Source: Mitsuokella jalaludinii DSM 13811
Lineage (GTDB): Bacteria > Bacillota > Negativicutes > Selenomonadales > Selenomonadaceae
Direction: 5' to 3'
Length of the DNA stretch: 64,000 nucleotides
Assembly (NCBI RefSeq): GCF_000702905.1
Contig: NZ_JNKR01000009.1
Coordinates: forward strand, 1-64,000
Made by a program: the position numbers and the translations under genes. The number at the start of each line of letters is the position of its first letter. The first letter of the stretch is position 1. The notes under the pieces were generated by a model. It saw nothing but the letters and a program-made list of their open reading frames with translations, did not search any database and had not been told where the DNA came from. This document shows, in pieces, positions 1 through 64,000 of the stretch.

Positions 1-87
1 AGTAAAGAAATTGCCGATTGCTTATGTTCATAATCAATCGATGTTTTAAAAACATCTGGCTTGAATCACAAATGATTCATGTTGCAT

Positions 88-108
88 TGTTTAGTTTTCA
101 AAGAACAA
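88..108 (-). promoter_or_regulatory. boxA-type rRNA leader element
   Basis: Read on the minus strand this stretch contains GTTCTTTGAAAACTAAACA, the boxA-like word typical of Firmicute rRNA leaders, used in ribosomal antitermination. It lies downstream of two promoter-like sequences facing the left edge, so a 16S gene probably begins beyond base 1. The rRNA itself is not in the window. The same word also occurs in 16S-23S spacers, but the tandem promoters favour a leader. Confidence 0.65.
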
Positions 109-157
109 CTTTGTCTTTTCAGAATGGTTTGTTTTTCCGTTCCTTATGACATCTATT

Positions 158-186
158 ATTTTATCGCAGCCCGTTCAGTTTGTTAA
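158..186 (-). promoter_or_regulatory. Putative rRNA promoter P2
   Basis: On the minus strand TTAACA (186-181) is followed after 17 bases by TAAAAT (163-158). It lies between the stronger P1 and the boxA-like leader, the usual tandem arrangement of rRNA promoters. Assigned from consensus and context only. Confidence 0.5.
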
Positions 187-295
187 GAGATTTTTAAAAT
201 TTCTTTTTTGTCTGAACTCGAAACTCTTCGCTTTCAGATGCTTGCCAGTCAAGGCTTCTCATCTGTCCGCTCCCGTGTCTCTCGCAGCGACTTGT

Positions 296-327
296 ATTAT
301 ATTACACGCTTCACCCCTGCTTGTCAA
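296..327 (-). promoter_or_regulatory. Putative rRNA promoter P1
   Basis: On the minus strand a perfect -35 TTGACA (327-322) is followed by the AT-rich word TAATATAAT (304-296), giving a 17-base spacer to TAATAT or 20 to TATAAT. It reads toward the left edge, downstream of an insulating terminator at 351-393. No minus-strand gene lies between it and base 1. Confidence 0.55.
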
Positions 328-350
328 CACCTTTTTTGAAAAAATGATAA

Positions 351-393
351 AAGAAGACGAGCAGCTGTGGGATGAACAGCTGCTCGTCTTCTT
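351..393 (-). terminator. Rho-independent terminator of the 572-1156 gene
   Basis: A perfect 17-bp stem (351-367 with 377-393) has a 9-base loop. On the minus strand it is followed by TTATCATTTTTT. It closes the lipoprotein gene to its right and insulates the rRNA promoter. Bases 394-571 show no gene. Confidence 0.85.
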
Positions 394-571
394 TGGGAAA
401 GAATCATTTATCTTAGAGAGAAATGGAGGAAGTGGGATTCACTTCACGTCTTGTAGAGAAGCCCTTGGGGATATCGGCTTTCCCTATCGACAATTGCATT
501 GTAACAGGGCAATCTGAAAAACATCTCAACTTATCTGAAAAATACCTGATTCCTGCAATTTTTTTCGACAG

Positions 572-1156
572 TCATTGCCTGAGCTGGATGCTGCTGATGA
601 TCTTGTCGGCAAGTTTTCCCTGATTGTCCTCGTGTTCTTTCGGATAGGCGAAGGCAACGAACCAGTACTCCTCAGGCAATGGCAGGAAGACGACCTTGAT
701 GACTTCGTTCTCGCCGCGCATCTTGCACTGAACGGTCGTGACACTCGCATCCTTGCCTGATATCGTGATGCTCTTGGTGTCGCGCGAACTCTCACGGGCC
801 TTAGCATTCTGCTCAAAGGCAGTCAGATAGCCGTCGAGCGCTTTCTGCTCAAACGTTGCCTTGCTTGCCGCATCGTTCTTCAGCTTATCGGCATTCATGA
901 CGTACGTCGTGAACTGCATCAGGTGGAAGTCCATGCCCTTGGCCTGCGTGATGCGGCTGTCTGTGATGGACTTGACATAGTCGTTCGACTTCGCTGTCTC
1001 TTCCTTCGGCTGCTGCTCGAGCGTGAACGGCAGGTCCATCTGCAAGCTCGTCACGCCGCCCTTGACTTCCTGCGATGTCAGCTTTGCCTGACCGCAGCCG
1101 AGCAGCAGTGCTGCCATGGCAACGACTAACAGGCTCACGGCAATGATTTTCTTCAT
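572..1156 (-). CDS. Small lipoprotein of unknown function
   Basis: The 194-residue product begins with a Lys-containing signal peptide and hydrophobic stretch ending in the lipobox LLGC (Cys at about residue 21), so it should be lipidated and exported. The rest is a mixed alpha/beta domain without a motif I recognise; charged residues are spread evenly and there is no second membrane segment. The ATG at 1156 follows a GAGGA ribosome site by 5 bases. It is a single-gene unit with its own extended -10 promoter and a strong terminator. Function unknown; the export prediction is firm. Confidence 0.85.
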   Translation of the reverse strand: MKKIIAVSLLVVAMAALLLGCGQAKLTSQEVKGGVTSLQMDLPFTLEQQPKEETAKSNDYVKSITDSRITQAKGMDFHLMQFTTYVMNADKLKNDAASKATFEQKALDGYLTAFEQNAKARESSRDTKSITISGKDASVTTVQCKMRGENEVIKVVFLPLPEEYWFVAFAYPKEHEDNQGKLADKIISSIQLRQ

Positions 1157-1213
1157 GCTATTCCTCTTTTCTTCAATCGACTGATACAGATTGATGCTTT
1201 TGATACCAAGGAT

Positions 1214-1222
1214 ATTATAGCA
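1214..1222 (-). promoter_or_regulatory. Extended -10 promoter of the 572-1156 lipoprotein
   Basis: On the minus strand TGCTATAAT is an extended -10 hexamer about 58 bases before the start codon. The -35 region is poor, consistent with an extended -10 promoter. Confidence 0.5.
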
Positions 1223-1292
1223 TGATTACGGCAGTCTGAGACAGCTCCACCGACAAAAGTGCTGCTGCGTGCTAAAAAGTGCGAAATGCGCG

Positions 1293-1682
1293 TTACCTCA
1301 TCAGGTAGTCCTCGAAGTTCTGTGCCTTGCGATAATCGTAGACGACACCGTATTGGAGCCAACTGTCGATCGAGGCGATGACGATGTTCATGATGGTATG
1401 GGCACTCAGGGCGAAGTTGCTGATCTCGCAGATCTTGATGGCCTCGCCCGTCCGGACGTGCTCGAACATGATGGTGATCTCATAGGCACTGCAGGTCAAA
1501 AGGTAGAGGTTGCCCGTGCTCTTCTCCTTCAAGGACATGTAGTGCGCGTCCTCTCCATCGCGCGGCACAAAACCGAACTGCTGGAAGCGCTCGATGAGCT
1601 GCGGCTCCGTCTCGCGGTGGAACTTTGCATTGACGGCATCACGTTTGGCTTCAAGCTCGGTGAATAATGGAAAACTGATCAT
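1293..1682 (-). CDS. Hypothetical cytosolic protein
   Basis: The product is about 129 residues, starting MISFPLF. The start at 1682 is chosen because GAGGAGG lies 7 bases upstream; an in-frame ATG further up would swallow that site. There is no signal peptide or membrane segment. A helical N-terminal half (ELEAKRDAV) is followed by a predicted beta-rich part. I do not recognise the family. The gene stands alone between the lipoprotein gene and the diguanylate cyclase. Confidence 0.7.
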   Translation of the reverse strand: MISFPLFTELEAKRDAVNAKFHRETEPQLIERFQQFGFVPRDGEDAHYMSLKEKSTGNLYLLTCSAYEITIMFEHVRTGEAIKICEISNFALSAHTIMNIVIASIDSWLQYGVVYDYRKAQNFEDYLMR

Positions 1683-1750
1683 AAGGCATCCTCCTCGCAT
1701 ATACACGGCGTGAAATGGATTGAGCTACTGCATCATGTGGAGATAATGAA

Positions 1751-1791
1751 AAAGACACGCAGGGAGCGTAGCCGCTTCGTTGCGTGTCTTT
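1751..1791 (-). terminator. Terminator of the diguanylate cyclase gene
   Basis: An 11-bp stem (AAAGACACGCA, 1751-1761, with 1781-1791) has T-rich flanks on both sides, so it could work bidirectionally. On the minus strand it lies 70 bases beyond the cyclase stop codon. Confidence 0.75.
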
Positions 1792-1861
1792 ATATTTTGC
1801 ATTATATCACAGGCGAGCGATATCATCAAGACAGTATACAGCATATTGCCTGGATTCTTCG

Positions 1862-3673
1862 TCATTGGTCCGCTTTATCGGATACGGCATCCATCCGTTC
1901 ATCGGGAACGAGGATCACATAGAAGATGCGCCCGTAGAAATCGCTCTGGACGAGGCGGCCGCGATCGATGACCCAGCGCACTCTGCCATGCTTCGTGACG
2001 ATGCGGTAGTTTACGGCATCGTTGGCCTTCTCCCGCTTGTTCAGGTTGCAGGCGTAGACCTGCTGCCAGATGCTCGTGTCCACCTGCTCATAGTCATCAG
2101 GATGGACGATGCCGCGGAATCTGCGCTTCGTGTAAGCGAGGAAGTCATCGAGATCGTCACACTCGAACAGGGAGATGAGTTCCTGATTGGCAAAGAGGAT
2201 TTCCTCGCTCTCTGCATCGTAGATCAGGATGGAAGCTGGCAGATTGAAGACGACATCGCGCAGCGAGAAGCCCATCTGCACGCGGCGCGTCGCCGCCATG
2301 CCCTGTGCATAACGGCAGCAGCCGTTCTTGCCGCGCAGCTTGACCATATAGAGGGCCGTATCGGCATCGCGCAGCACGTCGAGCGGGGACTTACCATCTG
2401 CCTGATTGGCGGCATAGACAGCATATCCCATCGAGATGGTGTACTGATAGACCATCTGCTTGTAGTTGAACTCCTTCTTGAGGCTGACAAAGTCGCGCAC
2501 CATGCGCTCAGCCGCTGGTATGGTGCGCGTCGGCAGCACGATGATGAATTCATCACCACCGTTGCGGGCTAAGACGGCTTCGCGCGGAAAGAATACGCGC
2601 ATGATAACAGCGAGGTGACGCAGCGCTTTATCGCCGATCCTGTGGCCGAAGATATCGTTGATGAGCTTGAAGTCATCGATGTCAAGCTGCACAAAGATTG
2701 CCTGATCCATCTTATCCTGATTGAGTCTCTCCTGGATCACAGACTCGAGGCCGTGGCGGTTGAGCAGCCCCGTGAGCTGATCTGTCATGGCCAGACGGCG
2801 CAGACGTTTCTCCCTATCGCGCATGTAGAGCAGAACGTATGTCAGCACCGTCAGCATGATCAAGGTCAGGAAGCCGAGAGTGACAGCCGTGCTCAGGGGG
2901 CCCATGACTTGCCAGCCGTCTTTCGGGGCGACCTGCATGTGCCACTGGCAGCCGCCGTAAGAAAAGGTGTAGCTGACGGGGTCAGTCGGCGGTACATCAG
3001 ACTCCAATATGGTCACATAACCATCATGGCTGACCCCCGTCTTCTCGAGTCGATAGGCCAAGCCAGATTGATCCAGATTAGCAACTGTCTTGGCGAAGAT
3101 GTCCGGCACCTTGACGAGGACATTTGCAAATCCCCACAATGATTCCTTGTCACCCGCCGTATGCAGGAATACTGGATTTACGATAGCCATGACCGTCCCG
3201 CCGCCTGTCGTCTCTATCGGCCCTATCACGGCAAAAGCATGCGCCTGCAGGCTGTACTGCATTGCCATCTTGCGCTTGGGTTCAGCAAAGATATCGTACC
3301 CAAGTGCACTGCTCCGCGAATCAGGATAGACAGCCGCAACTACGCCATTCGGCGCGAGCAGTATACTGTCAAGGGGGATATCTGTGCGGCTAGCGACAAT
3401 CTCCATCACATGTCCGAGGCCCTCTGCCGATTGATTCTGGCTGTTGCCGATGGTCAGTGCCAGCGCCTTGACGATAGACTCTCCCTCCGAGAAGTCCTGC
3501 TGGAGTTCATCGGCAAAAACGACGGCGTCGAGGCGGCAATGCTCGCGCAGGGACAAGATGCGCTTTGTGTAGAGATCCTGTAGCATGACCCCCCAGCACA
3601 GGAGTCCAATCAGGAATACGCAGGCCGTGATGATGATGTTCTTGGACTGCTGCCTGCTCTCACTTAGCTTCAT
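1862..3673 (-). CDS. Membrane diguanylate cyclase (sensor-TM-GGDEF-PAS)
   Basis: This 603-residue protein should make cyclic di-GMP from two GTP at the inner membrane. Order: TM helix about 12-33; extracytoplasmic sensory region about 45-255 that looks CHASE-like; second TM about 262-284; GGDEF domain with LTGLLNRHG at about 300 and an intact GGDEF signature at 372-376; then a C-terminal PAS-like domain about 480-590 ending in a WVIDRGRLV segment. The product-inhibition motif RxxD expected five residues before GGDEF reads REAV, so the I-site seems absent. PAS after GGDEF is an uncommon order. Start 3673 is preceded by GGGAGGA; earlier in-frame ATGs lack a ribosome site. Single gene with its own terminator. 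Confidence 0.88.
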   Translation of the reverse strand: MKLSESRQQSKNIIITACVFLIGLLCWGVMLQDLYTKRILSLREHCRLDAVVFADELQQDFSEGESIVKALALTIGNSQNQSAEGLGHVMEIVASRTDIPLDSILLAPNGVVAAVYPDSRSSALGYDIFAEPKRKMAMQYSLQAHAFAVIGPIETTGGGTVMAIVNPVFLHTAGDKESLWGFANVLVKVPDIFAKTVANLDQSGLAYRLEKTGVSHDGYVTILESDVPPTDPVSYTFSYGGCQWHMQVAPKDGWQVMGPLSTAVTLGFLTLIMLTVLTYVLLYMRDREKRLRRLAMTDQLTGLLNRHGLESVIQERLNQDKMDQAIFVQLDIDDFKLINDIFGHRIGDKALRHLAVIMRVFFPREAVLARNGGDEFIIVLPTRTIPAAERMVRDFVSLKKEFNYKQMVYQYTISMGYAVYAANQADGKSPLDVLRDADTALYMVKLRGKNGCCRYAQGMAATRRVQMGFSLRDVVFNLPASILIYDAESEEILFANQELISLFECDDLDDFLAYTKRRFRGIVHPDDYEQVDTSIWQQVYACNLNKREKANDAVNYRIVTKHGRVRWVIDRGRLVQSDFYGRIFYVILVPDERMDAVSDKADQ

Positions 3674-3863
3674 GCATCGTTCCTCCCTTTGTCCCGGATG
3701 ATGATTCTTCTGCTGGCATCTGGCGCTGCCCGTCCTCCTGCACAGAAACGATCCGCGTCTCCAGCGCAAATCCCTATCCAGCCTCTCTGACGTCATTTGC
3801 ACTGTCGGACCAGCCAGATAATACGATCTGTTCTTGCATTCATTATAAGTGTATATATACGAC

Positions 3864-3899
3864 AAGAGCGGGGCTCTATCCTTCTAGAGGCCCGCTCTT
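3864..3899. terminator. Hairpin 3' of the deacetylase gene
   Basis: A 9-bp stem (AAGAGCGGG with CCCGCTCTT) extended by four inner pairs lies between the deacetylase stop and the cyclase gene. The strong T-run (TTTTT) is on the plus side; on the minus strand, where the upstream gene is, it is followed only by GTCGTATATA. It is either an imperfect minus terminator or a plus-strand terminator without a visible gene. The rest of 3674-3939 shows nothing else. Confidence 0.5.
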
Positions 3900-3939
3900 T
3901 TTCGCAAATCCGGCTCAATGCTCTCCCATGCTGCGTACA

Positions 3940-4902
3940 TCACCAGGGCTGCGGTGTCATCGGTGTGATGACGCCGAAGGTATAACCCTTCGCCTTGAGG
4001 ATGCGGATGATCTCTGGCAGTGCCTTGACGGTCTCCTCATGGCCCTCGGAGCAGTGCATGAGGATGATGGCCGCATGCGCTGCCACCGGCTTGTCGGTCT
4101 GACTGTCGATGTTGTCGATGAAGTCCTGCGCGACCGGATGGTTCGGCGCTGCATCGGCCGAGCTGACGTTCCAGTCATGCTCGACGTAACCGCTCGCCTT
4201 GAGTGCCGGATCGTATGCCTTCGTGAAGTGACCGATAACGCCGCCCGGCGCGCGCAGGATCAGAGGGCGAACACCGAGGATGCCGTGGATGATTTCGTCG
4301 GTGCGTTCCATCTCAGAGAGGAATGTCTCCGGCGAGACGTAGAGTTTCTTGTAATCGTGATCGTAGCTGTGATTGCCGATGGCATGGTGCTCTGCATAGA
4401 TGCGCTGCAGGACATCGGGATGGAGCTCTGCATGCTGGCCCGTCACATAGAAGGTCGCCTGGACGCCGTTCTCCTTGAGGATGTCGAGGATGGCAGGCGT
4501 GTTCTTCTCGTCGGGGCCGTCGTCAAACGTCAGGTAGACGACCTTGCCCTCTTTATACGGCGTGAGATCTGGCATGGTCGTCGTCAAGCCTTTCGCACGG
4601 CGCTCCGAGAGCGTGTACTTGTCGTAGACAGGTATCGTCGGGTCCGTCATCTGCAGGTTCGAGAAAGCATCGTCAACAATGACGCAGGAGGATCCTGCAC
4701 GGGATGATGACTCAGCAACATCTGCAGAAGAAGATGATTCCGGGCTCTCCGCCTGCTGCCGGCCGCAGCCCGCGAGCAGCGATATGCTCGCCAGCAAGAC
4801 GATGCTCCCCAGCATCAGCCGCCTGACAAGACCGGTTGCCCCGCCAATCCTGTCCATGGTTTTTTCCTTTCTCATCTGCGCTCTGCTCTCCATGATCCTC
4901 AT
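3940..4902 (-). CDS. Lipoprotein polysaccharide deacetylase (NodB family)
   Basis: The 320-residue product has a long N-terminus, a hydrophobic helix and lipobox LLAGC (Cys46), a Ser-rich linker, then a NodB carbohydrate esterase 4 domain. Visible motifs are TFDDGPDEK (catalytic Asp and metal Asp), NHSYDH (metal histidines) and RAPGG. Such enzymes de-N-acetylate peptidoglycan or other N-acetylated glycans in the envelope. ATG 4902 overlaps the upstream gene's stop (ATGA) with GGAGGG 9 bases before it; a second start at 4857 also has a fair ribosome site (AAAGGA) and would still leave a signal peptide. The overlap implies co-translation with the coiled-coil protein. Confidence 0.9.
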   Translation of the reverse strand: MRIMESRAQMRKEKTMDRIGGATGLVRRLMLGSIVLLASISLLAGCGRQQAESPESSSSADVAESSSRAGSSCVIVDDAFSNLQMTDPTIPVYDKYTLSERRAKGLTTTMPDLTPYKEGKVVYLTFDDGPDEKNTPAILDILKENGVQATFYVTGQHAELHPDVLQRIYAEHHAIGNHSYDHDYKKLYVSPETFLSEMERTDEIIHGILGVRPLILRAPGGVIGHFTKAYDPALKASGYVEHDWNVSSADAAPNHPVAQDFIDNIDSQTDKPVAAHAAIILMHCSEGHEETVKALPEIIRILKAKGYTFGVITPMTPQPW

Positions 4903-5894
4903 GCTCTTTCACCCTCCTTTCCTGCTGGATTTCCGGATGCCTCTTTCACGGCTGCATCTTCCGCTTCTTCCTTTTCCCTTTGCACAGGCTGAACCTTTCC
5001 ACTGCCTGCTCCAGATACGCCATAAGAAGCCTCCATCTTGGCCATATACTTGGCCATGTACTTCTCCTGCAGGGACTCGATGCGCGCGGCATATTCGGCC
5101 TTGACCGCGAGCACGGCCGACTGGCGCTCATTCTCTGCCTTGAGGAGCAGCATGTGCTTCTCCTGTGTGTACTGTGCTTCAAGCGCGTCGGTGCGCGCCT
5201 TCATCTGCTGCTCTCTGTCATCGAGAGCTGCGCGGAGCTCTGCCACCTGCTTCTCGGCCTGCTCCTTCGCATGCTCTGCTGCCATGAGGCTGCGCTGCAG
5301 TCCATCCGCCTTTTCCTGGATTTCCTTTGCAGCCGCTGCCGCATCGCGGCAGGCCTCAACTTCCTGTTTCAGGGCCGCGAGCTGCTGGGCCTGCAAGGCA
5401 TTGAGCCGCTCCTTATCGGCCAGTGAGTCTGCCTGCGCCTTGGCCGCGAGACGCGCCTCCTCCTTGACATGGCCAAGTTCCCGCGTGAGCTTCTCCAGCT
5501 CTTCGCGCAGCGTCTTTGCCTGTCCCTGTTGCTCCTGGGCGCGCAACTCTGCCTCTTTTGCCCTCTTGGCGGCCATCTCGGCACGCGTCTTCTCGGCCGC
5601 GAGGTCCTGCTGCTGCGCCGCGAATTTCTTGGTGAATTCCTGGCGGATGCGCTCTTCCGCATCCGCATTGACCGTCAGCGCATATGTGAACGCCTCTGAG
5701 ACGCGGTTGAGCAGGCTCTGGAACTCCTTGACTTCCATGCCGCGCTCCGGCAGCGCTCCGATGGCTTTCTGCTGCATGTAGAGATTGGCGAGCGTCTGGA
5801 AGGTCCCATCCCAGGTCAGGTTGAGCTCCTCACAGATTTTCTGGAGCTTCTCGCTCGTCTCCGGCTCCATCTTATATGTCTTGACATTTGCCAT
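4899..5894 (-). CDS. Long coiled-coil protein, small N-terminal domain
   Basis: The product is about 331 residues. The first 60 (MANVKTYKMEPET...) resemble a short helical, possibly ribbon-helix-helix-like module. From about residue 70 to 300 it is Ala/Glu/Lys/Gln-rich with continuous heptads, a long coiled coil, and it ends in a charged tail. No signal peptide or membrane helix, so it should be cytosolic. ATG 5894 follows GGGGTGA; a TTG five codons earlier would overlap that site. It is coupled to the deacetylase gene by a 4-base overlap. The N-terminus recalls KfrA-type proteins but I cannot assign it. Function unknown. Confidence 0.75.
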   Translation of the reverse strand: MANVKTYKMEPETSEKLQKICEELNLTWDGTFQTLANLYMQQKAIGALPERGMEVKEFQSLLNRVSEAFTYALTVNADAEERIRQEFTKKFAAQQQDLAAEKTRAEMAAKRAKEAELRAQEQQGQAKTLREELEKLTRELGHVKEEARLAAKAQADSLADKERLNALQAQQLAALKQEVEACRDAAAAAKEIQEKADGLQRSLMAAEHAKEQAEKQVAELRAALDDREQQMKARTDALEAQYTQEKHMLLLKAENERQSAVLAVKAEYAARIESLQEKYMAKYMAKMEASYGVSGAGSGKVQPVQREKEEAEDAAVKEASGNPAGKEGERA

Positions 5895-5954
5895 ACAATC
5901 ACCCCGCAAGATTTATCTGCCCCTCTAGTATATCGCTTTCGCGCAGAATCTGCA

Positions 5955-5985
5955 AAGAGACCTGCCGCAGTGCAGCAGGTCTCTT
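5955..5985 (-). terminator. Terminator of the CODH-like gene
   Basis: An 11-bp stem (5955-5965 with 5975-5985) is followed on the minus strand by TTTGC. It lies 24 bases past the CODH-like stop codon; the T-run is short. Confidence 0.65.
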
Positions 5986-6008
5986 CCGTCTCGATATAAA
6001 AGCAAGGC

Positions 6009-8096
6009 TCAGTCCCAGCCGAGCTTCTGGCGCTGTGCCTCGATGTCTGCGACGATCTCCTTGCCGAGAGCGATCGGGTCGACATTGACGTGCATGACAG
6101 AGCCGAGCAGCTCTCTCGTATCACGCTTGAGGAAATTCTCCACATTCGTCGAGCCCTGGACAGGCGGCTCGACACAGTGGTAGGAGTCGACGCCGAACAG
6201 GCGGAACGCCAGCGAAGCATCCAGTCCCTTTTCATTCGACCACTCCGGGCTCGAGAAGGCGTATGGCATATCCTTGATTGCCTTGCCCGCAACGGCTGCA
6301 ATACCGCCGAAGATGGCAGACGAACGCGTGTTGTCGACGCATTCGCCAACATGCCAGACAGGAGGCAGATCGTATTCCTTGAGGAAGGCCTTCAGCGAGG
6401 CGCCGGCCTCCTCTGCCCCGTCCTTGCTGCAGAGTCCCATCTTGAGCAGCGGGAACGAGGCGCAGCCATTCGTCAGGATCAGGATATTGTTCTGGATCAG
6501 CGTGCGCGCGACATCGAGCGTAGCGCGCTCGTAGACGACGCGCGGATTCGAGCAGCCGACGATGTTGCAGATGCCGCGGATGCGGCCGTCCTTGAGCGCT
6601 TCGTAGAGGCCCTTGAAGCCATCGAACTGCTCGGCGACGTTCTCCGCCGTGAAGCCAACCTCAGCCGTGACCTCGTACTTCGGGATGTGCACGGGGATGT
6701 CGCGGCGCTCCGCGAAGCTCTCGATGGCGCGTGTGACAATCTTGCGCGCAATCTTCTCGGTATCCTCGACGTTCGAATGATGATGGTCGTAGGCATAGTG
6801 CTCCGCGCCCGGCAGGCGGGCATTCTCCGACGTCGTGACGACAGTCGTCTTGAAGCAGCGGGCCACATCCATGATGGCCGGGTAGACATCCTGGACGTCG
6901 GCGCACCAGAGGTCAAGTGCACCCGTGCCGAGCACGAGCTCAGCGCCGACAGCATTCGAGAGTGGGATGACGCCCTCGTAGCGGTACATGGCCGCAAGGC
7001 AGGAGCAGCAGACGCCGTAGAACTGGATGCCCTCTGCGCCATGCGCCTTGGCAAGCTCGATCATCTCCGGCGTGCGGCCGACGCGGACAATCTCGCTGAC
7101 GAGTGTAGGCAGATGGCCGTGCACGGCGATGTTGACCCAGCCCTCCTTGAGCGCGCCGATGTTGACCTTCGAGGTCGCGCGGTGGCCATTGCCGAAGAGC
7201 ACATCCGTGCCGATGTTCGCCGCGACGACACCCGTGAAGCAGAAGGCGAGGCCGCAGCGCAGGAATTCCTGCATGAGGCTCTCCCAGTCACCGTCCGTGC
7301 CGACAGCCGTGCGGTGATAGGCGTCAAAGACCTCGTTGTAGGCGCTGATGGGGATGATGTCGAGCTTGTCCCAGACATCCTGGCGCTCTTTCGGCGCCAT
7401 CGCGCGGATGGTCTTGTAGTCATCAGGAACAGCGCGGCTCAGGTCCTCGAGCAGGATGTCGGCGAGCTCGCCCGTGAGCTCGCGGGCCGACTTCCCTTCC
7501 GTCTCGAGGCCGAATGCCTTCGATACCGTGCGGAGCTTCTTCTCGCCGAGGATTGGCAGCTTGAGGCGCCCCTCTGCGACGAACTTCATCGAGAGCAGGA
7601 GCTCGCGGGCATGTGCGCCGTGCTGGGCGACGCCTGCGGCCGCACTGCGCAGCAGGTTGCGGGCCACGATGACATCGGCATCCGCACCGCAGACGCCGCG
7701 CGGACTCTTCTTCGTGATTTTGCAAGGCCCCATATTGCAGTTCTTGCAGCAGACGCCGGCGAGGCCGAACGTACACTGCGGCTTCTGCTGGTCGAAGCGA
7801 TCGAAGATTGTCTCGTGGCCGAGCTGCCCGAGGTACTTGATCATCTCGCGCACAGCCGGGTCCGGTGTCTGCTCGAGGACATCCTCTTTCGAGGCAAACG
7901 TCTTGCGATAGGCGGCGACAGCCGTCATGTAGTCGTTGACGCCGATCTCGTGATGCTCGCCCGGCGCATGGACGTGCGTGCGCCAGTCCGGATGCTCACC
8001 CGGTTTCAGCGGGCTTTCCTCGTGGTGATGGTGATGATGGTGATGACCGTGCTCATGGTCATGCTCGTGATGATGCGTGTGTTTCTCTTCCGCCAT
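6009..8096 (-). CDS. cooS: Variant carbon monoxide dehydrogenase catalytic subunit, His-rich N-terminus
   Basis: The 695-residue product matches the Ni-Fe CODH family along its length. Cys108 and Cys116 fit the D-cluster; Cys117, Cys120, Cys125 and Cys136 fit the B-cluster. For the C-cluster, HGH near 326-328, the Cys363/364 pair, Cys515 (VGCSNP), Cys545 (TNGCAS) and Cys586 (GECVDN) are present. The expected Cys of the DVQC motif, Cys333 in Carboxydothermus CooS-II, is Asp403 (DVQD); a Cys lies five residues earlier at 398. The first 50 residues hold more than 15 histidines, as in nickel-storage tails. No cooC, cooF or acetyl-CoA synthase gene is adjacent, so CO oxidation is doubtful; it may be one of the altered-cluster CooS paralogues. 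Start has GGAGGG 4 bases upstream. It has its own promoter. Confidence 0.9.
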   Translation of the reverse strand: MAEEKHTHHHEHDHEHGHHHHHHHHEESPLKPGEHPDWRTHVHAPGEHHEIGVNDYMTAVAAYRKTFASKEDVLEQTPDPAVREMIKYLGQLGHETIFDRFDQQKPQCTFGLAGVCCKNCNMGPCKITKKSPRGVCGADADVIVARNLLRSAAAGVAQHGAHARELLLSMKFVAEGRLKLPILGEKKLRTVSKAFGLETEGKSARELTGELADILLEDLSRAVPDDYKTIRAMAPKERQDVWDKLDIIPISAYNEVFDAYHRTAVGTDGDWESLMQEFLRCGLAFCFTGVVAANIGTDVLFGNGHRATSKVNIGALKEGWVNIAVHGHLPTLVSEIVRVGRTPEMIELAKAHGAEGIQFYGVCCSCLAAMYRYEGVIPLSNAVGAELVLGTGALDLWCADVQDVYPAIMDVARCFKTTVVTTSENARLPGAEHYAYDHHHSNVEDTEKIARKIVTRAIESFAERRDIPVHIPKYEVTAEVGFTAENVAEQFDGFKGLYEALKDGRIRGICNIVGCSNPRVVYERATLDVARTLIQNNILILTNGCASFPLLKMGLCSKDGAEEAGASLKAFLKEYDLPPVWHVGECVDNTRSSAIFGGIAAVAGKAIKDMPYAFSSPEWSNEKGLDASLAFRLFGVDSYHCVEPPVQGSTNVENFLKRDTRELLGSVMHVNVDPIALGKEIVADIEAQRQKLGWD

Positions 8097-8135
8097 AATA
8101 CCCTCCTGTATCCTGCTCTCCAGATTAATATCAGT

Positions 8136-8160
8136 AAAACATATATAAATGGTATATTTT
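8136..8160. promoter_or_regulatory. Operator-like palindrome downstream of the cooS promoter
   Basis: The 25-base element AAAACATAT-N7-GTATATTTT is an imperfect palindrome (7 of 9 arm positions) about 10 bases past the -10 hexamer. It copies the perfect palindrome at 9483-9507 before the neighbouring transporter gene, in length, spacing and position. The location around the start of transcription suggests repression by a shared dimeric regulator, which is not identified. Confidence 0.6.
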
Positions 8161-8170
8161 CTTATTTCCT

Positions 8171-8199
8171 ATCATACTGGCTCCTCGCGCTTTTGTCAA
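8171..8199 (-). promoter_or_regulatory. Promoter of the cooS-like gene
   Basis: On the minus strand TTGACA (8199-8194), a 17-base spacer and TATGAT (8176-8171) form a near-consensus sigma-A promoter. The -35 hexamer overlaps the last codons of the OFA transporter gene, so cooS has its own transcript. Confidence 0.7.
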
Positions 8200-9410
8200 G
8201 CCGCGGCATGGAAACGCGCGGCCGCACTGGTGATGCCGAAACGCTGCAATACGAGCGCGATGATGAAGTTCAGCACGAAACAGCCTGCGAAGAAGAGCAG
8301 CGGGACGGTGTAGCCGCCCGTCTGGGCGCGCAGCCACGAGACGAGCATCGGGCCGACGATGCCCGCTGCTGCCCAGGCCGTCAGCATGCGGCCGTGCACA
8401 GCGCCCAGGAGGCGCGTGCCGAAAAGGTCCGTCAGGTAGGCCGGCATGACGGAGAAACCGCCGCCCGAGCAGCTCGTAATCAGGAAGATCATCGCCTGGA
8501 ACAGGAAGGCGTCGCGCGTATTGCCGAGCTGCCAGAAGGCGATGATCTCCATGAGGAAGAACAGCGCGTACATGCGGCCACGGCCAATGTAATCCGAGAC
8601 AGTCGACCAGATGAAGCGGCCACCGCCATTGAAGAGGCCGATGAGCCCGACCATCGCCGCCGCTGCGCCCGGCTCCATGCCGATGACATCCTGCGCCATC
8701 GGCGCTGCGAGCGCAAAGAGGGCGATGCCGCAGGCGATGTTGACGAAGAAGACCCACCAGAGCGAGGCAAACTGCCATGTCTTGAACGCATCAGCAGCCG
8801 TCGGCCCCGTCTCGACCAGTGTCTTCGCATGCGTGCAGGCCATGCTGTCCGCAGGCGGCTTGAGGTACAGCGAGGCCGCCAGCATGATGGCCACGTAGAG
8901 CGTGCCCATGATCAGGAAGTTCTCGGCGATGCCGAAGGTCGCCGTGACCTGCTGCATCGTCGGCCCGGCGAACAGCGTCGCAAAGCCAAAGCCCATGATG
9001 GCCAGTCCCGTCGCGAGGCCGCGGTTGTGTGGGAAGTAGCGGATGAGCGTCGACACAGGCGCCATATAGCCGATGCCGATGCCCACGCCGCCGAGCACGC
9101 CGTAGAAGAGATAGACGAGCGGCAGGGTGTGCCAGGAAATCGCCAGATACGTGCCGAACATCGCCAGAGCGAAGAACGCCGTTGAAAGAAGGCCGCTCTT
9201 CTTCGGCCCGATCTTCTCGACAAAATTGCCGAGGAAGCACGTCGTGATGCCGAGGAAGAGGATGGCCGTCGAGAAGACGCCCGTCGTCTCCGAGAGCGTG
9301 ATGCCCATCTCCGCCATGATGGGACGCGTCAAGACGCTCCAGGCATAGACGCTGCCGATTGAGATGTGGATGCCGATAGCCGCCAACGCGATGAGCCAGC
9401 GATTTCGCAT
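8196..9410 (-). CDS. OFA-family MFS transporter (oxalate/formate antiporter-like)
   Basis: This 404-residue, 12-helix membrane protein starts with the family-typical segment IGIHISIGSVYAWSVL and carries MFS loop residues after helix 2 (EKIGPKK) and a central loop with PPADS. OFA members exchange small carboxylates such as oxalate, formate, lactate or pyruvate; the substrate here is not determined. The start follows GGAGGAG by 5 bases. It sits just upstream of the cooS-like gene but has its own promoter, and both promoters carry the same palindrome, so they probably respond to one regulator. A tandem 11-bp duplication lies directly before its ribosome site. Confidence 0.85.
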   Translation of the reverse strand: MRNRWLIALAAIGIHISIGSVYAWSVLTRPIMAEMGITLSETTGVFSTAILFLGITTCFLGNFVEKIGPKKSGLLSTAFFALAMFGTYLAISWHTLPLVYLFYGVLGGVGIGIGYMAPVSTLIRYFPHNRGLATGLAIMGFGFATLFAGPTMQQVTATFGIAENFLIMGTLYVAIMLAASLYLKPPADSMACTHAKTLVETGPTAADAFKTWQFASLWWVFFVNIACGIALFALAAPMAQDVIGMEPGAAAAMVGLIGLFNGGGRFIWSTVSDYIGRGRMYALFFLMEIIAFWQLGNTRDAFLFQAMIFLITSCSGGGFSVMPAYLTDLFGTRLLGAVHGRMLTAWAAAGIVGPMLVSWLRAQTGGYTVPLLFFAGCFVLNFIIALVLQRFGITSAAARFHAAA

Positions 9411-9429
9411 AAAAACTCCTCCTGTTCCT

Positions 9430-9451
9430 TCTCTTTGCTTTCTCTTTGCTT
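9430..9451 (-). repeat. Tandem 11-bp duplication before the OFA ribosome site
   Basis: TCTCTTTGCTT occurs twice back to back (9430-9440, 9441-9451 on the plus strand). On the minus strand this purine-rich repeat runs up to the AGGAGGAG Shine-Dalgarno of the OFA gene. Confidence 0.8.
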
Positions 9452-9482
9452 TTCTGCATACTTCATTCTCTGTTTAGTTGAA

Positions 9483-9507
9483 AAAACATATTAATTATAT
9501 ATGTTTT
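9483..9507. promoter_or_regulatory. Perfect 25-bp palindrome downstream of the OFA promoter
   Basis: AAAACATAT-N7-ATATGTTTT has perfect 9-bp arms and lies about 13 bases past the -10 hexamer of the OFA gene. Its near copy at 8136-8160 occupies the same place before cooS. Proposed binding site for a shared repressor or sensor of unknown identity. Confidence 0.65.
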
Positions 9508-9520
9508 AACTCACGCTTCT

Positions 9521-9560
9521 ATCATAGCAAATGTAAACATATCACGTCAATAGGTTTACA
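9521..9560 (-). promoter_or_regulatory. OFA promoter with overlapping inverted repeat
   Basis: On the minus strand TTGACG (9550-9545), an 18-base spacer and TATGAT (9526-9521) form the promoter. A second inverted repeat, TGTAAAC-N15-GTTTACA (9532-9560), spans the -35 region and could bind another regulator. The rest of 9411-9569 has no gene. Confidence 0.6.
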
Positions 9561-9569
9561 GGTAAAAAA

Positions 9570-9594
9570 ATACCGCTCCTCATCGGAGCGGTAT
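9570..9594 (-). terminator. Terminator of the ribose operon
   Basis: A perfect 10-bp stem (ATACCGCTCC, 9570-9579, with 9585-9594), 5-base loop, is followed by seven T on the minus strand. It lies about 70 bases after the FucP-like gene; 9595-9661 holds nothing else visible. Confidence 0.85.
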
Positions 9595-9661
9595 GAATGT
9601 CCATTCCATATGGATGGCCCATGAATACACTTGATTGTCAATGGAGCGAGATATGGTGCAA

Positions 9662-10993
9662 TCAGGCCTGCGACTCAGCGGCAGCCGATTCTTTCTCCTC
9701 TGCCGCCTCAATCTTGGCTTCACCGCGGAAGTAGAGGCCGATGGCGAGGAAGCAGAAGAGATTGACAATGAAGGAGAACTGCATCGAGCCCGTGACATCC
9801 GAGACAAAGCCCTGGATGGCCGGCACGAAGGCGCCGCCGACGATTGACATGACAACGATGGCGCCAGCCGTTTCCGTGTACTTCTTCTCGACGGCTTCGA
9901 GCGTCTTGGCATAGATCGTTGCCCAGCACGGTCCGAAGAGCAGGCTGACCGAGACAGCAGCCCAGAGCGCTGTCATATCCGGTACAAACGAGGTGTAGAG
10001 CAGGACGAGGCAGCCGATGATGGAGTAGACCACGAGGACCTTGTTGGCCGAGAAGCGCGTCATGAGGAAGTTCGCGATGAACTTGCCGACAAAGAAGCAG
10101 ATGAAGCTGTAGACCATGAAGTCAGCGGCCATGCGCTCATTGAAGCTCGGATTGAGATGGAGTGCAAGGCGAATCGTGAAGGACCAGACGGCAACCTGCA
10201 TGCCGACGTAGAGGAACTGTGCGACGATGCCCTTCTTGAAGCGGCTATTCTTCGCGAGGTACGAGAGCGTCTCGCCCATGCCCGGCACCTTCTCGGCAGC
10301 CGACTTGACCTTGCATTTCGGGAATTTCGTGATGGCGAACAGCGCGAAGACGGCGAGCAGGATGTAAATCATGACGTGGTACGGCTCCAGCGTGTGCTGC
10401 AGCATCTCCATCTTGAAGGCAGCGGCCTGGACGGCATCCATCGAGGCGAGCTGCGAATGCATGCTCTCACCTTCCTGGAAGATCAGGTACTTGCCGAGCA
10501 GAATGCCGCTGACAGCGCCGATTGGCTGGAACGTCTGGCTGATGTTGAGGCGCAGCGTCGCGTTCTTCTCCGGTCCGAGCATCGTGCTGTAGGTGTTGGC
10601 CGACGTCTCGAGGAAGCCGAGGCCGATGGCGATGGCGAAGATCGCAACAAGGAACATCGTGTACGTCGCCATGTGCGAAGCCGGGAAGAACAGGCAGCAG
10701 CCGGCGATATAGAAGCCGAGGCCCGTGAGGATGGCCGTCTTATAGGTCGTCTTGCGGATGACGATGGAAGCCGGGATGGAGATCAGGAAGTACCCGCTGT
10801 AGAAGGCGCTCTGCACAAGGGCACTCGCGAAGTCGCTGAGCGCGAAGACGCTCTTGAACTGCGTGATCAGGACATCGTTGAGGCTCGCGGCCGCCGCCCA
10901 AAGCGGGAAGAGACACGAGAGCAGGATAAACTGGAAAATCGGTGTCTTGCTGATATAACCGTTGTCATACTGGATGATTTCTTGTTTTTCCAT
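9662..10993 (-). CDS. FucP-type MFS sugar:H+ symporter, probably ribose permease
   Basis: This 443-residue, 12-helix protein belongs to the FucP/GluP group of MFS transporters: an N-terminal FPLWAAAASLND segment, LGFLETSANTY in helix 4-5 and NISQTFQPIGA are characteristic. Its position as last gene of the rbsD-rbsR-rbsK operon makes ribose the likely substrate, replacing the RbsABC ATP-driven transporter; this is inference from context. The ATG follows GGAGGA by 8 bases, 36 bases after rbsK. The C-terminal tail is Glu/Ala-rich and cytosolic. Confidence 0.85.
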   Translation of the reverse strand: MEKQEIIQYDNGYISKTPIFQFILLSCLFPLWAAAASLNDVLITQFKSVFALSDFASALVQSAFYSGYFLISIPASIVIRKTTYKTAILTGLGFYIAGCCLFFPASHMATYTMFLVAIFAIAIGLGFLETSANTYSTMLGPEKNATLRLNISQTFQPIGAVSGILLGKYLIFQEGESMHSQLASMDAVQAAAFKMEMLQHTLEPYHVMIYILLAVFALFAITKFPKCKVKSAAEKVPGMGETLSYLAKNSRFKKGIVAQFLYVGMQVAVWSFTIRLALHLNPSFNERMAADFMVYSFICFFVGKFIANFLMTRFSANKVLVVYSIIGCLVLLYTSFVPDMTALWAAVSVSLLFGPCWATIYAKTLEAVEKKYTETAGAIVVMSIVGGAFVPAIQGFVSDVTGSMQFSFIVNLFCFLAIGLYFRGEAKIEAAEEKESAAAESQA

Positions 10994-11029
10994 GAAAAAT
11001 TTCCTCCTGAACCGATTGGGATGCAGACG

Positions 11030-11944
11030 TCAAGCGTCAAGGAATGCGGCAAACTCTTTGGCATCGGCGTACGAATCCTGCGTGCCCTTGCGCGTGACGC
11101 TGAGCGCCGCGTAGCGGGAAGCGCGCTGCATCGAGCCGAGCACATCCTCGGTCCGCGCATACGTATCGACGAAGCAGCCGATGAAGGCATCGCCCGCGCC
11201 CGTACTGTCGACCGCATCGACCTTGAGCGACGGCACGAGCTGCGTTTCCTCTGACGTGACGAGCAGCGAGCCGCGGCTGCCCATCGTGACGATGACATTC
11301 GTCAGGCCGCGCTCGACGAGGCTCTCTGCCGCCTCGCGGACCTGCTCAACCGTATCGACCGGCTTGTCGACGAGGATGGAGAGCTCCGTCTCATTCGGCA
11401 CGAAGAAATCGCACTGGCAGGCCATGTCGAGCGAGAGATCGCGGCTGGCCGGTGCCGGATTCAGCAGGACCTTGATGCCGTGTGCCTTGGCAAAGCGGAT
11501 GGCCGCATAGACCGTCTCGAGCGGGACCTCGAGCTGCAGGACGAAGAGGCCGCACGTCGAGAGTTCATCGCCAGCCGCCTCGATGTCTGCGGGACTGAGT
11601 TTCTCGTTGGCTCCCGGATTGATGAGGATGCGATTCTGGCCCGTGGCATCGACGACAATCGTCGCGATACCGTTCGACGTTCCCTCTGCCGTCTTGACGA
11701 GGCTCATGTCGATATGATGATCCTGGAAATTCCTGCGTGACTGCTCGCCGAACATGTCATCGCCGACCGCGGTCATCATCACGACATCTGCGCCGAGCTT
11801 GGCCGCGGCGATGGCCTGGTTGGCCCCCTTGCCGCCGCTGGCAATGTGGAAGCCGCTGACGCGGCGCGTCTCGCCGGCCTGCGGCATCTCATCTGTGTAC
11901 GAGACGATGTCCATCATCGTCGACCCAATCACTGCAATCTTCAT
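11030..11944 (-). CDS. rbsK: Ribokinase
   Basis: This 304-residue PfkB-family kinase phosphorylates D-ribose to ribose 5-phosphate with ATP. Signatures: N-terminal GGKGANQA (residues about 37-44), substrate-contacting NPAPA, NETE, and the DSTGAGDAF anion-hole and catalytic-base motif near residue 250. Length is typical. It is cytosolic and lies between rbsR and the permease in one minus-strand operon with short gaps, matching a ribose uptake and activation pathway. Confidence 0.95.
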   Translation of the reverse strand: MKIAVIGSTMMDIVSYTDEMPQAGETRRVSGFHIASGGKGANQAIAAAKLGADVVMMTAVGDDMFGEQSRRNFQDHHIDMSLVKTAEGTSNGIATIVVDATGQNRILINPGANEKLSPADIEAAGDELSTCGLFVLQLEVPLETVYAAIRFAKAHGIKVLLNPAPASRDLSLDMACQCDFFVPNETELSILVDKPVDTVEQVREAAESLVERGLTNVIVTMGSRGSLLVTSEETQLVPSLKVDAVDSTGAGDAFIGCFVDTYARTEDVLGSMQRASRYAALSVTRKGTQDSYADAKEFAAFLDA

Positions 11945-11973
11945 GGAAAAATCCTCCTATACTCTATATCGCA

Positions 11974-12981
11974 TCACTCGGCGCGCGGCCGGGCGACACT
12001 CCCTCTTTCGATCAGCTTGTTGTAAACCTGGATGCGCATCTTCGCCTGTCCCGGTTCGCGGATGAGTTCGAGCAGGCGGCGCACAGCCGCCTGTCCGAGC
12101 TCTTTCTTGTAGACATGAATGGTCGTGAGCCCCGGCGCGCAGACCTCACTGAACGCGATGTCATCAAACCCGATGATGGAGATATCCTCCGGCACGCGGT
12201 ACTTGTGGTTCTGCAGGGCCTGCATGGCGCCGAGCGCGATCATGTCGTTGTCGGCAAACAGAGCCGTCGGCATCTCCCGCCCCTCGTCGAGAAGATGGCC
12301 AAACGCCTCGTAGGCGCCCGTGATCGAGACCGGCATCTCGAACTGGAACGAATCGGCAATCGGCAGATCCTGCTCAAGCAGCGCCCGGCGGTAACCGTTG
12401 GCACGGCAGGTGAAATTTCGCGTGCGGACACTGCCGTAGAGATAGCCGATCTTCGTGTGGCCCTGCGCGATGAGGTAGCGCACCGCTTCTGCCACGGCGT
12501 TCTCGTTCTCCATGAGCACGCACTGGAACGGCAGGTTCTCGAAGGCACAGTCGAGCAGCACAAGCGGCACCTGTGCCGTCAGGAACACCTTGGCGTCCTT
12601 CTCACTGAGCTCCGTACCGACCAGCAGGATGGCCGAGGATGTATCCCCCAACAGGTCCTCGACCTGCTGCTCGTAATCCGCCTCGCGGCGGTAAAGGTTC
12701 ACGAGCTTTGTCTCATAGCCGTTGCGGCGGCTCTCGTTCTCGATACTCTCGATGAGATCCGAGAAGAACGGCGCGTCCGAAAAGACCTCGCCACTGTCGC
12801 GGTACGTCACGAGTCGGATGCTCTGGATGCGGCTCGCGGGCACATAGCCGTACTCTCTGGCCAACGCCAGGATCTGCTGTGCCGTCTCATGATTGACGCC
12901 GCGCTTGCCATTCAGGGCATTCGATACGGTCGCTGCCGAGAACCCCGACAGCTCACTCAGTTTCTTGATATTGATTTTCAC
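11974..12981 (-). CDS. rbsR: LacI-family ribose operon repressor
   Basis: This 335-residue regulator has an N-terminal helix-turn-helix (LSELSGFSAATVSNALNGKRG) typical of LacI proteins with its hinge, then a periplasmic-binding-like effector domain with DNDMIALGAMQAL and GFDDIAFSE. The GTG at 12981 is chosen because AAGGAGG lies 8 bases upstream and the HTH then begins at residue 3; longer in-frame starts run into rbsD. It is encoded inside the operon between rbsD and rbsK, so it is autoregulated. The effector is probably ribose or a phosphate of it. Confidence 0.9.
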   Translation of the reverse strand: MKINIKKLSELSGFSAATVSNALNGKRGVNHETAQQILALAREYGYVPASRIQSIRLVTYRDSGEVFSDAPFFSDLIESIENESRRNGYETKLVNLYRREADYEQQVEDLLGDTSSAILLVGTELSEKDAKVFLTAQVPLVLLDCAFENLPFQCVLMENENAVAEAVRYLIAQGHTKIGYLYGSVRTRNFTCRANGYRRALLEQDLPIADSFQFEMPVSITGAYEAFGHLLDEGREMPTALFADNDMIALGAMQALQNHKYRVPEDISIIGFDDIAFSEVCAPGLTTIHVYKKELGQAAVRRLLELIREPGQAKMRIQVYNKLIERGSVARPRAE

Positions 12982-13057
12982 GGTTCCAGCCTCCTTCTTT
13001 CTCCTATTCATTCTAAACGAAGCAGGCGGAACGCGCAACGACAGCGGGTAGCTTTGC

Positions 13058-13453
13058 TCAGAAGACGACACCGGCCCGCAGGATCACATTGGGATACGGC
13101 GAGAACTCCCCGGTCCGTATCGCGAATTTGGCCTTGGCCGACAATGCCTTGAGTTCGTCATGCGGCATGTACTCGGCCGGCACATCTTTTAGCTTCTGCT
13201 GCAGATAGGCATGAAGCTCTTCATTATTGGTCCGGATTTCGTCAGCCAGGTAATAGCCCTCGACCTCGGCCTCCGTGAGCACCGCATCGAGTACCTGACG
13301 GAATGTCGGCACACCAGCCGTCACAGCCAGGTCAATGATTTCGACACCTGGAGGAATCGGCATGCCTGCGTCACCGATCATGAACAGATCTTTGTGACCC
13401 AGCGCCGCAATGCAGCGCGAAAGCTCTGCATGAAGCACACCGCGTTTCTTCAT
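13058..13453 (-). CDS. rbsD: D-ribose pyranase
   Basis: This 131-residue RbsD/FucU protein interconverts pyranose and furanose forms of ribose so that ribokinase can use it. Family features are the MKKRGVLHAEL start, GHKDLFMIGDAG (catalytic His and Asp), VEIIDLAV, and a C-terminal RTGEFSPYPNVIL segment with the catalytic Tyr. ATG 13453 is preferred over a GTG one codon earlier, with AAGGAG upstream. First gene of the rbs operon, 76 bases before rbsR. Confidence 0.95.
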   Translation of the reverse strand: MKKRGVLHAELSRCIAALGHKDLFMIGDAGMPIPPGVEIIDLAVTAGVPTFRQVLDAVLTEAEVEGYYLADEIRTNNEELHAYLQQKLKDVPAEYMPHDELKALSAKAKFAIRTGEFSPYPNVILRAGVVF

Positions 13454-13504
13454 CACAATCTCTCCTTTTCTCTATCGTTTGCGTTTCTTTTCGTTGACAA
13501 GGTC

Positions 13505-13533
13505 ATTATACACCATGGAATAAAATAAATCAA
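13505..13533 (-). promoter_or_regulatory. Promoter of the rbs operon
   Basis: On the minus strand TTGATT (13533-13528), a 17-base spacer and a perfect TATAAT (13510-13505). ACG-containing half-sites between it and rbsD (13480-13500) could be RbsR contacts but do not form a clear palindrome. Confidence 0.65.
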
Positions 13534-13685
13534 TAAAAATTTAGATATTATTTTACATGATTTTAGAGAAAACTATCTTATTTCGTTGTGAAATCGAGAC
13601 TTTTCGCGGATTATAGCCTTTTTGCAGCGTGATATTGCCATTATTTTCTCGCCTTATTGCAGCTTACAGCATATTTGGCTATAGT

Positions 13686-13719
13686 TTTATGTAAATATTT
13701 ATATGAAATTTTACATAAA
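13686..13719. promoter_or_regulatory. Perfect inverted repeat TTTATGTAAA-N14-TTTACATAAA
   Basis: Two perfect 10-bp arms (13686-13695 and 13710-13719) lie in the AT-rich 13454-13791 spacer, about 155 bases upstream of the rbs -35 box. It may be a distant operator. Apart from this, the rbs promoter and the 13733-13753 terminator, the 338-base spacer shows nothing. Confidence 0.45.
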
Positions 13720-13726
13720 CAGCCTA

Positions 13727-13753
13727 GAAAAAAGCGGCCAGCATCTGGCCGCT
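13727..13753 (-). terminator. Terminator of the NAD(P)-binding protein gene
   Basis: A perfect 9-bp stem AGCGGCCAG/CTGGCCGCT with a 3-base loop (13733-13753) is followed by six T on the minus strand (13732-13727). Confidence 0.9.
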
Positions 13754-13791
13754 CAATCTCGACGAAGAAAACCTTCTTGATTTATTTCATT

Positions 13792-14442
13792 TTATTTCGA
13801 CTGGGCGAAGCGGCGGATGGCCTGCTTGCTGATGCGCCGCACACCCTCGAAGGGCTCGCCCCCCACTTCGGCCATGCACTGCGCGACGATCTCCGTCGAG
13901 ATGGGAGCCATGCTCTTGAAGAGGCCGATGGCATTGAGCGCCTGGAGGGCCTTGACAGAAATCGTCTCGAGCGGCCGCTTCGCGTGCTTGCGGATGAGAA
14001 AGGGAGGCTGCACGATGGTCAGGCCCGCAAAGCCGAGCGCCTCCACGTCCCTCTCGATGACGCCCTTGAGCTTCATGTAGAAGAACGAAGAGCCTGTATC
14101 GGCACCAGCTGACGAGACGAGCACCATGTGGCGGACGCCGTTCTGCTTCGCGAAGGTCGCGAACATCAGCTGGTAGTCGTGGTCGATGTGATACTGCGCC
14201 TCCTTCGAGCCCGCCTGCTTCTTCGAGGTGCCGAGCGCCGAGAAGATGACATCCCCCTGCACGAGATCATGCCAGCCTTCCGTGCGCTCAAAATCAACGA
14301 CGTACGGCCGCAGCTTCGGGTCATCGACACCGAGTTCGCGGCGCGTGAAGGTGCGCACCTCTGTATAGCGCGGGTCGGCGCAGAGCGCCTCCACGAGGTC
14401 GCGCCCGACGGCACCTGTCGCACCGACAACAATCGCTCTCAT
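13792..14442 (-). CDS. NAD(P)-binding Rossmann oxidoreductase (HTATIP2/NmrA-like)
   Basis: The 216-residue product starts with a Rossmann dinucleotide-binding motif GATGAVG (residues 8-14), followed by LVSSAGAD and a YMKLKGVIE segment whose Tyr/Lys may be catalytic, and QPPFLIRK. This fits small atypical short-chain dehydrogenases such as HTATIP2 or YbjT-like proteins, which bind NADPH; the substrate is unknown. The ATG follows GGAAGGA. It lies 30 bases downstream of the PheC-like gene, probably in one transcript with it. Confidence 0.8.
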   Translation of the reverse strand: MRAIVVGATGAVGRDLVEALCADPRYTEVRTFTRRELGVDDPKLRPYVVDFERTEGWHDLVQGDVIFSALGTSKKQAGSKEAQYHIDHDYQLMFATFAKQNGVRHMVLVSSAGADTGSSFFYMKLKGVIERDVEALGFAGLTIVQPPFLIRKHAKRPLETISVKALQALNAIGLFKSMAPISTEIVAQCMAEVGGEPFEGVRRISKQAIRRFAQSK

Positions 14443-14472
14443 ATCGTCATCCTTCCTCTACCATACCAACAG

Positions 14473-15168
14473 TCAATAATCAAAATAACGCTTTGCCATC
14501 CCCTGCAAGATGCCCCTCGCACGGAAATCGGCTAGGACGAGATTGACCACCCTGACCATATCGGCACGCTTCCGGCTCATCACGATGCAGAATGCCTCAC
14601 GCGTGAAGGGATGCGCCAGGAGCGGTGCGGCCAGAGCTGGCACCTGCCGCGTGTAGAAGGCTGCCTCCACCGTCTCCGTGATCATGACATCCGCCTTGCC
14701 CGCTGCGATGCAGTCCGGGATAGCGGCATTCCTGGCAAAGACACGGCAGTCGGCATGATGAAGATGCGTTTTGACGAAATCCTCATTCGTGCCGCCAGGA
14801 TTATACAAAACGCGGACCCCCGGGCGATCAACATCGGCCAGACTGCCGAAGCGCGCCGCGTCGGCCTCGCGGCAGAGGATTGTCTTGCCCGTCTCAAGGT
14901 AGCTGTCTGACAGGATCAGCTCTTCTTTGCGCTGCGGCGTGCGGGATATGCCGCCGATTGCCATGTCAAAAGCATCCGTCTTGGCCTCGTGGGCTAGCAT
15001 ATCCCAGGAAATCTCCTTGAACACCACCTCGTAGCCGAGCTCCGCAGCGATGCGCCAGGCTAGTTCGATATCAAACCCGCGGTACGAGTCCGTGAACGGC
15101 TCATGATAGGCCATCGGCCGGTAATCGCCTGGCGTGCCTAACAGCAGACTTTTCTCAGTGGATTCCAT
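14473..15168 (-). CDS. Cytosolic PheC-like (cyclohexadienyl dehydratase family) protein
   Basis: The 231-residue product is a type 3 solute-binding fold but lacks a signal peptide. It resembles cyclohexadienyl dehydratase PheC: GTPGDYRPM at the start, GFDIELAWRIA, IGGISRTPQR, the long motif around YNPGGTNEDF and GKADVMITE. PheC converts prephenate or arogenate to phenylpyruvate or phenylalanine. Without a signal peptide it would act in the cytosol, where prephenate is made; a cytosolic ligand sensor is the alternative. ATG 15168 overlaps the stop of the Cys-rich gene by 14 bases and lacks a clear ribosome site, suggesting translational coupling. Confidence 0.75.
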   Translation of the reverse strand: MESTEKSLLLGTPGDYRPMAYHEPFTDSYRGFDIELAWRIAAELGYEVVFKEISWDMLAHEAKTDAFDMAIGGISRTPQRKEELILSDSYLETGKTILCREADAARFGSLADVDRPGVRVLYNPGGTNEDFVKTHLHHADCRVFARNAAIPDCIAAGKADVMITETVEAAFYTRQVPALAAPLLAHPFTREAFCIVMSRKRADMVRVVNLVLADFRARGILQGMAKRYFDY

Positions 15169-15373
15169 AGCTTGCATTGAACCGGCGATTGATATCGCGG
15201 ATTTCTTCCTTTCCTTCGATATACGGCTGATACATCTTGAACGGGTCTCCGACCCCCAGGGCACAGCCGGAGCAGTTCTCGCAACCCGATTCACAGGAGA
15301 GCGACCGCCGCACGATCTCCTCGCGCTCCTCTCGCGTCGTATCCTTTATGAGTACACTCTTGTATCCTTTCAT
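15155..15373 (-). CDS. 72-residue Cys-rich conserved small protein
   Basis: This short cytosolic protein carries four clustered cysteines, Cys27, Cys31, Cys34 and Cys37 (C-x3-C-x2-C-x2-C), flanked by a basic/acidic helix and a conserved-looking YQPYIEGKEEI tail. The spacing could hold zinc or an Fe-S cluster. It overlaps the PheC-like gene, so the two are probably made together. The name of the family is not known to me. The ribosome site before ATG 15373 is weak (GGGGA). Confidence 0.65.
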   Translation of the reverse strand: MKGYKSVLIKDTTREEREEIVRRSLSCESGCENCSGCALGVGDPFKMYQPYIEGKEEIRDINRRFNASYGIH

Positions 15374-15426
15374 GACACATCATTTCCCCTATCTGTCCAG
15401 TCTCATCGTAATATAGCGTTTCCTCT

Positions 15427-15464
15427 ATTATAAGACTATTGTTCCTGATTTGCCACAGGCAAAT
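15427..15464 (-). promoter_or_regulatory. Promoter with ATTTGCC palindrome, Cys-rich gene operon
   Basis: On the minus strand a perfect TATAAT (15432-15427) lies 17 bases from a poor -35 (TGGCAA). The -35 sits inside the perfect palindrome ATTTGCC-ACA-GGCAAAT (15448-15464), an attractive operator position. The remainder of 15374-15576 holds only the ribosome site of the following plus-strand gene. Confidence 0.45.
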
Positions 15465-15576
15465 TACTGCTGCAAGAACCTTCCCTTTTTCTTTTATCTC
15501 ATCTGTGCTATCATCAAGAAAGTATCTCTTGTGATTCACTTTGGCGCGCATGACGTGCCAAGAAAGGAGCGACAAC

Positions 15577-16670
15577 ATGACAGAGAATCATGCAACTATA
15601 CCAATCAAAGAAGAGATGGCGATGCGCGGACGCATCATCGTGCGCACGAGTGTTATCGGCATCATCGTCAACATCCTGCTCGCGGCCTTCAAGGCGGCCG
15701 TCGGCATCACGGCGAATTCCATTGCTGTGCTGCTCGACGCGGTCAACAATCTGTCAGATGCCCTGTCGTCCGTCATCACGGTCGTCGGTGCCAAGCTCGC
15801 GGGGCGCAAACCAGACAAGGAGCATCCATTCGGCCATGGCCGCATCGAGTACCTGAGCGCCATGATCATCGCGGCCATCGTCTTCTACGCGGGCCTGACC
15901 TCGCTCTGGGAATCGGGCAAGAAGATCATCGAGCCAGAAGCGGCCGACTACAGTGCCCTGTCGCTCGTGATCATCGCCGTGGCCGTCATCGTCAAGATCG
16001 TGCTCGGCCGCTATTTCAAACGCCAGGGCCAGGCCGCTGAATCAGGCGCACTCGAGGCCTCCGGGGCCGATGCCCTGTTTGACGCCATCCTGTCCTTCTC
16101 GGTCCTCATCTCGGCACTCATCTATCTCGGCACGGGCATCTCACTCGAGGCATACGTCGGCGTCGTCATCGCGGCTTTCATCATCAAGTCCGGCATCGAC
16201 ATGATGCGCGAGACGCTCAAATCCGCGGTGCTTACGACCTCATGATGAACAACTACGGCCCCGGACGCAACTACGCCTCCGTTCACATCGAGCTGCCCGA
16301 CACCATGAGCGTTGAAGAAGCCGACCGCCTGACCCGTCGCATCCACGACAAGATTTTCGAGGCCACCGGCGTGCGCCTCATGGGCGTCAGCGTCTACTCC
16401 TACAACGCAAAAGACCAGGGCGCCACCCCCATCCGCAAGGCCATCTACAAGATCGTCATGGCACATCCCTACGCCCTGCAGGTCCACGGCTTCTACGTCG
16501 ACCGGGCCAAGAAAGAGATGCGCTTCGACGTCGTCGTGCGCTTCGGCAACGACCTGCAGACCATCCTCAAAGAACTGCACGAAGAAGTCCAGGCCGCCTA
16601 CCCCGACTACCACATCCTCATCGACCCCGACATGGATATCTCCGCCATCGGCCAAGGCCGACATGCATGA
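15577..16670 (+). pseudogene. Cation diffusion facilitator gene split by internal deletion
   Basis: Part one (15577-16245, 222 residues) holds the CDF membrane domain: five or six helices, LLDAVNNLSDALSS with the metal-site Asn/Asp, and HPFGHGRIEYL. Part two (16242-16670, 142 residues) holds the cytoplasmic metal-binding domain starting at MMNNYGPGR. They are in different frames: at about 16213-16224 the ETL segment runs almost directly into IRGAYDLMMNNYGPG, where intact CDF proteins have about 25 more residues, so roughly 75 bases, not a multiple of three, are missing. The second frame overlaps the stop with ATGATG and could be reinitiated. AAAGGAG precedes 15577. Zn/Fe/Mn efflux is therefore probably lost or split into two chains. 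Confidence 0.8.
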
Positions 16671-16691
16671 TGCGACGCGTACGCCACAGGA

Positions 16692-17369
16692 TCAAAGCTG
16701 CCCCTGCTCCGTCAGGAACTTCCTCGCCCACGCCTCATCCACCACAGGCTCCGCCTTCCGGATATCGCCGAGCTTCTTTGCGTACTCCGCGTGGATCTGG
16801 TTGTAGATCTTGCGCGGGAAATCCGCGAGCCCTAGCGTCTCTTTGCCGCGCACGAGCTGGATGCGGTGATGGCCTTTCGAGTCTGTGTAGAAGTAGGCGT
16901 GCTCCCCGCCCTGCGCCTTGCCAGCCGCCGCGTACTGGTAGCAGACCATGAACTTGTAGATCTCGACGAGGCGGTCGTCGAGTCCTGCATCAAAGATGAA
17001 GAGCTTCTCGCGGAAGGCCAGGCGGTCGTCAACGGCGCGCAGCACGTAGGGGCGCGTCGTCTTTTCCATCTCCGTCGCCCAGTCCTTGAGCGCGACGCCC
17101 TTGCCGCGCAGCATCTCGAGCGCCTTGGCACCATCCTCAAGCTTGCCGTAGTTGATCATGTAGTGATCCTCCGGCTGATGGTAGAGGAAGGGATAGTCAA
17201 CCGTCGTCTTCATCCCGCACTGCGGGCAGACGAACTGGAAGAGCGAACCATCGCGCACCTTCGCCTTGAGCGCCGGGCTCTCCTTCGTGTTGATGCTCTT
17301 GTAGACCGTAAAATCACCCTGTGCATGGCAGCTGGGGCAGGTAACACGGACATGTCTCGTACTGGTCAT
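16692..17369 (-). CDS. CpXC zinc-domain protein
   Basis: The 225-residue product begins with two Cys pairs, CPSC (11,14) and CPQC (48,51), followed by GMKTTVDYPFLYH, the pattern of the CpXC domain, thought to bind zinc. The rest is alpha/beta with no membrane segment. Start 17369 follows AAAGGA by 9 bases; an upstream ATG is less well placed. It lies convergent to the broken CDF gene with 21 bases between stops. Function of the family is not established. Confidence 0.8.
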   Translation of the reverse strand: MTSTRHVRVTCPSCHAQGDFTVYKSINTKESPALKAKVRDGSLFQFVCPQCGMKTTVDYPFLYHQPEDHYMINYGKLEDGAKALEMLRGKGVALKDWATEMEKTTRPYVLRAVDDRLAFREKLFIFDAGLDDRLVEIYKFMVCYQYAAAGKAQGGEHAYFYTDSKGHHRIQLVRGKETLGLADFPRKIYNQIHAEYAKKLGDIRKAEPVVDEAWARKFLTEQGQL

Positions 17370-17460
17370 CGTATACAATCCTTTCTGCATTGCTTATAGC
17401 CAACTATTGCCTATGATAACACACTTTCCGCCGCTCTGCCGCCTCCTCTCCTGCAAAATC

Positions 17461-17514
17461 TTCACATTTTCTTCACAATCTCGCCATATCTTCTGCACAG
17501 TCTTTGCATATACT
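17461..17514 (+). promoter_or_regulatory. Direct repeats and promoter of the Met/His-rich protein operon
   Basis: TTCACA occurs at 17461-17466 and again at 17472-17477, an 11-base period typical of OmpR-type regulator binding. Downstream lies TATACT (17509-17514) without a good -35, the layout of an activator-dependent promoter. The regulator encoded two genes later is the natural candidate. Confidence 0.55.
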
Positions 17515-17570
17515 GGTTGCATCAGATGGTTATGAACAATCGTGCTAGAAACGAAAGGAAGGTTTTCTCT

Positions 17571-18131
17571 ATGATGATGACGAATTACATGGAAGTGCTC
17601 ATGAGCAACCAGCCCTGGAACCTCATCGCCTTCATGGTGCTGCCCGTCGCAATGGCGGAGCTCCTGACAGCGGCAGAGCTCTTCATTCTCGCAAGGCCGG
17701 AGCAGAGCGCGGGCTGGAAACGGCTCAGTCACGGCCTCGGCATCGCCCTCGGGCTCTACTTTCTCGGCGTGTTCCTCTACTTCGTCCTGCACATCCTCCC
17801 GGGCATCTCGCTGCGCGGCTGGATTGACGAGCTCGCCATTGCCGCGTATCTCGCCGGTGTTCTGCCGCTCGGCGCGATTGCCCTGCAGGAGCTCGGCCTC
17901 TTCGGTGGACCGTCGGCCAAGCGCCAGTGGCACCACATCCTGCTGCTCATCAGCTTCCTCGTCGTCAGCCACATTGCGATGATCTTCGGCATGGTCGACC
18001 CGACACTCTCGGGCTGGCAGCCGCCAATGCCGCAGACGGAGATGCAGCACATGGGACACATGCATCACATGGACCAGACAGGCATGGGCAGCAGCATGCA
18101 CCACGATTCCATGCATATGGACCACAATTGA
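17571..18131 (+). CDS. Four-helix membrane protein with Met/His-rich tail (DUF6803-like)
   Basis: The 186-residue product has about four membrane helices (roughly residues 20-40, 55-78, 85-105, 120-140) and a C-terminal tail of about 35 residues very rich in Met and His (repeats such as MGHMHHMD), a typical soft-metal-binding composition. It resembles proteins annotated DUF6803, but I am not certain. ATG 17571 follows AAAGGAAGG by 8 bases. It precedes the two-component genes by about 100 bases on the same strand, suggesting copper or silver sensing or handling. Metal specificity is inference. Confidence 0.75.
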   Translation: MMMTNYMEVLMSNQPWNLIAFMVLPVAMAELLTAAELFILARPEQSAGWKRLSHGLGIALGLYFLGVFLYFVLHILPGISLRGWIDELAIAAYLAGVLPLGAIALQELGLFGGPSAKRQWHHILLLISFLVVSHIAMIFGMVDPTLSGWQPPMPQTEMQHMGHMHHMDQTGMGSSMHHDSMHMDHN

Positions 18132-18233
18132 TTGCCAAGGGAGAGCTTTGCTCTCCCTATCGTCACGCAAAGGCAGGAACAGACGGAGTTTCAAACCGCT
18201 TCCAGATACCCTATTGCAGAAAGGATGGAACAC

Positions 18234-18935
18234 ATGCAACGAAGTGTCTTGATTGTCGATGATGACGCACAGCTTAGGCGCGTGCTCGTCGACTTCCTCC
18301 AGAAGGAGAACTGGCAGACGCATGAAGCAGCAGACGGCATCGAGGCACTGAAGGCCGTCACGAGATGCCACCCCTCCATCATCATCCTCGACCTCACGAT
18401 GCCGCACCTCGACGGCATGGAGGTCTGCCGCCGCGTGCGCCAGACCTCGCAGATCCCGATCCTCATGCTGACGGCCCGTGACGACGAAGTCGATAAACTT
18501 CTCGGGCTCGAGCTCGGCGCTGACGATTACCTCGTCAAACCCTTCAGCATGCGCGAGCTCGCCGCCCGCATGAAGGCCATCTTGAGGCGCACCCAGCAAG
18601 ATCCTGGCAGCACGCAGGAAGATTCTCTGCTCCACTGCCAGAACCTCGTTCTCGATATCCGCCGCCATACGGCATCCATCGGCGGAAGCAAGCTTTCCCT
18701 GACACCGATCGAGTTCTCAATGCTCGAGCTCTTCCTGCGCCATCCCGAGCAGGTCTTCAACCGCCTGCAGCTGCTCGAGGCCACGCACGGCTTTGCCTTC
18801 GAGGGCTACGAGCGGACCGTCGATGCTCACATCCGCAACCTGCGCCGCAAGATGGAAGCTGCAGCTCCCGGGACAAAGTACATCCAGACGGTGTACGGCA
18901 TCGGCTACAAACTGGGAGGAAACATCGATGTTTGA
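18234..18935 (+). CDS. OmpR/PhoB-family response regulator
   Basis: The 233-residue product has a receiver domain (acidic pair Asp9-Asp10, phosphorylated Asp53 in LDLTMP, LTARDDE, conserved Lys in LVKPF) and a C-terminal winged helix with LTPIEFSML and YERTVDAHIRNLRRKM. It should be phosphorylated by the adjacent kinase and bind direct repeats; TTCACA repeats at 17461-17477 fit. ATG 18234 follows AAAGGA by 8 bases. Its last codons overlap the kinase start. Confidence 0.95.
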   Translation: MQRSVLIVDDDAQLRRVLVDFLQKENWQTHEAADGIEALKAVTRCHPSIIILDLTMPHLDGMEVCRRVRQTSQIPILMLTARDDEVDKLLGLELGADDYLVKPFSMRELAARMKAILRRTQQDPGSTQEDSLLHCQNLVLDIRRHTASIGGSKLSLTPIEFSMLELFLRHPEQVFNRLQLLEATHGFAFEGYERTVDAHIRNLRRKMEAAAPGTKYIQTVYGIGYKLGGNIDV

Positions 18936-20016
18936 CCGCCACAGCATCCAGCTCAAGCTCGCCGGCAGCACTTTTCTGCTCCTGGCCTTCACCGTCTGCA
19001 GCCTGATTGTCCTGACAAACGCGCAGATGGAGACGGCCTTCGGCGATTACATCGCCCTGCATCTCGCCGTCATGGACCACGGGCCGGCCGAGACGATGTT
19101 CATCCACTCCGTCCACCAGTCGCTCTGGTGGGTTGGCCTCTTCTTCATCCTGATGGGGCTCATCATCACCTCTGTCCTTGCCGCAGGCATCACGAGGCCG
19201 CTGCGCCGCCTCACGAAAGCCGCTGCGGCTGTGGAGCGCGGCCACTTCAACCAGCGCGTCCCTGTCGGCTCGCGCGATGAGGTTGGCCAATTGGCCACCG
19301 TCTTTAACCGAATGGCCGCGAAGCTCTCGCAGAACGAACAGGCACAGCGCGACTTCTTCGCGAGCATCACGCACGAACTGCGCACGCCGCTCGCCGTCCT
19401 GCAGGGCACCCTCGAGAACATGACGACCGGTGTCACCGAGCCGACGCCAGAACGCCTCTTTGCCATGCAGGAAGAAGTCATGCGGCTCAACCGCCTCGTG
19501 ACCGACCTGCGCGACCTCTCGCTAGCCGCTGTCCATGAACTCCGCCTGCACCTGCGATTGACCGACCTCGGCCAACTCGCGCGCCAGAGCGCCATGCTCA
19601 TCCAGCCGCTCTTAGACGAGAGAGCACAGCAGCTCCAATGCCAGATTCCTGCACATCTGACCATGCTGCCACTCGATGCGGACCGCATGCGGCAGGTCAT
19701 CGGCAATCTGCTCGTCAACGCCAGCCGCCACTCAGGTGACGGCAGTCACATCTGCCTGACGGTCAACGAGCAGCCCGACTGCATCGAGCTCTGCGTCGCC
19801 AATGACGGCCCGTGCATTCCCGCCGAAGAGCTGCCACACATCTTCGAGAAGTTCTACCAAAGCCAATCTGCCCAAGGTGCAGCCGATTCCCAGCGCGGCT
19901 CCGGCCTCGGCCTTGCACTCGCCCAGCAGTATGTAGCGATCCACCACGGCACGATCTCTGCCACATCTACACCAGAAGATGGCACAGCCTTCACGGTTCG
20001 CCTGCCCAAATCATAA
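18928..20016 (+). CDS. Sensor histidine kinase partner of the OmpR-type regulator
   Basis: The 362-residue inner-membrane kinase has two TM helices (about 10-31 and 67-88) around a very short extracytoplasmic loop of about 35 residues, then HAMP (ITRPLRRLT), the phospho-acceptor box ITHELRTPL (His149), an N-box NLLVNASRHS and G-box GSGLGLAL. The short loop suggests that the stimulus is sensed in or near the membrane, perhaps through the Met/His-rich protein upstream. GGGAGGA precedes the ATG, which overlaps the regulator stop by 8 bases. Confidence 0.95.
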   Translation: MFDRHSIQLKLAGSTFLLLAFTVCSLIVLTNAQMETAFGDYIALHLAVMDHGPAETMFIHSVHQSLWWVGLFFILMGLIITSVLAAGITRPLRRLTKAAAAVERGHFNQRVPVGSRDEVGQLATVFNRMAAKLSQNEQAQRDFFASITHELRTPLAVLQGTLENMTTGVTEPTPERLFAMQEEVMRLNRLVTDLRDLSLAAVHELRLHLRLTDLGQLARQSAMLIQPLLDERAQQLQCQIPAHLTMLPLDADRMRQVIGNLLVNASRHSGDGSHICLTVNEQPDCIELCVANDGPCIPAEELPHIFEKFYQSQSAQGAADSQRGSGLGLALAQQYVAIHHGTISATSTPEDGTAFTVRLPKS

Positions 20017-20018
20017 AA

Positions 20019-20045
20019 AAGCGGCACCCATGCGGTGCCGCTTTT
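20019..20045. terminator. Bidirectional terminator between kinase and mmuM
   Basis: A perfect 10-bp stem AAGCGGCACC/GGTGCCGCTT with a 5-base loop is flanked by A-run and T-run, so it serves both converging genes. Confidence 0.9.
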
Positions 20046-20062
20046 CTCTTGCTTCATTCTGT

Positions 20063-21001
20063 TCACTTCTGCAGGCTGGCGCGGAAGGCGGCAATGCCGC
20101 GGATATCGTCCGGCGTCGTGCGGCAGCAGCCGCCAATGAGGCGTGCGCCCGCTTCGTACCACTGACGCACAAAGTCGCGATACGGCGTAGGGCTGCCGTG
20201 CCACGTCTTTGTCACCGCATCATACGTCTCGCCTGTATTCGGGTAGACGACGACGGGCTTCGTGGTGTGCACGCGGATATTGCGGATGAGGTCGGCCACG
20301 TACTGCGGTGCCGTGCAGTTGACGCCGATGGCTGTGACCTGGCGCTCCTTGTCGAGCAGCCGCGCGCAGTCTGCGATGGCATCGCCACCGCAGGTGTGCG
20401 CCTCATCCTTGCACGAGAACGAGATCCAGGCCCCCATGTCTGGGTAGTGGTGCAAGTCCGCGAGGATGGCCAGCGCTTCATCGAGCAGAGGCATCGTCTC
20501 GCAGGCCAGGATGTCCGGCTCAGCCGCGACGAGGATGTCGAGGCGCTCCGCATGGAAATCTGCAAGCTCTGCGCGGCTCGCCCTGTAGTCGCCGCGGTAC
20601 TCCGAGCCGTCAGCGAGATAGGCGCCATACGGGCCGACCGAGGCGGCTGCTAGCGGCTGCGGGCGGCCTGCACGCTTCGCCTTTTGCTGCCAGAACGCAT
20701 CGCGCGCCTGCTGCACGAGGCGGACTGAGCGCACGATGAGCTCTTTTGCCTGCTCGCGCGTGAAGCCCTTCTTCTCGAAGCCCTCAACCGTCGCCTGATA
20801 GCTCGCACTCGTCGAGACATCTGCACCGGCCTCGTAGTAGTCACGGTGAACAGCCTCGACGAGCTCCGGCTTCTCGAAGAGTGCCTTGGCCGACCAGAGT
20901 TCATCATTCGTGTCAAAACCGCGCCGCGCGAGCTCCGTGCCAAAGGCACCGTCGAGCACGAGCAGCGGGTATCTCTCTAGATTGCGTGCAACCGTATCCA
21001 T
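20063..21001 (-). CDS. mmuM: Homocysteine S-methyltransferase
   Basis: The 312-residue zinc enzyme transfers a methyl group from S-methylmethionine (or S-adenosylmethionine) to homocysteine, giving methionine. Motifs: LVLDGAFGTELARRG at the start, ASVGPYGAYLADGSEYRG, and zinc ligands in GVNC and the GGCCRTTP pair near residue 287. ATG 21001 is preceded by GGGGACGGAG; in-frame codons upstream lie inside the preceding gene. It follows the amino-acid binding lipoprotein gene by 40 bases, which hints that this protein captures S-methylmethionine or methionine. No S-box or T-box was seen upstream of the pair. Confidence 0.92.
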   Translation of the reverse strand: MDTVARNLERYPLLVLDGAFGTELARRGFDTNDELWSAKALFEKPELVEAVHRDYYEAGADVSTSASYQATVEGFEKKGFTREQAKELIVRSVRLVQQARDAFWQQKAKRAGRPQPLAAASVGPYGAYLADGSEYRGDYRASRAELADFHAERLDILVAAEPDILACETMPLLDEALAILADLHHYPDMGAWISFSCKDEAHTCGGDAIADCARLLDKERQVTAIGVNCTAPQYVADLIRNIRVHTTKPVVVYPNTGETYDAVTKTWHGSPTPYRDFVRQWYEAGARLIGGCCRTTPDDIRGIAAFRASLQK

Positions 21002-21018
21002 AAATCTCCGTCCCCTTC

Positions 21019-21042
21019 TGTCTTTTCCATTGTCTTTTCCAT
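21019..21042 (-). repeat. Tandem 12-bp duplication before the mmuM ribosome site
   Basis: TGTCTTTTCCAT occurs twice in a row (21019-21030, 21031-21042). It fills the gap between the upstream stop codon and the Shine-Dalgarno of mmuM. Confidence 0.85.
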
Positions 21043-21842
21043 TACTGCAGCAATTCCTGCGGCGGCTGCTTGCCGAACCACTTCTCGTAGATCTCCGCGA
21101 ACTTGCCGTTCGCCTTGATCTTCGCGAGACCGTCATCGATCTTCGTCAGGAGCTCGGTATTCCCCTTGAGCACGGCGATGCCGAGGTCTTCCTTCGTCAA
21201 GGCCACCTCTGCCGAGCGGACTTTCTTATTGCCTGCATGGCTCACATAGTACTCATTCGTCGGGATGTCGTTGACAACAGCATCGACGCCGCCGTTCTGT
21301 ACCTCGAGAAACGCCTCATTGATGGCATTGAATACGCGCACATTGGCGCCGGGGATCTTGCGCGCGGCCTCCTCGCCTGTCGAGCCGATCGAGACGCCGA
21401 GCGTCTTGCCCTGCAGATCCTCTGCTGTGTGAATCGTGTCATTGTCCGCCCGCGTGACGACACCGAGGCCTGCGATGTAGTACGGCTTCGAGAAATCCAC
21501 CGACTGCTTGCGGTCATCCGTGATTGTGATGTCGTTGATCGCGACATCAATTTCCTTAGCCTGCAAAGCCGGGATCAGGCCGTCAAAGGAGCGGTTGCTG
21601 ATCTCTACGTCAAAGCCTTCTGCCTCACCGATGGCTCGGATGATATCGACATCGAAGCCCTCATAGTCCTTCGTCTCCTGATTCTGTGAGCCGAACGGCG
21701 GATAGCTCGCATCCATGCCGACGCGCAGCACACGCTGCCCGGAACTCTTCGTATCCGAAGAGCCAGTCTGGCCGCAGCCAGCCATAAGAGTTGCCGCTCC
21801 GAGCAGGCAAACAGCCAATAGCAATGAGAACACTTTCTTCAT
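21042..21842 (-). CDS. Amino-acid ABC-type substrate-binding lipoprotein
   Basis: This 266-residue protein has a signal peptide with lipobox LMAGC (Cys23) and a family 3 solute-binding fold: GMDASYPPFG, GFDVDIIRAIG, INDITITDDRKQ, GSTGEEAA. It should bind a polar or sulfur amino acid outside the inner membrane. No permease or ATPase gene is adjacent, so it is an orphan that must borrow a transporter. Co-transcription with mmuM suggests methionine, S-methylmethionine or homocysteine as ligand; this is inference. Confidence 0.88.
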   Translation of the reverse strand: MKKVFSLLLAVCLLGAATLMAGCGQTGSSDTKSSGQRVLRVGMDASYPPFGSQNQETKDYEGFDVDIIRAIGEAEGFDVEISNRSFDGLIPALQAKEIDVAINDITITDDRKQSVDFSKPYYIAGLGVVTRADNDTIHTAEDLQGKTLGVSIGSTGEEAARKIPGANVRVFNAINEAFLEVQNGGVDAVVNDIPTNEYYVSHAGNKKVRSAEVALTKEDLGIAVLKGNTELLTKIDDGLAKIKANGKFAEIYEKWFGKQPPQELLQ

Positions 21843-21893
21843 ATCATGAACACCCCACAGAACTATACAGAATTATATTGTAACGTTGTTATA

Positions 21894-21922
21894 ATCATAC
21901 ATTAGTATACATAGCATGTCAA
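21894..21922 (-). promoter_or_regulatory. Promoter of the binding protein-mmuM operon
   Basis: On the minus strand a perfect TTGACA (21922-21917), 17-base spacer and TATGAT (21899-21894). The leader of about 45 bases is too short for a SAM riboswitch. Confidence 0.75.
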
Positions 21923-22056
21923 TATGTTTTTTTGATCATCTCACACTATGACGACAATCTGATTTTTCTATGAAGATATGGCTAGCTATTTCCCATAAAT
22001 TGATTGACTTTTCTCACCGTTTTGTTTTACACTGGCAGGGAAAGGAGTGGTTCATC

Positions 22057-23466
22057 ATGAACAAAAAGCAACGCAATGCCTTGATCACCATCGCGATTGG
22101 TGCTGCGATCTGGTTTGCACCAGTACCAGCAGGCGTCACGGTCGTGGCCTGGCACCTGGCGGCGGTCTTCATCGCCACGGTCGTCGGATTTATCCTGCAG
22201 CCGCTGCCCATTGGCGCCGTCGCCTTCATCGCCATCACCTTCTCGACCCTCAGCGGCCTGCTCAAGGTCAGCGATGCATTGAGCGGCTACGGCAATTCCA
22301 CCATTTGGCTGATTGTCTGCGCCTTCCTCTACTCGCGCGGCTTCATCAAGAGCGGCCTCGGCAAGCGCATCGCCTTTGGCATCATCAAGGCTATCGGCAA
22401 GAGCGCCCTGTCCCTCGGCTACGCAATTGCCTTCAGTGAACTCATCATCTCCCCCGCCACGCCATCGGCAACAGCTCGCGGCGGCGGCATCATGTACCCG
22501 ATTGTCCGCTCTCTCGCCGGTGCACTCGGATCTGAACCGAACGAAACGGCTAAGAAGATTGGCACGTATCTCATGCAGGTCGGCTATCACTGCGACGCCG
22601 TCACCTGCACGATGTTCGTGACATCCATGGCAGGCAACCCGCTCTGCGTAGCACTCGCGGCCAAGACGCTCGGCGTCGAGATCACTTGGATGGGCTGGGC
22701 CAGCGCGGCCATCGTGCCGGGCCTCTTGAGTCTATTGCTCGTGCCGCTCGTCATGCTCAAATTGACGAAACCGGAGCTCGTCAGCATCCCAGATGCCAAG
22801 CACCTCGCACAGAAAGAGCTCGACGCCATGGGACCGATGTCGCGCAGTGAGAAATACCTGACGGTCGTCTTTCTCGGCTCGCTCTTCTTCTGGGCAACAT
22901 CCGGCCTCACGCATATCGGCGCGACGCCAGTCGCCATGGCAGCCGTCTGCGTCATGATCATCGTCGACGTCATCAACTGGAAAGATGTCCTCAGCGAGAA
23001 GGGCGCCTGGGATGCCATGTTCTGGATGGGCTCCCTGATGACGCTCGCCTCGGCTCTCGCAAAGTCCGGCATCATCAAATGGATGGCGAACTCCGCCGGT
23101 GCCGCCATCTCCTCGCTCGGACTCGGCTGGGTCGCTTCAGCGCTCATCCTGCTGCTCTTCTACACCTACATCCACTACTGCTTCGCCAGCGTTACGGCGC
23201 GCATCAGTGCTCTTTACGCGGCCTTCATCGCCGTCAGCGTCGCCGTCGGCGCGCCGCCGCTCATGACGGCCATCATCTTCGGCATCTTCGCCGACGTGCC
23301 GATTTCCCTGACGCATTACGGCAATGGCTGCGCCCCGATCTACTACGGCGCAGGCTACGTCTCACAGAGCGAATGGTGGAAGAACGGCTTTGTCATGACG
23401 ACCATCACCACCGTCATCTACCTGACCATCGGTGCCGCCTGGTGGAAAGTCATCGGACTCTGGTAA
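22057..23466 (+). CDS. DASS-family dicarboxylate/anion transporter
   Basis: The 469-residue integral membrane protein has about 12-14 helices and the divalent anion:sodium symporter/antiporter features: LSGYGNSTIWLIVCAF (conserved SNT-like motif), ISPATPSATARGGG and a C-terminal VPISLTHYGNGCAPIYYG segment. Relatives such as CitT and TtdT exchange citrate, tartrate or succinate; the substrate here is open. AAAGGAG precedes ATG 22057 by 9 bases. It is a single plus-strand gene divergent from the binding-protein operon. Confidence 0.9.
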   Translation: MNKKQRNALITIAIGAAIWFAPVPAGVTVVAWHLAAVFIATVVGFILQPLPIGAVAFIAITFSTLSGLLKVSDALSGYGNSTIWLIVCAFLYSRGFIKSGLGKRIAFGIIKAIGKSALSLGYAIAFSELIISPATPSATARGGGIMYPIVRSLAGALGSEPNETAKKIGTYLMQVGYHCDAVTCTMFVTSMAGNPLCVALAAKTLGVEITWMGWASAAIVPGLLSLLLVPLVMLKLTKPELVSIPDAKHLAQKELDAMGPMSRSEKYLTVVFLGSLFFWATSGLTHIGATPVAMAAVCVMIIVDVINWKDVLSEKGAWDAMFWMGSLMTLASALAKSGIIKWMANSAGAAISSLGLGWVASALILLLFYTYIHYCFASVTARISALYAAFIAVSVAVGAPPLMTAIIFGIFADVPISLTHYGNGCAPIYYGAGYVSQSEWWKNGFVMTTITTVIYLTIGAAWWKVIGLW

Positions 23467-23504
23467 TCCTGAAACTTCATGCAGGTATTATAAAAACGAA
23501 TTAC

Positions 23505-23549
23505 AAAAAAGCGCTGTCTCGCAAACGATATGCGAGACAGCGCTTTTTT
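23505..23549. terminator. Strong bidirectional terminator
   Basis: A perfect 19-bp stem (23505-23523 with 23531-23549) including A6/T6 ends, with a 7-base loop, separates the converging DASS and acetyltransferase genes. Confidence 0.95.
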
Positions 23550-23555
23550 CATTCA

Positions 23556-24128
23556 TTAATCTATACCATGGAAATCCCGCACGGCTGCCGGGGGCTCCTC
23601 ATGCTTGCCGAGCATCTTCTCCATCCAGGCGACGTCGTACCAGCGTCCGAACTTGTAGCCACTCTGATGGAAGATGCCGGCCATCTGGTAGCCGAGGCGT
23701 TTGTGAAAAGCGAGGCTACCGACGGTCAGGTACGGGTCATCGGCTGCGCGCGGCACGGCAATGCAGGCATTGATATTGAGCACCCCCATCCCGCGCAGCG
23801 CGTCCTCCAAAGCTGCATAAAGCTTGCGGCCAAGCCCCTGTCCCCTAGCGTCACTCGCGACGTAGATGCTCGCTTCGACCGACCAAGCGTAGGCCGCCCG
23901 CCCGTAAAACTCATGCGCATAGACGTAGCCGAGCACACGGCCTTCCTGCTCTGCGACGAGATACGGGTAATGCTCGAATATCTTTTTGCGCCTCGTCTCC
24001 ATCTCCGCCGCATCCGGCACCTCGTACTCAAAAGTGATAGCTGTCTTCTCTACATAATAAGCGTAGATGCGTGCCAGAGCCTCCGCATCCTGAGCCCGCG
24101 CCACGCGGATCTTGATGTTTTTCTCCAC
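23556..24128 (-). CDS. GNAT N-acetyltransferase (phosphinothricin acetyltransferase-like)
   Basis: The 190-residue product has the PAT/MnaT-like layout: IRVARAQDAEALARIY, TFEYEVPDAAEM, and the acetyl-CoA loop DARGQGLGRKLY. Members acetylate small amines such as methionine sulfone, methionine sulfoximine or phosphinothricin; the native substrate is not known. The start is GTG at 24128, only 4 bases after the stop of the flavin reductase-like gene, with AAGGG upstream, so the two form an operon. Confidence 0.85.
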   Translation of the reverse strand: MEKNIKIRVARAQDAEALARIYAYYVEKTAITFEYEVPDAAEMETRRKKIFEHYPYLVAEQEGRVLGYVYAHEFYGRAAYAWSVEASIYVASDARGQGLGRKLYAALEDALRGMGVLNINACIAVPRAADDPYLTVGSLAFHKRLGYQMAGIFHQSGYKFGRWYDVAWMEKMLGKHEEPPAAVRDFHGID

Positions 24129-24132
24129 TGGA

Positions 24133-24696
24133 TCAGCCCTTGAGCTTCAGGCCATCGTGGAATGCCTTGCCGACGACGGGACCGATGACGCGGTACGTCA
24201 TGGTCGCGATGTCAAAGATGATGGGCTGGAGTTTGTCGTAGTCGACTTTGCCATCCGTCAGAACGGCTTCATCGGCCTGCTCGGCGACGATCTTGCCGAT
24301 GAGGATGCCCGTCTCATCGTCGTAGCTCTTCATCTCGCACTCGAGCGTCACGGGGAATTCTTCGATGATTGGTGCATTGACGTGCGCGCTCTTGTGCGTG
24401 TGGCAGCCAGCCTTCTCGATCTTGTTGACCTTACGGCCTGTCTCGACACCGAAGTAGTCGGCAATCTCGACGGTGTCCTTCGTCGCAAACGCCACGGTGA
24501 ATGCCTTCGTCTTCTTGACATTGTCCGTTGTCTTATGCGGTGCGAGGAAGAGCGTGATCTCGCCGTAGTCCGACTGCGCGCCCCAGGCTGCATTCATCGC
24601 ATTCGGCACACCGTTCTCGTCGTACGTGCCGATGATGAAGACGCCCTCCGGCGCAATGCATGCCTTCTGCCCCGAAAATTCCTTGCTCATATTCAT
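24133..24696 (-). CDS. Flavin reductase-like FMN-binding protein
   Basis: The 187-residue product fits the FMN-binding split-barrel flavin reductase family: an N-terminal EGVFIIGTYDENGVPNAM strand pair, AFATKDTVEIADYFG and VNAPIIEEFPVTLECE. Such proteins bind FMN and transfer electrons or act as NAD(P)H:flavin reductases. It has no membrane segment. AAAGGA lies 4 bases before the ATG. First gene of a two-gene operon with the acetyltransferase. Confidence 0.85.
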   Translation of the reverse strand: MNMSKEFSGQKACIAPEGVFIIGTYDENGVPNAMNAAWGAQSDYGEITLFLAPHKTTDNVKKTKAFTVAFATKDTVEIADYFGVETGRKVNKIEKAGCHTHKSAHVNAPIIEEFPVTLECEMKSYDDETGILIGKIVAEQADEAVLTDGKVDYDKLQPIIFDIATMTYRVIGPVVGKAFHDGLKLKG

Positions 24697-24792
24697 GACT
24701 TCCTTTCATTTCATGATGCTTTACTGATGTATATTTCGCTTTCATTGAGCAAAATCCTGCTTCGTCACACGATATCGTCGCATGCGCGCAAA

Positions 24793-24820
24793 CAAAAAAC
24801 CTGCCGCAAAAAGCGACAGG
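24793..24820 (-). terminator. Terminator of the TRAP operon
   Basis: An 8-bp stem (24800-24807 with 24813-24820, one G-U pair) is followed on the minus strand by six T. It lies 25 bases after the DctM gene. Nothing else is visible in 24697-24844. Confidence 0.8.
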
Positions 24821-24844
24821 CTCTATTGCTAAAGGCAATCTCAT

Positions 24845-26122
24845 TCACTGCAGGACGGCTGGCAGCCAGGTGGCGAGATCTGGTGCGAGGCACAAGAGGA
24901 CAATCTCGAGTGCCATGATGATGGCGAACGGCACGGAGCCCTGGATGATCTGGCCGATCGTGCTGTCGGGGCTGATGCCCTTGATGACGAAGAGGTTCAT
25001 GCCGACTGGCGGCGTGATGAGGGCCAGCTCCATGTTGATGAGCATGACGACATTGAACCAGATGAGATCGAAGCCGAGCGACTTGACGATCGGATAGAGC
25101 ATCGGCAGCGTGATGAGGATGATGGAGACCGTCTCGAGCACACAGCCAAGTGCCAGGAGGACGATGTTGATGCCGATGAAGATGAGCCAGCGGCTGACCT
25201 GAGCATTCGTCACGAGCGACATGAGGGCCTGCGGTGCCTGCAGCGCCGTCAGGATAAAGCCAAAGAGCATCGCGCCGATCATGATGGCGAAAATCATCGC
25301 AGTCGTCTTGACCGTATCCTCTAAGATGCCGCTCATATCGCGCAGCGTCACCGTGCGGTAGACGAAGAATGCGATGATAATGCTGTAGAACGTGCCGACG
25401 GCTGCGGCCTCAGTCGGCGTGAAAAGGCCTGTGTAGATGCCGCCGACGACGAGGATCGGCAAGAAGAGGCCCCAGATGTTTTCTTTGAGGATGCTCCAGC
25501 GCTCCTGCCAGCTTGCAGGAGCCTGGCGCTCCATATGGCGGCAGCGGAAGACGAGATAGCAGATGAAGAAGGCTGTCATGAGGACACCCGGCACGATGCC
25601 GGAGAGGAAGAGTTTGCCGACCGACTCGCCCGTGATGGAGCCGTAGAGGATCATCGGGATGCTCGGCGGGATCAGGATGCCGAGTGTGCCGCCCGCGGCA
25701 ACAGCACCGAGGACTGTCGTGCGCTCATAGCCGCGCTTGAGCATCTCCGGGATGGCCATGGCGCCGATCGTCACAGCTGTCGCCACACTCGACCCCGATA
25801 TCGCGGCAAAGATCGCACAGGCGAAGATTGTCGCAACGCCGATGCCGCCTGGCAGATGGCCGAGCCACTTGCTGCCGAGCTCGAAGAGGCCGTTGCCGAC
25901 CCTGCCCTTGAGCAGGATCTCGCTCATCAGGATGTAGAGCGGCACGGCAACGAGCACGAAATCGTCGAGTGTCTTATAGGCAATGACCGGGATCTGCGTG
26001 AACGCCGCAGGGCCGCCGAGGAAGAAGAGCATGCCGAGCACGCCGCCGAGCAGTAGAACAAACGCCACAGGCATGCCGAGAGCGAACAAAGCTAAGATGA
26101 TGATGGTATAGACAGCAGGCAT
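24845..26122 (-). CDS. dctM: TRAP transporter large permease, DctM-type
   Basis: The 425-residue protein has about 12 membrane helices and the DctM signatures: ALGMPVAFVLLLGG, ISGSSVATAVTIGAMAIPEM, GTLGILIPPSIPMILYG and FTPTEAAAVG. It forms the channel of a sodium-driven tripartite transporter for C4-dicarboxylates or sugar acids. Its ATG begins directly after the dctQ stop, with GGAAGGGAAGG upstream. Last gene of dctP-dctQ-dctM. Confidence 0.92.
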   Translation of the reverse strand: MPAVYTIIILALFALGMPVAFVLLLGGVLGMLFFLGGPAAFTQIPVIAYKTLDDFVLVAVPLYILMSEILLKGRVGNGLFELGSKWLGHLPGGIGVATIFACAIFAAISGSSVATAVTIGAMAIPEMLKRGYERTTVLGAVAAGGTLGILIPPSIPMILYGSITGESVGKLFLSGIVPGVLMTAFFICYLVFRCRHMERQAPASWQERWSILKENIWGLFLPILVVGGIYTGLFTPTEAAAVGTFYSIIIAFFVYRTVTLRDMSGILEDTVKTTAMIFAIMIGAMLFGFILTALQAPQALMSLVTNAQVSRWLIFIGINIVLLALGCVLETVSIILITLPMLYPIVKSLGFDLIWFNVVMLINMELALITPPVGMNLFVIKGISPDSTIGQIIQGSVPFAIIMALEIVLLCLAPDLATWLPAVLQ

Positions 26123-26668
26123 TCAACGCACCTTCCCTTCCGGATGTTCATTGCGATCCTGATCCAGCGGCAAGCGCAGCAGCTCGAAGAGGAAACGGCG
26201 GGCAATCTCGCCGAGCAGCAAAAGAGAGCCAAAGACGAGCGCGAACTGCGGGATAAAAAGTGGGAAGCGCAGGATGGACGGCGATAATTTATGGTAGACA
26301 TACGACGAGGTCACGAGGTCCATGCTCTCCGTCATGAAGATCAGGAAGAGCAGGAACGAGATCACATTGATGACCATGTCGAGCTTGCGCTTTGTCTCAG
26401 GGGCAAGGCGTCCCGCGAAGATGTCGACGCGCACATGGGCGTTGTCGCGGAAGGCGACGGCCAGCCCGAGGAAGCCCGCGATGAGGATGGCATACGTCGA
26501 AACCTCAAGCACCCACTCTGTCGGCGAATGGAAGAAATCGCGCACAACGATCTCGTAACAGATAATCAAGGCCGTAATGAGCAGCAGGCAGCCGGCCAGG
26601 ACAGCGGCAGCGCGCGTGACCTTGCCGAGTATGCGGTCATAGAGCAGTACGATATCTTTGAATGTCAT
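26123..26668 (-). CDS. dctQ: TRAP transporter small permease, DctQ-type
   Basis: The 181-residue protein has four membrane helices and the DctQ-typical WVLEVSTYAILIAGFLGLAVAFRDNAHVRVDIF region. It partners the large subunit at the inner membrane. The cytosolic C-terminus is charged. Between dctP and this gene lies a 50-base spacer made largely of octamer repeats running into its AAAGGA ribosome site. Confidence 0.9.
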   Translation of the reverse strand: MTFKDIVLLYDRILGKVTRAAAVLAGCLLLITALIICYEIVVRDFFHSPTEWVLEVSTYAILIAGFLGLAVAFRDNAHVRVDIFAGRLAPETKRKLDMVINVISFLLFLIFMTESMDLVTSSYVYHKLSPSILRFPLFIPQFALVFGSLLLLGEIARRFLFELLRLPLDQDRNEHPEGKVR

Positions 26669-26687
26669 GAAAGTCCGCTTCCTTTCT

Positions 26688-26711
26688 TTCTCAATTTCTC
26701 AATCTCTCAAT
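26688..26711 (-). repeat. Three tandem octamers before the dctQ ribosome site
   Basis: On the minus strand ATTGAGAG, ATTGAGAA, ATTGAGAA follow one another (26711-26688) and run straight into AGAAAGGA, the Shine-Dalgarno of dctQ. Same period and position as the repeats at 54359-54406 and 63531-63570. Confidence 0.85.
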
Positions 26712-26717
26712 TCACGG

Positions 26718-27761
26718 TCACTGGTTGGCTGCGAGGCACTGGTCGACGAGCTGGCGGCCGAGATCGCCCATCTTGCGGATGAAGTTCTCGCGGACCGGCA
26801 TTGTCGCTTCCTGCCACTTCGGGATATCCTCCGGCGGGATCTCGTAGACTTCCATGCCGGCATCGCGGAGTTTCTCCATGCAAGCGCGGTCTTCCTGGCG
26901 CGTCTGCTCACGCAGTTCATCGCGCGTCTCCTTGGCGCACTGCTCGACGAGCTGCTTCTGATCGTCCGTCAGGCGATCCCAGGAACTGCCGTTGACGGCC
27001 AGCACGAACTCGCAGTACGCGTGGTTCGTCATCGTCAGGTACTTAGCAACCTCGTAAATCTTTCTCTGGTACATGGCCGTCGTTCCGGAAGTCTGGCCAT
27101 CGATCGTGCCGCGCTGCATGGCCATGTAGACCTCACTCGAACTCATCGTGACGGGCGAGGCGCCGAGCGCCTTGATCGTCTCAGCCGGGATCTGGCCGTA
27201 GCCGCGCAGCTGCAATCCCTTGAAATCCTCCGGTTCCTTGAGCGGACGCTGGTTGTTGCAGAACTGCACGTAGCCGTAATCTACCCAGATCAGCGGATGA
27301 ACGCCCTTGCGCTCCATCTCGCTCGTCAGCGTGCGTCCGAGACTTCCGTCCATCGCGCGTCCGACGGCTTCGTAGCTGTTCAGCAGGAACGGCACATCGA
27401 GCACATTGAGTGCGGGCACGACGGTCGTCCACATCGCCGTGGAGTTCAGGCCCATGTCGAGGCCGCCCGTCATGATGGCATCGTTCATGCTCTTGTCGGT
27501 GTAGAGCTGACCGGCCGGGTACGTCGTGATCTTAATGCTACCATTCGAACGTTCATTGACGCGCTGTGCAAAGCGCTCCATGCCCTGCGATAGGTAATGA
27601 TCCTGTGGCAAGTGGTAGGCGAGCTTCAGCTCGACAGGTCCACCCTGTGCGGCCTGATGTTCGCGAGCCATCTTGCCGAGTCCACAGCCCGATAGCAGCA
27701 GGGAACAGCCCACCATAATAGACAACAAGCAAATGATTCCTTTCTTTCCCCAATTCCTCAT
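26718..27761 (-). CDS. dctP: TRAP transporter substrate-binding lipoprotein, DctP-type
   Basis: The 347-residue product has a signal peptide with lipobox LLSGC (Cys26) and the DctP fold: ELKLAYHLPQDHY, GSIKITTYPAGQLY, an RGYGQIPAE segment where the carboxylate-binding Arg is expected, and the long connecting helix near the C-terminus. It delivers an organic anion to DctQM. First gene of the operon. GGAGGTG lies 10 bases before the ATG. Most DctP proteins are soluble periplasmic; a lipoprotein version is common in this group. Confidence 0.9.
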   Translation of the reverse strand: MRNWGKKGIICLLSIMVGCSLLLSGCGLGKMAREHQAAQGGPVELKLAYHLPQDHYLSQGMERFAQRVNERSNGSIKITTYPAGQLYTDKSMNDAIMTGGLDMGLNSTAMWTTVVPALNVLDVPFLLNSYEAVGRAMDGSLGRTLTSEMERKGVHPLIWVDYGYVQFCNNQRPLKEPEDFKGLQLRGYGQIPAETIKALGASPVTMSSSEVYMAMQRGTIDGQTSGTTAMYQRKIYEVAKYLTMTNHAYCEFVLAVNGSSWDRLTDDQKQLVEQCAKETRDELREQTRQEDRACMEKLRDAGMEVYEIPPEDIPKWQEATMPVRENFIRKMGDLGRQLVDQCLAANQ

Positions 27762-27850
27762 CGTTACTGTACACCTCCATAATTCAAACGTCTTTTATGA
27801 ATGCATTATCTTTTAAGTATATGCGACGCTCTGTAATGTTGATGGACCCT

Positions 27851-27879
27851 AGTGTACATCACTTGAATACAAAATGCAA
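27851..27879 (-). promoter_or_regulatory. Probable promoter of the TRAP operon
   Basis: On the minus strand TTGCAT (27879-27874), 17-base spacer and TACACT (27856-27851). Both hexamers are imperfect. The leader is about 85 bases. The rest of 27762-27966 shows nothing. Confidence 0.45.
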
Positions 27880-27960
27880 GCTATTGCGCGATAAAAAAAT
27901 CTTTCTAAAAATCACAATAAAACAACAGGCATATTGCCGCGATATCGGTCATACAGGCAT

Positions 27961-27999
27961 AAAAAAACTGCTGAGCGCTTTTCCAGCAAACTCAGCAGT
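27961..27999 (-). terminator. Terminator of the 28021-28410 gene
   Basis: A 9-bp stem ACTGCTGAG/CTCAGCAGT (27967-27975, 27991-27999) is followed by a T-run on the minus strand. Confidence 0.85.
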
Positions 28000-28020
28000 C
28001 TTATCCGATTGGCGTCAGGC

Positions 28021-28410
28021 TCAGCCCGCGTAGGCCAGGACGACCTTGAGGACATCCTGCGCGATGCTTTTCTCCTCGACGATGGACCAGTAGTGCGTAT
28101 CATCCTCGTAGATGTCGCCCGACTCGGCGGCATTCTTCTGCTCGAGGATGTACCAGGCCCCGCGCCCCGTGTTGTACCAGAACTTGTAGACGTACGGATA
28201 CGTCTTGTTCTTGATGTTGTCCGTGTAGTAGACGCCGACATTGATGTGCTCTGCGTCCGGGCGGTAGACCGTCGAGGTGTCGACGACGTACTTCTCGTCG
28301 ACGTGCTGCTCATACGCCGTTACATAGGCCGCCGAGCAGGCCGTCGGCACATAGACAGCCGCGACTGCTGCGACGAGCATCGCCAAAAAGCTCAACTTCA
28401 TGATCTTCAT
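28021..28410 (-). CDS. Secreted small protein of unknown function
   Basis: The 129-residue product has a signal peptide of about 27 residues ending near TACSA-AYV, so it is exported; the Cys there is not in a clear lipobox. The mature part is Tyr-rich (KTYPYVYKFWYN) and probably beta-structured. No family recognised. ATG 28410 has AAGGAA 5 bases upstream; an in-frame ATG at 28401 is less likely. It is a single gene with its own terminator. Confidence 0.75.
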   Translation of the reverse strand: MKIMKLSFLAMLVAAVAAVYVPTACSAAYVTAYEQHVDEKYVVDTSTVYRPDAEHINVGVYYTDNIKNKTYPYVYKFWYNTGRGAWYILEQKNAAESGDIYEDDTHYWSIVEEKSIAQDVLKVVLAYAG

Positions 28411-28495
28411 GAATGTTCCTTCTTTCTTGTGGGAGGTTCCCGTATTCCAACGCTTCTAGTATACAAGTCCGGCCTTCAAAATACAAGTAGCTCAG

Positions 28496-28535
28496 TCAAA
28501 AAGCCTCTTCCGCAGCAGATGCGCGAAGAGGCTTT
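28496..28535 (-). terminator. Terminator of the 28-34 kb operon
   Basis: An 11-bp stem AAAGCCTCTTC/GAAGAGGCTTT (28500-28510, 28525-28535) is followed by TTTTT on the minus strand. Confidence 0.88.
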
Positions 28536-28571
28536 GACACGCCTGCGAAGGAATAGTCACTCTCCTGACAA

Positions 28572-29600
28572 TCAGAGCTTGAGCATGAACACCTTGTCGC
28601 CGCTCCCCGCCTCCTTGGCTTTGCTGGAGCTTTCCTTCACGATGGCCAACACCTGATTCCCTCCATAAGGCATCATCTGGACGTCGTTCTGGCCGTCAAA
28701 CAGCTTGTCCGCACTGATCCTGTCGACAAAGGAACCGTCTTTCTTATTGAAGATATTGATTTTGCGGATGTTGCCGTCGAATACGAAAAGGTAGTCATCC
28801 GTGACGGCGACGTCAAACGCGCTGGCCAGGAAGCCCGGCTTGCGGTCAGGGTCATCCTTGCGGCCGAGGATATACGCTTGTGTGCCGTCCAGGCTGTAGG
28901 CGGCGACAGCGCCGACGCTCATCTTGCCGTCCAGGGTGCTGCCGAACAGATAGACATTCTGGCCATCGCAGGCAAGACCGTCCGGCGTCGTGAGCAGTTT
29001 ATCGCGCTCTTTCGGGATGACGGTGCCAATCTCCTGCGAGACTTTTCCATCCGCAACGGCATAGCGCACAATGGCCTGCGCATTGTAGAACGACACAGCT
29101 TCATCCTTGCCCGGTACGCCAACCATGCCGCGAACATTCTTCTCGTAGAACGGCTTGCTGGTTCCATCCGAAGCGACAGCATTGACCTTGCGCTTGGCAT
29201 CGGTGTAGATCAGTTCCTTGCCGTCATTGGAGAGGAAACTCTCTTCCGGCACATCTTTGACGAATTCCGCATTCGTGATCTTGAGGTTATCATCCTCGAG
29301 CTTCGCCTCGAGGATGGTCCCCGTGTTGGCATTGCGGATGTAGATGGTATCCCCAATCTTCGTCATAGCGCCGGTGCGGTGGAACGTCTTCGTGATGACG
29401 ATCTTGTCGGTGTTGTTGATCTTAGCCAGCGAGAGTTCCTTGCCCTGCTCCAGCTTCACCGGCTCGTAGTTCAGGGTGATCTTTGGCTTCTGCGGCTCTG
29501 GATCCTTCGGCTTGTCTGTACTCGAGTTGTCGCAGCCGAGCACGAGCACAGCGATCAGCAGTCCGATTATCAGGGCGGCAGCGCGTTGCAACTTCCTCAT
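28572..29600 (-). CDS. Lipoprotein with probable beta-propeller
   Basis: The 342-residue product has a signal peptide with lipobox VLGC (Cys about 25), a Pro/Lys linker (DKPKDPEPQKP) and then repeated units of about 45 residues with patterns such as DTIYIRNANTG, KELIYTDAKRK, QNVYLFGST and DYLFVFDGN, suggesting a six-bladed propeller like NHL or SMP-30-type sensors. Start 29600 is chosen because GGGAGG lies 6 bases upstream; longer starts add a Lys-rich stretch. Last gene of the membrane cluster, 39 bases after the small membrane protein gene. Ligand unknown. Confidence 0.75.
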   Translation of the reverse strand: MRKLQRAAALIIGLLIAVLVLGCDNSSTDKPKDPEPQKPKITLNYEPVKLEQGKELSLAKINNTDKIVITKTFHRTGAMTKIGDTIYIRNANTGTILEAKLEDDNLKITNAEFVKDVPEESFLSNDGKELIYTDAKRKVNAVASDGTSKPFYEKNVRGMVGVPGKDEAVSFYNAQAIVRYAVADGKVSQEIGTVIPKERDKLLTTPDGLACDGQNVYLFGSTLDGKMSVGAVAAYSLDGTQAYILGRKDDPDRKPGFLASAFDVAVTDDYLFVFDGNIRKINIFNKKDGSFVDRISADKLFDGQNDVQMMPYGGNQVLAIVKESSSKAKEAGSGDKVFMLKL

Positions 29601-29639
29601 GGTCATCCTCCCCTTCTTTTTCTTCTTTTCCATCACATC

Positions 29640-29852
29640 TCACGATTCTTTCTTTGCCTTCGGCTGGCGCTTGATCTGGGTGTAAAGGAAGGTATCGTTG
29701 CTGTCGACGAGAGAGAAACTTTCTTCCTCAAGGTAGGAGTCAGCCTTGACGGCCTTGTGCACATTGCTCATGCCGGCAATCAGGATATAGCGCACGAGGA
29801 AAGCGGCGCCGAGTGCCAGCACGAAGGAAATCCCTAGGATCTTTGCAGTCAT
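29640..29852 (-). CDS. 70-residue single-pass membrane protein
   Basis: The product has one membrane helix (about residues 5-28) and a charged cytosolic tail ending in KRQPKAKKES. It sits 12 bases after the zinc-ribbon protein gene and before the propeller lipoprotein gene. No family recognised; it may be a small subunit of the same membrane complex. Confidence 0.65.
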   Translation of the reverse strand: MTAKILGISFVLALGAAFLVRYILIAGMSNVHKAVKADSYLEEESFSLVDSNDTFLYTQIKRQPKAKKES

Positions 29853-29864
29853 AAAGAGCCCCCC

Positions 29865-30983
29865 TTACGTCGTCATGAAATACTGCACGATGAAGTAAAG
29901 CACCGGCCAGAATACAGCGAGTGCAATGGCGGGATAGAGCCACGACTTGCGCTTGTCGATCGGCAGGCTGCCGACGAACTTGCCCGTCTGTCCATTCATC
30001 ATGAAGGTGTAGGGCTTGCCCTCGTAGCGCGTCGTCAAGATCCAGACCGGCATCATCGCGTAGGATATCGCGGCGCTCTCGCGCAGGAAGGACGGGTCGC
30101 CTGTAAGCGAGCAGCGGTCGTATCCCTTGACAGTCTTCTGCAGCGTGTCGATGGCCGTCGAGCGCATGCGGTCGTCGGCGCGCGGGATGCTCGCCTCCGC
30201 ATCGACATCGTACTTGTCGGCCAGATGGCCTGTGAGGTAGGCCGAGGAAAACGGCACGAGTTCTGCGTAATCGAACGGCTCGATGCTGTCCATGTACGCA
30301 TCGTCCATGCGCTCGCTGCCATCGACAGGGATGCGCGCGAAGTGCATGGAACCGGCGCGCTCGCACTGGTAGACGCTCGTCTCCGTGATGATCTCATCCG
30401 CCGTCTCGCGGCGCACATCGTTCTCGGCGCGGAAATTGGCCCTGGCAAAGACATCGGCGTCAAAGAGCCAGAACGGCACGTACATCGCCTGGATGTCCTT
30501 CGTGCGATTGGCCCCGGCAAAGCCGTCGGGCAACAGATACTTGCCCTTGTAGAAGGATTGCAGCGCCTCCTGCGCCTCTTTCTTCGTCTTCTTGAACGGG
30601 AGGATGAAGTCCGGCTTCACCATTCCCTCGAATTTTGCTGGCATCATGTTGGGGCTGCCGCAGTAGGCACATTCTGTCGCCATCGTATTGCCATCGGAAA
30701 CGAGCTCGGCGCCGCACGAGGAGCAGGTCTGCATGGCCATGGCGCTGCTCTCCTCTGGCGACCACTCGCCGCCCGCTGCGGCAGTGTCAAATTCGGCTTC
30801 CTTTGTTTCGGCAGCGCGCCTGGCGGCTTCCTGATCCCGGGCGAACATCGCCTCGATGGCCGCGATCTCAAATTCGGTGCCGCAGTACTCGCAGCTGACC
30901 GTATCGCGTCCCGGCTGGAAGGAAAGCGGCGCACCGCACTTCGGGCATTTATAGCTGACTGACGATTCGGCCACGATACTCAC
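29865..30983 (-). CDS. Double zinc-ribbon membrane protein (YdjG-like)
   Basis: The 372-residue product starts with two zinc ribbons: CPKC...CEYC (about residues 14-34) and CSSC...CAYC (about 87-108), separated by an Ala/Glu-rich helix. A large middle domain contains AMYVPFWLFDADV and ISYAMMPVWILTTRY, followed by a C-terminal TM helix (about 347-368). It resembles B. subtilis YdjG, an anchor partner of the flotillin-like YdjI and PspA. It lies downstream of the SPFH gene here, which supports the same kind of complex. Confidence 0.75.
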   Translation of the reverse strand: MSIVAESSVSYKCPKCGAPLSFQPGRDTVSCEYCGTEFEIAAIEAMFARDQEAARRAAETKEAEFDTAAAGGEWSPEESSAMAMQTCSSCGAELVSDGNTMATECAYCGSPNMMPAKFEGMVKPDFILPFKKTKKEAQEALQSFYKGKYLLPDGFAGANRTKDIQAMYVPFWLFDADVFARANFRAENDVRRETADEIITETSVYQCERAGSMHFARIPVDGSERMDDAYMDSIEPFDYAELVPFSSAYLTGHLADKYDVDAEASIPRADDRMRSTAIDTLQKTVKGYDRCSLTGDPSFLRESAAISYAMMPVWILTTRYEGKPYTFMMNGQTGKFVGSLPIDKRKSWLYPAIALAVFWPVLYFIVQYFMTT

Positions 30984-31046
30984 CTTCTTCTCTCTTCATC
31001 TGCTCTCGCTATCGATTCTTTATCGATGCATTGCAGACGCTATGCA

Positions 31047-32408
31047 TCACTGCTTGTCACTCTCATCAAACGGGTCGCCGCACTCCGGGCAGAACTTCGG
31101 CGGGTGCTTCGGGTCCTTCGGTTCCCAGCCGCACTTGTCGCAGCGGTAGAGCGGCTCGCCCGCTGGCTTCTTCGCGCCGCACTCCATGCAGAACTTGCCC
31201 TTGTTGACCGTACCGCAGCTGCAGGTCCAGCCATCAGAAGCGGGTTTTGGCTGCGGCTTGCCACACTCCTCACAGAACTTTCCCGCATTGCCCGCATGGC
31301 CGCACGAGCAGGTCCAGACTGCCTGTGCCTGCGGCGGCGCTGCCTGCTGCGATGCCGGTGCCTGCTGCATGGGCGGTGTCAGCGGATTGCCCTGCGAGGG
31401 CGCCCCCTGGCTGAATGCGCCCATCGCACCGGCACCCACCTGCCCGGCCATGCCCATGCCCATGAAGCCGAAGGCACCGCCCATGCCAGCCTCATTGCCG
31501 GCTGCCGTGCGCATCGCATCGGCCGTCGCCGTCGCCAGGCGCCCGGCCCGCATGTCAGGATTGCTCATGATGGCGCTATCCTGGATCTCCTTGATGCGGC
31601 GCTCATCTTCTTCCTCGGCCTTGACCGACGAGACGCCGAACGAGACGATCTCGATGCCGCGCTTCTTGCCCCAGTCCTCCGAGAGCTCCTCGCTGAGCTC
31701 ATTGCGGATATCCTTCGTGTAGTTGATGAGCTGGGTGTAGCGGATGCCCTTGGCCGCGATGCGCCCGAAGGCCGGCTGCAGGGCCGTCAGGAGCTCACTT
31801 TTTAGCTGCGAGTCGATCTCCGAGCGCTCGTAGACGGTGTCGAAGTTGCTGCAGACGTTCGTGTAGAACAGAATGGGATTCGCGATGCGATAGCTGTATT
31901 CACCGAAACAGCGGATGTTGACGTTCAGCATGTACGGTCCGATCATCGTCTCGAACTGGATAGACTGTGGCGTGCCGTACTTGTTGCCCATGATCTCTTT
32001 CGTGTTGAAGTAGTAGACGCGCTGATCCTTCGGCGCATCGCCGCCGAACGTGAAGCGCTTGCCCATATTGCGGAAGACAGCCTTGAGGTCACTCGCCAGG
32101 TCGCCGCCAAAGACAGTCGGCTCTGTCGAGCTGTCGTAGATGTACTCGCCCGGCTCGGCACAGATCTCGACGACCTTGCCCTGCTCGACGATCATCATGC
32201 ACTGGCCCTCATTGACGACGATGACCGAGCCCTTCGTGATGATATTGTCCTCGCCCGAGGTATTGGAGCTCCTGCCCCGCGAACTCGTGCGCTTCTGTCC
32301 TTTTGCGGCCAGCGTGTCCTTGTCGAGGCTGTCACAGTAGAGGAATTCTTTCCACTGATCGGCCATGACGCCGTCTGCTGCGCCCATTGCTGCCTTGATG
32401 AGACCCAT
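31047..32408 (-). CDS. SPFH-domain protein with C-terminal zinc ribbons (YdjI-like)
   Basis: The 453-residue cytosolic, membrane-associated protein carries an SPFH/band-7 domain of the YdjI or 'virion core protein' type (about residues 55-270, with GSVIVVNEGQCMMIVEQGK and a helical stretch after YTQLINYTKDIRNELSEEL), then a Gly/Met-rich region, a Pro/Gln/Ala linker (about 310-345) and three zinc ribbons (CSCGHAGNAGKFC, CSCGTVNKGKFC and CDKCGWEPK) to the end. Such proteins form membrane-domain scaffolds. It follows LemA by 36 bases. Confidence 0.88.
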   Translation of the reverse strand: MGLIKAAMGAADGVMADQWKEFLYCDSLDKDTLAAKGQKRTSSRGRSSNTSGEDNIITKGSVIVVNEGQCMMIVEQGKVVEICAEPGEYIYDSSTEPTVFGGDLASDLKAVFRNMGKRFTFGGDAPKDQRVYYFNTKEIMGNKYGTPQSIQFETMIGPYMLNVNIRCFGEYSYRIANPILFYTNVCSNFDTVYERSEIDSQLKSELLTALQPAFGRIAAKGIRYTQLINYTKDIRNELSEELSEDWGKKRGIEIVSFGVSSVKAEEEDERRIKEIQDSAIMSNPDMRAGRLATATADAMRTAAGNEAGMGGAFGFMGMGMAGQVGAGAMGAFSQGAPSQGNPLTPPMQQAPASQQAAPPQAQAVWTCSCGHAGNAGKFCEECGKPQPKPASDGWTCSCGTVNKGKFCMECGAKKPAGEPLYRCDKCGWEPKDPKHPPKFCPECGDPFDESDKQ

Positions 32409-32444
32409 GATAATCCTCCTTTTCTAACTAGTCAGAACAACGGC

Positions 32445-32996
32445 TCAGAATGCGACCTGCGGGACTTCCTTCGCCTTCTCCTCCGCCCGGAACTGCGGAA
32501 GCGGCCGCATGCCCATCATGTCGGCGAAGAACGTCCCCGGAAATGTCTGTATCTTGATGTTGTAGAAGCGGATGGCCTCATTGTAGTCCATGCGCGCGAC
32601 GGCGATGCGGTTCTCCGTGCCGCTGATCTCGCGCATGAGCTCTGTGAACTGCGTGTTCGCCTTGAGGTCCGGGTAGTTCTCTGCGATGGCTATGAGCTTG
32701 CCGAGCGCACCTGTAAGCTCCGCATCGGCTGCGCCGAGCTCTTCCGGAGAGCCAGCGTTCATGAGCCTTGCACGCGCATCCGTGACGGCCTTGATCTGGG
32801 CTTCTTCATGCTTCATGTAGCCCTTGACCGTGTTGACGAGATTCGGGATGAGATCAGCCCGCCGCTGCATCTGATTCTCCACCTGACCGTAAGCCGCATC
32901 GACATTGAGCCGCGCGCTCTTCACCGAGTTGTACTGGTACCCGAAGAACAGGCAGAAGACGAGGAACAGCCCTATAAGAATTGTCCCACCTTTCAT
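32445..32996 (-). CDS. lemA: LemA family protein
   Basis: The 183-residue product has one N-terminal TM helix (about 5-22) and the helical LemA body: NSVKSARLNVDAAYGQVENQMQRRADLIPNLV is the family core (residues about 23-54), then NPGSPEEL-like and ENYPDLKANTQF segments and RFYNIKIQTFPG. LemA proteins are often encoded beside TPM-domain proteins and are anchored with most of the chain outside; the function is not settled. It is the second gene after the TPM protein. Confidence 0.92.
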   Translation of the reverse strand: MKGGTILIGLFLVFCLFFGYQYNSVKSARLNVDAAYGQVENQMQRRADLIPNLVNTVKGYMKHEEAQIKAVTDARARLMNAGSPEELGAADAELTGALGKLIAIAENYPDLKANTQFTELMREISGTENRIAVARMDYNEAIRFYNIKIQTFPGTFFADMMGMRPLPQFRAEEKAKEVPQVAF

Positions 32997-33074
32997 ATAT
33001 ATCCTCCTTCCCGACGCCCATCCGGACGCTCCCTTTGCTGTCGCTATCTTGCATTCTAATCGGACTCTTATGCT

Positions 33075-33893
33075 TTACCATCCCCCCGAAGCACCGCCGC
33101 CGCCACTGCGGCCCCCGCCAAAGGAGCCGCCGGACCCGCCCGAGCCACCGGAGCTGTGCCACTTGCTACCGTCATTGCCCGACCGCCCCGCTCCCGTGCC
33201 GCCAACCGAATCCGAAAAGAGGTGGCCAGACGACAGGAGATGCAGGATGCCCTTCAGGGTGTCCCAGACCGCGTAGACGAGCAGCGCCATGAGGCCGAAG
33301 AAGATGGCTGCGCCGAGCAGGATACTCCAGAACGAGGCGTCCGCCTCTTCTTTGACATTCTCGGGGACCTCGGCACCGTACTCCTCATACGCCTTCTGTG
33401 TGAGTTTTGCATAGGCCACGACAATGGCCTCGGAGTAGTTCTCACTCTTGAAGTCTGCCTTCATGCCATCGAGCACGGAACCCGCATAGCCATCGGTGAT
33501 GGCACCTTCGAGGCCGTAGCCGACCTCAATGCGGAACTTGCGGTCCTCCTTGGCGATGAGCAATAGCACGCCGTTGTTCTTCTCGGCATCGCCGATGCCC
33601 CAGTTGCGGAAAAGCGTTGTCGCGTATTCCTCAATGGAAGCGCCATCAAGAGAGGAGATGGTCACGACGACAACCTGAGCCCCCGTCGCCGCATCAAGCC
33701 CCCTGCCCATCTCCGCAATCTTTGCCGCATCCTCATTTGAGATCATCGCAGCCGTATCGGCCACGTACGTCATCTGAGCGGGCTTCGGCAGGACTGCCGG
33801 CGCGGCCGCAACCACGGCGGCAAGCGCGATGAGCAGCATCAAGATTATGCCAACCACATAAGAGCGGCTTTGAAGTAAGCTCTTTCTATCCAT
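33075..33893 (-). CDS. TPM-domain membrane protein (YgcG/YdjH-like)
   Basis: The 272-residue product has an N-terminal signal anchor (about 10-32), an extracytoplasmic TPM domain (about 38-175: VADTAAMISNEDA, VVVTISSLDG, NNGVLLLIAKEDRKFRIEVGYGLEG), a second TM helix (about 188-208) and a Gly/Ser-rich tail ending in GGW. The tail fits the usual 'SFGGG-RSGGGG-W' end. Start 33893 has AAAGGGG 9 bases upstream. It heads the operon with LemA and the SPFH protein. Confidence 0.9.
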   Translation of the reverse strand: MDRKSLLQSRSYVVGIILMLLIALAAVVAAAPAVLPKPAQMTYVADTAAMISNEDAAKIAEMGRGLDAATGAQVVVVTISSLDGASIEEYATTLFRNWGIGDAEKNNGVLLLIAKEDRKFRIEVGYGLEGAITDGYAGSVLDGMKADFKSENYSEAIVVAYAKLTQKAYEEYGAEVPENVKEEADASFWSILLGAAIFFGLMALLVYAVWDTLKGILHLLSSGHLFSDSVGGTGAGRSGNDGSKWHSSGGSGGSGGSFGGGRSGGGGASGGW

Positions 33894-33966
33894 CGCTCTC
33901 ATCCCCTTTCGTTATCAGTATACTGCCAAGGGAGGTGCGACCGTACTGTCATAAATGACAGGTAGG

Positions 33967-33996
33967 CAAAAAAAAGAAGCTGGGCTATCAGCTTCT
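33967..33996 (-). terminator. Terminator of the sensor-pair operon
   Basis: An 8-bp stem AGAAGCTG/CAGCTTCT (33975-33982, 33989-33996) is followed by eight T on the minus strand. Confidence 0.88.
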
Positions 33997-34011
33997 CACT
34001 ATGATGATCCC

Positions 34012-35379
34012 TCAATCTCTCGGGGCAGGGCAGACCCCTTCTATTGTCAGCGTGAATGAAGGCTGCGGCGATATGGTCATGTGTGCGCCCAGCAACTTGA
34101 CACGCCGGATGATGGCCGAGAGGCCGCTGCCGGGGTGGAAGTCCGGCGGCGCACCGCAGCCGTTGTCGGCGATGCGCAGACCTGTCTCGCTCAGCGTCAC
34201 CTCGACGGTATCCGCATGGCCGTGGCAGATACCATTCGTCGCTGCCTCGCGCAGGATCTCCACGAAGGCGAGCGCCGTCGTGCGCTGCGCAGGCAGCTGT
34301 CCCGTGAGCTGGACTTTCACGCCAAATGCCTCATAGGCCCGAATGAGATCCTCCAGGAGCTCCTGCGGCGATTCTTCCTCGAGCCAGATCTCTTCGAGCA
34401 CCATGTCGACCGTGGGCACAAGCTTGGCCGCCTCCAAGGGCTCCGGCGCGGTCAGCAGTCTCTGCAGCATGCTGATGCGGCTGCCCATGATGTCGTGCAC
34501 GCGGACGCGCACCTTCTCGAGCGTCTTGAGGCGCTCCTGCTCGACAGCCGATTGCAGCAGGCGCTTTGTCTCAGCAGCCTGCTCGGCCAGCACGGCGTTC
34601 TTCGCCTCGAGCTCGCGCGTGACGGCGTCGAGCTCTGTCACATTGGAGGCCGTGATCTCGATGCAGCCGCCCTTCATGGCCTTGCGCCGCAGGAGCCAGG
34701 CGCTGTGACGGAAGCGGAAGATCAGCGTCCCCGAGGCCTTGGCCGAAACACGCTTCCCGGCGATGGCCTCGAGGCACTGCCAGAAGGCCTCGGCATTGCG
34801 GAATTGCACACCGGCAATCCCTTCCATGAAGTCAAGCATCGAGAGATTTGCCAGGACGATGCGCCCATCGCCGTGTGCGAAGAGAATGCCCTCCGGCAAC
34901 GTGTCGAGTCCTTCGCGTATCCGTTCGCGCTCTGCTCGCGTGCGTTGCCAGAGAAATCGCCAGCGCACGATGAGCAGCAGCGCCGCCATCGGTGTGCTCC
35001 ACGGGAAATGATTGGACAGCGCGCCAAGAGCTAGCACAACTGCCGCAAAGAGCAGTGCAGCCTGCGCGATGCAGCGGCCCTTGATGATCGTGCGCATCTC
35101 TCGCCTGCACAGATGCCAGAGGCCTGCGAAAGAGAGTCCTAGAGCCGGGATGAGCAAGAGCGGATGGAGTCCCCGGACCGCGATATGGACCGCAGCGGCG
35201 CGCATATCGAGGCAGTCGAGCAGTAAATCACAGGCGAGCAGCACCGCCGTTCCCTCAAACCAGACCGAGGCATCGCCGGGCACGCGGCACACATAGGCTG
35301 CCCGCAGCCCAGATGCGGTGCAGATGACAGCCAGGAAGGCAAGCGGCAGCATGGCAAAGGCAAAACCGTAATCGCTCAT
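34012..35379 (-). CDS. Multi-helix membrane histidine kinase (NarX/DesK-like)
   Basis: The 455-residue product has about five membrane helices (residues 1-150), a short PAS-like region (about 155-250, LDTLPEGILFAHGDGRIVLAN), a coiled coil (ELEAKNAVLAEQAAETKRLL), then a kinase dimer helix with VHDIMGSRISML, whose His is the likely phosphate acceptor, and an ATPase domain with EILREAATNGICHGHA, ADNGCGAP and PGSGLSAI. It should phosphorylate a LuxR-type regulator; the only one nearby is at 38272-38928. Its ATG overlaps the stop of the preceding sensor gene (ATGA). Confidence 0.85.
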   Translation of the reverse strand: MSDYGFAFAMLPLAFLAVICTASGLRAAYVCRVPGDASVWFEGTAVLLACDLLLDCLDMRAAAVHIAVRGLHPLLLIPALGLSFAGLWHLCRREMRTIIKGRCIAQAALLFAAVVLALGALSNHFPWSTPMAALLLIVRWRFLWQRTRAERERIREGLDTLPEGILFAHGDGRIVLANLSMLDFMEGIAGVQFRNAEAFWQCLEAIAGKRVSAKASGTLIFRFRHSAWLLRRKAMKGGCIEITASNVTELDAVTRELEAKNAVLAEQAAETKRLLQSAVEQERLKTLEKVRVRVHDIMGSRISMLQRLLTAPEPLEAAKLVPTVDMVLEEIWLEEESPQELLEDLIRAYEAFGVKVQLTGQLPAQRTTALAFVEILREAATNGICHGHADTVEVTLSETGLRIADNGCGAPPDFHPGSGLSAIIRRVKLLGAHMTISPQPSFTLTIEGVCPAPRD

Positions 35380-36920
35380 GGCGCCACCTCCCCGCGGGAG
35401 ATATCACAGGTAACAGACACGGCATAGCCGAGATCTCGGCAAGAAATACAGCCTTCCCCATGCTTTTCCTGCCAGAGGGACTGCCACCTGTCCACCCACG
35501 TGTCGTGCTCATCCACGAGGAACGTCACGCTCTTCTCTCCCATCGTCACATACACCTCCTGCTCGGGCCGGCTGCGCGCCGCCTCGGCGAGGAACGTCAC
35601 CAGTGCATCGAAGGCCAGAAGCGCCCCCTGTGCCGGCAGTACCTTCAGCATACTCCAGGTGATGGCCGCATGCACATGGAAGGCGCGCAGTGCCGAACAG
35701 ATTTCCGAGGCAGCCATCTCGAGTTCTTCGATCGCGATTGTCCCGCTCTCCTCGCTCTTCAGGAAGAGCACACAGCGCTTCTTCGTATATGTCGCGAGCA
35801 GGTTGAGCTTGTGGACCGCATGCTCTCTCTCCTGCCCTTCGGTGCGCAGGATCTCCTCGCGGAACTCCCGGAAGTACGGCCGCAGTTCTTCAAGAAGTGC
35901 CTCGACCTCCCGGCGCAGGCGCTGGTGCATCGCCGCTGCTGTCTGCTGGCGGCGGAGATGCACCGTGCGCCGCAGATAGCGGCTCCTGCGCTCTAGTGCG
36001 CGGTTTGCCTGCGCGAGACTGCGCTGGCGTTCATGCAGCAGGCTCATGTCCTCATACCAGACGAAGGTGCCGCCACCCGGCACCTCCATCTTGGAGATGC
36101 GGCAGTCACGCCGTGCCCCCTGCTCCGGTGCTGCCTTCGAGACGAGGCGCACAGCCCCCCTTGCATCGAACAGCATGAGACCAAGCGATGCCTCGCGGAA
36201 GAATACCTCGTGATCGTGATTCGACGGCATGAGCCCCGTCCGCAGGCAGAGTTCGAGCAACAACAGAAAGAAGCCCGTCGTCGTGAGCGTCACGTCGATG
36301 CGCACGGCAGGCAGAAAATTGTAAAAGATAGAATAGAGAAGGAACAGGATGCAGCACACGACAGGCAGCACCATCTGGAAGCGCCAGATTTTCTGCAGCT
36401 TCGCCTTGATCCAGAGGATTGCCAATGCCGTAAAGACTTCCAGGAACCAGAGGGTCCAGTAGGCATAGGCACCCCATTCAACCTCCTCTTCCCAGTCGCT
36501 GCCCTCCCTTTCCTGCGGGAACGAGAAGAACTGCTCATGCCAGTCATTCGTCAGGATGGCGATGGCCAGTGCGAGATTCAGGACGAGCAGTGCGAAAAGA
36601 TGCACCGGAAGCCTCTGCGCGACAGCATCACGGTCGGCCACATGCGCAATCCATAGCAGTGCGACAGGCAGGGCCGCGCGGAAGATGTAATAGAGATACC
36701 AGAGCAGCCTCAGCAATGTCTCATCCGCATCCAGCACAGCCGGCTCGGCCATGTACTTCAAGAGGCGCACGGATTGCCAGGCGAGCAGCGCGGCAAGGAG
36801 CAGCCGGATGGCCCGGCGCGCGCCGCGGTGGAGGAAGCGCGCCCGGAGCGATTCACCCCAGAGCACGGTCAGAGCCGGCATGAGCACATATGCAAGATGG
36901 CGCAACCAGACGACATCCAT
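35376..36920 (-). CDS. Multi-helix membrane sensor with degenerate kinase-like C-terminus
   Basis: The 514-residue product begins with about seven membrane helices (to about residue 240) like a 7TM sensor module, then a possible PAS remnant (EASLGLMLFDARGAVRLV), a basic coiled coil (QANRALERRSRYLRRTVHLRRQQ) and a C-terminal region of about 200 residues resembling a kinase dimer/ATPase pair but without a clear phospho-acceptor His, N-box or Gly-rich box. It may be a co-sensor of the kinase that follows with a 4-base overlap. ATG 36920 has GGAGG 7 bases upstream. Family assignment is weak. Confidence 0.75.
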   Translation of the reverse strand: MDVVWLRHLAYVLMPALTVLWGESLRARFLHRGARRAIRLLLAALLAWQSVRLLKYMAEPAVLDADETLLRLLWYLYYIFRAALPVALLWIAHVADRDAVAQRLPVHLFALLVLNLALAIAILTNDWHEQFFSFPQEREGSDWEEEVEWGAYAYWTLWFLEVFTALAILWIKAKLQKIWRFQMVLPVVCCILFLLYSIFYNFLPAVRIDVTLTTTGFFLLLLELCLRTGLMPSNHDHEVFFREASLGLMLFDARGAVRLVSKAAPEQGARRDCRISKMEVPGGGTFVWYEDMSLLHERQRSLAQANRALERRSRYLRRTVHLRRQQTAAAMHQRLRREVEALLEELRPYFREFREEILRTEGQEREHAVHKLNLLATYTKKRCVLFLKSEESGTIAIEELEMAASEICSALRAFHVHAAITWSMLKVLPAQGALLAFDALVTFLAEAARSRPEQEVYVTMGEKSVTFLVDEHDTWVDRWQSLWQEKHGEGCISCRDLGYAVSVTCDISRGEVAP

Positions 36921-37042
36921 ACCATCACCTCCATTCCACATTCCTACTCTCGAACATTCCCTCGCTGCATCTCTTATGATACAATGAGAATAACCCAATT
37001 TGAACGAGAATCCACCCTCGCGCACCAAGAAAGGGGATACGT

Positions 37043-38230
37043 ATGATGACCCACCAGAAGGCACGCCTGACCACACGAAATCTCTGCCAATGCCTCGGCG
37101 CCTTCGCCCTGCTGTTGAGCGCCTCCTCCACAGCCGCCGGAGCAGATGCCAGCTTCCAAGAACTCGAGCAGCAGGGCACGCTTGACAAACGAGAGCCTGC
37201 CCGTGCGGATGACGGAAAAAACTATCCGCGCCTTGTGCTGCACGGCGACTACCGCTTCCTCTACGGCAAGGGACGCTTCCACGCAGATGTACCCCAGGAC
37301 CTCGGCGGGCCATACCGACGCGTCGACCAGGATCACTTCCGCGCCGAACAGCGCCTGCGCATCTTCCCGTTCCTCGAAACGAGCGGGAGCACGAGCATCC
37401 GCACGATGCTTGAGGACAAGCGCGACCGCAAGGACGAATCGCGCCGGCAGCGCCTGAAGCTCTCACGCCTCTACGTACAGCATGAGAACGCCCACACGAA
37501 GCTCGAAACAGGCCGCTTCAACTACTACCTCATGGACGGCAATGTCATCGACAAGCGCATCGACGGCCTGCGCTTCCGCACAGGAGACGTCGACTGGCCG
37601 CAGGGCAGCCTGGCCGTCTTTGTCGGCCGCACGACAGGTGAGCCGGACAAACAGAAAGACGGTGTCTCGCTGCTCTGGAAGAAGCGCCTCGGCAAGATGG
37701 ACGCCAGTGCCGCCTATCTCGATTTCCGCCAGCGCGAGGACCTGCCGACCAGCCTGCCAAAACTCCATAAGTCTGGGATAAAGGCAGGCCGCGATGGCGA
37801 TGGCTTCGACCGCCAGCACATTGCCTCGCTCGCCGCCCACTACCATCCCACCGAAAAATGGGAGCTCGGGCTCGAGGTCCTGCATTCAGACGGCCGCCAC
37901 AACGCCGACGATTACCGCGAATCAGAGCGCGGCTTCGTCGCACTCGTACAGTACGGGGTGCTCGATGAAGCGCGCACCGGCAGCTTCTCGACCTGGCTCC
38001 GCTATTACGACCAACCATCGTCGTCCGTCCTCTACCCGACGATGGATGCCGACAGCACCTTTTTCCGGCGCCAGGGCTTCCGCGGCTGGGGCGTGCGCAC
38101 CGACTACGTCATCGCGCCGGGCCTTGCCTGCGCCGTCGAGGGATTCCGACTCGAGAACCGCAGCGAGGGAGCCCAGCTTCGCGCGATGCACGAGTACATC
38201 CTCGGCACGAGCGTCACAGCCTACTTCTGA
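37043..38230 (+). CDS. Outer-membrane beta-barrel porin-like protein
   Basis: The 395-residue product has a signal peptide (about 1-34, ending near AAGA-DAS), then alternating amphipathic strands with many charged and aromatic residues (LVLHGDYRFLYGKG, RLYVQHENAHTKLETGRFNYYLMDGN) and ends in AYF; a terminal Phe is the usual signal for outer-membrane insertion. No SLH domain is visible, unlike most Negativicutes porins. AAAGGGG lies before the ATG. It is divergent from the sensor pair, which suggests regulation by that system. Substrate unknown. Confidence 0.8.
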   Translation: MMTHQKARLTTRNLCQCLGAFALLLSASSTAAGADASFQELEQQGTLDKREPARADDGKNYPRLVLHGDYRFLYGKGRFHADVPQDLGGPYRRVDQDHFRAEQRLRIFPFLETSGSTSIRTMLEDKRDRKDESRRQRLKLSRLYVQHENAHTKLETGRFNYYLMDGNVIDKRIDGLRFRTGDVDWPQGSLAVFVGRTTGEPDKQKDGVSLLWKKRLGKMDASAAYLDFRQREDLPTSLPKLHKSGIKAGRDGDGFDRQHIASLAAHYHPTEKWELGLEVLHSDGRHNADDYRESERGFVALVQYGVLDEARTGSFSTWLRYYDQPSSSVLYPTMDADSTFFRRQGFRGWGVRTDYVIAPGLACAVEGFRLENRSEGAQLRAMHEYILGTSVTAYF

Positions 38231-38243
38231 CCTCGCGCAAACG

Positions 38244-38272
38244 TGCGTTTTAGGTACAATTTCAGGTACAAT
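38244..38272 (+). repeat. AGGTACAA repeats; left arm of 17-bp inverted repeat
   Basis: GTGCGTTTTAGGTACAA (38244-38260) is repeated exactly, inverted, at 38997-39013. It is followed by a second TTTCAGGTACAA (38261-38272). The pair lies between the convergent stops of the porin and response-regulator genes. It may be a regulator site or part of a repeated element. Confidence 0.75.
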
Positions 38273-38928
38273 CAGGAGAATACCGTATCATCGCGCTCGC
38301 ATTCATTCTGCGTCTCTGCGCTCGTCAGCCCCTTCTCGGCCGCTTCTACGGCAAGGCCGACCACGCTCTTGTGGCCGGTCTTTTCGAGCATATTGGTGAT
38401 GTGGAAGCCGACCGTCCGCTTCGAGATGCCGAGCAGCTCGGCAATCTCCTCGCGCGACTTGCTGCGGCAGATGAGCTGCAGGATCTCGAGCTCGCGCTCC
38501 GTCAGGTTGGCTTCCGCCGCACCGAACGTATCCCGGCCGCGGATGACGGGAAAGACGTGCTCGCCCGCCATAGTCCGCCGGATGCAGTCGAGGAACGCCT
38601 CCCCCGCGGCTTCCTTATAGATGAAGCTGTCTGCACCGGCATCCCTCGCCCAGCCGACGAAGGCCAGCTCCGACATGCCCGTCATCATGACGACGCGGAT
38701 CTTTGGGAAGCGCTCTTTGAGCCTGCGGCAGATCCGGATGCCGCTCGTGCGACTCTCCATGCAGATATCCATGAGCACCAGGTCCGGCCGATAGCGCAGG
38801 CATGCCTCCTCCGCCAGCTCGGCCAGCGCGCACGTCGCGCAGACGGCAATGTCCGGCACCGGCTCAAAGACCTTCTTGAGCCCCTCCAGCAAGATCCTCT
38901 GGTCGTCCACGAGCAGGATGTCAATCAT
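38272..38928 (-). CDS. NarL/LuxR-family response regulator
   Basis: The 218-residue product has a receiver domain (LLVDDQ at the start, phosphorylated Asp54 in LMDICME, MTGMS, and Lys in IYKEAAGE) and a C-terminal LuxR helix-turn-helix (LTERELEILQLICRSKSREEIAELL, ISKRTVGFHITNMLEKTG). It is the probable target of the kinase at 34012-35379. ATG 38928 has GGGAGG 7 bases upstream. The gene is bracketed by a 17-bp inverted repeat. Confidence 0.93.
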   Translation of the reverse strand: MIDILLVDDQRILLEGLKKVFEPVPDIAVCATCALAELAEEACLRYRPDLVLMDICMESRTSGIRICRRLKERFPKIRVVMMTGMSELAFVGWARDAGADSFIYKEAAGEAFLDCIRRTMAGEHVFPVIRGRDTFGAAEANLTERELEILQLICRSKSREEIAELLGISKRTVGFHITNMLEKTGHKSVVGLAVEAAEKGLTSAETQNECERDDTVFS

Positions 38929-38957
38929 CGCACTCCCTCCCATTCCATCGTATTTCT

Positions 38958-38968
38958 TCTATTGTATC
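38958..38968 (-). promoter_or_regulatory. -10 region of the response-regulator promoter
   Basis: On the minus strand TATGATACAAT contains two overlapping -10-like hexamers; the same 11-mer occurs before the porin gene on the plus strand near 36975-36985. The repeat arm at 38997-39013 lies just upstream, at an activator or autoregulation position. Confidence 0.45.
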
Positions 38969-38996
38969 ATAGAGAAGAGTCAGAAGGAACCGCACG

Positions 38997-39045
38997 TTGT
39001 ACCTAAAACGCACTTTTCAACGCCACCTGAAATGTACCTTTCAGT
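38997..39045. promoter_or_regulatory. Operator region between response regulator and MFS gene
   Basis: It contains the inverted copy of the 17-bp repeat (38997-39013) and an 18-base near-perfect palindrome CTGAAA-TGTACC-TTTCAG (39028-39045) centred on GTAC, matching the AGGTACA words at 38253-38272. LuxR-type regulators bind palindromes of this size. The region is shared by the divergent regulator and MFS promoters. Confidence 0.55.
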
Positions 39046-39085
39046 CAAGCAGGAGTGACTCGCCAACATCTGGCATGATGTGTGG

Positions 39086-39091
39086 TATAAT
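39086..39091 (+). promoter_or_regulatory. -10 box of the MFS gene
   Basis: A perfect TATAAT preceded by TGTGG lies only 15 bases before the ATG at 39106, so the transcript would have a leader of about 8 bases if this is used. Confidence 0.5.
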
Positions 39092-39105
39092 AAAAAAATA
39101 CTCTC

Positions 39106-40299
39106 ATGAAAGGACTTGATTCTCTGAACAAGAAATACCTCTATCTGCTCGCTGCGGCGCATCTGAGCAATGACATCAACACGGGTTCGCTGCCCGCCCT
39201 GCTGCCGTTCTTCGTCAGCTTCTACGGCATGGACTACACGGCCATCTCGGGCCTGATGTTCGCCTCCTCGTTCCTGAGCTCCATCATCCAGCCCTTGTTC
39301 GGCTATCTGGCCGACAAGGGCTCGCGCCAGTGGTTCATGGCCGTCGGCGTCTTCTTTGCCGGCACCTCGTTGGCTCTGACGGGCTTCGTCTCCGACTACT
39401 GGCTAATCTTCGCTGCCGTCACGGTCATGGGCATCGCGACGTCCATCTTCCATCCGGAGGCCGCCCGCTGCGTCAACGGCGTCTCGCAGGGCGCGCGCGG
39501 CAAGGGCATGAGCATCTTCAGCGTCGGCGGCAACGGCGGCTTCGGCTTCGGGCCACTCCTCGCCGTCTTCCTCGTCACGACCTTCGGCATGCACGGCCTC
39601 GCTTTCTACGGCATCACGGCCATCTGCATGAGCGTCCTGCTGCTCATCGCGGCCCCGCACCTGCGCCGCGCCATTGAGCGCAACAAGAAAGAGACGGCTG
39701 TTAAGACCGGCGCGGGGCAGAGCGACGACCGCCCTGCTGCCACGAACGACTGGCACGCCTTCGGCCGCCTCTTCCTCGTCATCCTCTTCCGCTCGACCGT
39801 CTTCACGGGCCTCTCGAGCTTCCTGCCGCTCTTCTGCATCCAGGCGCTCGGCACGAGCGAGGCCATCGGCTCGATGACGCTCTCCATCATCAGCATCGCC
39901 GGCGTCGCCGCCACGCTCTTCGGCGGCTGGTTCGCCGACCGCCACGGCTACCGCAAGACGCTGCGCCTCGGCAGTGTCCTGCTCGTACCGTTCCTCGCCA
40001 TCGCCGTCTTCTCCCACAGCATCTACGCCGTCTACGCCATGCTGCTGCCGATGAGCTTTGCCATGCTCGCGCCGTACTCCTCCTTCGTCGTCATCGGCCA
40101 GGAGTACCTCGCCAAGAACATCGGCTTCGCCTCCGGCGTCACGCTCGGCATCTCGATGAGCATCGGCGGCATCATCGCCCCCGCCCTCGGCCACTACGCC
40201 GACACCTACGGCATCACCGCCGTCATGGCCCTGCTCGTCCTAATTGCCGCCATCTGCGCCGCAGCCACCTTCCTGCTGCCCTCCAAGAAGCATCAATGA
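39106..40299 (+). CDS. MFS transporter, fosmidomycin-resistance (FSR) type
   Basis: The 397-residue protein has 12 membrane helices and FSR-group features: AAAHLSNDINTGSLPALLPFF at the start, ADKGSRQWF, and IFHPEAARCVNGVS, the conserved HPE segment. FSR proteins export drugs or take up/expel small metabolites; the substrate is unknown. No ribosome site precedes ATG 39106. A CTG at 39124, nine bases after AAAGGA, is a possible alternative start that keeps all helices. It is divergent from the response-regulator gene and shares its operator region. Confidence 0.88.
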   Translation: MKGLDSLNKKYLYLLAAAHLSNDINTGSLPALLPFFVSFYGMDYTAISGLMFASSFLSSIIQPLFGYLADKGSRQWFMAVGVFFAGTSLALTGFVSDYWLIFAAVTVMGIATSIFHPEAARCVNGVSQGARGKGMSIFSVGGNGGFGFGPLLAVFLVTTFGMHGLAFYGITAICMSVLLLIAAPHLRRAIERNKKETAVKTGAGQSDDRPAATNDWHAFGRLFLVILFRSTVFTGLSSFLPLFCIQALGTSEAIGSMTLSIISIAGVAATLFGGWFADRHGYRKTLRLGSVLLVPFLAIAVFSHSIYAVYAMLLPMSFAMLAPYSSFVVIGQEYLAKNIGFASGVTLGISMSIGGIIAPALGHYADTYGITAVMALLVLIAAICAAATFLLPSKKHQ

Positions 40300-40327
40300 G
40301 AATATAGCCCCCCCCATGCATATGACA

Positions 40328-40360
40328 AAAAGGCCTGCACAGACCACGTGCAGGCCTTTT
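40328..40360. terminator. Bidirectional terminator
   Basis: A perfect 13-bp stem AAAAGGCCTGCAC/GTGCAGGCCTTTT with a 7-base loop separates the MFS gene from the converging PTS IIA gene. Confidence 0.93.
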
Positions 40361-40376
40361 CATATATGTATGGAAA

Positions 40377-40730
40377 TCAGATGAACAGGATTGTATCGCC
40401 GACCATGAGCCGCGGGGCGTGCCCGCCCTTGAGCGCCATCTGGCCTGGCATCTCCGTCTTTTCCTGATTGAAGATCAAGGTGACATGGCCGTGCTCGCGC
40501 AAGGTCTGGTTCGCAATCTGGCCGACATCCGTGACCGTGTACTCCCGGTCTGCAATGATCAAGCGGTCACCCGGCACGATGTCTTCCGTCAGATTTCCCT
40601 TCGTATGGGAGATGACCATGTTCTCATAGGCGGGTGGAACATCTTTATCGAACAAGATCAGACTGTCGCGGATCTTCATGAACGACAGTACAGAATCTCC
40701 GATAGCCGTTACAGTCGCTTCGTATTTCAT
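40377..40730 (-). CDS. Stand-alone PTS IIA, glucitol/sorbitol type
   Basis: The 117-residue cytosolic protein matches the glucitol-type IIA family: SLILFDKDVPPAYENMVISHTKG (the His is a probable phosphorylation site), PGDRLIIADREYTVTDVG and TLREHGHVTLIF. No IIB or IIC gene is in the window. It follows the gluconate permease gene by 18 bases as last gene of the acid-sugar operon. It may work with a distant glucitol permease or be a phosphorylation-dependent regulator of the pathway. Confidence 0.88.
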   Translation of the reverse strand: MKYEATVTAIGDSVLSFMKIRDSLILFDKDVPPAYENMVISHTKGNLTEDIVPGDRLIIADREYTVTDVGQIANQTLREHGHVTLIFNQEKTEMPGQMALKGGHAPRLMVGDTILFI

Positions 40731-40748
40731 AGGTTATACCTCCAAGGA

Positions 40749-42083
40749 TTACAAGATCTGAGCAATCAGCAAGGTCAGGCTAATTGCCGTCAGCGAGGCC
40801 ACGCATGTCGCTGCCGTATACGACTTCAGGGCACCCTGCACCGTCAGGCCGAAATACTCCTTGACAATCCAGAAGCCGGAATCCGTGACGTGCGAGAAGC
40901 AGATGGCACCGGAACCGACTGCCAGGCAGACGATAGCCGGGTCGAGATTCGGATACTGCGGAAGCATCGGCAGGACAATGCCAGCAGAGGTCATCATCGA
41001 GACTGTCGCCGAGCCGACAGAGAAGCGCATGATTGCTGCTACGAACCACGCCAGCAGCAGTGAATTCATGTCAAGGGAAGTCAGGATCTCACCGAGCTTG
41101 ACACCGAGGCCGCTGTCCAGCAGCACCTTGTTGAAGGCACCGCCTGCACCGATGACAAGCAGGATGCCTGCGACCGGACCAAAGCACTGTTCCGTGTACT
41201 TCAATAGGTCCTGCATCGTCTTGCCACGGCAGATGCCGAGCGACCAATAAGCGAAGAATGCCGAGATCAGGAGAGCCGTAATCGGGTTGCCGATGAAGTC
41301 GACCTATACGCCAACTGGCGAATCCTTCCAGGGAGACAGCGCGAAGATGGTCTTTGACACCATGATGAGCATCGGCAAGAGAATCGTGAACAGCGTGATG
41401 CCGAAATTCGGCAGCTCACTATCCGGCACTGGCTTCTCGCCCTCGCGCAGCGTGTCAAGGTCCGAATGGATGCCCTTGGAAACAAAGCGCGTCCAGATTG
41501 GGCCGCCCACAGCTGCACAGATGGTGCAGACAACGAGGCCGAGCAGGATGACTTCACCGACATCGGCACCGAGTGTCGCCGTGATGGCCATGGCAGCCGG
41601 ATGTGGCGGCAGCATGCAGTGGACGACCTGCAGCGAGATGCCAATCGGCACGCCGATGCGCACGATGGAAAGGCCCGTAGCGCGCGCCACGCTGATGACA
41701 AGTGGAATCAGGAGGACAAAGCCAACCTGGAAGAACACAGGGATGCCCGTGATTAGGCCGACGACCATCATGGCCCAGTTCGCGCGCTTCTGGCCAAAGC
41801 GAGCGATCAAAGTACGTGCCAGGCGCTCAGCGCCGCCGGAAGTCTCGAGCATCTTGCCGAGGATACTGCCAAATCCGAGTACCGTCGCCAAGAAGCCCAG
41901 TGTGCTTCCCATACCAGCCTCAATGGACTTGCAGATGCCATTGAGCGGCATCCCTGTCACGAAGCCCACATAGAAACAGACGATGACCAGGCTGACAAAT
42001 GCCTGTATATGCGCCCGCATGATCAAGAATACGACGAGCATGATGGCTGAAAGCAATGTGCCTACTAAGAAAGCCGTTTCCAA
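40749..42083 (-). pseudogene. gntP: Gluconate:H+ symporter (GntP family) with in-frame amber codon
   Basis: The reading frame from ATG 42083 encodes a GntP permease: LGFGSILGKMLETSGGAERLA, GLITGIPVFFQVGFVLLIPL, and after the break FIGNPITALLIS, GAGGAFNKVLLDSG and CFSHVTDSGFW. At 41304-41306 a TAG interrupts it (..SPVGV-stop-VDFIGNP..) without a frameshift; TAT or TAC for Tyr is the likely ancestor. Without suppression only 259 of 444 residues are made. About 12 helices are expected in the intact form. It could be a recent mutation or a sequencing error. Confidence 0.85.
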
Positions 42084-42148
42084 AATCGTTCCCCCATTTC
42101 TTTCTGCAATATCTGGTACGCCCTCTATAAAGGCCGGCTACGCGGCAC

Positions 42149-42988
42149 TCACTTCAGGTCAAACCAGTCGAGATACTCCCGCACGACGTTTTCCATCGCC
42201 GACTCTGCCTGCTTGGCAACCTGCTCAAAGCGGAGATTCGGGTCATCCTGTGCAGTGAGATACTCCCGAGCCGCGCGGACACCGCTTGTCGACACCTCCG
42301 TATTGATGTTGATCTTCCGAATGCCGCGGCGGATGGCCTCCTGCAAAGTGTCGCGCGAGATACCCGAACTGCCGTGCAGGACGAGGGGCGTCTCCACAGA
42401 CTGCGCGATGGCAGACAGGCGCGCAAGGTCCAGATGCGGCGTTCCCTTATAGAGGCCATGTGCATTGCCAATCGAGATGGCCAGCGCATCGACACCCGTC
42501 CCTTCTGAGAATGCCTGTGCTTCCTGCGGAGTCGTATAGCTTCTCGGATCACCCGGGTCACCAGAGCCGTCTTCATCATTGAGGTAGCCGAGCTCACCTT
42601 CCACACTGACGGAGACGAGATGCGCTATGTCCACGATTCTTGCAGTCGAGCAGATATTTTCCGCAAGCGGCTTCGACGAGCCGTCAAACATGATGGAAGT
42701 AAAACCGGCGCGTATCGCCCGCAGGACGGTCTGCTCCTGCTTCGTGTGGTCAAGATGGAGCACAACTGGCTGCGGAGTCGCCGCTACATACGACTTCACC
42801 AGAGCGGCTATTGCCTCGAGCGGCATGTGCCTGTCATATTTTTCCCCAAAGGCCAGGATGACAGGGTGACTGCCATCCGTAGCCTTCAGGACAGCCTGGA
42901 CGGATTCGACATTGTAGACATTGAATGAACCAATGGCACAATGGCGTTCTTCCGCCAGGCGCAAGATTTCCTGAAGATTGACCAGCAT
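42149..42988 (-). CDS. Class II ketose-bisphosphate aldolase
   Basis: The 279-residue metal-dependent aldolase has the family motifs: NLQEILRLAEERHCAIGSFNVYN at the start, HLDHTKQ (Asp80, His81), VSVEGELGYL, AISIGNAHGLYKG and VLHGSSG (zinc histidines), NINTEV near the end. Members cleave fructose- or tagatose-bisphosphate or other ketose phosphates to give DHAP. In this operon it follows a DUF1537 kinase, so its substrate is probably the phosphorylated keto acid made by that kinase. It starts 1 base after that gene's stop. Confidence 0.92.
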   Translation of the reverse strand: MLVNLQEILRLAEERHCAIGSFNVYNVESVQAVLKATDGSHPVILAFGEKYDRHMPLEAIAALVKSYVAATPQPVVLHLDHTKQEQTVLRAIRAGFTSIMFDGSSKPLAENICSTARIVDIAHLVSVSVEGELGYLNDEDGSGDPGDPRSYTTPQEAQAFSEGTGVDALAISIGNAHGLYKGTPHLDLARLSAIAQSVETPLVLHGSSGISRDTLQEAIRRGIRKININTEVSTSGVRAAREYLTAQDDPNLRFEQVAKQAESAMENVVREYLDWFDLK

Positions 42989-42989
42989 A

Positions 42990-44411
42990 TCATTTCTCCT
43001 CGAGCTTCGCTACAATGTCGCGCAGGGTAGTGACAGCGCCGACATTGCCAGGGAAGATGATGTAGCTCATGCCCGGGAACTTGCTTTCAGCACCAGTCTT
43101 CCAGACAGGGATGCCCGGTGCAACCTGACCAAGGACAAGAGCGCGCTTGACCGAGAGTCCTTTCGTGCCGACATCGCTCGACGTGATGCCACCCTTCGCG
43201 ATAAGGAAGGCAGGCTGGATGGAGAGACGGCTGACAATGCTCGTGATGGCCTCCGATATCTTGACAGAGACACGCAGCGACTCTTCTTCCGAGCCAGCGT
43301 CAAAGCGCTTGCGTCCCGTGTAGACCGCTACGGTCTGACCGTTCTCGATGGCCTGCTCCACATCGCCTACGACTCGCCTCAGCTCTGCTTCGAGCTTCTC
43401 CGGCTCTAAGACGAGCATGTGATTGAACTCGATAAACTTGACATCCTTGAGCTCCTTGAGCTTGGCCAGCTGATCCGTCGTCTTCTTGACGTGCGAGCCG
43501 ATGATGATGAGGCCGCCATTCGTATTGCCCGGCACGACGAGTTCTTCCTTCGTCAGGAGTGCCTTGTCCGGCACGCCGCCGATGACCTTCGTCCAAGCTG
43601 CCGCCGTGCGGAACATGAACGTCTTGCCTGCCTTCATCGCACGGATCATGGCAATCGCAAAGACTTTGACATCGACATAATCCACAGCATTGACAATCAC
43701 CTTATTGAAGTCCTTGACCGCCATGAGCTGCTCGACAATCTTATCGACAGCCACAGCACGGAGATCATCCAGCGAGATGCACGTGACCGCAGCAGCCTTG
43801 AAAGCCCCCTTCGTCTTTTCCTCTACATACTCCGCAAGATTCGACTTCGTGTAGCTGAACGTCTTATCCTTCGCAAATTCCGTCTCTCCAGCCGGTACAA
43901 GGTAATCACCCTCCTGCACGTAGTGGACATCGCCAATCGTGAAGCGGCCGCCTTCCTTGAAGAACGGCATCAGGACTTCGCCATCAATCGTCTTGCCCGA
44001 TTCCTGCTCCAGCGTCTTGCAGAGCGTCTCTGTCTCAAGCGGATAATGGCCGCGCAGCGTCGAATCGCTGCGGCTGATGATCATAAACTCCCGCCCGGTC
44101 TTCTTGGACTCTGCCATGACGCGTTCTGCAATCGTCTGATGGACTTCTTTCGTATACTGGGCAGAGAATGCACGGGAATTCGTCAGAATGAAGAACATGT
44201 CCTGTTCCTCAGCAAAACCGGCCGCAATACTCTCTTCCGACCAGTCCGTGTAGACATGGATGCCGTTGACTGTCTGCACCCCCGTCGGATCATCGTCCAG
44301 CACGATGATCTTCTTGTGGAAATCCTCGCGCTCTTTTGCCAGCATCGTATCGACTCGTTCCTCGTCGCCAGCGGGGATATCCTTGAACAATTCTTCTTTG
44401 AGTACCTTCAT
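42990..44411 (-). CDS. Four-carbon acid sugar kinase family protein (DUF1537)
   Basis: The 473-residue product belongs to the DUF1537 kinases (OtnK, DtnK, OiaK), which use ATP to phosphorylate keto or hydroxy sugar acids. Visible: N-terminal LDDDPTGVQT (residues 38-47), LTNSRAFS, SRSDSTLRGHYP, and the C-terminal AKGGITSSDVGTKGL nucleotide-binding part. ATG 44411 is chosen over 44432 because GAGGA lies 7 bases upstream and it follows the garR stop by 10 bases. The exact substrate is unknown; garR-like and aldolase neighbours give the pathway context. Confidence 0.92.
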   Translation of the reverse strand: MKVLKEELFKDIPAGDEERVDTMLAKEREDFHKKIIVLDDDPTGVQTVNGIHVYTDWSEESIAAGFAEEQDMFFILTNSRAFSAQYTKEVHQTIAERVMAESKKTGREFMIISRSDSTLRGHYPLETETLCKTLEQESGKTIDGEVLMPFFKEGGRFTIGDVHYVQEGDYLVPAGETEFAKDKTFSYTKSNLAEYVEEKTKGAFKAAAVTCISLDDLRAVAVDKIVEQLMAVKDFNKVIVNAVDYVDVKVFAIAMIRAMKAGKTFMFRTAAAWTKVIGGVPDKALLTKEELVVPGNTNGGLIIIGSHVKKTTDQLAKLKELKDVKFIEFNHMLVLEPEKLEAELRRVVGDVEQAIENGQTVAVYTGRKRFDAGSEEESLRVSVKISEAITSIVSRLSIQPAFLIAKGGITSSDVGTKGLSVKRALVLGQVAPGIPVWKTGAESKFPGMSYIIFPGNVGAVTTLRDIVAKLEEK

Positions 44412-44421
44412 GACTTTATCC

Positions 44422-45318
44422 TCACTCTTCATGCGTCTTGACTACGACACCGGAAATATTCTCATAGAACTGGACAATGCCACTGTGATCATCCATCAGA
44501 TGGCCCGTCGCCTTCAAGCTGTGCATGATCTGCTCCAGCACCCCCGTCATGACGAGTGGCAGGTCGAGTTTCTTGGCCGTATCCATGACATTCGTGATGT
44601 CCTTGAGGTTAATCTTGATCGGTCCGCCCGGTTTGAAATTGCGGCGGAACATCATCGGTGCCTTAGCATCCAGCACCGTGCTGCCAGCCAGACCGCCGCG
44701 GATTGCCTCGTAGACTTTCTTCGGATCCGCGCCGGCCTTGGTCGAAAGGATGAGCGCTTCGGCTACCGCTGCGATATTGAGGTTGACGATGACCTGATTG
44801 GCCAGTTTCGTCACCGAGCCGCTGCCCGTCGGTCCGACCAGTGTGATGGAAGATCCCATCGCTTCAAAGACATCGCGAACCTGATTGAGGACAGCTTCTT
44901 CACCGCCGACCATAATGGCCAGCGAACCTGCAACTGCACCCGGCTCACCGCCGCTGACCGGTGCATCGAGGAACGCGCATCCCTTCTCTGCTGCCAGTTC
45001 AGCAAATTCCTTCGATTCCACCGGCGTGACGGAGCTCATATCCACGATGACCGTGCCTTCCTTGACACCAGCCAGGATGCCGTCATCGCCCTTGAGCAAC
45101 GAGCGGACAATCGGACCACTCGGTACCATCGTGATGACGACGTCTTGATCCGCTGCAACTTCCTTTGCTGAAGAAGCACCCTTTGCCCCCTCTTCTACCA
45201 GTGCCTTGACTGCATCCTCCACGATATCGTAGACAGTCACAGCAAAGCCTGCTTTCAAGAGATTGCGAACCATCGGTTTGCCCATGATGCCCAGTCCTAC
45301 AAAACCAATCTTCTTCAT
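44422..45318 (-). CDS. garR: 2-hydroxy-3-oxopropionate reductase-like (GarR/LtnD family)
   Basis: The 298-residue NAD(P)-dependent beta-hydroxyacid dehydrogenase begins with the Rossmann motif GFVGLGIMGKPM, has the substrate loop DAPVSGGEPGA, catalytic Lys in GSVTKLANQ and the GarR-like stretch IRGGLAGSTVLDAKAP. It interconverts tartronate semialdehyde and glycerate, or in LtnD oxidises a tetronate. Next to DUF1537 an oxidising role on a sugar acid is likely. First gene of the acid-sugar operon; AGGAGG precedes the ATG. Confidence 0.88.
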   Translation of the reverse strand: MKKIGFVGLGIMGKPMVRNLLKAGFAVTVYDIVEDAVKALVEEGAKGASSAKEVAADQDVVITMVPSGPIVRSLLKGDDGILAGVKEGTVIVDMSSVTPVESKEFAELAAEKGCAFLDAPVSGGEPGAVAGSLAIMVGGEEAVLNQVRDVFEAMGSSITLVGPTGSGSVTKLANQVIVNLNIAAVAEALILSTKAGADPKKVYEAIRGGLAGSTVLDAKAPMMFRRNFKPGGPIKINLKDITNVMDTAKKLDLPLVMTGVLEQIMHSLKATGHLMDDHSGIVQFYENISGVVVKTHEE

Positions 45319-45348
45319 GATGTACTCCTCCTAAATAGCATGTTGCAT

Positions 45349-45382
45349 GTAGTATACTACTTTGTAGTGTGTAGTATACTAC
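45349..45382. promoter_or_regulatory. Two GntR-type operators before garR
   Basis: The 12-base palindrome GTAGTATACTAC occurs at 45349-45360 and 45371-45382, centres 22 bases apart (two helix turns). A third copy overlaps the gntR promoter at 46134-46145. The shape fits FCD-type GntR regulators. Confidence 0.88.
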
Positions 45383-45450
45383 TAAAATCTATAAGAAAAT
45401 TCATGACTAGCATGAATCTTTCTTTTGTATGTTTCTGTATGTACGGATAC

Positions 45451-46110
45451 TTACTCCAGCAATGTCGTCCCCAAAGCCATGGCGGTTTCCTGCATATGCT
45501 GCATAAAAGCACGCATCGCGGAATTTTCGTCTCCATGCAGGATTTCCTGCAGGATCTGATGATGTTCCAAGCACGCTTTTGCATTGCGGCGGCTCATGTG
45601 AAGAGAATTATATGTGGCCTGCTCAATCTTTGTGCGCATCTGATCGTTGATGCGCTTCAGATAAGCATTGTCCGTACACGATACCATCAGGCAGTGGAAG
45701 TCCGTATCGGCCTTCATGTACTCGAAATGATGTGACTCATCCTGTGCGAAGCTCTCGCTGTCGGACTGACAGGCCTGCATTTCCCGAATGACCTTCTGGA
45801 ACGCTGCTTCATCGCGATGACGGACGAGATAACGGAGACTGTAGCCCTCTATCGCGATGCGCGCCTGCAGGATCTTCTGCAGATCTTCAGGCAGGACAGG
45901 CTTGACGCCCCAGCCGCGATTGGAGAATACTTCCAACATCCCCTCATTCGTCAGGCGAATGACAGCCTCACGGACTGGCGTACGCGATACCTCGAGCTTG
46001 TCAGCAAATTGCTGCTCTGAGTAAATGACACCCGTCTGCAGCTCTCCTTTGATGATAGCGTGTTTCAAGTATTGATATACCTGATCTTTATACGAGACTT
46101 TCTTGATCAC
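45451..46110 (-). CDS. GntR-family (FCD) regulator of the acid-sugar operon
   Basis: The 219-residue product has an N-terminal winged helix (YKDQVYQYLKHAIIKGEL, EQQFADKLEVSRTPVREAVIRL) and a C-terminal FCD effector domain with metal-site histidines (HFEYMKADTDFHCLMV and LEHHQILQEIL). The GTG at 46110 is preferred since GAGGAGA lies 7 bases upstream and the domain then begins at residue 3. Three GTAGTATACTAC palindromes flank it, one on its own -10 box, so autorepression and control of garR are expected. The effector is probably the sugar acid or an intermediate. Confidence 0.92.
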   Translation of the reverse strand: MIKKVSYKDQVYQYLKHAIIKGELQTGVIYSEQQFADKLEVSRTPVREAVIRLTNEGMLEVFSNRGWGVKPVLPEDLQKILQARIAIEGYSLRYLVRHRDEAAFQKVIREMQACQSDSESFAQDESHHFEYMKADTDFHCLMVSCTDNAYLKRINDQMRTKIEQATYNSLHMSRRNAKACLEHHQILQEILHGDENSAMRAFMQHMQETAMALGTTLLE

Positions 46111-46133
46111 ACTTCTTTCTCCTCTCGCTGTAT

Positions 46134-46165
46134 GTAGTATACTACTAAATGTCATGCAATGTCAA
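46134..46165 (-). promoter_or_regulatory. gntR promoter with overlapping operator
   Basis: On the minus strand TTGACA (46165-46160), 18-base spacer, TATACT (46141-46136). The palindrome GTAGTATACTAC (46134-46145) covers the -10 box. Confidence 0.85.
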
Positions 46166-46172
46166 TACAAAA

Positions 46173-46213
46173 AATAAAAAAGAATAGGAAGCCGCCCCAA
46201 AAAGGCGACTTCC
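46173..46213 (-). terminator. Terminator of metK
   Basis: A 10-bp stem with one mismatch (46187-46196, 46204-46213) is followed on the minus strand by TATTCTTTTTT. It lies 33 bases after the metK stop. Confidence 0.8.
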
Positions 46214-46246
46214 CCTTCTATGACTTTATATCTGTTATTACAGTTA

Positions 46247-47437
<1,191 letters not shown>

Positions 47438-47549
47438 GAGAGAAACCTCCTTCTGTTGAATCCATACTACTGAAATACGGACGAATCCACTCAGCTCCAG
47501 AACGGCCTGCACGGACCAGCAAGCTCACCGCTCTTCCCGTACATCAGAA

Positions 47550-47574
47550 AAAGCTCTCTATAAAAGAGAGCTTT
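47550..47574 (-). terminator. S-box controlled terminator before metK
   Basis: A 10-bp stem AAAGCTCTCT/AGAGAGCTTT with a 5-base loop lies just downstream of the aptamer; the T-run on the minus strand is short. It is the expression platform of the riboswitch. Confidence 0.85.
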
Positions 47575-47582
47575 CTATCGCA

Positions 47583-47688
47583 CTCTCATCTTATAGGCTG
47601 AACCTAAAGGAATTGGCACCGTTTTGACAAAGCGTCAATGGTTGCCGCGGTTTCATTGGGCCAGTCCCTCCGCCGCTCTGGATGTGAG
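47583..47688 (-). promoter_or_regulatory. SAM-I (S-box) riboswitch
   Basis: On the minus strand the conserved S-box core is plain: GGAGGGACTGGCCC, then GAAACCGCGGCAACC, then GGTGCCAATTCC, closed by a P1 stem (CTCACATC with GATGAGAG, one mismatch). High SAM should favour the following terminator and shut off metK. The 47438-47766 spacer holds this element, its terminator and promoter, and the pyrR terminator. Confidence 0.95.
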
Positions 47689-47712
47689 TTCACTATTCTG
47701 CTTGTTGTATTC

Positions 47713-47742
47713 ATCATAACGCATCCGCAGGGCCGCTGTCAA
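47713..47742 (-). promoter_or_regulatory. metK promoter
   Basis: On the minus strand a perfect TTGACA (47742-47737), 18-base spacer and TATGAT (47718-47713), about 25 bases before the S-box. Confidence 0.8.
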
Positions 47743-47745
47743 GCA

Positions 47746-47766
47746 AAAAATGAAGCAGGTTCATTT

Positions 47767-47768
<2 letters not shown>
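47746..47768 (-). terminator. Small hairpin terminator at the pyrR stop
   Basis: A 9-bp A/T-rich stem AAAAATGAA/TTCATTTTT with a 5-base loop overlaps the pyrR stop codon and ends in a T-run on the minus strand. Its low GC makes it weak. Confidence 0.55.
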
Positions 47769-49330
<1,562 letters not shown>

Positions 49331-49414
49331 ATTCACTCATCCATCCCTTTCTTCTCCTCCAGCTCCACGCCTGCTCCTATCTCATGCCTACCATCCATCG
49401 CGCACTCTGTGCGC

Positions 49415-49852
49415 TCACGCATCTTTCATGCGGAACAGTATGGCAAAGACCATGCCTGCAACGCCGAGCACAATCGCAACATCGGCCACATTGAATACGG
49501 GCCAGATGCGGAAATCGAAGAAATCGATGACGAGGCCCTGGCGGATGCGGTCGATGAGATTGCCGACGGCCCCGGCAAGCATGGCAACACAGCCGTAGTA
49601 GAACGCTGCGGGCTGCCTTTTAAGCTGCCTGTGGTAGGCCATGAAGGCGATAAAGAGCGCCACCGCCGCGAGGACGAAGAACCAGCGCGCCTGCGGCAGC
49701 ATGCCGAAGGCGGCACCAGGATTCAGCACGTAGGTGATGTGGAAGATATGTGGCACGACGGGCAGACTCTCACCGGGCAGGAAGTTCGCGCTGATGGCGT
49801 ACTTCGTCAGCTGGTCGGCGACGAGGATCAGGACAAATAATACAAACGCCAT
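49415..49852 (-). CDS. lspA: Prolipoprotein signal peptidase
   Basis: The 145-residue inner-membrane protease has four helices and removes signal peptides from prolipoproteins. Conserved elements: DQLTKY, NPGAAFG, and the aspartyl pair in GNLIDRIRQGLVIDF and FNVADVAI. It starts 9 bases after the divIVA stop. The window encodes at least five predicted lipoproteins that would need it. Confidence 0.96.
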   Translation of the reverse strand: MAFVLFVLILVADQLTKYAISANFLPGESLPVVPHIFHITYVLNPGAAFGMLPQARWFFVLAAVALFIAFMAYHRQLKRQPAAFYYGCVAMLAGAVGNLIDRIRQGLVIDFFDFRIWPVFNVADVAIVLGVAGMVFAILFRMKDA

Positions 49853-49861
49853 GGCGCTGTC

Positions 49862-50446
49862 TCAGCCCTTCTGTACAGCATCAGCTGCAGGGGCATTCTC
49901 CTGTGGCGCAGCTGGATTTGCCTCAGACTTCTCTTCCTGCTGCGGCGCAGTGGTCTGCTGGCGCGGCAGACGGTCGATGGCATCATGGAGCACAGCGAGC
50001 TCCGACTCAAGCGCTGCCTTGATCTGATAGAGGAACTGCGACTTGGCCTCGACGAGGCGGCAGTACTCGACAGTGGCGGACTTGACCTGGTGGTCAGCTG
50101 CCTCCACCATCTGGCGCGCCGAGATCTCAGCATCACGGCGCATGTTCTGGCACTCCTTCGCCGTGCTCTCGCGCAGGTTCTCTGCGTGCTGCTTGGCCGT
50201 GTCCGTGACCTCATTGGCCGTCTTCTGCGCAATCAGCAGCGTCTCCTTGAGATTGTTCTCGAGCTTCTGGTACTGCGCATTGTCCTTCTTCATGCGGGCG
50301 AGTTCTTCCTTGAGGTTGTCGTTCTCGCGGAAGAGTTTCTCGTAGTCGTTGACGACCTGGTCGAGGAAGTCATCGATCTCATCTTCGTTGTAGCCGCGGA
50401 AGCTGCGCTTAAATTCTTTGTTGTGGATATCGAGTGGTGTAAGCAA
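49862..50446 (-). CDS. divIVA: DivIVA family cell-division protein
   Basis: The 194-residue product has the membrane-curvature N-terminus MLTPLDIHNKEFKRSFRGY and a long coiled coil to about residue 160, then an acidic Pro/Gln/Ala tail. DivIVA marks poles and septa. The start is TTG at 50446, eight bases after GGGAGA, which gives the family-typical first residues; upstream in-frame ATG gives an untypical extension. In the usual cluster sepF-proC-ylmH-divIVA-lspA. Confidence 0.94.
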   Translation of the reverse strand: MLTPLDIHNKEFKRSFRGYNEDEIDDFLDQVVNDYEKLFRENDNLKEELARMKKDNAQYQKLENNLKETLLIAQKTANEVTDTAKQHAENLRESTAKECQNMRRDAEISARQMVEAADHQVKSATVEYCRLVEAKSQFLYQIKAALESELAVLHDAIDRLPRQQTTAPQQEEKSEANPAAPQENAPAADAVQKG

Positions 50447-50512
50447 AATCAAGATCTCCCATCTATATGAATGAGTCTGTGAATCCATGCATCTGTGGCC
50501 CGTCTGTACTCG

Positions 50513-51307
50513 TCAGATGTAGCGCTTGAGCACGACGACGGTGCGGCCCTTCTTCGTCTGGCCGCGGACTTCCGCGACCTCGAGGCGGCCGCGGCCGCGC
50601 ATCGAGATGATGTCGCCCTCTTTGACCGTCTGCGACGCGCTCTTGACCGGTTGCCAGTTGAGCTTCATCTTGTCAGCGGCGATGTCAGCGGCCGCGCGAC
50701 TGCGCGACGAACCGAAGCCCGAGGCCGCGATTGAGTCGATGCGCAGCGAGGCGACCGTCGCGCGGATCTCCTTGCAGCGCTCCTCGCGCGGCGCAATGTC
50801 CGCAAGGTCTGCCATCTCGCAGCTGACGCCAACGGCGCCGATCTTCGTGAGGTTCTGGAGCAAGTACTCTGCCATCTTGCTGTCGCAGAGTATGCGCACA
50901 GAATCCGCTGTCACCAAGAGGTCACCGAGGCGGTCCCGTTCAATGCCAAGCCCCATCAGGGCGCCGAGCACATCGCGGTGGCTCAGGCGTGCAAACTGAC
51001 CGTTCCACGATGCCTTGAGGCAGGCGATGTCAAAGCCAGCGGGCGTGCCGGCGAAGTCCTCGTGGATGTACATCGCACGCGCACGTTCCGCACCCTGATA
51101 GCCGCCGCCGAAATCGACGCACAGCCCCGGATAGTTGGCTGCCACCGTCTCTGCGATTTCCTGGCCGTACGGGTCTAGGAAGCCGCTCAGGCGGAATTTC
51201 TGGCTGCGCTGCACGGCTTCTGCGAGGTCGACGAGCTTGACGACCGTCTCCTCGCCTTCCGTGCCCTTGTAAAACCGTATGAGTTTTTCTTTCTGTTCAC
51301 TTGCCAT
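50513..51307 (-). CDS. ylmH: S4-domain RNA-binding protein YlmH
   Basis: The 264-residue protein has an N-terminal region with RSQKFRLSGFLDPYGQE and a C-terminal S4 RNA-binding domain (GFGSSRSRAAADIAADKMKLN, KEGDIISMRGRGRLEV). YlmH binds ribosomes and has been linked to rescue of stalled translation. In the division gene cluster; the ribosome site before ATG 51307 is weak. Repeated CTTACTT words (about 51318-51343) overlap the end of proC just upstream. Confidence 0.93.
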   Translation of the reverse strand: MASEQKEKLIRFYKGTEGEETVVKLVDLAEAVQRSQKFRLSGFLDPYGQEIAETVAANYPGLCVDFGGGYQGAERARAMYIHEDFAGTPAGFDIACLKASWNGQFARLSHRDVLGALMGLGIERDRLGDLLVTADSVRILCDSKMAEYLLQNLTKIGAVGVSCEMADLADIAPREERCKEIRATVASLRIDSIAASGFGSSRSRAAADIAADKMKLNWQPVKSASQTVKEGDIISMRGRGRLEVAEVRGQTKKGRTVVVLKRYI

Positions 51308-51330
51308 ATATGCTTCTCTTACTTCTTTTC

Positions 51331-52146
51331 TTACTTCTTACTTTTCCCTAAGTCCTTCGACTTCTCCGTTGCAGCGATCACGGCGTCCATCAGCGCGCCG
51401 CGCAGGCCGCGGTTCTCGAGCACGCGCACACCGGCAATCGTCGTGCCGGCCGGACTCGTGACCTGGTCGCGCAGGGCGTCCGGATGCTTCCCCGTCTCGA
51501 GGACCATCTTTGCCGCTCCGTAGACGGTCTGCGCCGCCAAGAGCGTCGCATCGTCGCGCTTGAGGCCCGCGGCCACGCCGCCGTCCGACAATGCGTCGAT
51601 GAGCAGGAATACGTAGGCCGGACCGCTGCCTGAGAGCCCCGTCACGGCGTCCATCGCGGACTCCGTGACTTCGATGGCGCGGCCGACCGAAGACAAGAGC
51701 TCCGCGACGATGGCGGACTCCGCCTCTCCCGCGCGCGTGCCGCAGGCAAAGGCCGACATGCCGGCGCCGACAGAGAGCGGCGTGTTCGGCATGATGCGCA
51801 CGACAGGCTGCTCCGCAAACGACGCTTCCAACACATCGAGCGTCAGTCCTGCGACGATTGAGAGGATCAGCGTCGTGCCCTTCACCTTGTCCTTGACCTC
51901 TGCGATAGCCTTGGCCGCGGCCTGTGGCTTGACGGCGAGGAAGAGGACATCGACATGGCCGAGGAACGAGTCCGCTCCCACGCTCGCGTGGATGCCGTAC
52001 TGCTCAGCGAGCTGCTGGCAGCGCGCTGCCTTGTGGTCCGATACGTAGATGTTCTCGCGGCTGACTGTCCCCTGCGTGATGCCGGCGACGATGGCCTCTG
52101 CCATCGCGCCGCCGCCGATGAAACCGACGCGCAAATCCATGCTCAT
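51331..52146 (-). CDS. proC: Pyrroline-5-carboxylate reductase
   Basis: The 271-residue NAD(P)H enzyme reduces pyrroline-5-carboxylate to proline. Motifs: GFIGGGAMAEAI, FLAVKPQ, RIMPNTPLSVGAG, SGSGPAYVFL and QVTSPAGTTIAG. Lies between sepF and ylmH, its common place in Firmicute division clusters. GAGGGGGC precedes the ATG. Confidence 0.96.
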   Translation of the reverse strand: MSMDLRVGFIGGGAMAEAIVAGITQGTVSRENIYVSDHKAARCQQLAEQYGIHASVGADSFLGHVDVLFLAVKPQAAAKAIAEVKDKVKGTTLILSIVAGLTLDVLEASFAEQPVVRIMPNTPLSVGAGMSAFACGTRAGEAESAIVAELLSSVGRAIEVTESAMDAVTGLSGSGPAYVFLLIDALSDGGVAAGLKRDDATLLAAQTVYGAAKMVLETGKHPDALRDQVTSPAGTTIAGVRVLENRGLRGALMDAVIAATEKSKDLGKSKK

Positions 52147-52202
52147 AGAAAAGCCCCCTCAGACTTTACAGTATCCCTAGTATTCTTGCGGATGCGATGC
52201 AC

Positions 52203-52718
52203 TCACTTCTTGAGCCAGGGCATCTCTGCCGACACCTTGCGCTCCTCTTCCGTATACGTCACATTGACATTGCTCGGCGCGCAGAGGAAGACATTGTGAC
52301 CGACTTTCTTGATCTCGCCGTTCAGGGCATACGTCGTGCCGCTGATGAAGTCGATGATGCGCTTAGCTGCCTCAGCATCCGTGTGCTCGAAGTTGATGAC
52401 GACTGGCTTGCGCTCGCGCAGATTGTTCGCGACCTGCTGTGCATCGTCAAATGTCTTCGGCTCGATGATGATGACCTTCATCTGCGCCGCCACGACATTC
52501 TCCCGGACCGAAGCACCAGAATGAAGATTGACTACATTGCTTGTCTCTTTCTCCTGATGATCTCGATTGCTCCCCAACGTTTCTTCCTCCTTCTGCTCTG
52601 CAGCGCGCTTCTGGCTGCGCTCCCGCTCTCTCTCTTCTTCTTCGGCCAAGGCCAGCTTTTCGTCCTCATCTGGATCCGAGAGGCCAAACTTGCCACAAAT
52701 CTTATCGATCACATTCAT
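52203..52718 (-). CDS. sepF: Cell division protein SepF
   Basis: The 171-residue product has a short N-terminal amphipathic, membrane-binding helix (VIDKICGKFGL), a long Glu/Arg-rich linker, and the SepF domain (VIIIEPKTFDDAQQVANNLRERKPVVIN, FISGTTYALNGEIKKVGHNVFLCAP). SepF ties FtsZ to the membrane. ATG 52718 is preceded by GAGGAG; a GTG three codons earlier is less likely. Confidence 0.95.
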   Translation of the reverse strand: MNVIDKICGKFGLSDPDEDEKLALAEEEERERERSQKRAAEQKEEETLGSNRDHQEKETSNVVNLHSGASVRENVVAAQMKVIIIEPKTFDDAQQVANNLRERKPVVINFEHTDAEAAKRIIDFISGTTYALNGEIKKVGHNVFLCAPSNVNVTYTEEERKVSAEMPWLKK

Positions 52719-52750
52719 CTGAAACACTCCTCGATTTCTCTTTGTATGGT

Positions 52751-53443
52751 CTAGTACTGACGCGGGCCGAAGATTGCGGTTCCCACGCGGACGATGTTGG
52801 CCCCTTCTTCTACGGCAATCTGGTAATCATGCGTCATACCCATCGATAAATAGGATATATTCGCTGTCTTGAAGGGAATCTCCTTTACCTGCTGGAAAAT
52901 TTCATACATCTCATGGAACAGCGGGCGGCATTTCTCGACATCATCGTAATTCGGCGCGATGCACATGAGGCCGCGCAGGCGCAGGTTCGGCAATTCATCG
53001 ACGAGGTCTAAGAGCGGGCGCAAATCCTCCTTGTAGATGCCCGACTTGCTGTCCTCCTTCGCGAGGTTGACCTGCACGAGGATATCCTGGCACTTGCCGA
53101 TCTTGCGGGCTTCCTTGTCGAGGGCGCGCGCGAGGTGCTCTGTGTCGACCGAGTGGATCAGACTGAAGTACTTGACAGCCTGCTTGGCCTTGTTGGTCTG
53201 CAGGTGGCCGATGAGGTGCCAGGTGACATCACGGTCGAGGACATCGAATTTGCTCTTAGCCTCCTGGATGCGATTCTCACCGATATCGGTGGCACCGGCG
53301 TCAATGGCCGCGCGCATCGCTTCGACATCGTGGTTCTTCGTGACAGCGACGAGCTTCACAGGCGTGTCCTTCGGCACGCGCGTGCGGCGCGCCATGGCAT
53401 CCTGGATATTCTGTTCAACTTGATGGAGATTTTCTGCAATCAT
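52751..53443 (-). CDS. yggS: PLP homeostasis protein YggS/YlmE
   Basis: The 230-residue alanine-racemase-N-type barrel has KLVAVTKNHDVEAM with the PLP-binding Lys, IGENRIQEAKSKF, WHLIGHLQTNKAK and SYLSMGMTHDYQIAVEEGAN. It keeps pyridoxal phosphate in balance and has no known enzymatic reaction. ATG 53443 has GGGGGAA 5 bases upstream. Confidence 0.95.
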   Translation of the reverse strand: MIAENLHQVEQNIQDAMARRTRVPKDTPVKLVAVTKNHDVEAMRAAIDAGATDIGENRIQEAKSKFDVLDRDVTWHLIGHLQTNKAKQAVKYFSLIHSVDTEHLARALDKEARKIGKCQDILVQVNLAKEDSKSGIYKEDLRPLLDLVDELPNLRLRGLMCIAPNYDDVEKCRPLFHEMYEIFQQVKEIPFKTANISYLSMGMTHDYQIAVEEGANIVRVGTAIFGPRQY

Positions 53444-53515
53444 GAGACTTCCCCCGTTTGTATTGGTAACTGGTATAAAAGAAAAATAAAATGATTCCAT
53501 TGGCAGGAGCGCCGA

Positions 53516-54346
53516 TCAGCTGCGCAGAGCGATGACGGCGCCGAGACGCCCCGTCTGGCCGCCATCTGCGCGATAGGAGAAGAAATCCTCGTGGTGGCAG
53601 GCCGTGCAGGTGCGCGCCTCGTCGATATGCTCCCGCAGGACGCCAATCTCCTCGAGCTGCAGGCGGTTGGCCGCCCAGAGGCTCAGGTGCGTGCCGCCCG
53701 CCGCATCTGGATGCGAGAAGAGCGCCGCCTCATGGCCTGAGAAGGCCTCTTGGAACTGGCGCTCGACCTCAGGACCGACCTCGTAGCAGCACGGGCCGAT
53801 CGATGGGCCGATGGCCGCGAGGACATTCTCTGGCCGCGTGCCAAACTCCCGCTGCATGCGCAGGACGGTCTTCGCCGCGATGCGGCGCACCGTGCCCTTC
53901 CAACCGCCGTGCGCGATACCGACAGCCCGATGAGCGGGGTCGAGCAGCAGGATGGGCGTGCAGTCAGCAAAGCAGAGCAGGAGCGGCAGTCCCGGCTCGT
54001 CCGTGATCAGCGCATCCGTCTTGGCGATGGAGTCCGCATAAGAAAGAGCGCCGCGGCCGGCATCGCTGCGGCCGACGCGCTGTATCGCCTCGCCGTGCAC
54101 CTGCTCCGGTGTCACGAGCTGCGAAGCGTCGAGGCCAAGTGCCGCGAGGTAGCGGCGGCGGTTTTCGGCGACATCGGCGGGATCATCCCCGACATGGAGG
54201 CCGAGGTCCAGCGAATCCCACGGGGATTTGCTGACGCCGCCCCTGCGGCAGGAAACGCCATGGACGGCAATATCCTCGGGGAACGAGGAGAAATGACCGC
54301 TGTATATGCGATGGACAGGGTCGATCTCAATCAGAGAAAAGCTCAT
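53516..54346 (-). CDS. pgeF: Peptidoglycan editing factor / polyphenol oxidase, PgeF (YfiH)
   Basis: The 276-residue product has the YfiH-type metal and nucleoside site: VTPEQVHGEAIQRV, CFADCTPILLLDP, AHGGWKGTV and GPSIGPCCYEVG. E. coli YfiH prevents misincorporation of Ser into the cell-wall stem peptide; homologues also cleave purine nucleosides. ATG 54346 follows GGAGGT by 6 bases. A 48-base run of octamer repeats abuts that ribosome site. Confidence 0.94.
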   Translation of the reverse strand: MSFSLIEIDPVHRIYSGHFSSFPEDIAVHGVSCRRGGVSKSPWDSLDLGLHVGDDPADVAENRRRYLAALGLDASQLVTPEQVHGEAIQRVGRSDAGRGALSYADSIAKTDALITDEPGLPLLLCFADCTPILLLDPAHRAVGIAHGGWKGTVRRIAAKTVLRMQREFGTRPENVLAAIGPSIGPCCYEVGPEVERQFQEAFSGHEAALFSHPDAAGGTHLSLWAANRLQLEEIGVLREHIDEARTCTACHHEDFFSYRADGGQTGRLGAVIALRS

Positions 54347-54358
54347 CGAAACACCTCC

Positions 54359-54406
54359 AGAACGACAAGATGACAGAATGACAGGATGGCAGGATGGCAG
54401 GATGGT
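54359..54406 (-). repeat. Six tandem octamers before the pgeF ribosome site
   Basis: Read on the plus strand, AGAACGAC, AAGATGAC, AGAATGAC, AGGATGGC, AGGATGGC and AGGATGGT follow in phase, so the array is exactly 6 x 8 bases with decay toward one end. It fills the spacer between the radical-SAM gene's stop and the GGAGGT of pgeF. Confidence 0.9.
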
Positions 54407-54414
54407 CTCACCGA

Positions 54415-56139
54415 TCAGCAGACGCCGCAGCGGTGGCATCCCTCAAAACACGGGATGGTCGGCTTCAGCTCTGCCGCCCGCTTCAGTTCTTCATAAAGGT
54501 ACGACTTCTTGAAGCCCATGTCAAGGCGCTCCCACGGGAAAATCTCCGACTCAGGCCGCTTGCGGTAGAGATAGAACGCCGGGTCTAGGCGCATCTCCTT
54601 CATCGCGCGCTTGAACGATTTGCTGCCACCGAGCTCATGCGCGAGCACAAGCGCCTCGCCGACGCGGCGGTCGCCGCGCGAGAGCACGCCCTGGATATAG
54701 GCTTCCTTCGGCGACTCGATATTGACGACGACGTGCTTGCGGCGGCGCAGCGTCTTCTCTAGGCGCTTCAGCCGCTTCTCGACAACCTTGCGGTCGGCCA
54801 TCGGCTCCCACTGGAACGGCGTGAACGGCTTCGGGATGAAGGGATTGACGGAGAGCGTCAGCGTGCCCTTGCTGCCGCGCTCTTCCATGTAGTCCTTGAG
54901 GCGCTCAGCGAGGTCGATGATGGCATCGATATCCTCCTCCTGCTCGAACGGCAGTCCGACCATGATGTAGAGGCGGAAATTGCGGATGCCGGCCGAGAGG
55001 CCGAGATCCATCGAGTGGAACAGATGGTGCTCCTCGATGCCCTTGTTGATGACGGCGCGCATGCGGTCACTGCCGGCCTCTGGCGCCATCGTCAGCGTCT
55101 TGAGGCCGGACTCGGCCAGCGAGTCGACGAGCTCCTTCGTCACTGAGTCAGCGCGGAACGAGGCGACGGACATCGAGAGGCCTTCCCCTAAGATATCCTT
55201 GCAGAGCGCATCAATCTCGGGATAATCGGAAATGGCCGCGCCCATGAGGCCGATGCGCTTGCGATACTTGAGCGCTTCCTGCACTTCTTCGTTGATGACG
55301 GCGAGCGAGCGGTTGCGCGGCTTGCGGAAACAGTAGCCCGCCATGCAGAAGCGGCAGTGGCGGCCGCAACCGCGCGCCGTCTCGATGAGATAGAAGTTGA
55401 ACTCCGTATTGTCGGTGACGACAACGGTGTGCGCGGGATACGCGTCGAGGTCGTGCACCCACTGGCGCGCGACAGCCTTCGGCGCCCCGGGGAGCGGCTC
55501 GATGGCCGTCAGATGCCCTTCGCCATCGTAATGATGCGCGTAGAGCGAGGGCACGTAAACGCCCGGCACGGCGGCGAGCTTCTGCAAAGTCTCCCGGCGC
55601 GAGAGCCCCTCTCGCTTTGCCTCGTGGTAGACGTCCATGAAGGCCGGCACGACAACCTCGCCTTCGCCGATGATAAAGGCATCAAAGATTGCCGCGAGCG
55701 GCTCCGGGTTGAACGTCGGACACGGACCGCCCGCGATGAGGATGGAATCGCGTTCGCCGCGCTCCACGGCCTTCGCCTTGACCTTGCCCAAAGCGAGCAG
55801 CTGCAGGATGTTGAAGTAATCCATCTCGAACGAGACGGCAAAGCCCAGCACCTCAAAGTCATAGAGCGGAGACTGTGTCTCCATGCTCATGATTGGCGTG
55901 CGCGTATTCTCATAGCGCGCGATCTTCGTGCGCTCCGGCAGGAAGACGCGCTCACAGGCCGTATCGCCGCGCTTGTTCAAGAGGTCATAGATGATGTGGA
56001 AGCCGAGATTCGACATGCCGACGAAATAGGAATTGGGATAGACGAGGGCAAAGCGCGTCCTCGTGCCCACGGGATAGACATAGTATCCCTGCTCCTCCTG
56101 CAGCTGTTCCTTCAGCTCTCGTTTCAATTCCCAATCCAA
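54415..56139 (-). CDS. B12-binding-type radical SAM protein (TIGR03960 family)
   Basis: The 574-residue protein has an N-terminal region of the cobalamin-binding fold type (YPVGTRTRFALVYPNSYFVGMSNLGFH), a radical-SAM core with RGCGRHCRFC, and a C-terminal extension ending in CFEGCHRCGVC, a further Cys cluster. The family is usually next to a DUF2344 gene, which is absent here; function is not established. The TTG at 56139 has GGAGG 8 bases upstream and is preferred. It follows nrdR by 43 bases. Confidence 0.88.
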   Translation of the reverse strand: MDWELKRELKEQLQEEQGYYVYPVGTRTRFALVYPNSYFVGMSNLGFHIIYDLLNKRGDTACERVFLPERTKIARYENTRTPIMSMETQSPLYDFEVLGFAVSFEMDYFNILQLLALGKVKAKAVERGERDSILIAGGPCPTFNPEPLAAIFDAFIIGEGEVVVPAFMDVYHEAKREGLSRRETLQKLAAVPGVYVPSLYAHHYDGEGHLTAIEPLPGAPKAVARQWVHDLDAYPAHTVVVTDNTEFNFYLIETARGCGRHCRFCMAGYCFRKPRNRSLAVINEEVQEALKYRKRIGLMGAAISDYPEIDALCKDILGEGLSMSVASFRADSVTKELVDSLAESGLKTLTMAPEAGSDRMRAVINKGIEEHHLFHSMDLGLSAGIRNFRLYIMVGLPFEQEEDIDAIIDLAERLKDYMEERGSKGTLTLSVNPFIPKPFTPFQWEPMADRKVVEKRLKRLEKTLRRRKHVVVNIESPKEAYIQGVLSRGDRRVGEALVLAHELGGSKSFKRAMKEMRLDPAFYLYRKRPESEIFPWERLDMGFKKSYLYEELKRAAELKPTIPCFEGCHRCGVC

Positions 56140-56182
56140 GTGATCATCCTCCGTACTGACCCGTACCCCGGCCAATCATTTC

Positions 56183-56689
56183 TCATTTCTTTTCATGCGT
56201 TTCATGCGCCTCGGTACCCTTGCCGTGCTCGCGCTGCTTGCGCTGCTGCATGTTCTGCAGCTCTTCGAGGAAGCTCGAGATGTCGGCAAACTTGCGGTAG
56301 ACAGAGGCAAAGCGGATGTAAGCGACGTCATCGAAGTCCTTGAGGTGCTCCATGACAAGGCGGCCGATGTCCTGCGAGGAGATTTCGCGGTCCATCGTGT
56401 TGCGGATATCGCGCTCGATCTCATTGACGAGGTTCAGGATGCGCTCCATCGAGATATCGCGCTTGTCACACGACCGTATGATGCCGTTGAGGATCTTGTC
56501 ACGCTTGAATACCTCGCGGCGGCCATCGTGCTTGATGACCATGAGCGGGAGCTTCTCGACGACTTCGTACGTCGTGAAGCGCTTGCCGCAGGCACTGCAC
56601 TCGCGGCGGCGGCGTATCGTCATGCCGTCATCCGTCGCACGCGAGTCGATGACGCGGCTGTCTTCGTGTTTACAATAGGGACATCTCAT
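56183..56689 (-). CDS. nrdR: Ribonucleotide reductase repressor NrdR
   Basis: The 168-residue product has the N-terminal zinc ribbon MRCPYC...CSACGKRFTTYE and an ATP-cone domain (VIKHDGRREVFKRDKILNGI, then the ISSQDIGRLVMEHLK helix). It senses dATP/ATP and represses nrd genes. The ATG lies 2 bases after the stop of the ygiQ gene, implying translational coupling. The C-terminus carries an extra charged tail. Confidence 0.96.
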   Translation of the reverse strand: MRCPYCKHEDSRVIDSRATDDGMTIRRRRECSACGKRFTTYEVVEKLPLMVIKHDGRREVFKRDKILNGIIRSCDKRDISMERILNLVNEIERDIRNTMDREISSQDIGRLVMEHLKDFDDVAYIRFASVYRKFADISSFLEELQNMQQRKQREHGKGTEAHETHEKK

Positions 56690-56691
56690 AC

Positions 56692-58506
56692 TTACACCTT
56701 CTTTACCTGCTTTGGCTGTCTGCGCGGGCGCACGAGACACTTCGGCCCGTAGCCGATGAGATCTTCGCGATGGCCGAGATGCAGGGCCTTGCGGACGATC
56801 TCGTGATTCTTCGGCAGCCAGTACTGCATGAGGGCCCGCTGCATCCTCTTCTCTTCGTAGCTCTTAGCCGAGTAGACCTTCTCGCCCGTCATCGGGTCTA
56901 TCCCTGTATACCACATGCAGGTCGATAGCGTGCCCGGCGTCGGGATGAAGTCCTGCACCTGCTGCGGATGGTAGCCCATGTCGCGGATGAACTCGGCGAG
57001 CTCGATGGCATCGCTGAGCTCCGAGCCCGGATGGCTCGACATGAAGTACGGCACGAGGTACTGCTTCTTGCCGAGCCGCTCGTTCATGCGGCGGAACTTC
57101 TCGACGAAGCGCAGGTAGACGGCGCGGTTCGACTTGCCCATGAGTCGTGTCACGCGGTCGGAGATGTGCTCCGGCGCGATCTTGAGCTGGCCGCTGACAT
57201 GGTACTTGCAGAGCTCGTAGAGGAAATCGTCCTTGGCGAGCAGCAGGTAGTCGAAACGGATGCCGGAGCGCACGAATACCTTCTTGACGCCCGGCAGGCT
57301 GCGCAGTTCGCGCAGCAGCTTGATGTAGTCGCTGTGGTCGGCCACGAGCATCTTGCACGGCTCCGGCGAGATGCACGGCTTGCCGCGGCAGGTGCCGCGC
57401 TTGAGCTGGCCGTCGCATGAGGTGCGGCGGAAGTTTGCCGTCGGGCCGCCGACATCGTGGATGTAGCCCTTGAAGCCCTTGAGCTTCGTCAGGATTTTCG
57501 CCTCGCGCAGGAGCGACGCATGGCTGCGGCGCTGGATGATGCGCCCCTCGTGCGAGATGATCGCACAGAAGTTGCAGCCGCCGAAGCAACCGCGCTGCGA
57601 GACAAGGCTGAACTGGACTTCCTTGATGGCCGGCACGCCGCCGGCCTTCTCGTAGATGGGATGATAGGTGCGCATGTAGGGCAGGTCGTAGACCTCATCC
57701 ATCTGCTCCTCCGTGAGCGGCAGAGCCGGCGGATTCTGCACGACGCACCATTCATCATTCTGCTGCACGAGGCGCCTGCCGCGTATCGGATCCTGCTCGA
57801 GGTACTCGAGCTTGAATGCCTCAGCAAAGCGCTTCTTGTCCGCGCGCACCTCCGCAAAGGACGGCAATTCGAGATAATCCCAGGCATAATCCTTATTGGG
57901 CACGCGGTAGCACGTGCCCTGGACGTCCTGGATATTCTCCACCTCGATGCCCTGCTGGAGGTCAGCAGCAATCTCGATGATGGCGCGCTCCCCCATGCCG
58001 TAGATCAGGAGGTCGGCCTGGCTGTCGACGAGGATGGAGCGGCGTATCGCATTCGACCAGTAGTCGTAATGCGCCATGCGCCGCAGGCTCGCCTCGATGC
58101 CGCCGATGATGATGGGCACATCGGGGTAGAGCTCACGCAGGCGGTTGCAGTAGACGATCGTCGCGCGCTCTGGCCGATGGCCGGCCTGGCCGCCCGGCGA
58201 GTAAGCATCTTCATGGCGGACTTTCTTGGCCGCCGTGAACTTGTTGAGCAGGGAATCCATGTTGCCAGCCGAGACGAGGAAGCCGAGGCGCGGCTTCCCG
58301 AGGCGGTCAAAGTCCTTCGTCGTATGCCAGTCCGGCTGCGGGATGATGCCGACCTTGTAGCCGTGCTTCTCGAGCAGACGGCAGATGATGGCCGGGCCGA
58401 AACTCGGGTGGTCGACATAGGCATCACCCGAGATGAAGACGAAATCGAGCTCGTGCCAGCCGCGCTCTTCCATGTCGCGCCGGCAGATCGGTAAGAATCC
58501 CTGCAT
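56692..58506 (-). CDS. ygiQ: Radical SAM protein YgiQ family
   Basis: The 604-residue product has an N-terminal SGDAYVDHPSFGPAIICRLL segment, IIGGIEASLRRMAHYDYW, a radical-SAM Cys motif RGCFGGCNFC, PEHISDRVTRLMGK and a C-terminal GTLSTCMWYTGIDP. The function of the family is not established. Its ATG shares one base with the rodZ stop (TGATG). Confidence 0.94.
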   Translation of the reverse strand: MQGFLPICRRDMEERGWHELDFVFISGDAYVDHPSFGPAIICRLLEKHGYKVGIIPQPDWHTTKDFDRLGKPRLGFLVSAGNMDSLLNKFTAAKKVRHEDAYSPGGQAGHRPERATIVYCNRLRELYPDVPIIIGGIEASLRRMAHYDYWSNAIRRSILVDSQADLLIYGMGERAIIEIAADLQQGIEVENIQDVQGTCYRVPNKDYAWDYLELPSFAEVRADKKRFAEAFKLEYLEQDPIRGRRLVQQNDEWCVVQNPPALPLTEEQMDEVYDLPYMRTYHPIYEKAGGVPAIKEVQFSLVSQRGCFGGCNFCAIISHEGRIIQRRSHASLLREAKILTKLKGFKGYIHDVGGPTANFRRTSCDGQLKRGTCRGKPCISPEPCKMLVADHSDYIKLLRELRSLPGVKKVFVRSGIRFDYLLLAKDDFLYELCKYHVSGQLKIAPEHISDRVTRLMGKSNRAVYLRFVEKFRRMNERLGKKQYLVPYFMSSHPGSELSDAIELAEFIRDMGYHPQQVQDFIPTPGTLSTCMWYTGIDPMTGEKVYSAKSYEEKRMQRALMQYWLPKNHEIVRKALHLGHREDLIGYGPKCLVRPRRQPKQVKKV

Positions 58507-59429
58507 CAGTTGCCATCCTTCGTGAACGTCTTATTGGCAACCTGGCCCGTCTTGCCGGCCGTGCCAAGGTCCTTGCCGTTGACCGAGAACGAAACGGCAC
58601 CGGCATCGCCGACGCGCACCGTGACCTTGTCCGTGCCCTTCCAGGTCTGGCTGTCGCCCTTCTTCAAGGTGCCCTCATAGACGACTTTGCCATCGGCCTT
58701 GACCTCGAGCCAGCAGTCAGCCGTAAAGTTAGCCGTGACTTCAACGCCGTCGTACGTCTTCGGAGCCGGCGTCTCCGCCTGCTGCTGTGCGGCTGGAGCA
58801 GGCTTTGCGCTGTCATCGCTGCCCGACAGTGCATAGACCGCACCAGCGAGCACAACGAGCACAGCGGCCACGATGGCGATGAGCTTGCCGTTCGAGCGCT
58901 TCGGCTCGTTGAAGTCCTGCGCCTTGAGACGCGGAGCCGCCTTCTTCGTCTGCTGTGGCTTGACAGCAGCCCTTGGCTTCACATGCTTCGGCTGGGCGGG
59001 AGCCGCCTTCTCTTCAGGAGTCTGTGCCTTTCTCTCGCGCTTCGGCGCTTCTGCCTTCACCGGTGTTTCGGCTTTTTCTTCGGGTTTCTCGGCTTTCGGC
59101 GCTTCCTTCTCGGAAGCAGCCGCTCTCTGAACAGGCTTGGCAGGTGCCTTCTTGGGGGCTGCAGGCGCTGCCGGAGCTGCCGGAGCTGCTGTTGCCGTAC
59201 CCTTGTGGCGCTCTGCCGTGAACGCCTGCACGAGCGCATTCGCGTCGAGCTTCAGGAAATTTGCATAGCTGCGGATGAAGCCCTTCGTGTAGACATCGCC
59301 CGGCAGTTCATCGTACTCGCCCTTCTCGATGTATTCAATGTATAGCGCACGGATGCTCGTGCCCTTCTCAATATCCTTATAGGTAAGACCTTGTTTTTCC
59401 CGCGCCTCGCGCAGTGTATCTCCTAACAT
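58506..59429 (-). CDS. rodZ: RodZ-like helix-turn-helix membrane protein
   Basis: The 307-residue product starts with an HTH_25 domain (LREAREKQGLTYKDIEKGTSI, YTKGFIRSYANFL), then a long Ala/Pro/Lys-rich linker (about 75-165), one TM helix (about 175-195) and an extracytoplasmic DUF4115-type beta domain (VEVTANFTADCWLEVKADGK). RodZ links MreB to the wall-synthesis complex; neither MreB nor MreCD is in the window. ATG 59429 has AAGGAGG upstream. Confidence 0.9.
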   Translation of the reverse strand: MLGDTLREAREKQGLTYKDIEKGTSIRALYIEYIEKGEYDELPGDVYTKGFIRSYANFLKLDANALVQAFTAERHKGTATAAPAAPAAPAAPKKAPAKPVQRAAASEKEAPKAEKPEEKAETPVKAEAPKRERKAQTPEEKAAPAQPKHVKPRAAVKPQQTKKAAPRLKAQDFNEPKRSNGKLIAIVAAVLVVLAGAVYALSGSDDSAKPAPAAQQQAETPAPKTYDGVEVTANFTADCWLEVKADGKVVYEGTLKKGDSQTWKGTDKVTVRVGDAGAVSFSVNGKDLGTAGKTGQVANKTFTKDGN

Positions 59430-59474
59430 CGTGATATTCCTCCTTGAAATGATGTGCGCATCGCACCTCATTTC

Positions 59475-59503
59475 ATTATACATGATTGTTTTTCTGAAAA
59501 CAA
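59475..59503 (-). promoter_or_regulatory. rodZ promoter
   Basis: On the minus strand TTGTTT (59503-59498), 17-base spacer and perfect TATAAT (59480-59475), starting the rodZ-ygiQ-nrdR run. Confidence 0.65.
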
Positions 59504-59517
59504 ATTTATGTTGACAA

Positions 59518-59544
59518 AAATACAGGCAAACATCAGACTGCCTG
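59518..59544 (-). terminator. Weak terminator at the nifS stop
   Basis: A 6-bp stem CAGGCA/TGCCTG around the stop codon is followed by TATTTTTG on the minus strand. Short and therefore uncertain. Confidence 0.45.
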
Positions 59545-60678
59545 CCTGCGGATATCATGGACAGCCTGGCAGAGCGCCTGGCTGAAGGCTTCGATCTCCT
59601 CTTCCGTCGTGAAGCGACCGAGCGTCACGCGGATGGCTGTCGCTGCCCGCGCCGGTGCCTGCCCCATCGCCGTCAGGACGTGCGACGGCTCGAGGGAGCC
59701 TGCGCTGCAGGCGCTGCCCGCCGAGACAGCAAAGCCCATGAGATCGAGGCGTATGAGTAGTGTCTCATGGTCGACGCCATCGATGGCGAGGTTCAGGTTG
59801 CCCGGCAGGCGGCCTTCACGCGGGCCGTTGCCTTGCACGCCGGGGATTTCCAGCAGTTTCTCGAAGAGATGGTCGCGCAGTCCCTGCAGGCGCGCGCTCT
59901 CCTCCGCAAGCTCCGCCGCTGCAATGGCAGCAGCCTCGCCAAGGCCGACGATGCCCGCCGTATTCTCCGTGCCTGCCCGCAGGCCGCGCTCCTGCTCGCC
60001 GCCATGGATGAACGGCGCGAGCTTGTGGCCGCGGCGCAGGTAGAGCGCACCGATGCCCTTGGGCCCATAGAGCTTGTGCCCAGAGAGCGAGAGCGCATCG
60101 ACCTGCCACGCCTTGACCGAGACAGGAATGTGTCCGACAGCCTGCACGGCATCCGTGTGAAAGAAGACACCGTGCGCCCGGCAGATGGCGCCGATCTCAG
60201 CGATGGGCTCGATAGTGCCGACCTCGTTGTTGGCCGCCATCACCGAGACGAGAAAGGTATCAGGGCGCAGCGATGATTCGACGGCTTCGGGCTGTACACG
60301 CCCTTCGCTGTCGACATCGAGGTACGTCACCTCGATGCCAGAGGGCAACGCCTCACAGGCGCGCAGCACTGCATGATGCTCGACCTTCGTCGTGATGATA
60401 TGGCCGCCGCCATGGCGCAGTGCCTCTTCCGACAAGGAGCGGATGACCCAGTTGTCGCTCTCACTGCCGCCGCTCGTAAAGAAGATCTCATCCGGCTCCG
60501 CACCTAGGAGCGAGGCAAGCTGGCGGCGCGCCTGGCCCACGGCCTGACGCGCCTCGCGTCCAAAGGAATAGAGGCTCGAGGGATTGCCGTACTGCTCACA
60601 GAAATACGGCAGCATCGCCTTGAGCACGCGCGCGTCGACCGGCGTCGTCGCCGCGTAGTCCAGATAGACAGTCTTCAT
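59533..60678 (-). CDS. Cysteine desulfurase, NifS/IscS type
   Basis: The 381-residue PLP enzyme removes sulfur from cysteine for Fe-S cluster and thiolation pathways. It has YLDYAATTPVD at the start, the PLP His (EHHAVL), the PLP Lys in SLSGHKLYGPKG and the active Cys in SAGSACSAGS. ATG 60678 overlaps the Rrf2 gene's stop (ATGA), so both are co-translated. No iscU or mnmA gene is adjacent. Confidence 0.95.
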   Translation of the reverse strand: MKTVYLDYAATTPVDARVLKAMLPYFCEQYGNPSSLYSFGREARQAVGQARRQLASLLGAEPDEIFFTSGGSESDNWVIRSLSEEALRHGGGHIITTKVEHHAVLRACEALPSGIEVTYLDVDSEGRVQPEAVESSLRPDTFLVSVMAANNEVGTIEPIAEIGAICRAHGVFFHTDAVQAVGHIPVSVKAWQVDALSLSGHKLYGPKGIGALYLRRGHKLAPFIHGGEQERGLRAGTENTAGIVGLGEAAAIAAAELAEESARLQGLRDHLFEKLLEIPGVQGNGPREGRLPGNLNLAIDGVDHETLLIRLDLMGFAVSAGSACSAGSLEPSHVLTAMGQAPARAATAIRVTLGRFTTEEEIEAFSQALCQAVHDIRRQAV

Positions 60679-61127
60679 CGCGCGCACCCTACTTTCTTCG
60701 GATTGTCCGGCTGATCCACGCAGAGGTCGTAGAGCGTGATGTGGTTGAGCACATTGCTGATGCTGTCACAGACCTTCTCCCAGACGCCGCGCGTCACGCA
60801 GGCGCAGGCCCTGTCACACGGCTGCTCAGAGGACTCGGCGCTCGTCAACAGGCAGTCGACGAGCGCAATGGGCCCCTCTACCGTCGTGATGATCTCGCCG
60901 ATCGTGATGTCCTTCGGGTCGCGCGCGAGCATGTAGCCACCCTGCGCCCCGCGCACGCTCTTGACAATGCCGGCCCTGCGCAGCGGCGCCATGAGCTGTT
61001 CGAGATAGTTCTCTGAGAGTCCCTGGCTCGTCGCGATGCTCTTCAGAGATACAGCACCCTCGCCGTAGCGCAGCGCCAGCTCGTAGAGCGCCGTCACGCT
61101 GTATCTTCCTTTCGTCGATATCTTCAT
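60675..61127 (-). CDS. Rrf2-family regulator (IscR-like)
   Basis: The 150-residue product has a winged helix (MKISTKGRYSVTALYELAL, GLSENYLEQLMAPLRRAGIVKSVRGAQGGY) and a Cys cluster in the C-terminal half (VDC, QPC, RAC, AC), which could hold an Fe-S cluster as in IscR. Control of the co-transcribed nifS gene is expected. CymR-type repressors lack such Cys; that alternative is less likely. ATG 61127 follows GAGGTG. Confidence 0.92.
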   Translation of the reverse strand: MKISTKGRYSVTALYELALRYGEGAVSLKSIATSQGLSENYLEQLMAPLRRAGIVKSVRGAQGGYMLARDPKDITIGEIITTVEGPIALVDCLLTSAESSEQPCDRACACVTRGVWEKVCDSISNVLNHITLYDLCVDQPDNPKKVGCAR

Positions 61128-61188
61128 GATGCACCTCATATCTAGAATGAAACGGAATTCCGAGTAAATACCTTGGATTTATATTGAC

Positions 61189-61217
61189 AATATAGCAGAA
61201 ATGACCCAAGGTGTCAA
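61189..61217 (-). promoter_or_regulatory. Promoter of the Rrf2-nifS operon
   Basis: On the minus strand a perfect TTGACA (61217-61212), 17-base spacer and TATATT (61194-61189). The leader between here and 61127 may contain the autoregulatory site. Confidence 0.75.
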
Positions 61218-61260
61218 AATATCCCGGTTTCCCCTGCCACAGGTATACGCAAGAGGAAAT

Positions 61261-62643
61261 TCAGAAGCGCTCCGGCCAGCACTTCTTGAGGTAATCGTGC
61301 AGCGCCTTCTCACGGCCGAGGTCTGTCGGCTCGTAGTAATGCGCCGTGCGGATCTTGTCAGGCAAGTACGCCTGCTCTTTGAAGTGGCCCGGGTAGTCGT
61401 GCGGGTAACAGTACGACTGGCCGTGACCGAGCGCCGCGGCACCCTTGTAGTGCGAGTCGCGCAGGTGCTTTGGCACCGTGCCGCAGTCCTTCGTGCGCAC
61501 ATCCTTCAGAGCCGCATCGATGCCGAGATAGGCCGCATTGCTCTTCGGCGCCGAGGCGACGTATGTCACAGCCTGCGCCAACGTGATGCGCGCCTCCGGC
61601 ATGCCGATGAACTGCACAGCCTGCGCGGCGGCCATCGCGAGTGTCAGGGCCATCGGGTCGGCATTGCCGACATCTTCCGACGCACAGATGACGATGCGCC
61701 GCGCGATGAATTTGACATCTTCGCCCGCTGCGAGCATGCGCGCTAGGTAATGGAGTGCCGCATCCGGGTCACTGCCGCGCATGCTCTTGATGAAGGCCGA
61801 CGCTGTGTCGTAGTGATTGTCGCCCGTCTTGTCATAGCGCTGCACGCGCTCACCCGTGATTTCCTCGAGCATATCGAGCGTGATGGCGCCGCCCGATACC
61901 GGCAGCATCGCCGCCGCGCCCTCGAGCAGGTTGAGCGCCATGCGGGCATCGCCGCCCGCCATCTGCGCCATGGCCTTCAGGACCTCGTCCGCAGCCTCGA
62001 TATGCTGCCCGCCGAGGCCGCGCTCACTGTCGCCGAGCGCCCGGCGCAGGACCTCGACGAGCTGCGCATCCGTCAGCGGATAGAGCCTGACGATGCGCAC
62101 GCGCGAGAGCAGCGCGTGGTTGACCTCGAAGAACGGATTCTCTGTCGTCGCGCCGATGAGGATGAGCCTGCCGTCCTCAACGTACGGCAGCAGCACATCC
62201 TGCTGGCTCTTGTTGAAGCGATGGATCTCGTCGATGAAGACGATCGTGCGGCGCTGATAATAACGACGCGCCTCATCAGCCTCCTTGACGATGCGGCGCA
62301 GGTCGCTGATGCCAGCCGAGACAGCATTGAGCTTCTCAAAGGCGCTGTCCGTCATCTCAGCGATCATCTGCGCAAGCGTCGTCTTGCCCGTACCCGGCGG
62401 GCCATAGAAGATAATGGACGGAATCTGGTCTGTCTCGATCATGCGGCGCAGGAAATGGCCGCGGCCCACAACCTCCTGCTGGCCGATGAATTCCTCGAAG
62501 TTGCGCGGACGCATGCGGCGCGCAAGCGGCAGGAAGGCGCGCATGGCCCCGCTGTCCGCCGCCTGCCCCTTCTTCCCCTTCGGGCCGCGCGGGTTGAAGG
62601 GCGGCTCTGCAAAGAGATCCAGGCTTTCCTTGTCGTTATCCAT
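61261..62643 (-). CDS. rarA: Replication-associated recombination protein A (MgsA)
   Basis: The 460-residue clamp-loader-like AAA+ ATPase has Walker [13 protein letters not shown], Walker [10 protein letters not shown], sensor 1 [13 protein letters not shown] and the C-terminal domain with YLPKNVR-type features ([21 protein letters not shown]). It acts at stalled replication forks. Start 62643 has GAGGTG upstream; dut ends 10 bases before it. Confidence 0.94.
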
Positions 62644-62653
62644 GGTGCTCACC

Positions 62654-63106
62654 TCAGCGTCCCGTCGAGCCGAAGCCGCCCTTGCGCACTTCGCCCGCAC
62701 CGGCTTCATCGCCATCTACCGCCAGGTACTTCATAAAAATGCCCTGCGCGATGCGCTCGCCGCCCTCGATCGTCACGGCCGCCTTGCCGCGATTCCAGAG
62801 CGCGATGAAGATGTGACCCTCGTTCTCTTCATTATTGTAGTAATCGGCATCGACGATGCCGACATGATTGGCGAGCATGAGGCCGCGCTTTATAGCCATG
62901 CTCGAGCGAATGTGGATGGTCAGCACCTCGTCGCGCTGCATGTACGCCTTGAGTCCCGTCGGCACCATCGCCAACTGTCCCGGCTCGACGACGACCGTGC
63001 GCGCTGCCTGCAGGTCGTAGCCAGCACTCGCCGCCGTCTTGCGCTGCGGCAGATCGATGCCGCGCCCCTGATACTTCGATACGATCTCGAAACCTCTCGT
63101 CTTCAT
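62654..63106 (-). CDS. dut: dUTP diphosphatase
   Basis: The 150-residue trimeric dUTPase hydrolyses dUTP to dUMP. Its five motifs are visible: AGYDLQA, RSSMAIKRGL, VGIVDADYYNN, GGERIAQGIF and RKGGFGSTGR at the C-terminus. Lies between hfq and rarA, starting an operon with rarA. Confidence 0.95.
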   Translation of the reverse strand: MKTRGFEIVSKYQGRGIDLPQRKTAASAGYDLQAARTVVVEPGQLAMVPTGLKAYMQRDEVLTIHIRSSMAIKRGLMLANHVGIVDADYYNNEENEGHIFIALWNRGKAAVTIEGGERIAQGIFMKYLAVDGDEAGAGEVRKGGFGSTGR

Positions 63107-63194
63107 CTCAATCTTCCTTTCGTTTTCGTTCTCGGCTCATCTCTATCGCCTTTATCACTTGTATCGTTTCACGATGTGTCGCTTCCAGTACACG

Positions 63195-63230
63195 ACAAAA
63201 GGCCCTTCCCATCAGAAATGGAAGGACCTT
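63195..63230 (-). terminator. Terminator of hfq
   Basis: A 13-14-bp stem with small mismatches (63199-63212 with 63218-63230) is followed on the minus strand by TTTTGTCG. Confidence 0.75.
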
Positions 63231-63255
63231 CAAAGAAACATCGAGGCATCGTGTT

Positions 63256-63516
63256 TCAGGCATTCTCCGGTTTCTTTTCCGGATGCTCCGCGCCAAACAT
63301 CTCCGCAATCGGATGCGCCGGCGTGATCGTCGAGATGGCGTGCTTATAGACCATCTGCTGCTTGCCCATGACATCGAGCACGACCGTGAAGTTGTCGAAG
63401 CCGCGCACACTGCCCTTGATCTGGAAACCGTTGACCAGATGGATGGTCACGGGAACATTCTCTTTGCGCACCTGATTGAGGAAGCTATCCTGCAGATTGA
63501 TTGCCTTGTTGGGCAT
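63256..63516 (-). CDS. hfq: RNA chaperone Hfq
   Basis: The 86-residue hexameric Sm-like protein has the Sm1 region ([37 protein letters not shown] in part) and the Sm2 signature YKHAIST; the C-terminus is short and charged. It binds sRNA and mRNA. It follows miaA, the classical miaA-hfq order. AGGTGGGG precedes the ATG, directly after an octamer-repeat array. Confidence 0.96.
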
Positions 63517-63530
63517 AAAACCCCACCTTT

Positions 63531-63570
63531 CTACGTTTCTACATTTCTGAATCTCTGAATCTCTACGTTC
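63531..63570 (-). repeat. Five tandem octamers before the hfq ribosome site
   Basis: Read on the plus strand: CTACGTTT, CTACATTT, CTGAATCT, CTGAATCT, CTACGTTC, exactly 5 x 8 bases, ending at the AGGTGGGG of hfq. Bases 63571-63643 show nothing further. Confidence 0.88.
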
Positions 63571-63643
63571 TTCTCTTGTTCGAGTCCCGACGCATGCTGC
63601 CAGGCATCGTGCCCGACATTGCTCATCTTTTATTTCTTTTCGC

Positions 63644-64000
63644 TCATTCTGGCAAAAATCCTGCCATATCCGTCAAAATCCTTTGCAAAAGTTCATCTGC
63701 CATGCAACCTTCCGGCTCGTACCAGTGGATGTACTTCATCTTGCGGTACCAGGTCATCTGGCGCTTGGCGAAGTGGCGCGTGCCCGTCTTGATGGCCTCA
63801 ACGGCCTCCTCGCGCGTGATCTCGCCCGCGAGATAGGAGGCCATCTCCTTGTAGCCGATGCCCTTCATCGCGGGCATCTCGCGCGTGACGCCCCGGGCTA
63901 GCAGCCCCCGGACTTCCTGCTCAAGGCCTGCCTCCACCATGCGGTCGACGCGCTCGTTGATGCGCGCGTAGAGAAGCTCACGCTCCCAGCGCAGGCCGAT
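63644..64000 (-). CDS. miaA: tRNA dimethylallyltransferase, C-terminal part (cut by window end)
   Basis: The visible 118 residues (from [11 protein letters not shown] at the right edge to the stop) match the end of Mia[42 protein letters not shown]. MiaA adds the isopentenyl group to A37 of tRNAs reading UNN codons. The N-terminal two thirds lie beyond base 64000. It precedes hfq as in many bacteria. Confidence 0.95.

Follow-up and report, generated by a model that had tools for sequence, protein, structure and literature searches.

Among the Ni-CODHs, clade B and its structural group B-1 were described by Inoue et al. (2019; PMC6344411), who defined B-1 by a type II D-cluster, Asp or Glu at the second C-cluster cysteine (Cys2), a full acid-base pair and a His-rich N-terminus, and who linked clade B to NitT/TauT-type ABC transporters, proposed to be metal importers. 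A 2024 survey of the human gut (PMC11338639) counted 493 clade B genes as putative CO-using machinery and left an MFS context in Mitsuokella and a cysteine-synthase context in Megasphaera unexplained, and a 2026 survey (PMC13240472) gave the role of clade B as unknown. No published sulfur role for clade B CODH-like proteins was found in the literature that we searched.

Several other systems are close enough for comparison. CooS-V of Carboxydothermus hydrogenoformans (7b7q) is a CODH scaffold without C1-gene neighbours in which a cysteine ligand has given way to a carboxylate (Cys295 to Glu, plus a second Glu at 556). In the CymR regulon of Bacillus and Staphylococcus (cysK, ssu/tau, met, tcy), the gene of an Rrf2 regulator diverges from cysK, and sulfur-source transporters are under one operator type. 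The SsuABCD and TauABCD systems combine their transporter with one adjoining enzyme under cysteine-starvation control, and in the aerobic systems this enzyme is an oxygenase.

Here, we analysed a 64,000-nt stretch of contig NZ_JNKR01000009.1 of Mitsuokella jalaludinii DSM 13811 (hereafter the window, in which all coordinates are given unless another locus is named). It carries a cooS-type gene that resembles each of these systems in part, and whose product probably serves sulfur acquisition rather than the burning of carbon monoxide.

Results

The CooS-like protein retains most metal-cluster ligands

The start of the cooS-type gene is preceded by an AGGAGG-type ribosome site (features in Table 1). 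Its product passes the model for the anaerobic CODH catalytic subunit (TIGR01702, 500 bits against a cut-off of 478) and also matches the Pfam Prismane family (PF03063); TIGR01703 (HCP) was not among its matches at E 0.001, and the homologue at locus L028 scored 28 bits on that model, far below the cut-off of 360.8; by this model the window protein is not an HCP. The predicted model of the window protein (mean pLDDT 85.5, pTM 0.86) aligned with solved CODHs over about 615 residues, the best match being 6t7j (Z 59.2, 37% identity, 618 aligned residues), and as modelled the protein has the CODH fold. An open frame of 1031 aa on the plus strand (6090-9185), antisense to both cooS and the MFS gene, was taken as an artefact of GC-rich DNA.

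Table 1. Positions of the features discussed, within the window
Feature	Positions	Strand	Basis
CooS/CODH-like protein of clade B-1 type, 695 aa	6009..8096	-	ORF, profile, phmmer, structure match
His-rich N-terminal extension, about residues 1-48, predicted disordered	7953..8096	-	sequence, alignment, predicted model
Cysteines of type II D-cluster (C108, C116) and B-cluster (C117, C120, C125, C136)	7689..7775	-	alignment
Cys398 (codon TGC), Mitsuokella-only, no substitute ligand by alignment	6903..6905	-	alignment, predicted model
Asp403 (codon GAT), in the place of C-cluster Cys333	6888..6890	-	phmmer alignments, codon reading
Glu585-Cys586 (Cys586 = Cys526 equivalent)	6339..6344	-	column comparison
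Predicted CymR-type operator of CooS gene, AAAATATAC-CATTTAT-ATATGTTTT, 2 mismatches	8136..8160	.	pattern scan
Promoter-like TTGACA-17-TATGAT of CooS gene	8171..8199	-	sequence pattern
MFS transporter, OFA/monocarboxylate type	8196..9410	-	SfMCT model, 327 bits, cut-off 320
Predicted CymR-type operator of MFS gene, 0 mismatches over 25 bp	9483..9507	.	pattern scan
Promoter-like TTGACG-18-TATGAT of MFS gene	9521..9550	-	sequence pattern
Second, weaker operator copy of MFS gene, 3 mismatches	9534..9558	.	pattern scan
Further operator copy, 3 mismatches	21906..21930	.	pattern scan

In phmmer alignments with five PDB CODH sequences, read residue by residue, Asp403 shares a column with the cysteine of the DVQC/DYQC motif (Cys333 of CODH-II). 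The full set of five cysteines and one histidine of a functional Ni,Fe-CODH is thus broken at this one position, the other C-cluster ligands (H326, C364, C515, C545 and C586) being retained in the alignment together with the acid-base pair H159 and K623. C108, C116 and C117 fit the Cys-X7-13-Cys-Cys pattern of a type II D-cluster, and the B-cluster cysteines are all present. The first-pass annotation, made from the letters of the window, had reported this Asp, the D- and B-cluster cysteines and most C-cluster ligands, all of which were borne out; it had also treated the swap as unusual, which it is not, as Asp or Glu at Cys2 defines the published group B-1 (PMC6344411).

Position 403 was Asp in 41 of the 42 B-1-like loci, the window locus included, and Glu in the other one, and it was Cys in all 21 more distant CODHs. 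A sequencing or assembly error at codon 403 was therefore rejected. Two nearby cysteines were considered as stand-in ligands and likewise rejected. Cys398, correctly read by the first-pass annotation, occurs in three Mitsuokella-lineage sequences only (Val in the others), and in the predicted model it lies within strand 396-399, five residues upstream of Asp403, which sits in the loop directly after. Cys366, the neighbour of the Cys295 equivalent, is replaced by Gly in 17 of the 42 relatives.

Compared with CODH-II of C. hydrogenoformans (1su6), the protein keeps most of the ligands and matches the fold with Z 53.2 and rmsd 1.7 over 612 residues at 33% identity, but it has Asp for Cys333, Ala for Ile567 and a Glu before the Cys526 equivalent. 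It also differs from CooS-V, to which the first-pass annotation had likened it as an altered CooS with an unusual cluster: the window protein keeps Cys295 (C364), has Asn621 in the place of E556 (by an offset reading), and with its type II D-cluster falls outside the CooS-V type (group D-1, with Glu at Cys295 and a type III D-cluster).

The Asp-bearing proteins form one clade with a changed active site

In a tree of the Asp group and 20 Cys-type CODHs, the named clade A-G references being left out, the Asp-bearing sequences formed a single clade (support 100/100), spanning Bacillota, Campylobacterota, Pseudomonadota, Verrucomicrobiota and Lentisphaerota. Thirty-five columns were fixed differently between the Asp group and Cys-type CODHs. 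Several of these changes lie close to ligands. Three residues past the Cys295 equivalent stands Leu367 (Asn in other CODHs), the Cys476 equivalent is followed by Ser547 (Ala), and the Cys526 equivalent is directly preceded by Glu585 (Ser); further examples are Asn621 (Ser), Gly624 (Ala) and Ala627, where other CODHs have Ile (Ile567). The dN/dS of the window gene against M. multacida was 0.014. Because purifying selection is accompanied by fixed changes beside the ligands, the active site of the Asp group looks changed rather than decaying. The presence of cooS was sporadic, with 27-29 of 151 family genomes carrying it. In some Selenomonadaceae, the gene was fragmented or frame-split (genomes G128, G088 and G090; loci L095, L093 and L092), suggesting repeated loss.

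By its sequence features the window protein matches clade B, structural group B-1, sharing with the published group (PMC6344411) the type II D-cluster, the Asp/Glu, the other ligands, the acid-base His and Lys and the His-rich arm; here, however, an MFS transporter replaces the NitT/TauT ABC partner, and a link to the cysteine regulon is absent from that paper. The swap itself is thus already published, and the regulatory and sulfur context described below appears to be the new part.

The first 84 residues of the protein contain 20 His, and residues 1-53 are predicted to be disordered (pLDDT < 50). This arm is present throughout the B-1-like sequences, which suggests metal handling. The first-pass annotation had called it a nickel-type His tail; its N-terminal position and a part in metal handling agree with our reading, and nickel may be the metal concerned.

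The cooS and MFS promoters share a predicted sulfur-type operator

The MFS gene lies directly upstream of cooS on the same strand, and a 25-bp palindrome, AAAACATAT-N7-ATATGTTTT, is common to the two promoters. The site at the MFS promoter is the best match to the palindrome in the whole genome, and M. multacida has two operator copies at its MFS gene as well. At three mismatches or fewer, 12 sites were found genome-wide, compared with 3 for a reversed control pattern. The other best sites were in the intergenic region between an Rrf2 regulator gene and cysK, and at metN, a dicarboxylate/amino-acid-type symporter gene and metY (O-acetylhomoserine sulfhydrylase). The copy at 21906 lies in the region 20063-23466; it is flanked on one side by the genes of an amino-acid ABC binding protein and a homocysteine S-methyltransferase and on the opposite side by that of a DASS symporter, all of which probably belong to the cysteine regulon too.

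By analogy, the palindrome-bearing genes have the make-up of the CymR regulon of Bacillus and Staphylococcus, including its divergent Rrf2-cysK arrangement, its sulfur-source transporters and its single operator type; two differences are that a CODH-like enzyme is included here and that the regulator stays below the cut-off of the NCBIfam CymR equivalog (94.4 bits against 195). It passes the Rrf2 superfamily model (100.2 bits, cut-off 73.3), and the label CymR-like rests on family, target set and site; such a regulator would be expected to bind the palindrome. NikR was rejected as its owner, since the targets are sulfur genes and the order of the half-sites is opposite to what we take to be that of the Escherichia coli NikR site. 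No riboswitch was detected near cooS by Rfam; a SAM riboswitch (RF00162, 86 bits) lies elsewhere in the window (47583-47688, minus strand). No SsuC orthologue was found in the M. jalaludinii genome (best hit 29% identity), which is consistent with the MFS transporter standing in its place.

To score relatives, a matrix was trained on 12 sites of cymR/cysK and other sulfur genes, the cooS and MFS sites being excluded. A score of at least 18 was reached upstream of 21 of the 34 homologous cooS genes. Of the 1309 other windows (450 bp each) taken from these loci, 6 reached it, as did 5 of 378 AT-rich windows (Fisher p 5e-22 for the cooS upstream regions against the AT-rich set, a value overstated by the relatedness of the loci). 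The six background hits include one ahead of the MFS gene of M. multacida (L003), two ahead of the SsuABC-cooS operon (L022 and L023) and one situated between cooS and its transporter genes (L013); at least three of the six belong to the cooS-transporter unit. A CymR-like orthologue was found in 18 of 20 cooS-bearing Selenomonadaceae genomes, often with a palindrome box. In five further genomes, the best boxes stood before cysK/cymR, metY, the MFS gene and two genes named by eye, one for a MetQ-like lipoprotein and one for a sulfur carrier of ThiS-like type. One of the best sites in M. multacida (L134, at 1501) precedes a glutathione-transferase-like gene, also named by eye. In the Acetivibrio/Clostridium group, related sites (AAAACATATTGGAATA... 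and AAAACATATAGGAATA...) preceded each of the two units, and the operator was not found in Veillonella or Helicobacter. This operator, together with the sulfur-gene neighbourhoods, is the strongest clue to function, and the first-pass annotation had missed it.

Many relatives keep cooS beside sulfur genes

Calling of ORFs and neighbours relied on a simple program, and several of the names were assigned by eye. In 22-26 of the 42 loci, cooS was accompanied by genes for a binding protein, a permease and an ATPase of the sulfonate/taurine/nitrate (SsuABC/TauABC) type. In Megasphaera, the order was T-box, cysE, cysK, cooS, and the T-box specifier read GAA-UGC, in which UGC is a cysteine codon, TGC being the usual cysteine specifier of T-boxes. 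By-eye assignments placed a MetB-like PLP enzyme before the cooS-transporter genes in Acetivibrio and a Clostridium MAG (with a PatB-like one as well in Acetivibrio), an O-acetylhomoserine sulfhydrylase divergent from the unit in a Ruminococcus MAG, and an Rrf2 regulator divergent from the cooS operon in Acetitomaculum. No sulfur neighbours were seen at the Helicobacter cooS. In Clostridium thermobutyricum (L026:6916-9471), a cobalt-type ECF importer (CbiM-CbiQ-ATPase) lies directly upstream of cooS, a possible metal link.

Published expression data touch on one such operon. In Clostridium thermocellum (PMC3848806), Cthe_2801, annotated as 'CO dehydrogenase', and the ABC transporter Cthe_2802-2804 fall into a 16-gene expression cluster that also holds genes for sulfur transport and assimilation, which its authors read in terms of redox balance. 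The Acetivibrio operon at 3.30 Mb (RidA-MetB-PatB-cooS-binding protein-permease-ATPase), with the Asp motif DVQDVFP, is the probable orthologue of Cthe_2801-2804, the identity of its cooS with Cthe_2801 being our inference.

As the first-pass annotation had stated for the neighbourhood, acs is missing, and a search of the whole genome with PF03598 likewise gave no ACS gene; cooC and cooF were not seen near cooS when the ORF list was read by eye. These absences are a further difference from CODH-II. The genome encodes a single other Prismane protein, which is HCP-like, as well as sulfite/nitrite-reductase-type proteins (G000:C2:128148-135413), so that the CooS-like enzyme would not be the sole route from sulfite to sulfide. 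One of the latter matches (128148-128747) has a TGA stop inside.

Discussion

We consider it reasonably probable that the clade B-1 CODH-like enzyme works in sulfur acquisition under CymR-like control, reducing an imported sulfur compound. When cysteine is plentiful, a CymR-like Rrf2 repressor on the shared palindrome would silence cooS and the transporter gene; when cysteine is low, repression would be lifted and both proteins made. The transporter, of the OFA-type MFS family here and an SsuABC/TauABC-type ABC importer in most relatives, would bring in a small sulfur compound. Electrons, with ferredoxin as the probable donor, would enter through the D- and B-clusters, the compound would be reduced at the remodelled site (His, four Cys and Asp403), and the sulfide or sulfite released would be used by CysK and MetY. 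In this scheme, the predicted shared operator and the sulfur neighbourhoods support the steps of regulation and gene context, whereas the substrate, the direction of electron flow (reduction), the metal of the enzyme and the carriage of its substrate by the transporter are inference. The replacement of an ABC importer by an MFS transporter under the same operator argues for an organic or oxyanion sulfur source, not nickel, as the cargo; the MFS score just above the cut-off of a lactate-transporter model counts against the sulfur reading. The suggestion of the first-pass annotation that the protein is not an ordinary CO oxidase and may be a reductase fits the ligand swap and the remodelled site, and a sensor, its other suggestion, found no support.

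The neighbours may instead be uninformative about the substrate, the ABC transporters importing nickel and the His-rich arm inserting it, as the metal hypothesis of Inoue et al. (2019) would have it. The arm is found across the group, and cobalt-type ECF genes adjoin cooS in L026. Among solved binding proteins, 3un6 comes closest (203 bits); it presumably belongs to the putative TauABC operon of Staphylococcus aureus. Inoue et al. called 3un6 metal-binding (PMC6344411), but that S. aureus operon is a published member of the CymR regulon. Nickel import also leaves unexplained the operator common with cysK, metY and metN, the cysteine T-box and the Met/Cys enzymes, and the swap of ABC for MFS importer in Mitsuokella, and we hold it to be unlikely. 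About as doubtful is an enzyme that remains a CO dehydrogenase, with Asp403 ligating a C-cluster iron, CO being oxidised or CO2 reduced, and sulfur control serving redox supply, for example of low-potential electrons for sulfite reduction. The retained His, four of five Cys and acid-base His and Lys, the TIGR01702 score and the fold all agree with it; yet the C-cluster has lost one of its five cysteines, fixed changes flank others and include Ile567 to Ala627, the genome has no ACS, and the operator and sulfur neighbourhoods are without obvious CO logic.

A carboxylate in the metal site, the Prismane fold common to CODH and HCP and the precedent of CooS-V would also suit a hybrid-cluster reductase acting on hydroxylamine, NO or peroxide stress. 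We find this improbable, since the swap is at Cys333 and not Cys295, the residue in the place of the second HCP-type Glu is Asn621 (offset reading), stress-gene neighbours are absent, and the genome has a separate gene for an HCP-like protein. Least credible, and very improbable, is a non-catalytic or decaying paralogue, to which the patchy distribution and the broken copies in a few Selenomonadaceae might point; the low dN/dS, the Asp/Glu kept over several phyla and the preserved promoter and operator speak against it.

If the enzyme does act in sulfur acquisition, it would resemble the SsuABCD and TauABCD systems in transporter type, in control by cysteine starvation and in having one adjoining enzyme, and would differ from them in that this enzyme is an oxygen-independent metalloenzyme. 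Going further, we tentatively suggest, as a possibility that we rate below even, that clade B proteins are O2-independent reductases which release sulfur from imported organosulfur compounds such as sulfonates at an Asp-ligated, possibly Ni-containing C-cluster, as an anaerobic counterpart of SsuD/TauD. A role of the widespread clade B in sulfur acquisition, if true, would mean that genome-based claims of CO use by gut bacteria need correcting. It would also give anaerobic fermenters a candidate enzyme for the use of unusual sulfur sources, and the CODH/HCP scaffold a new type of reaction, in which a carboxylate naturally takes the place of cysteine at a core ligand.
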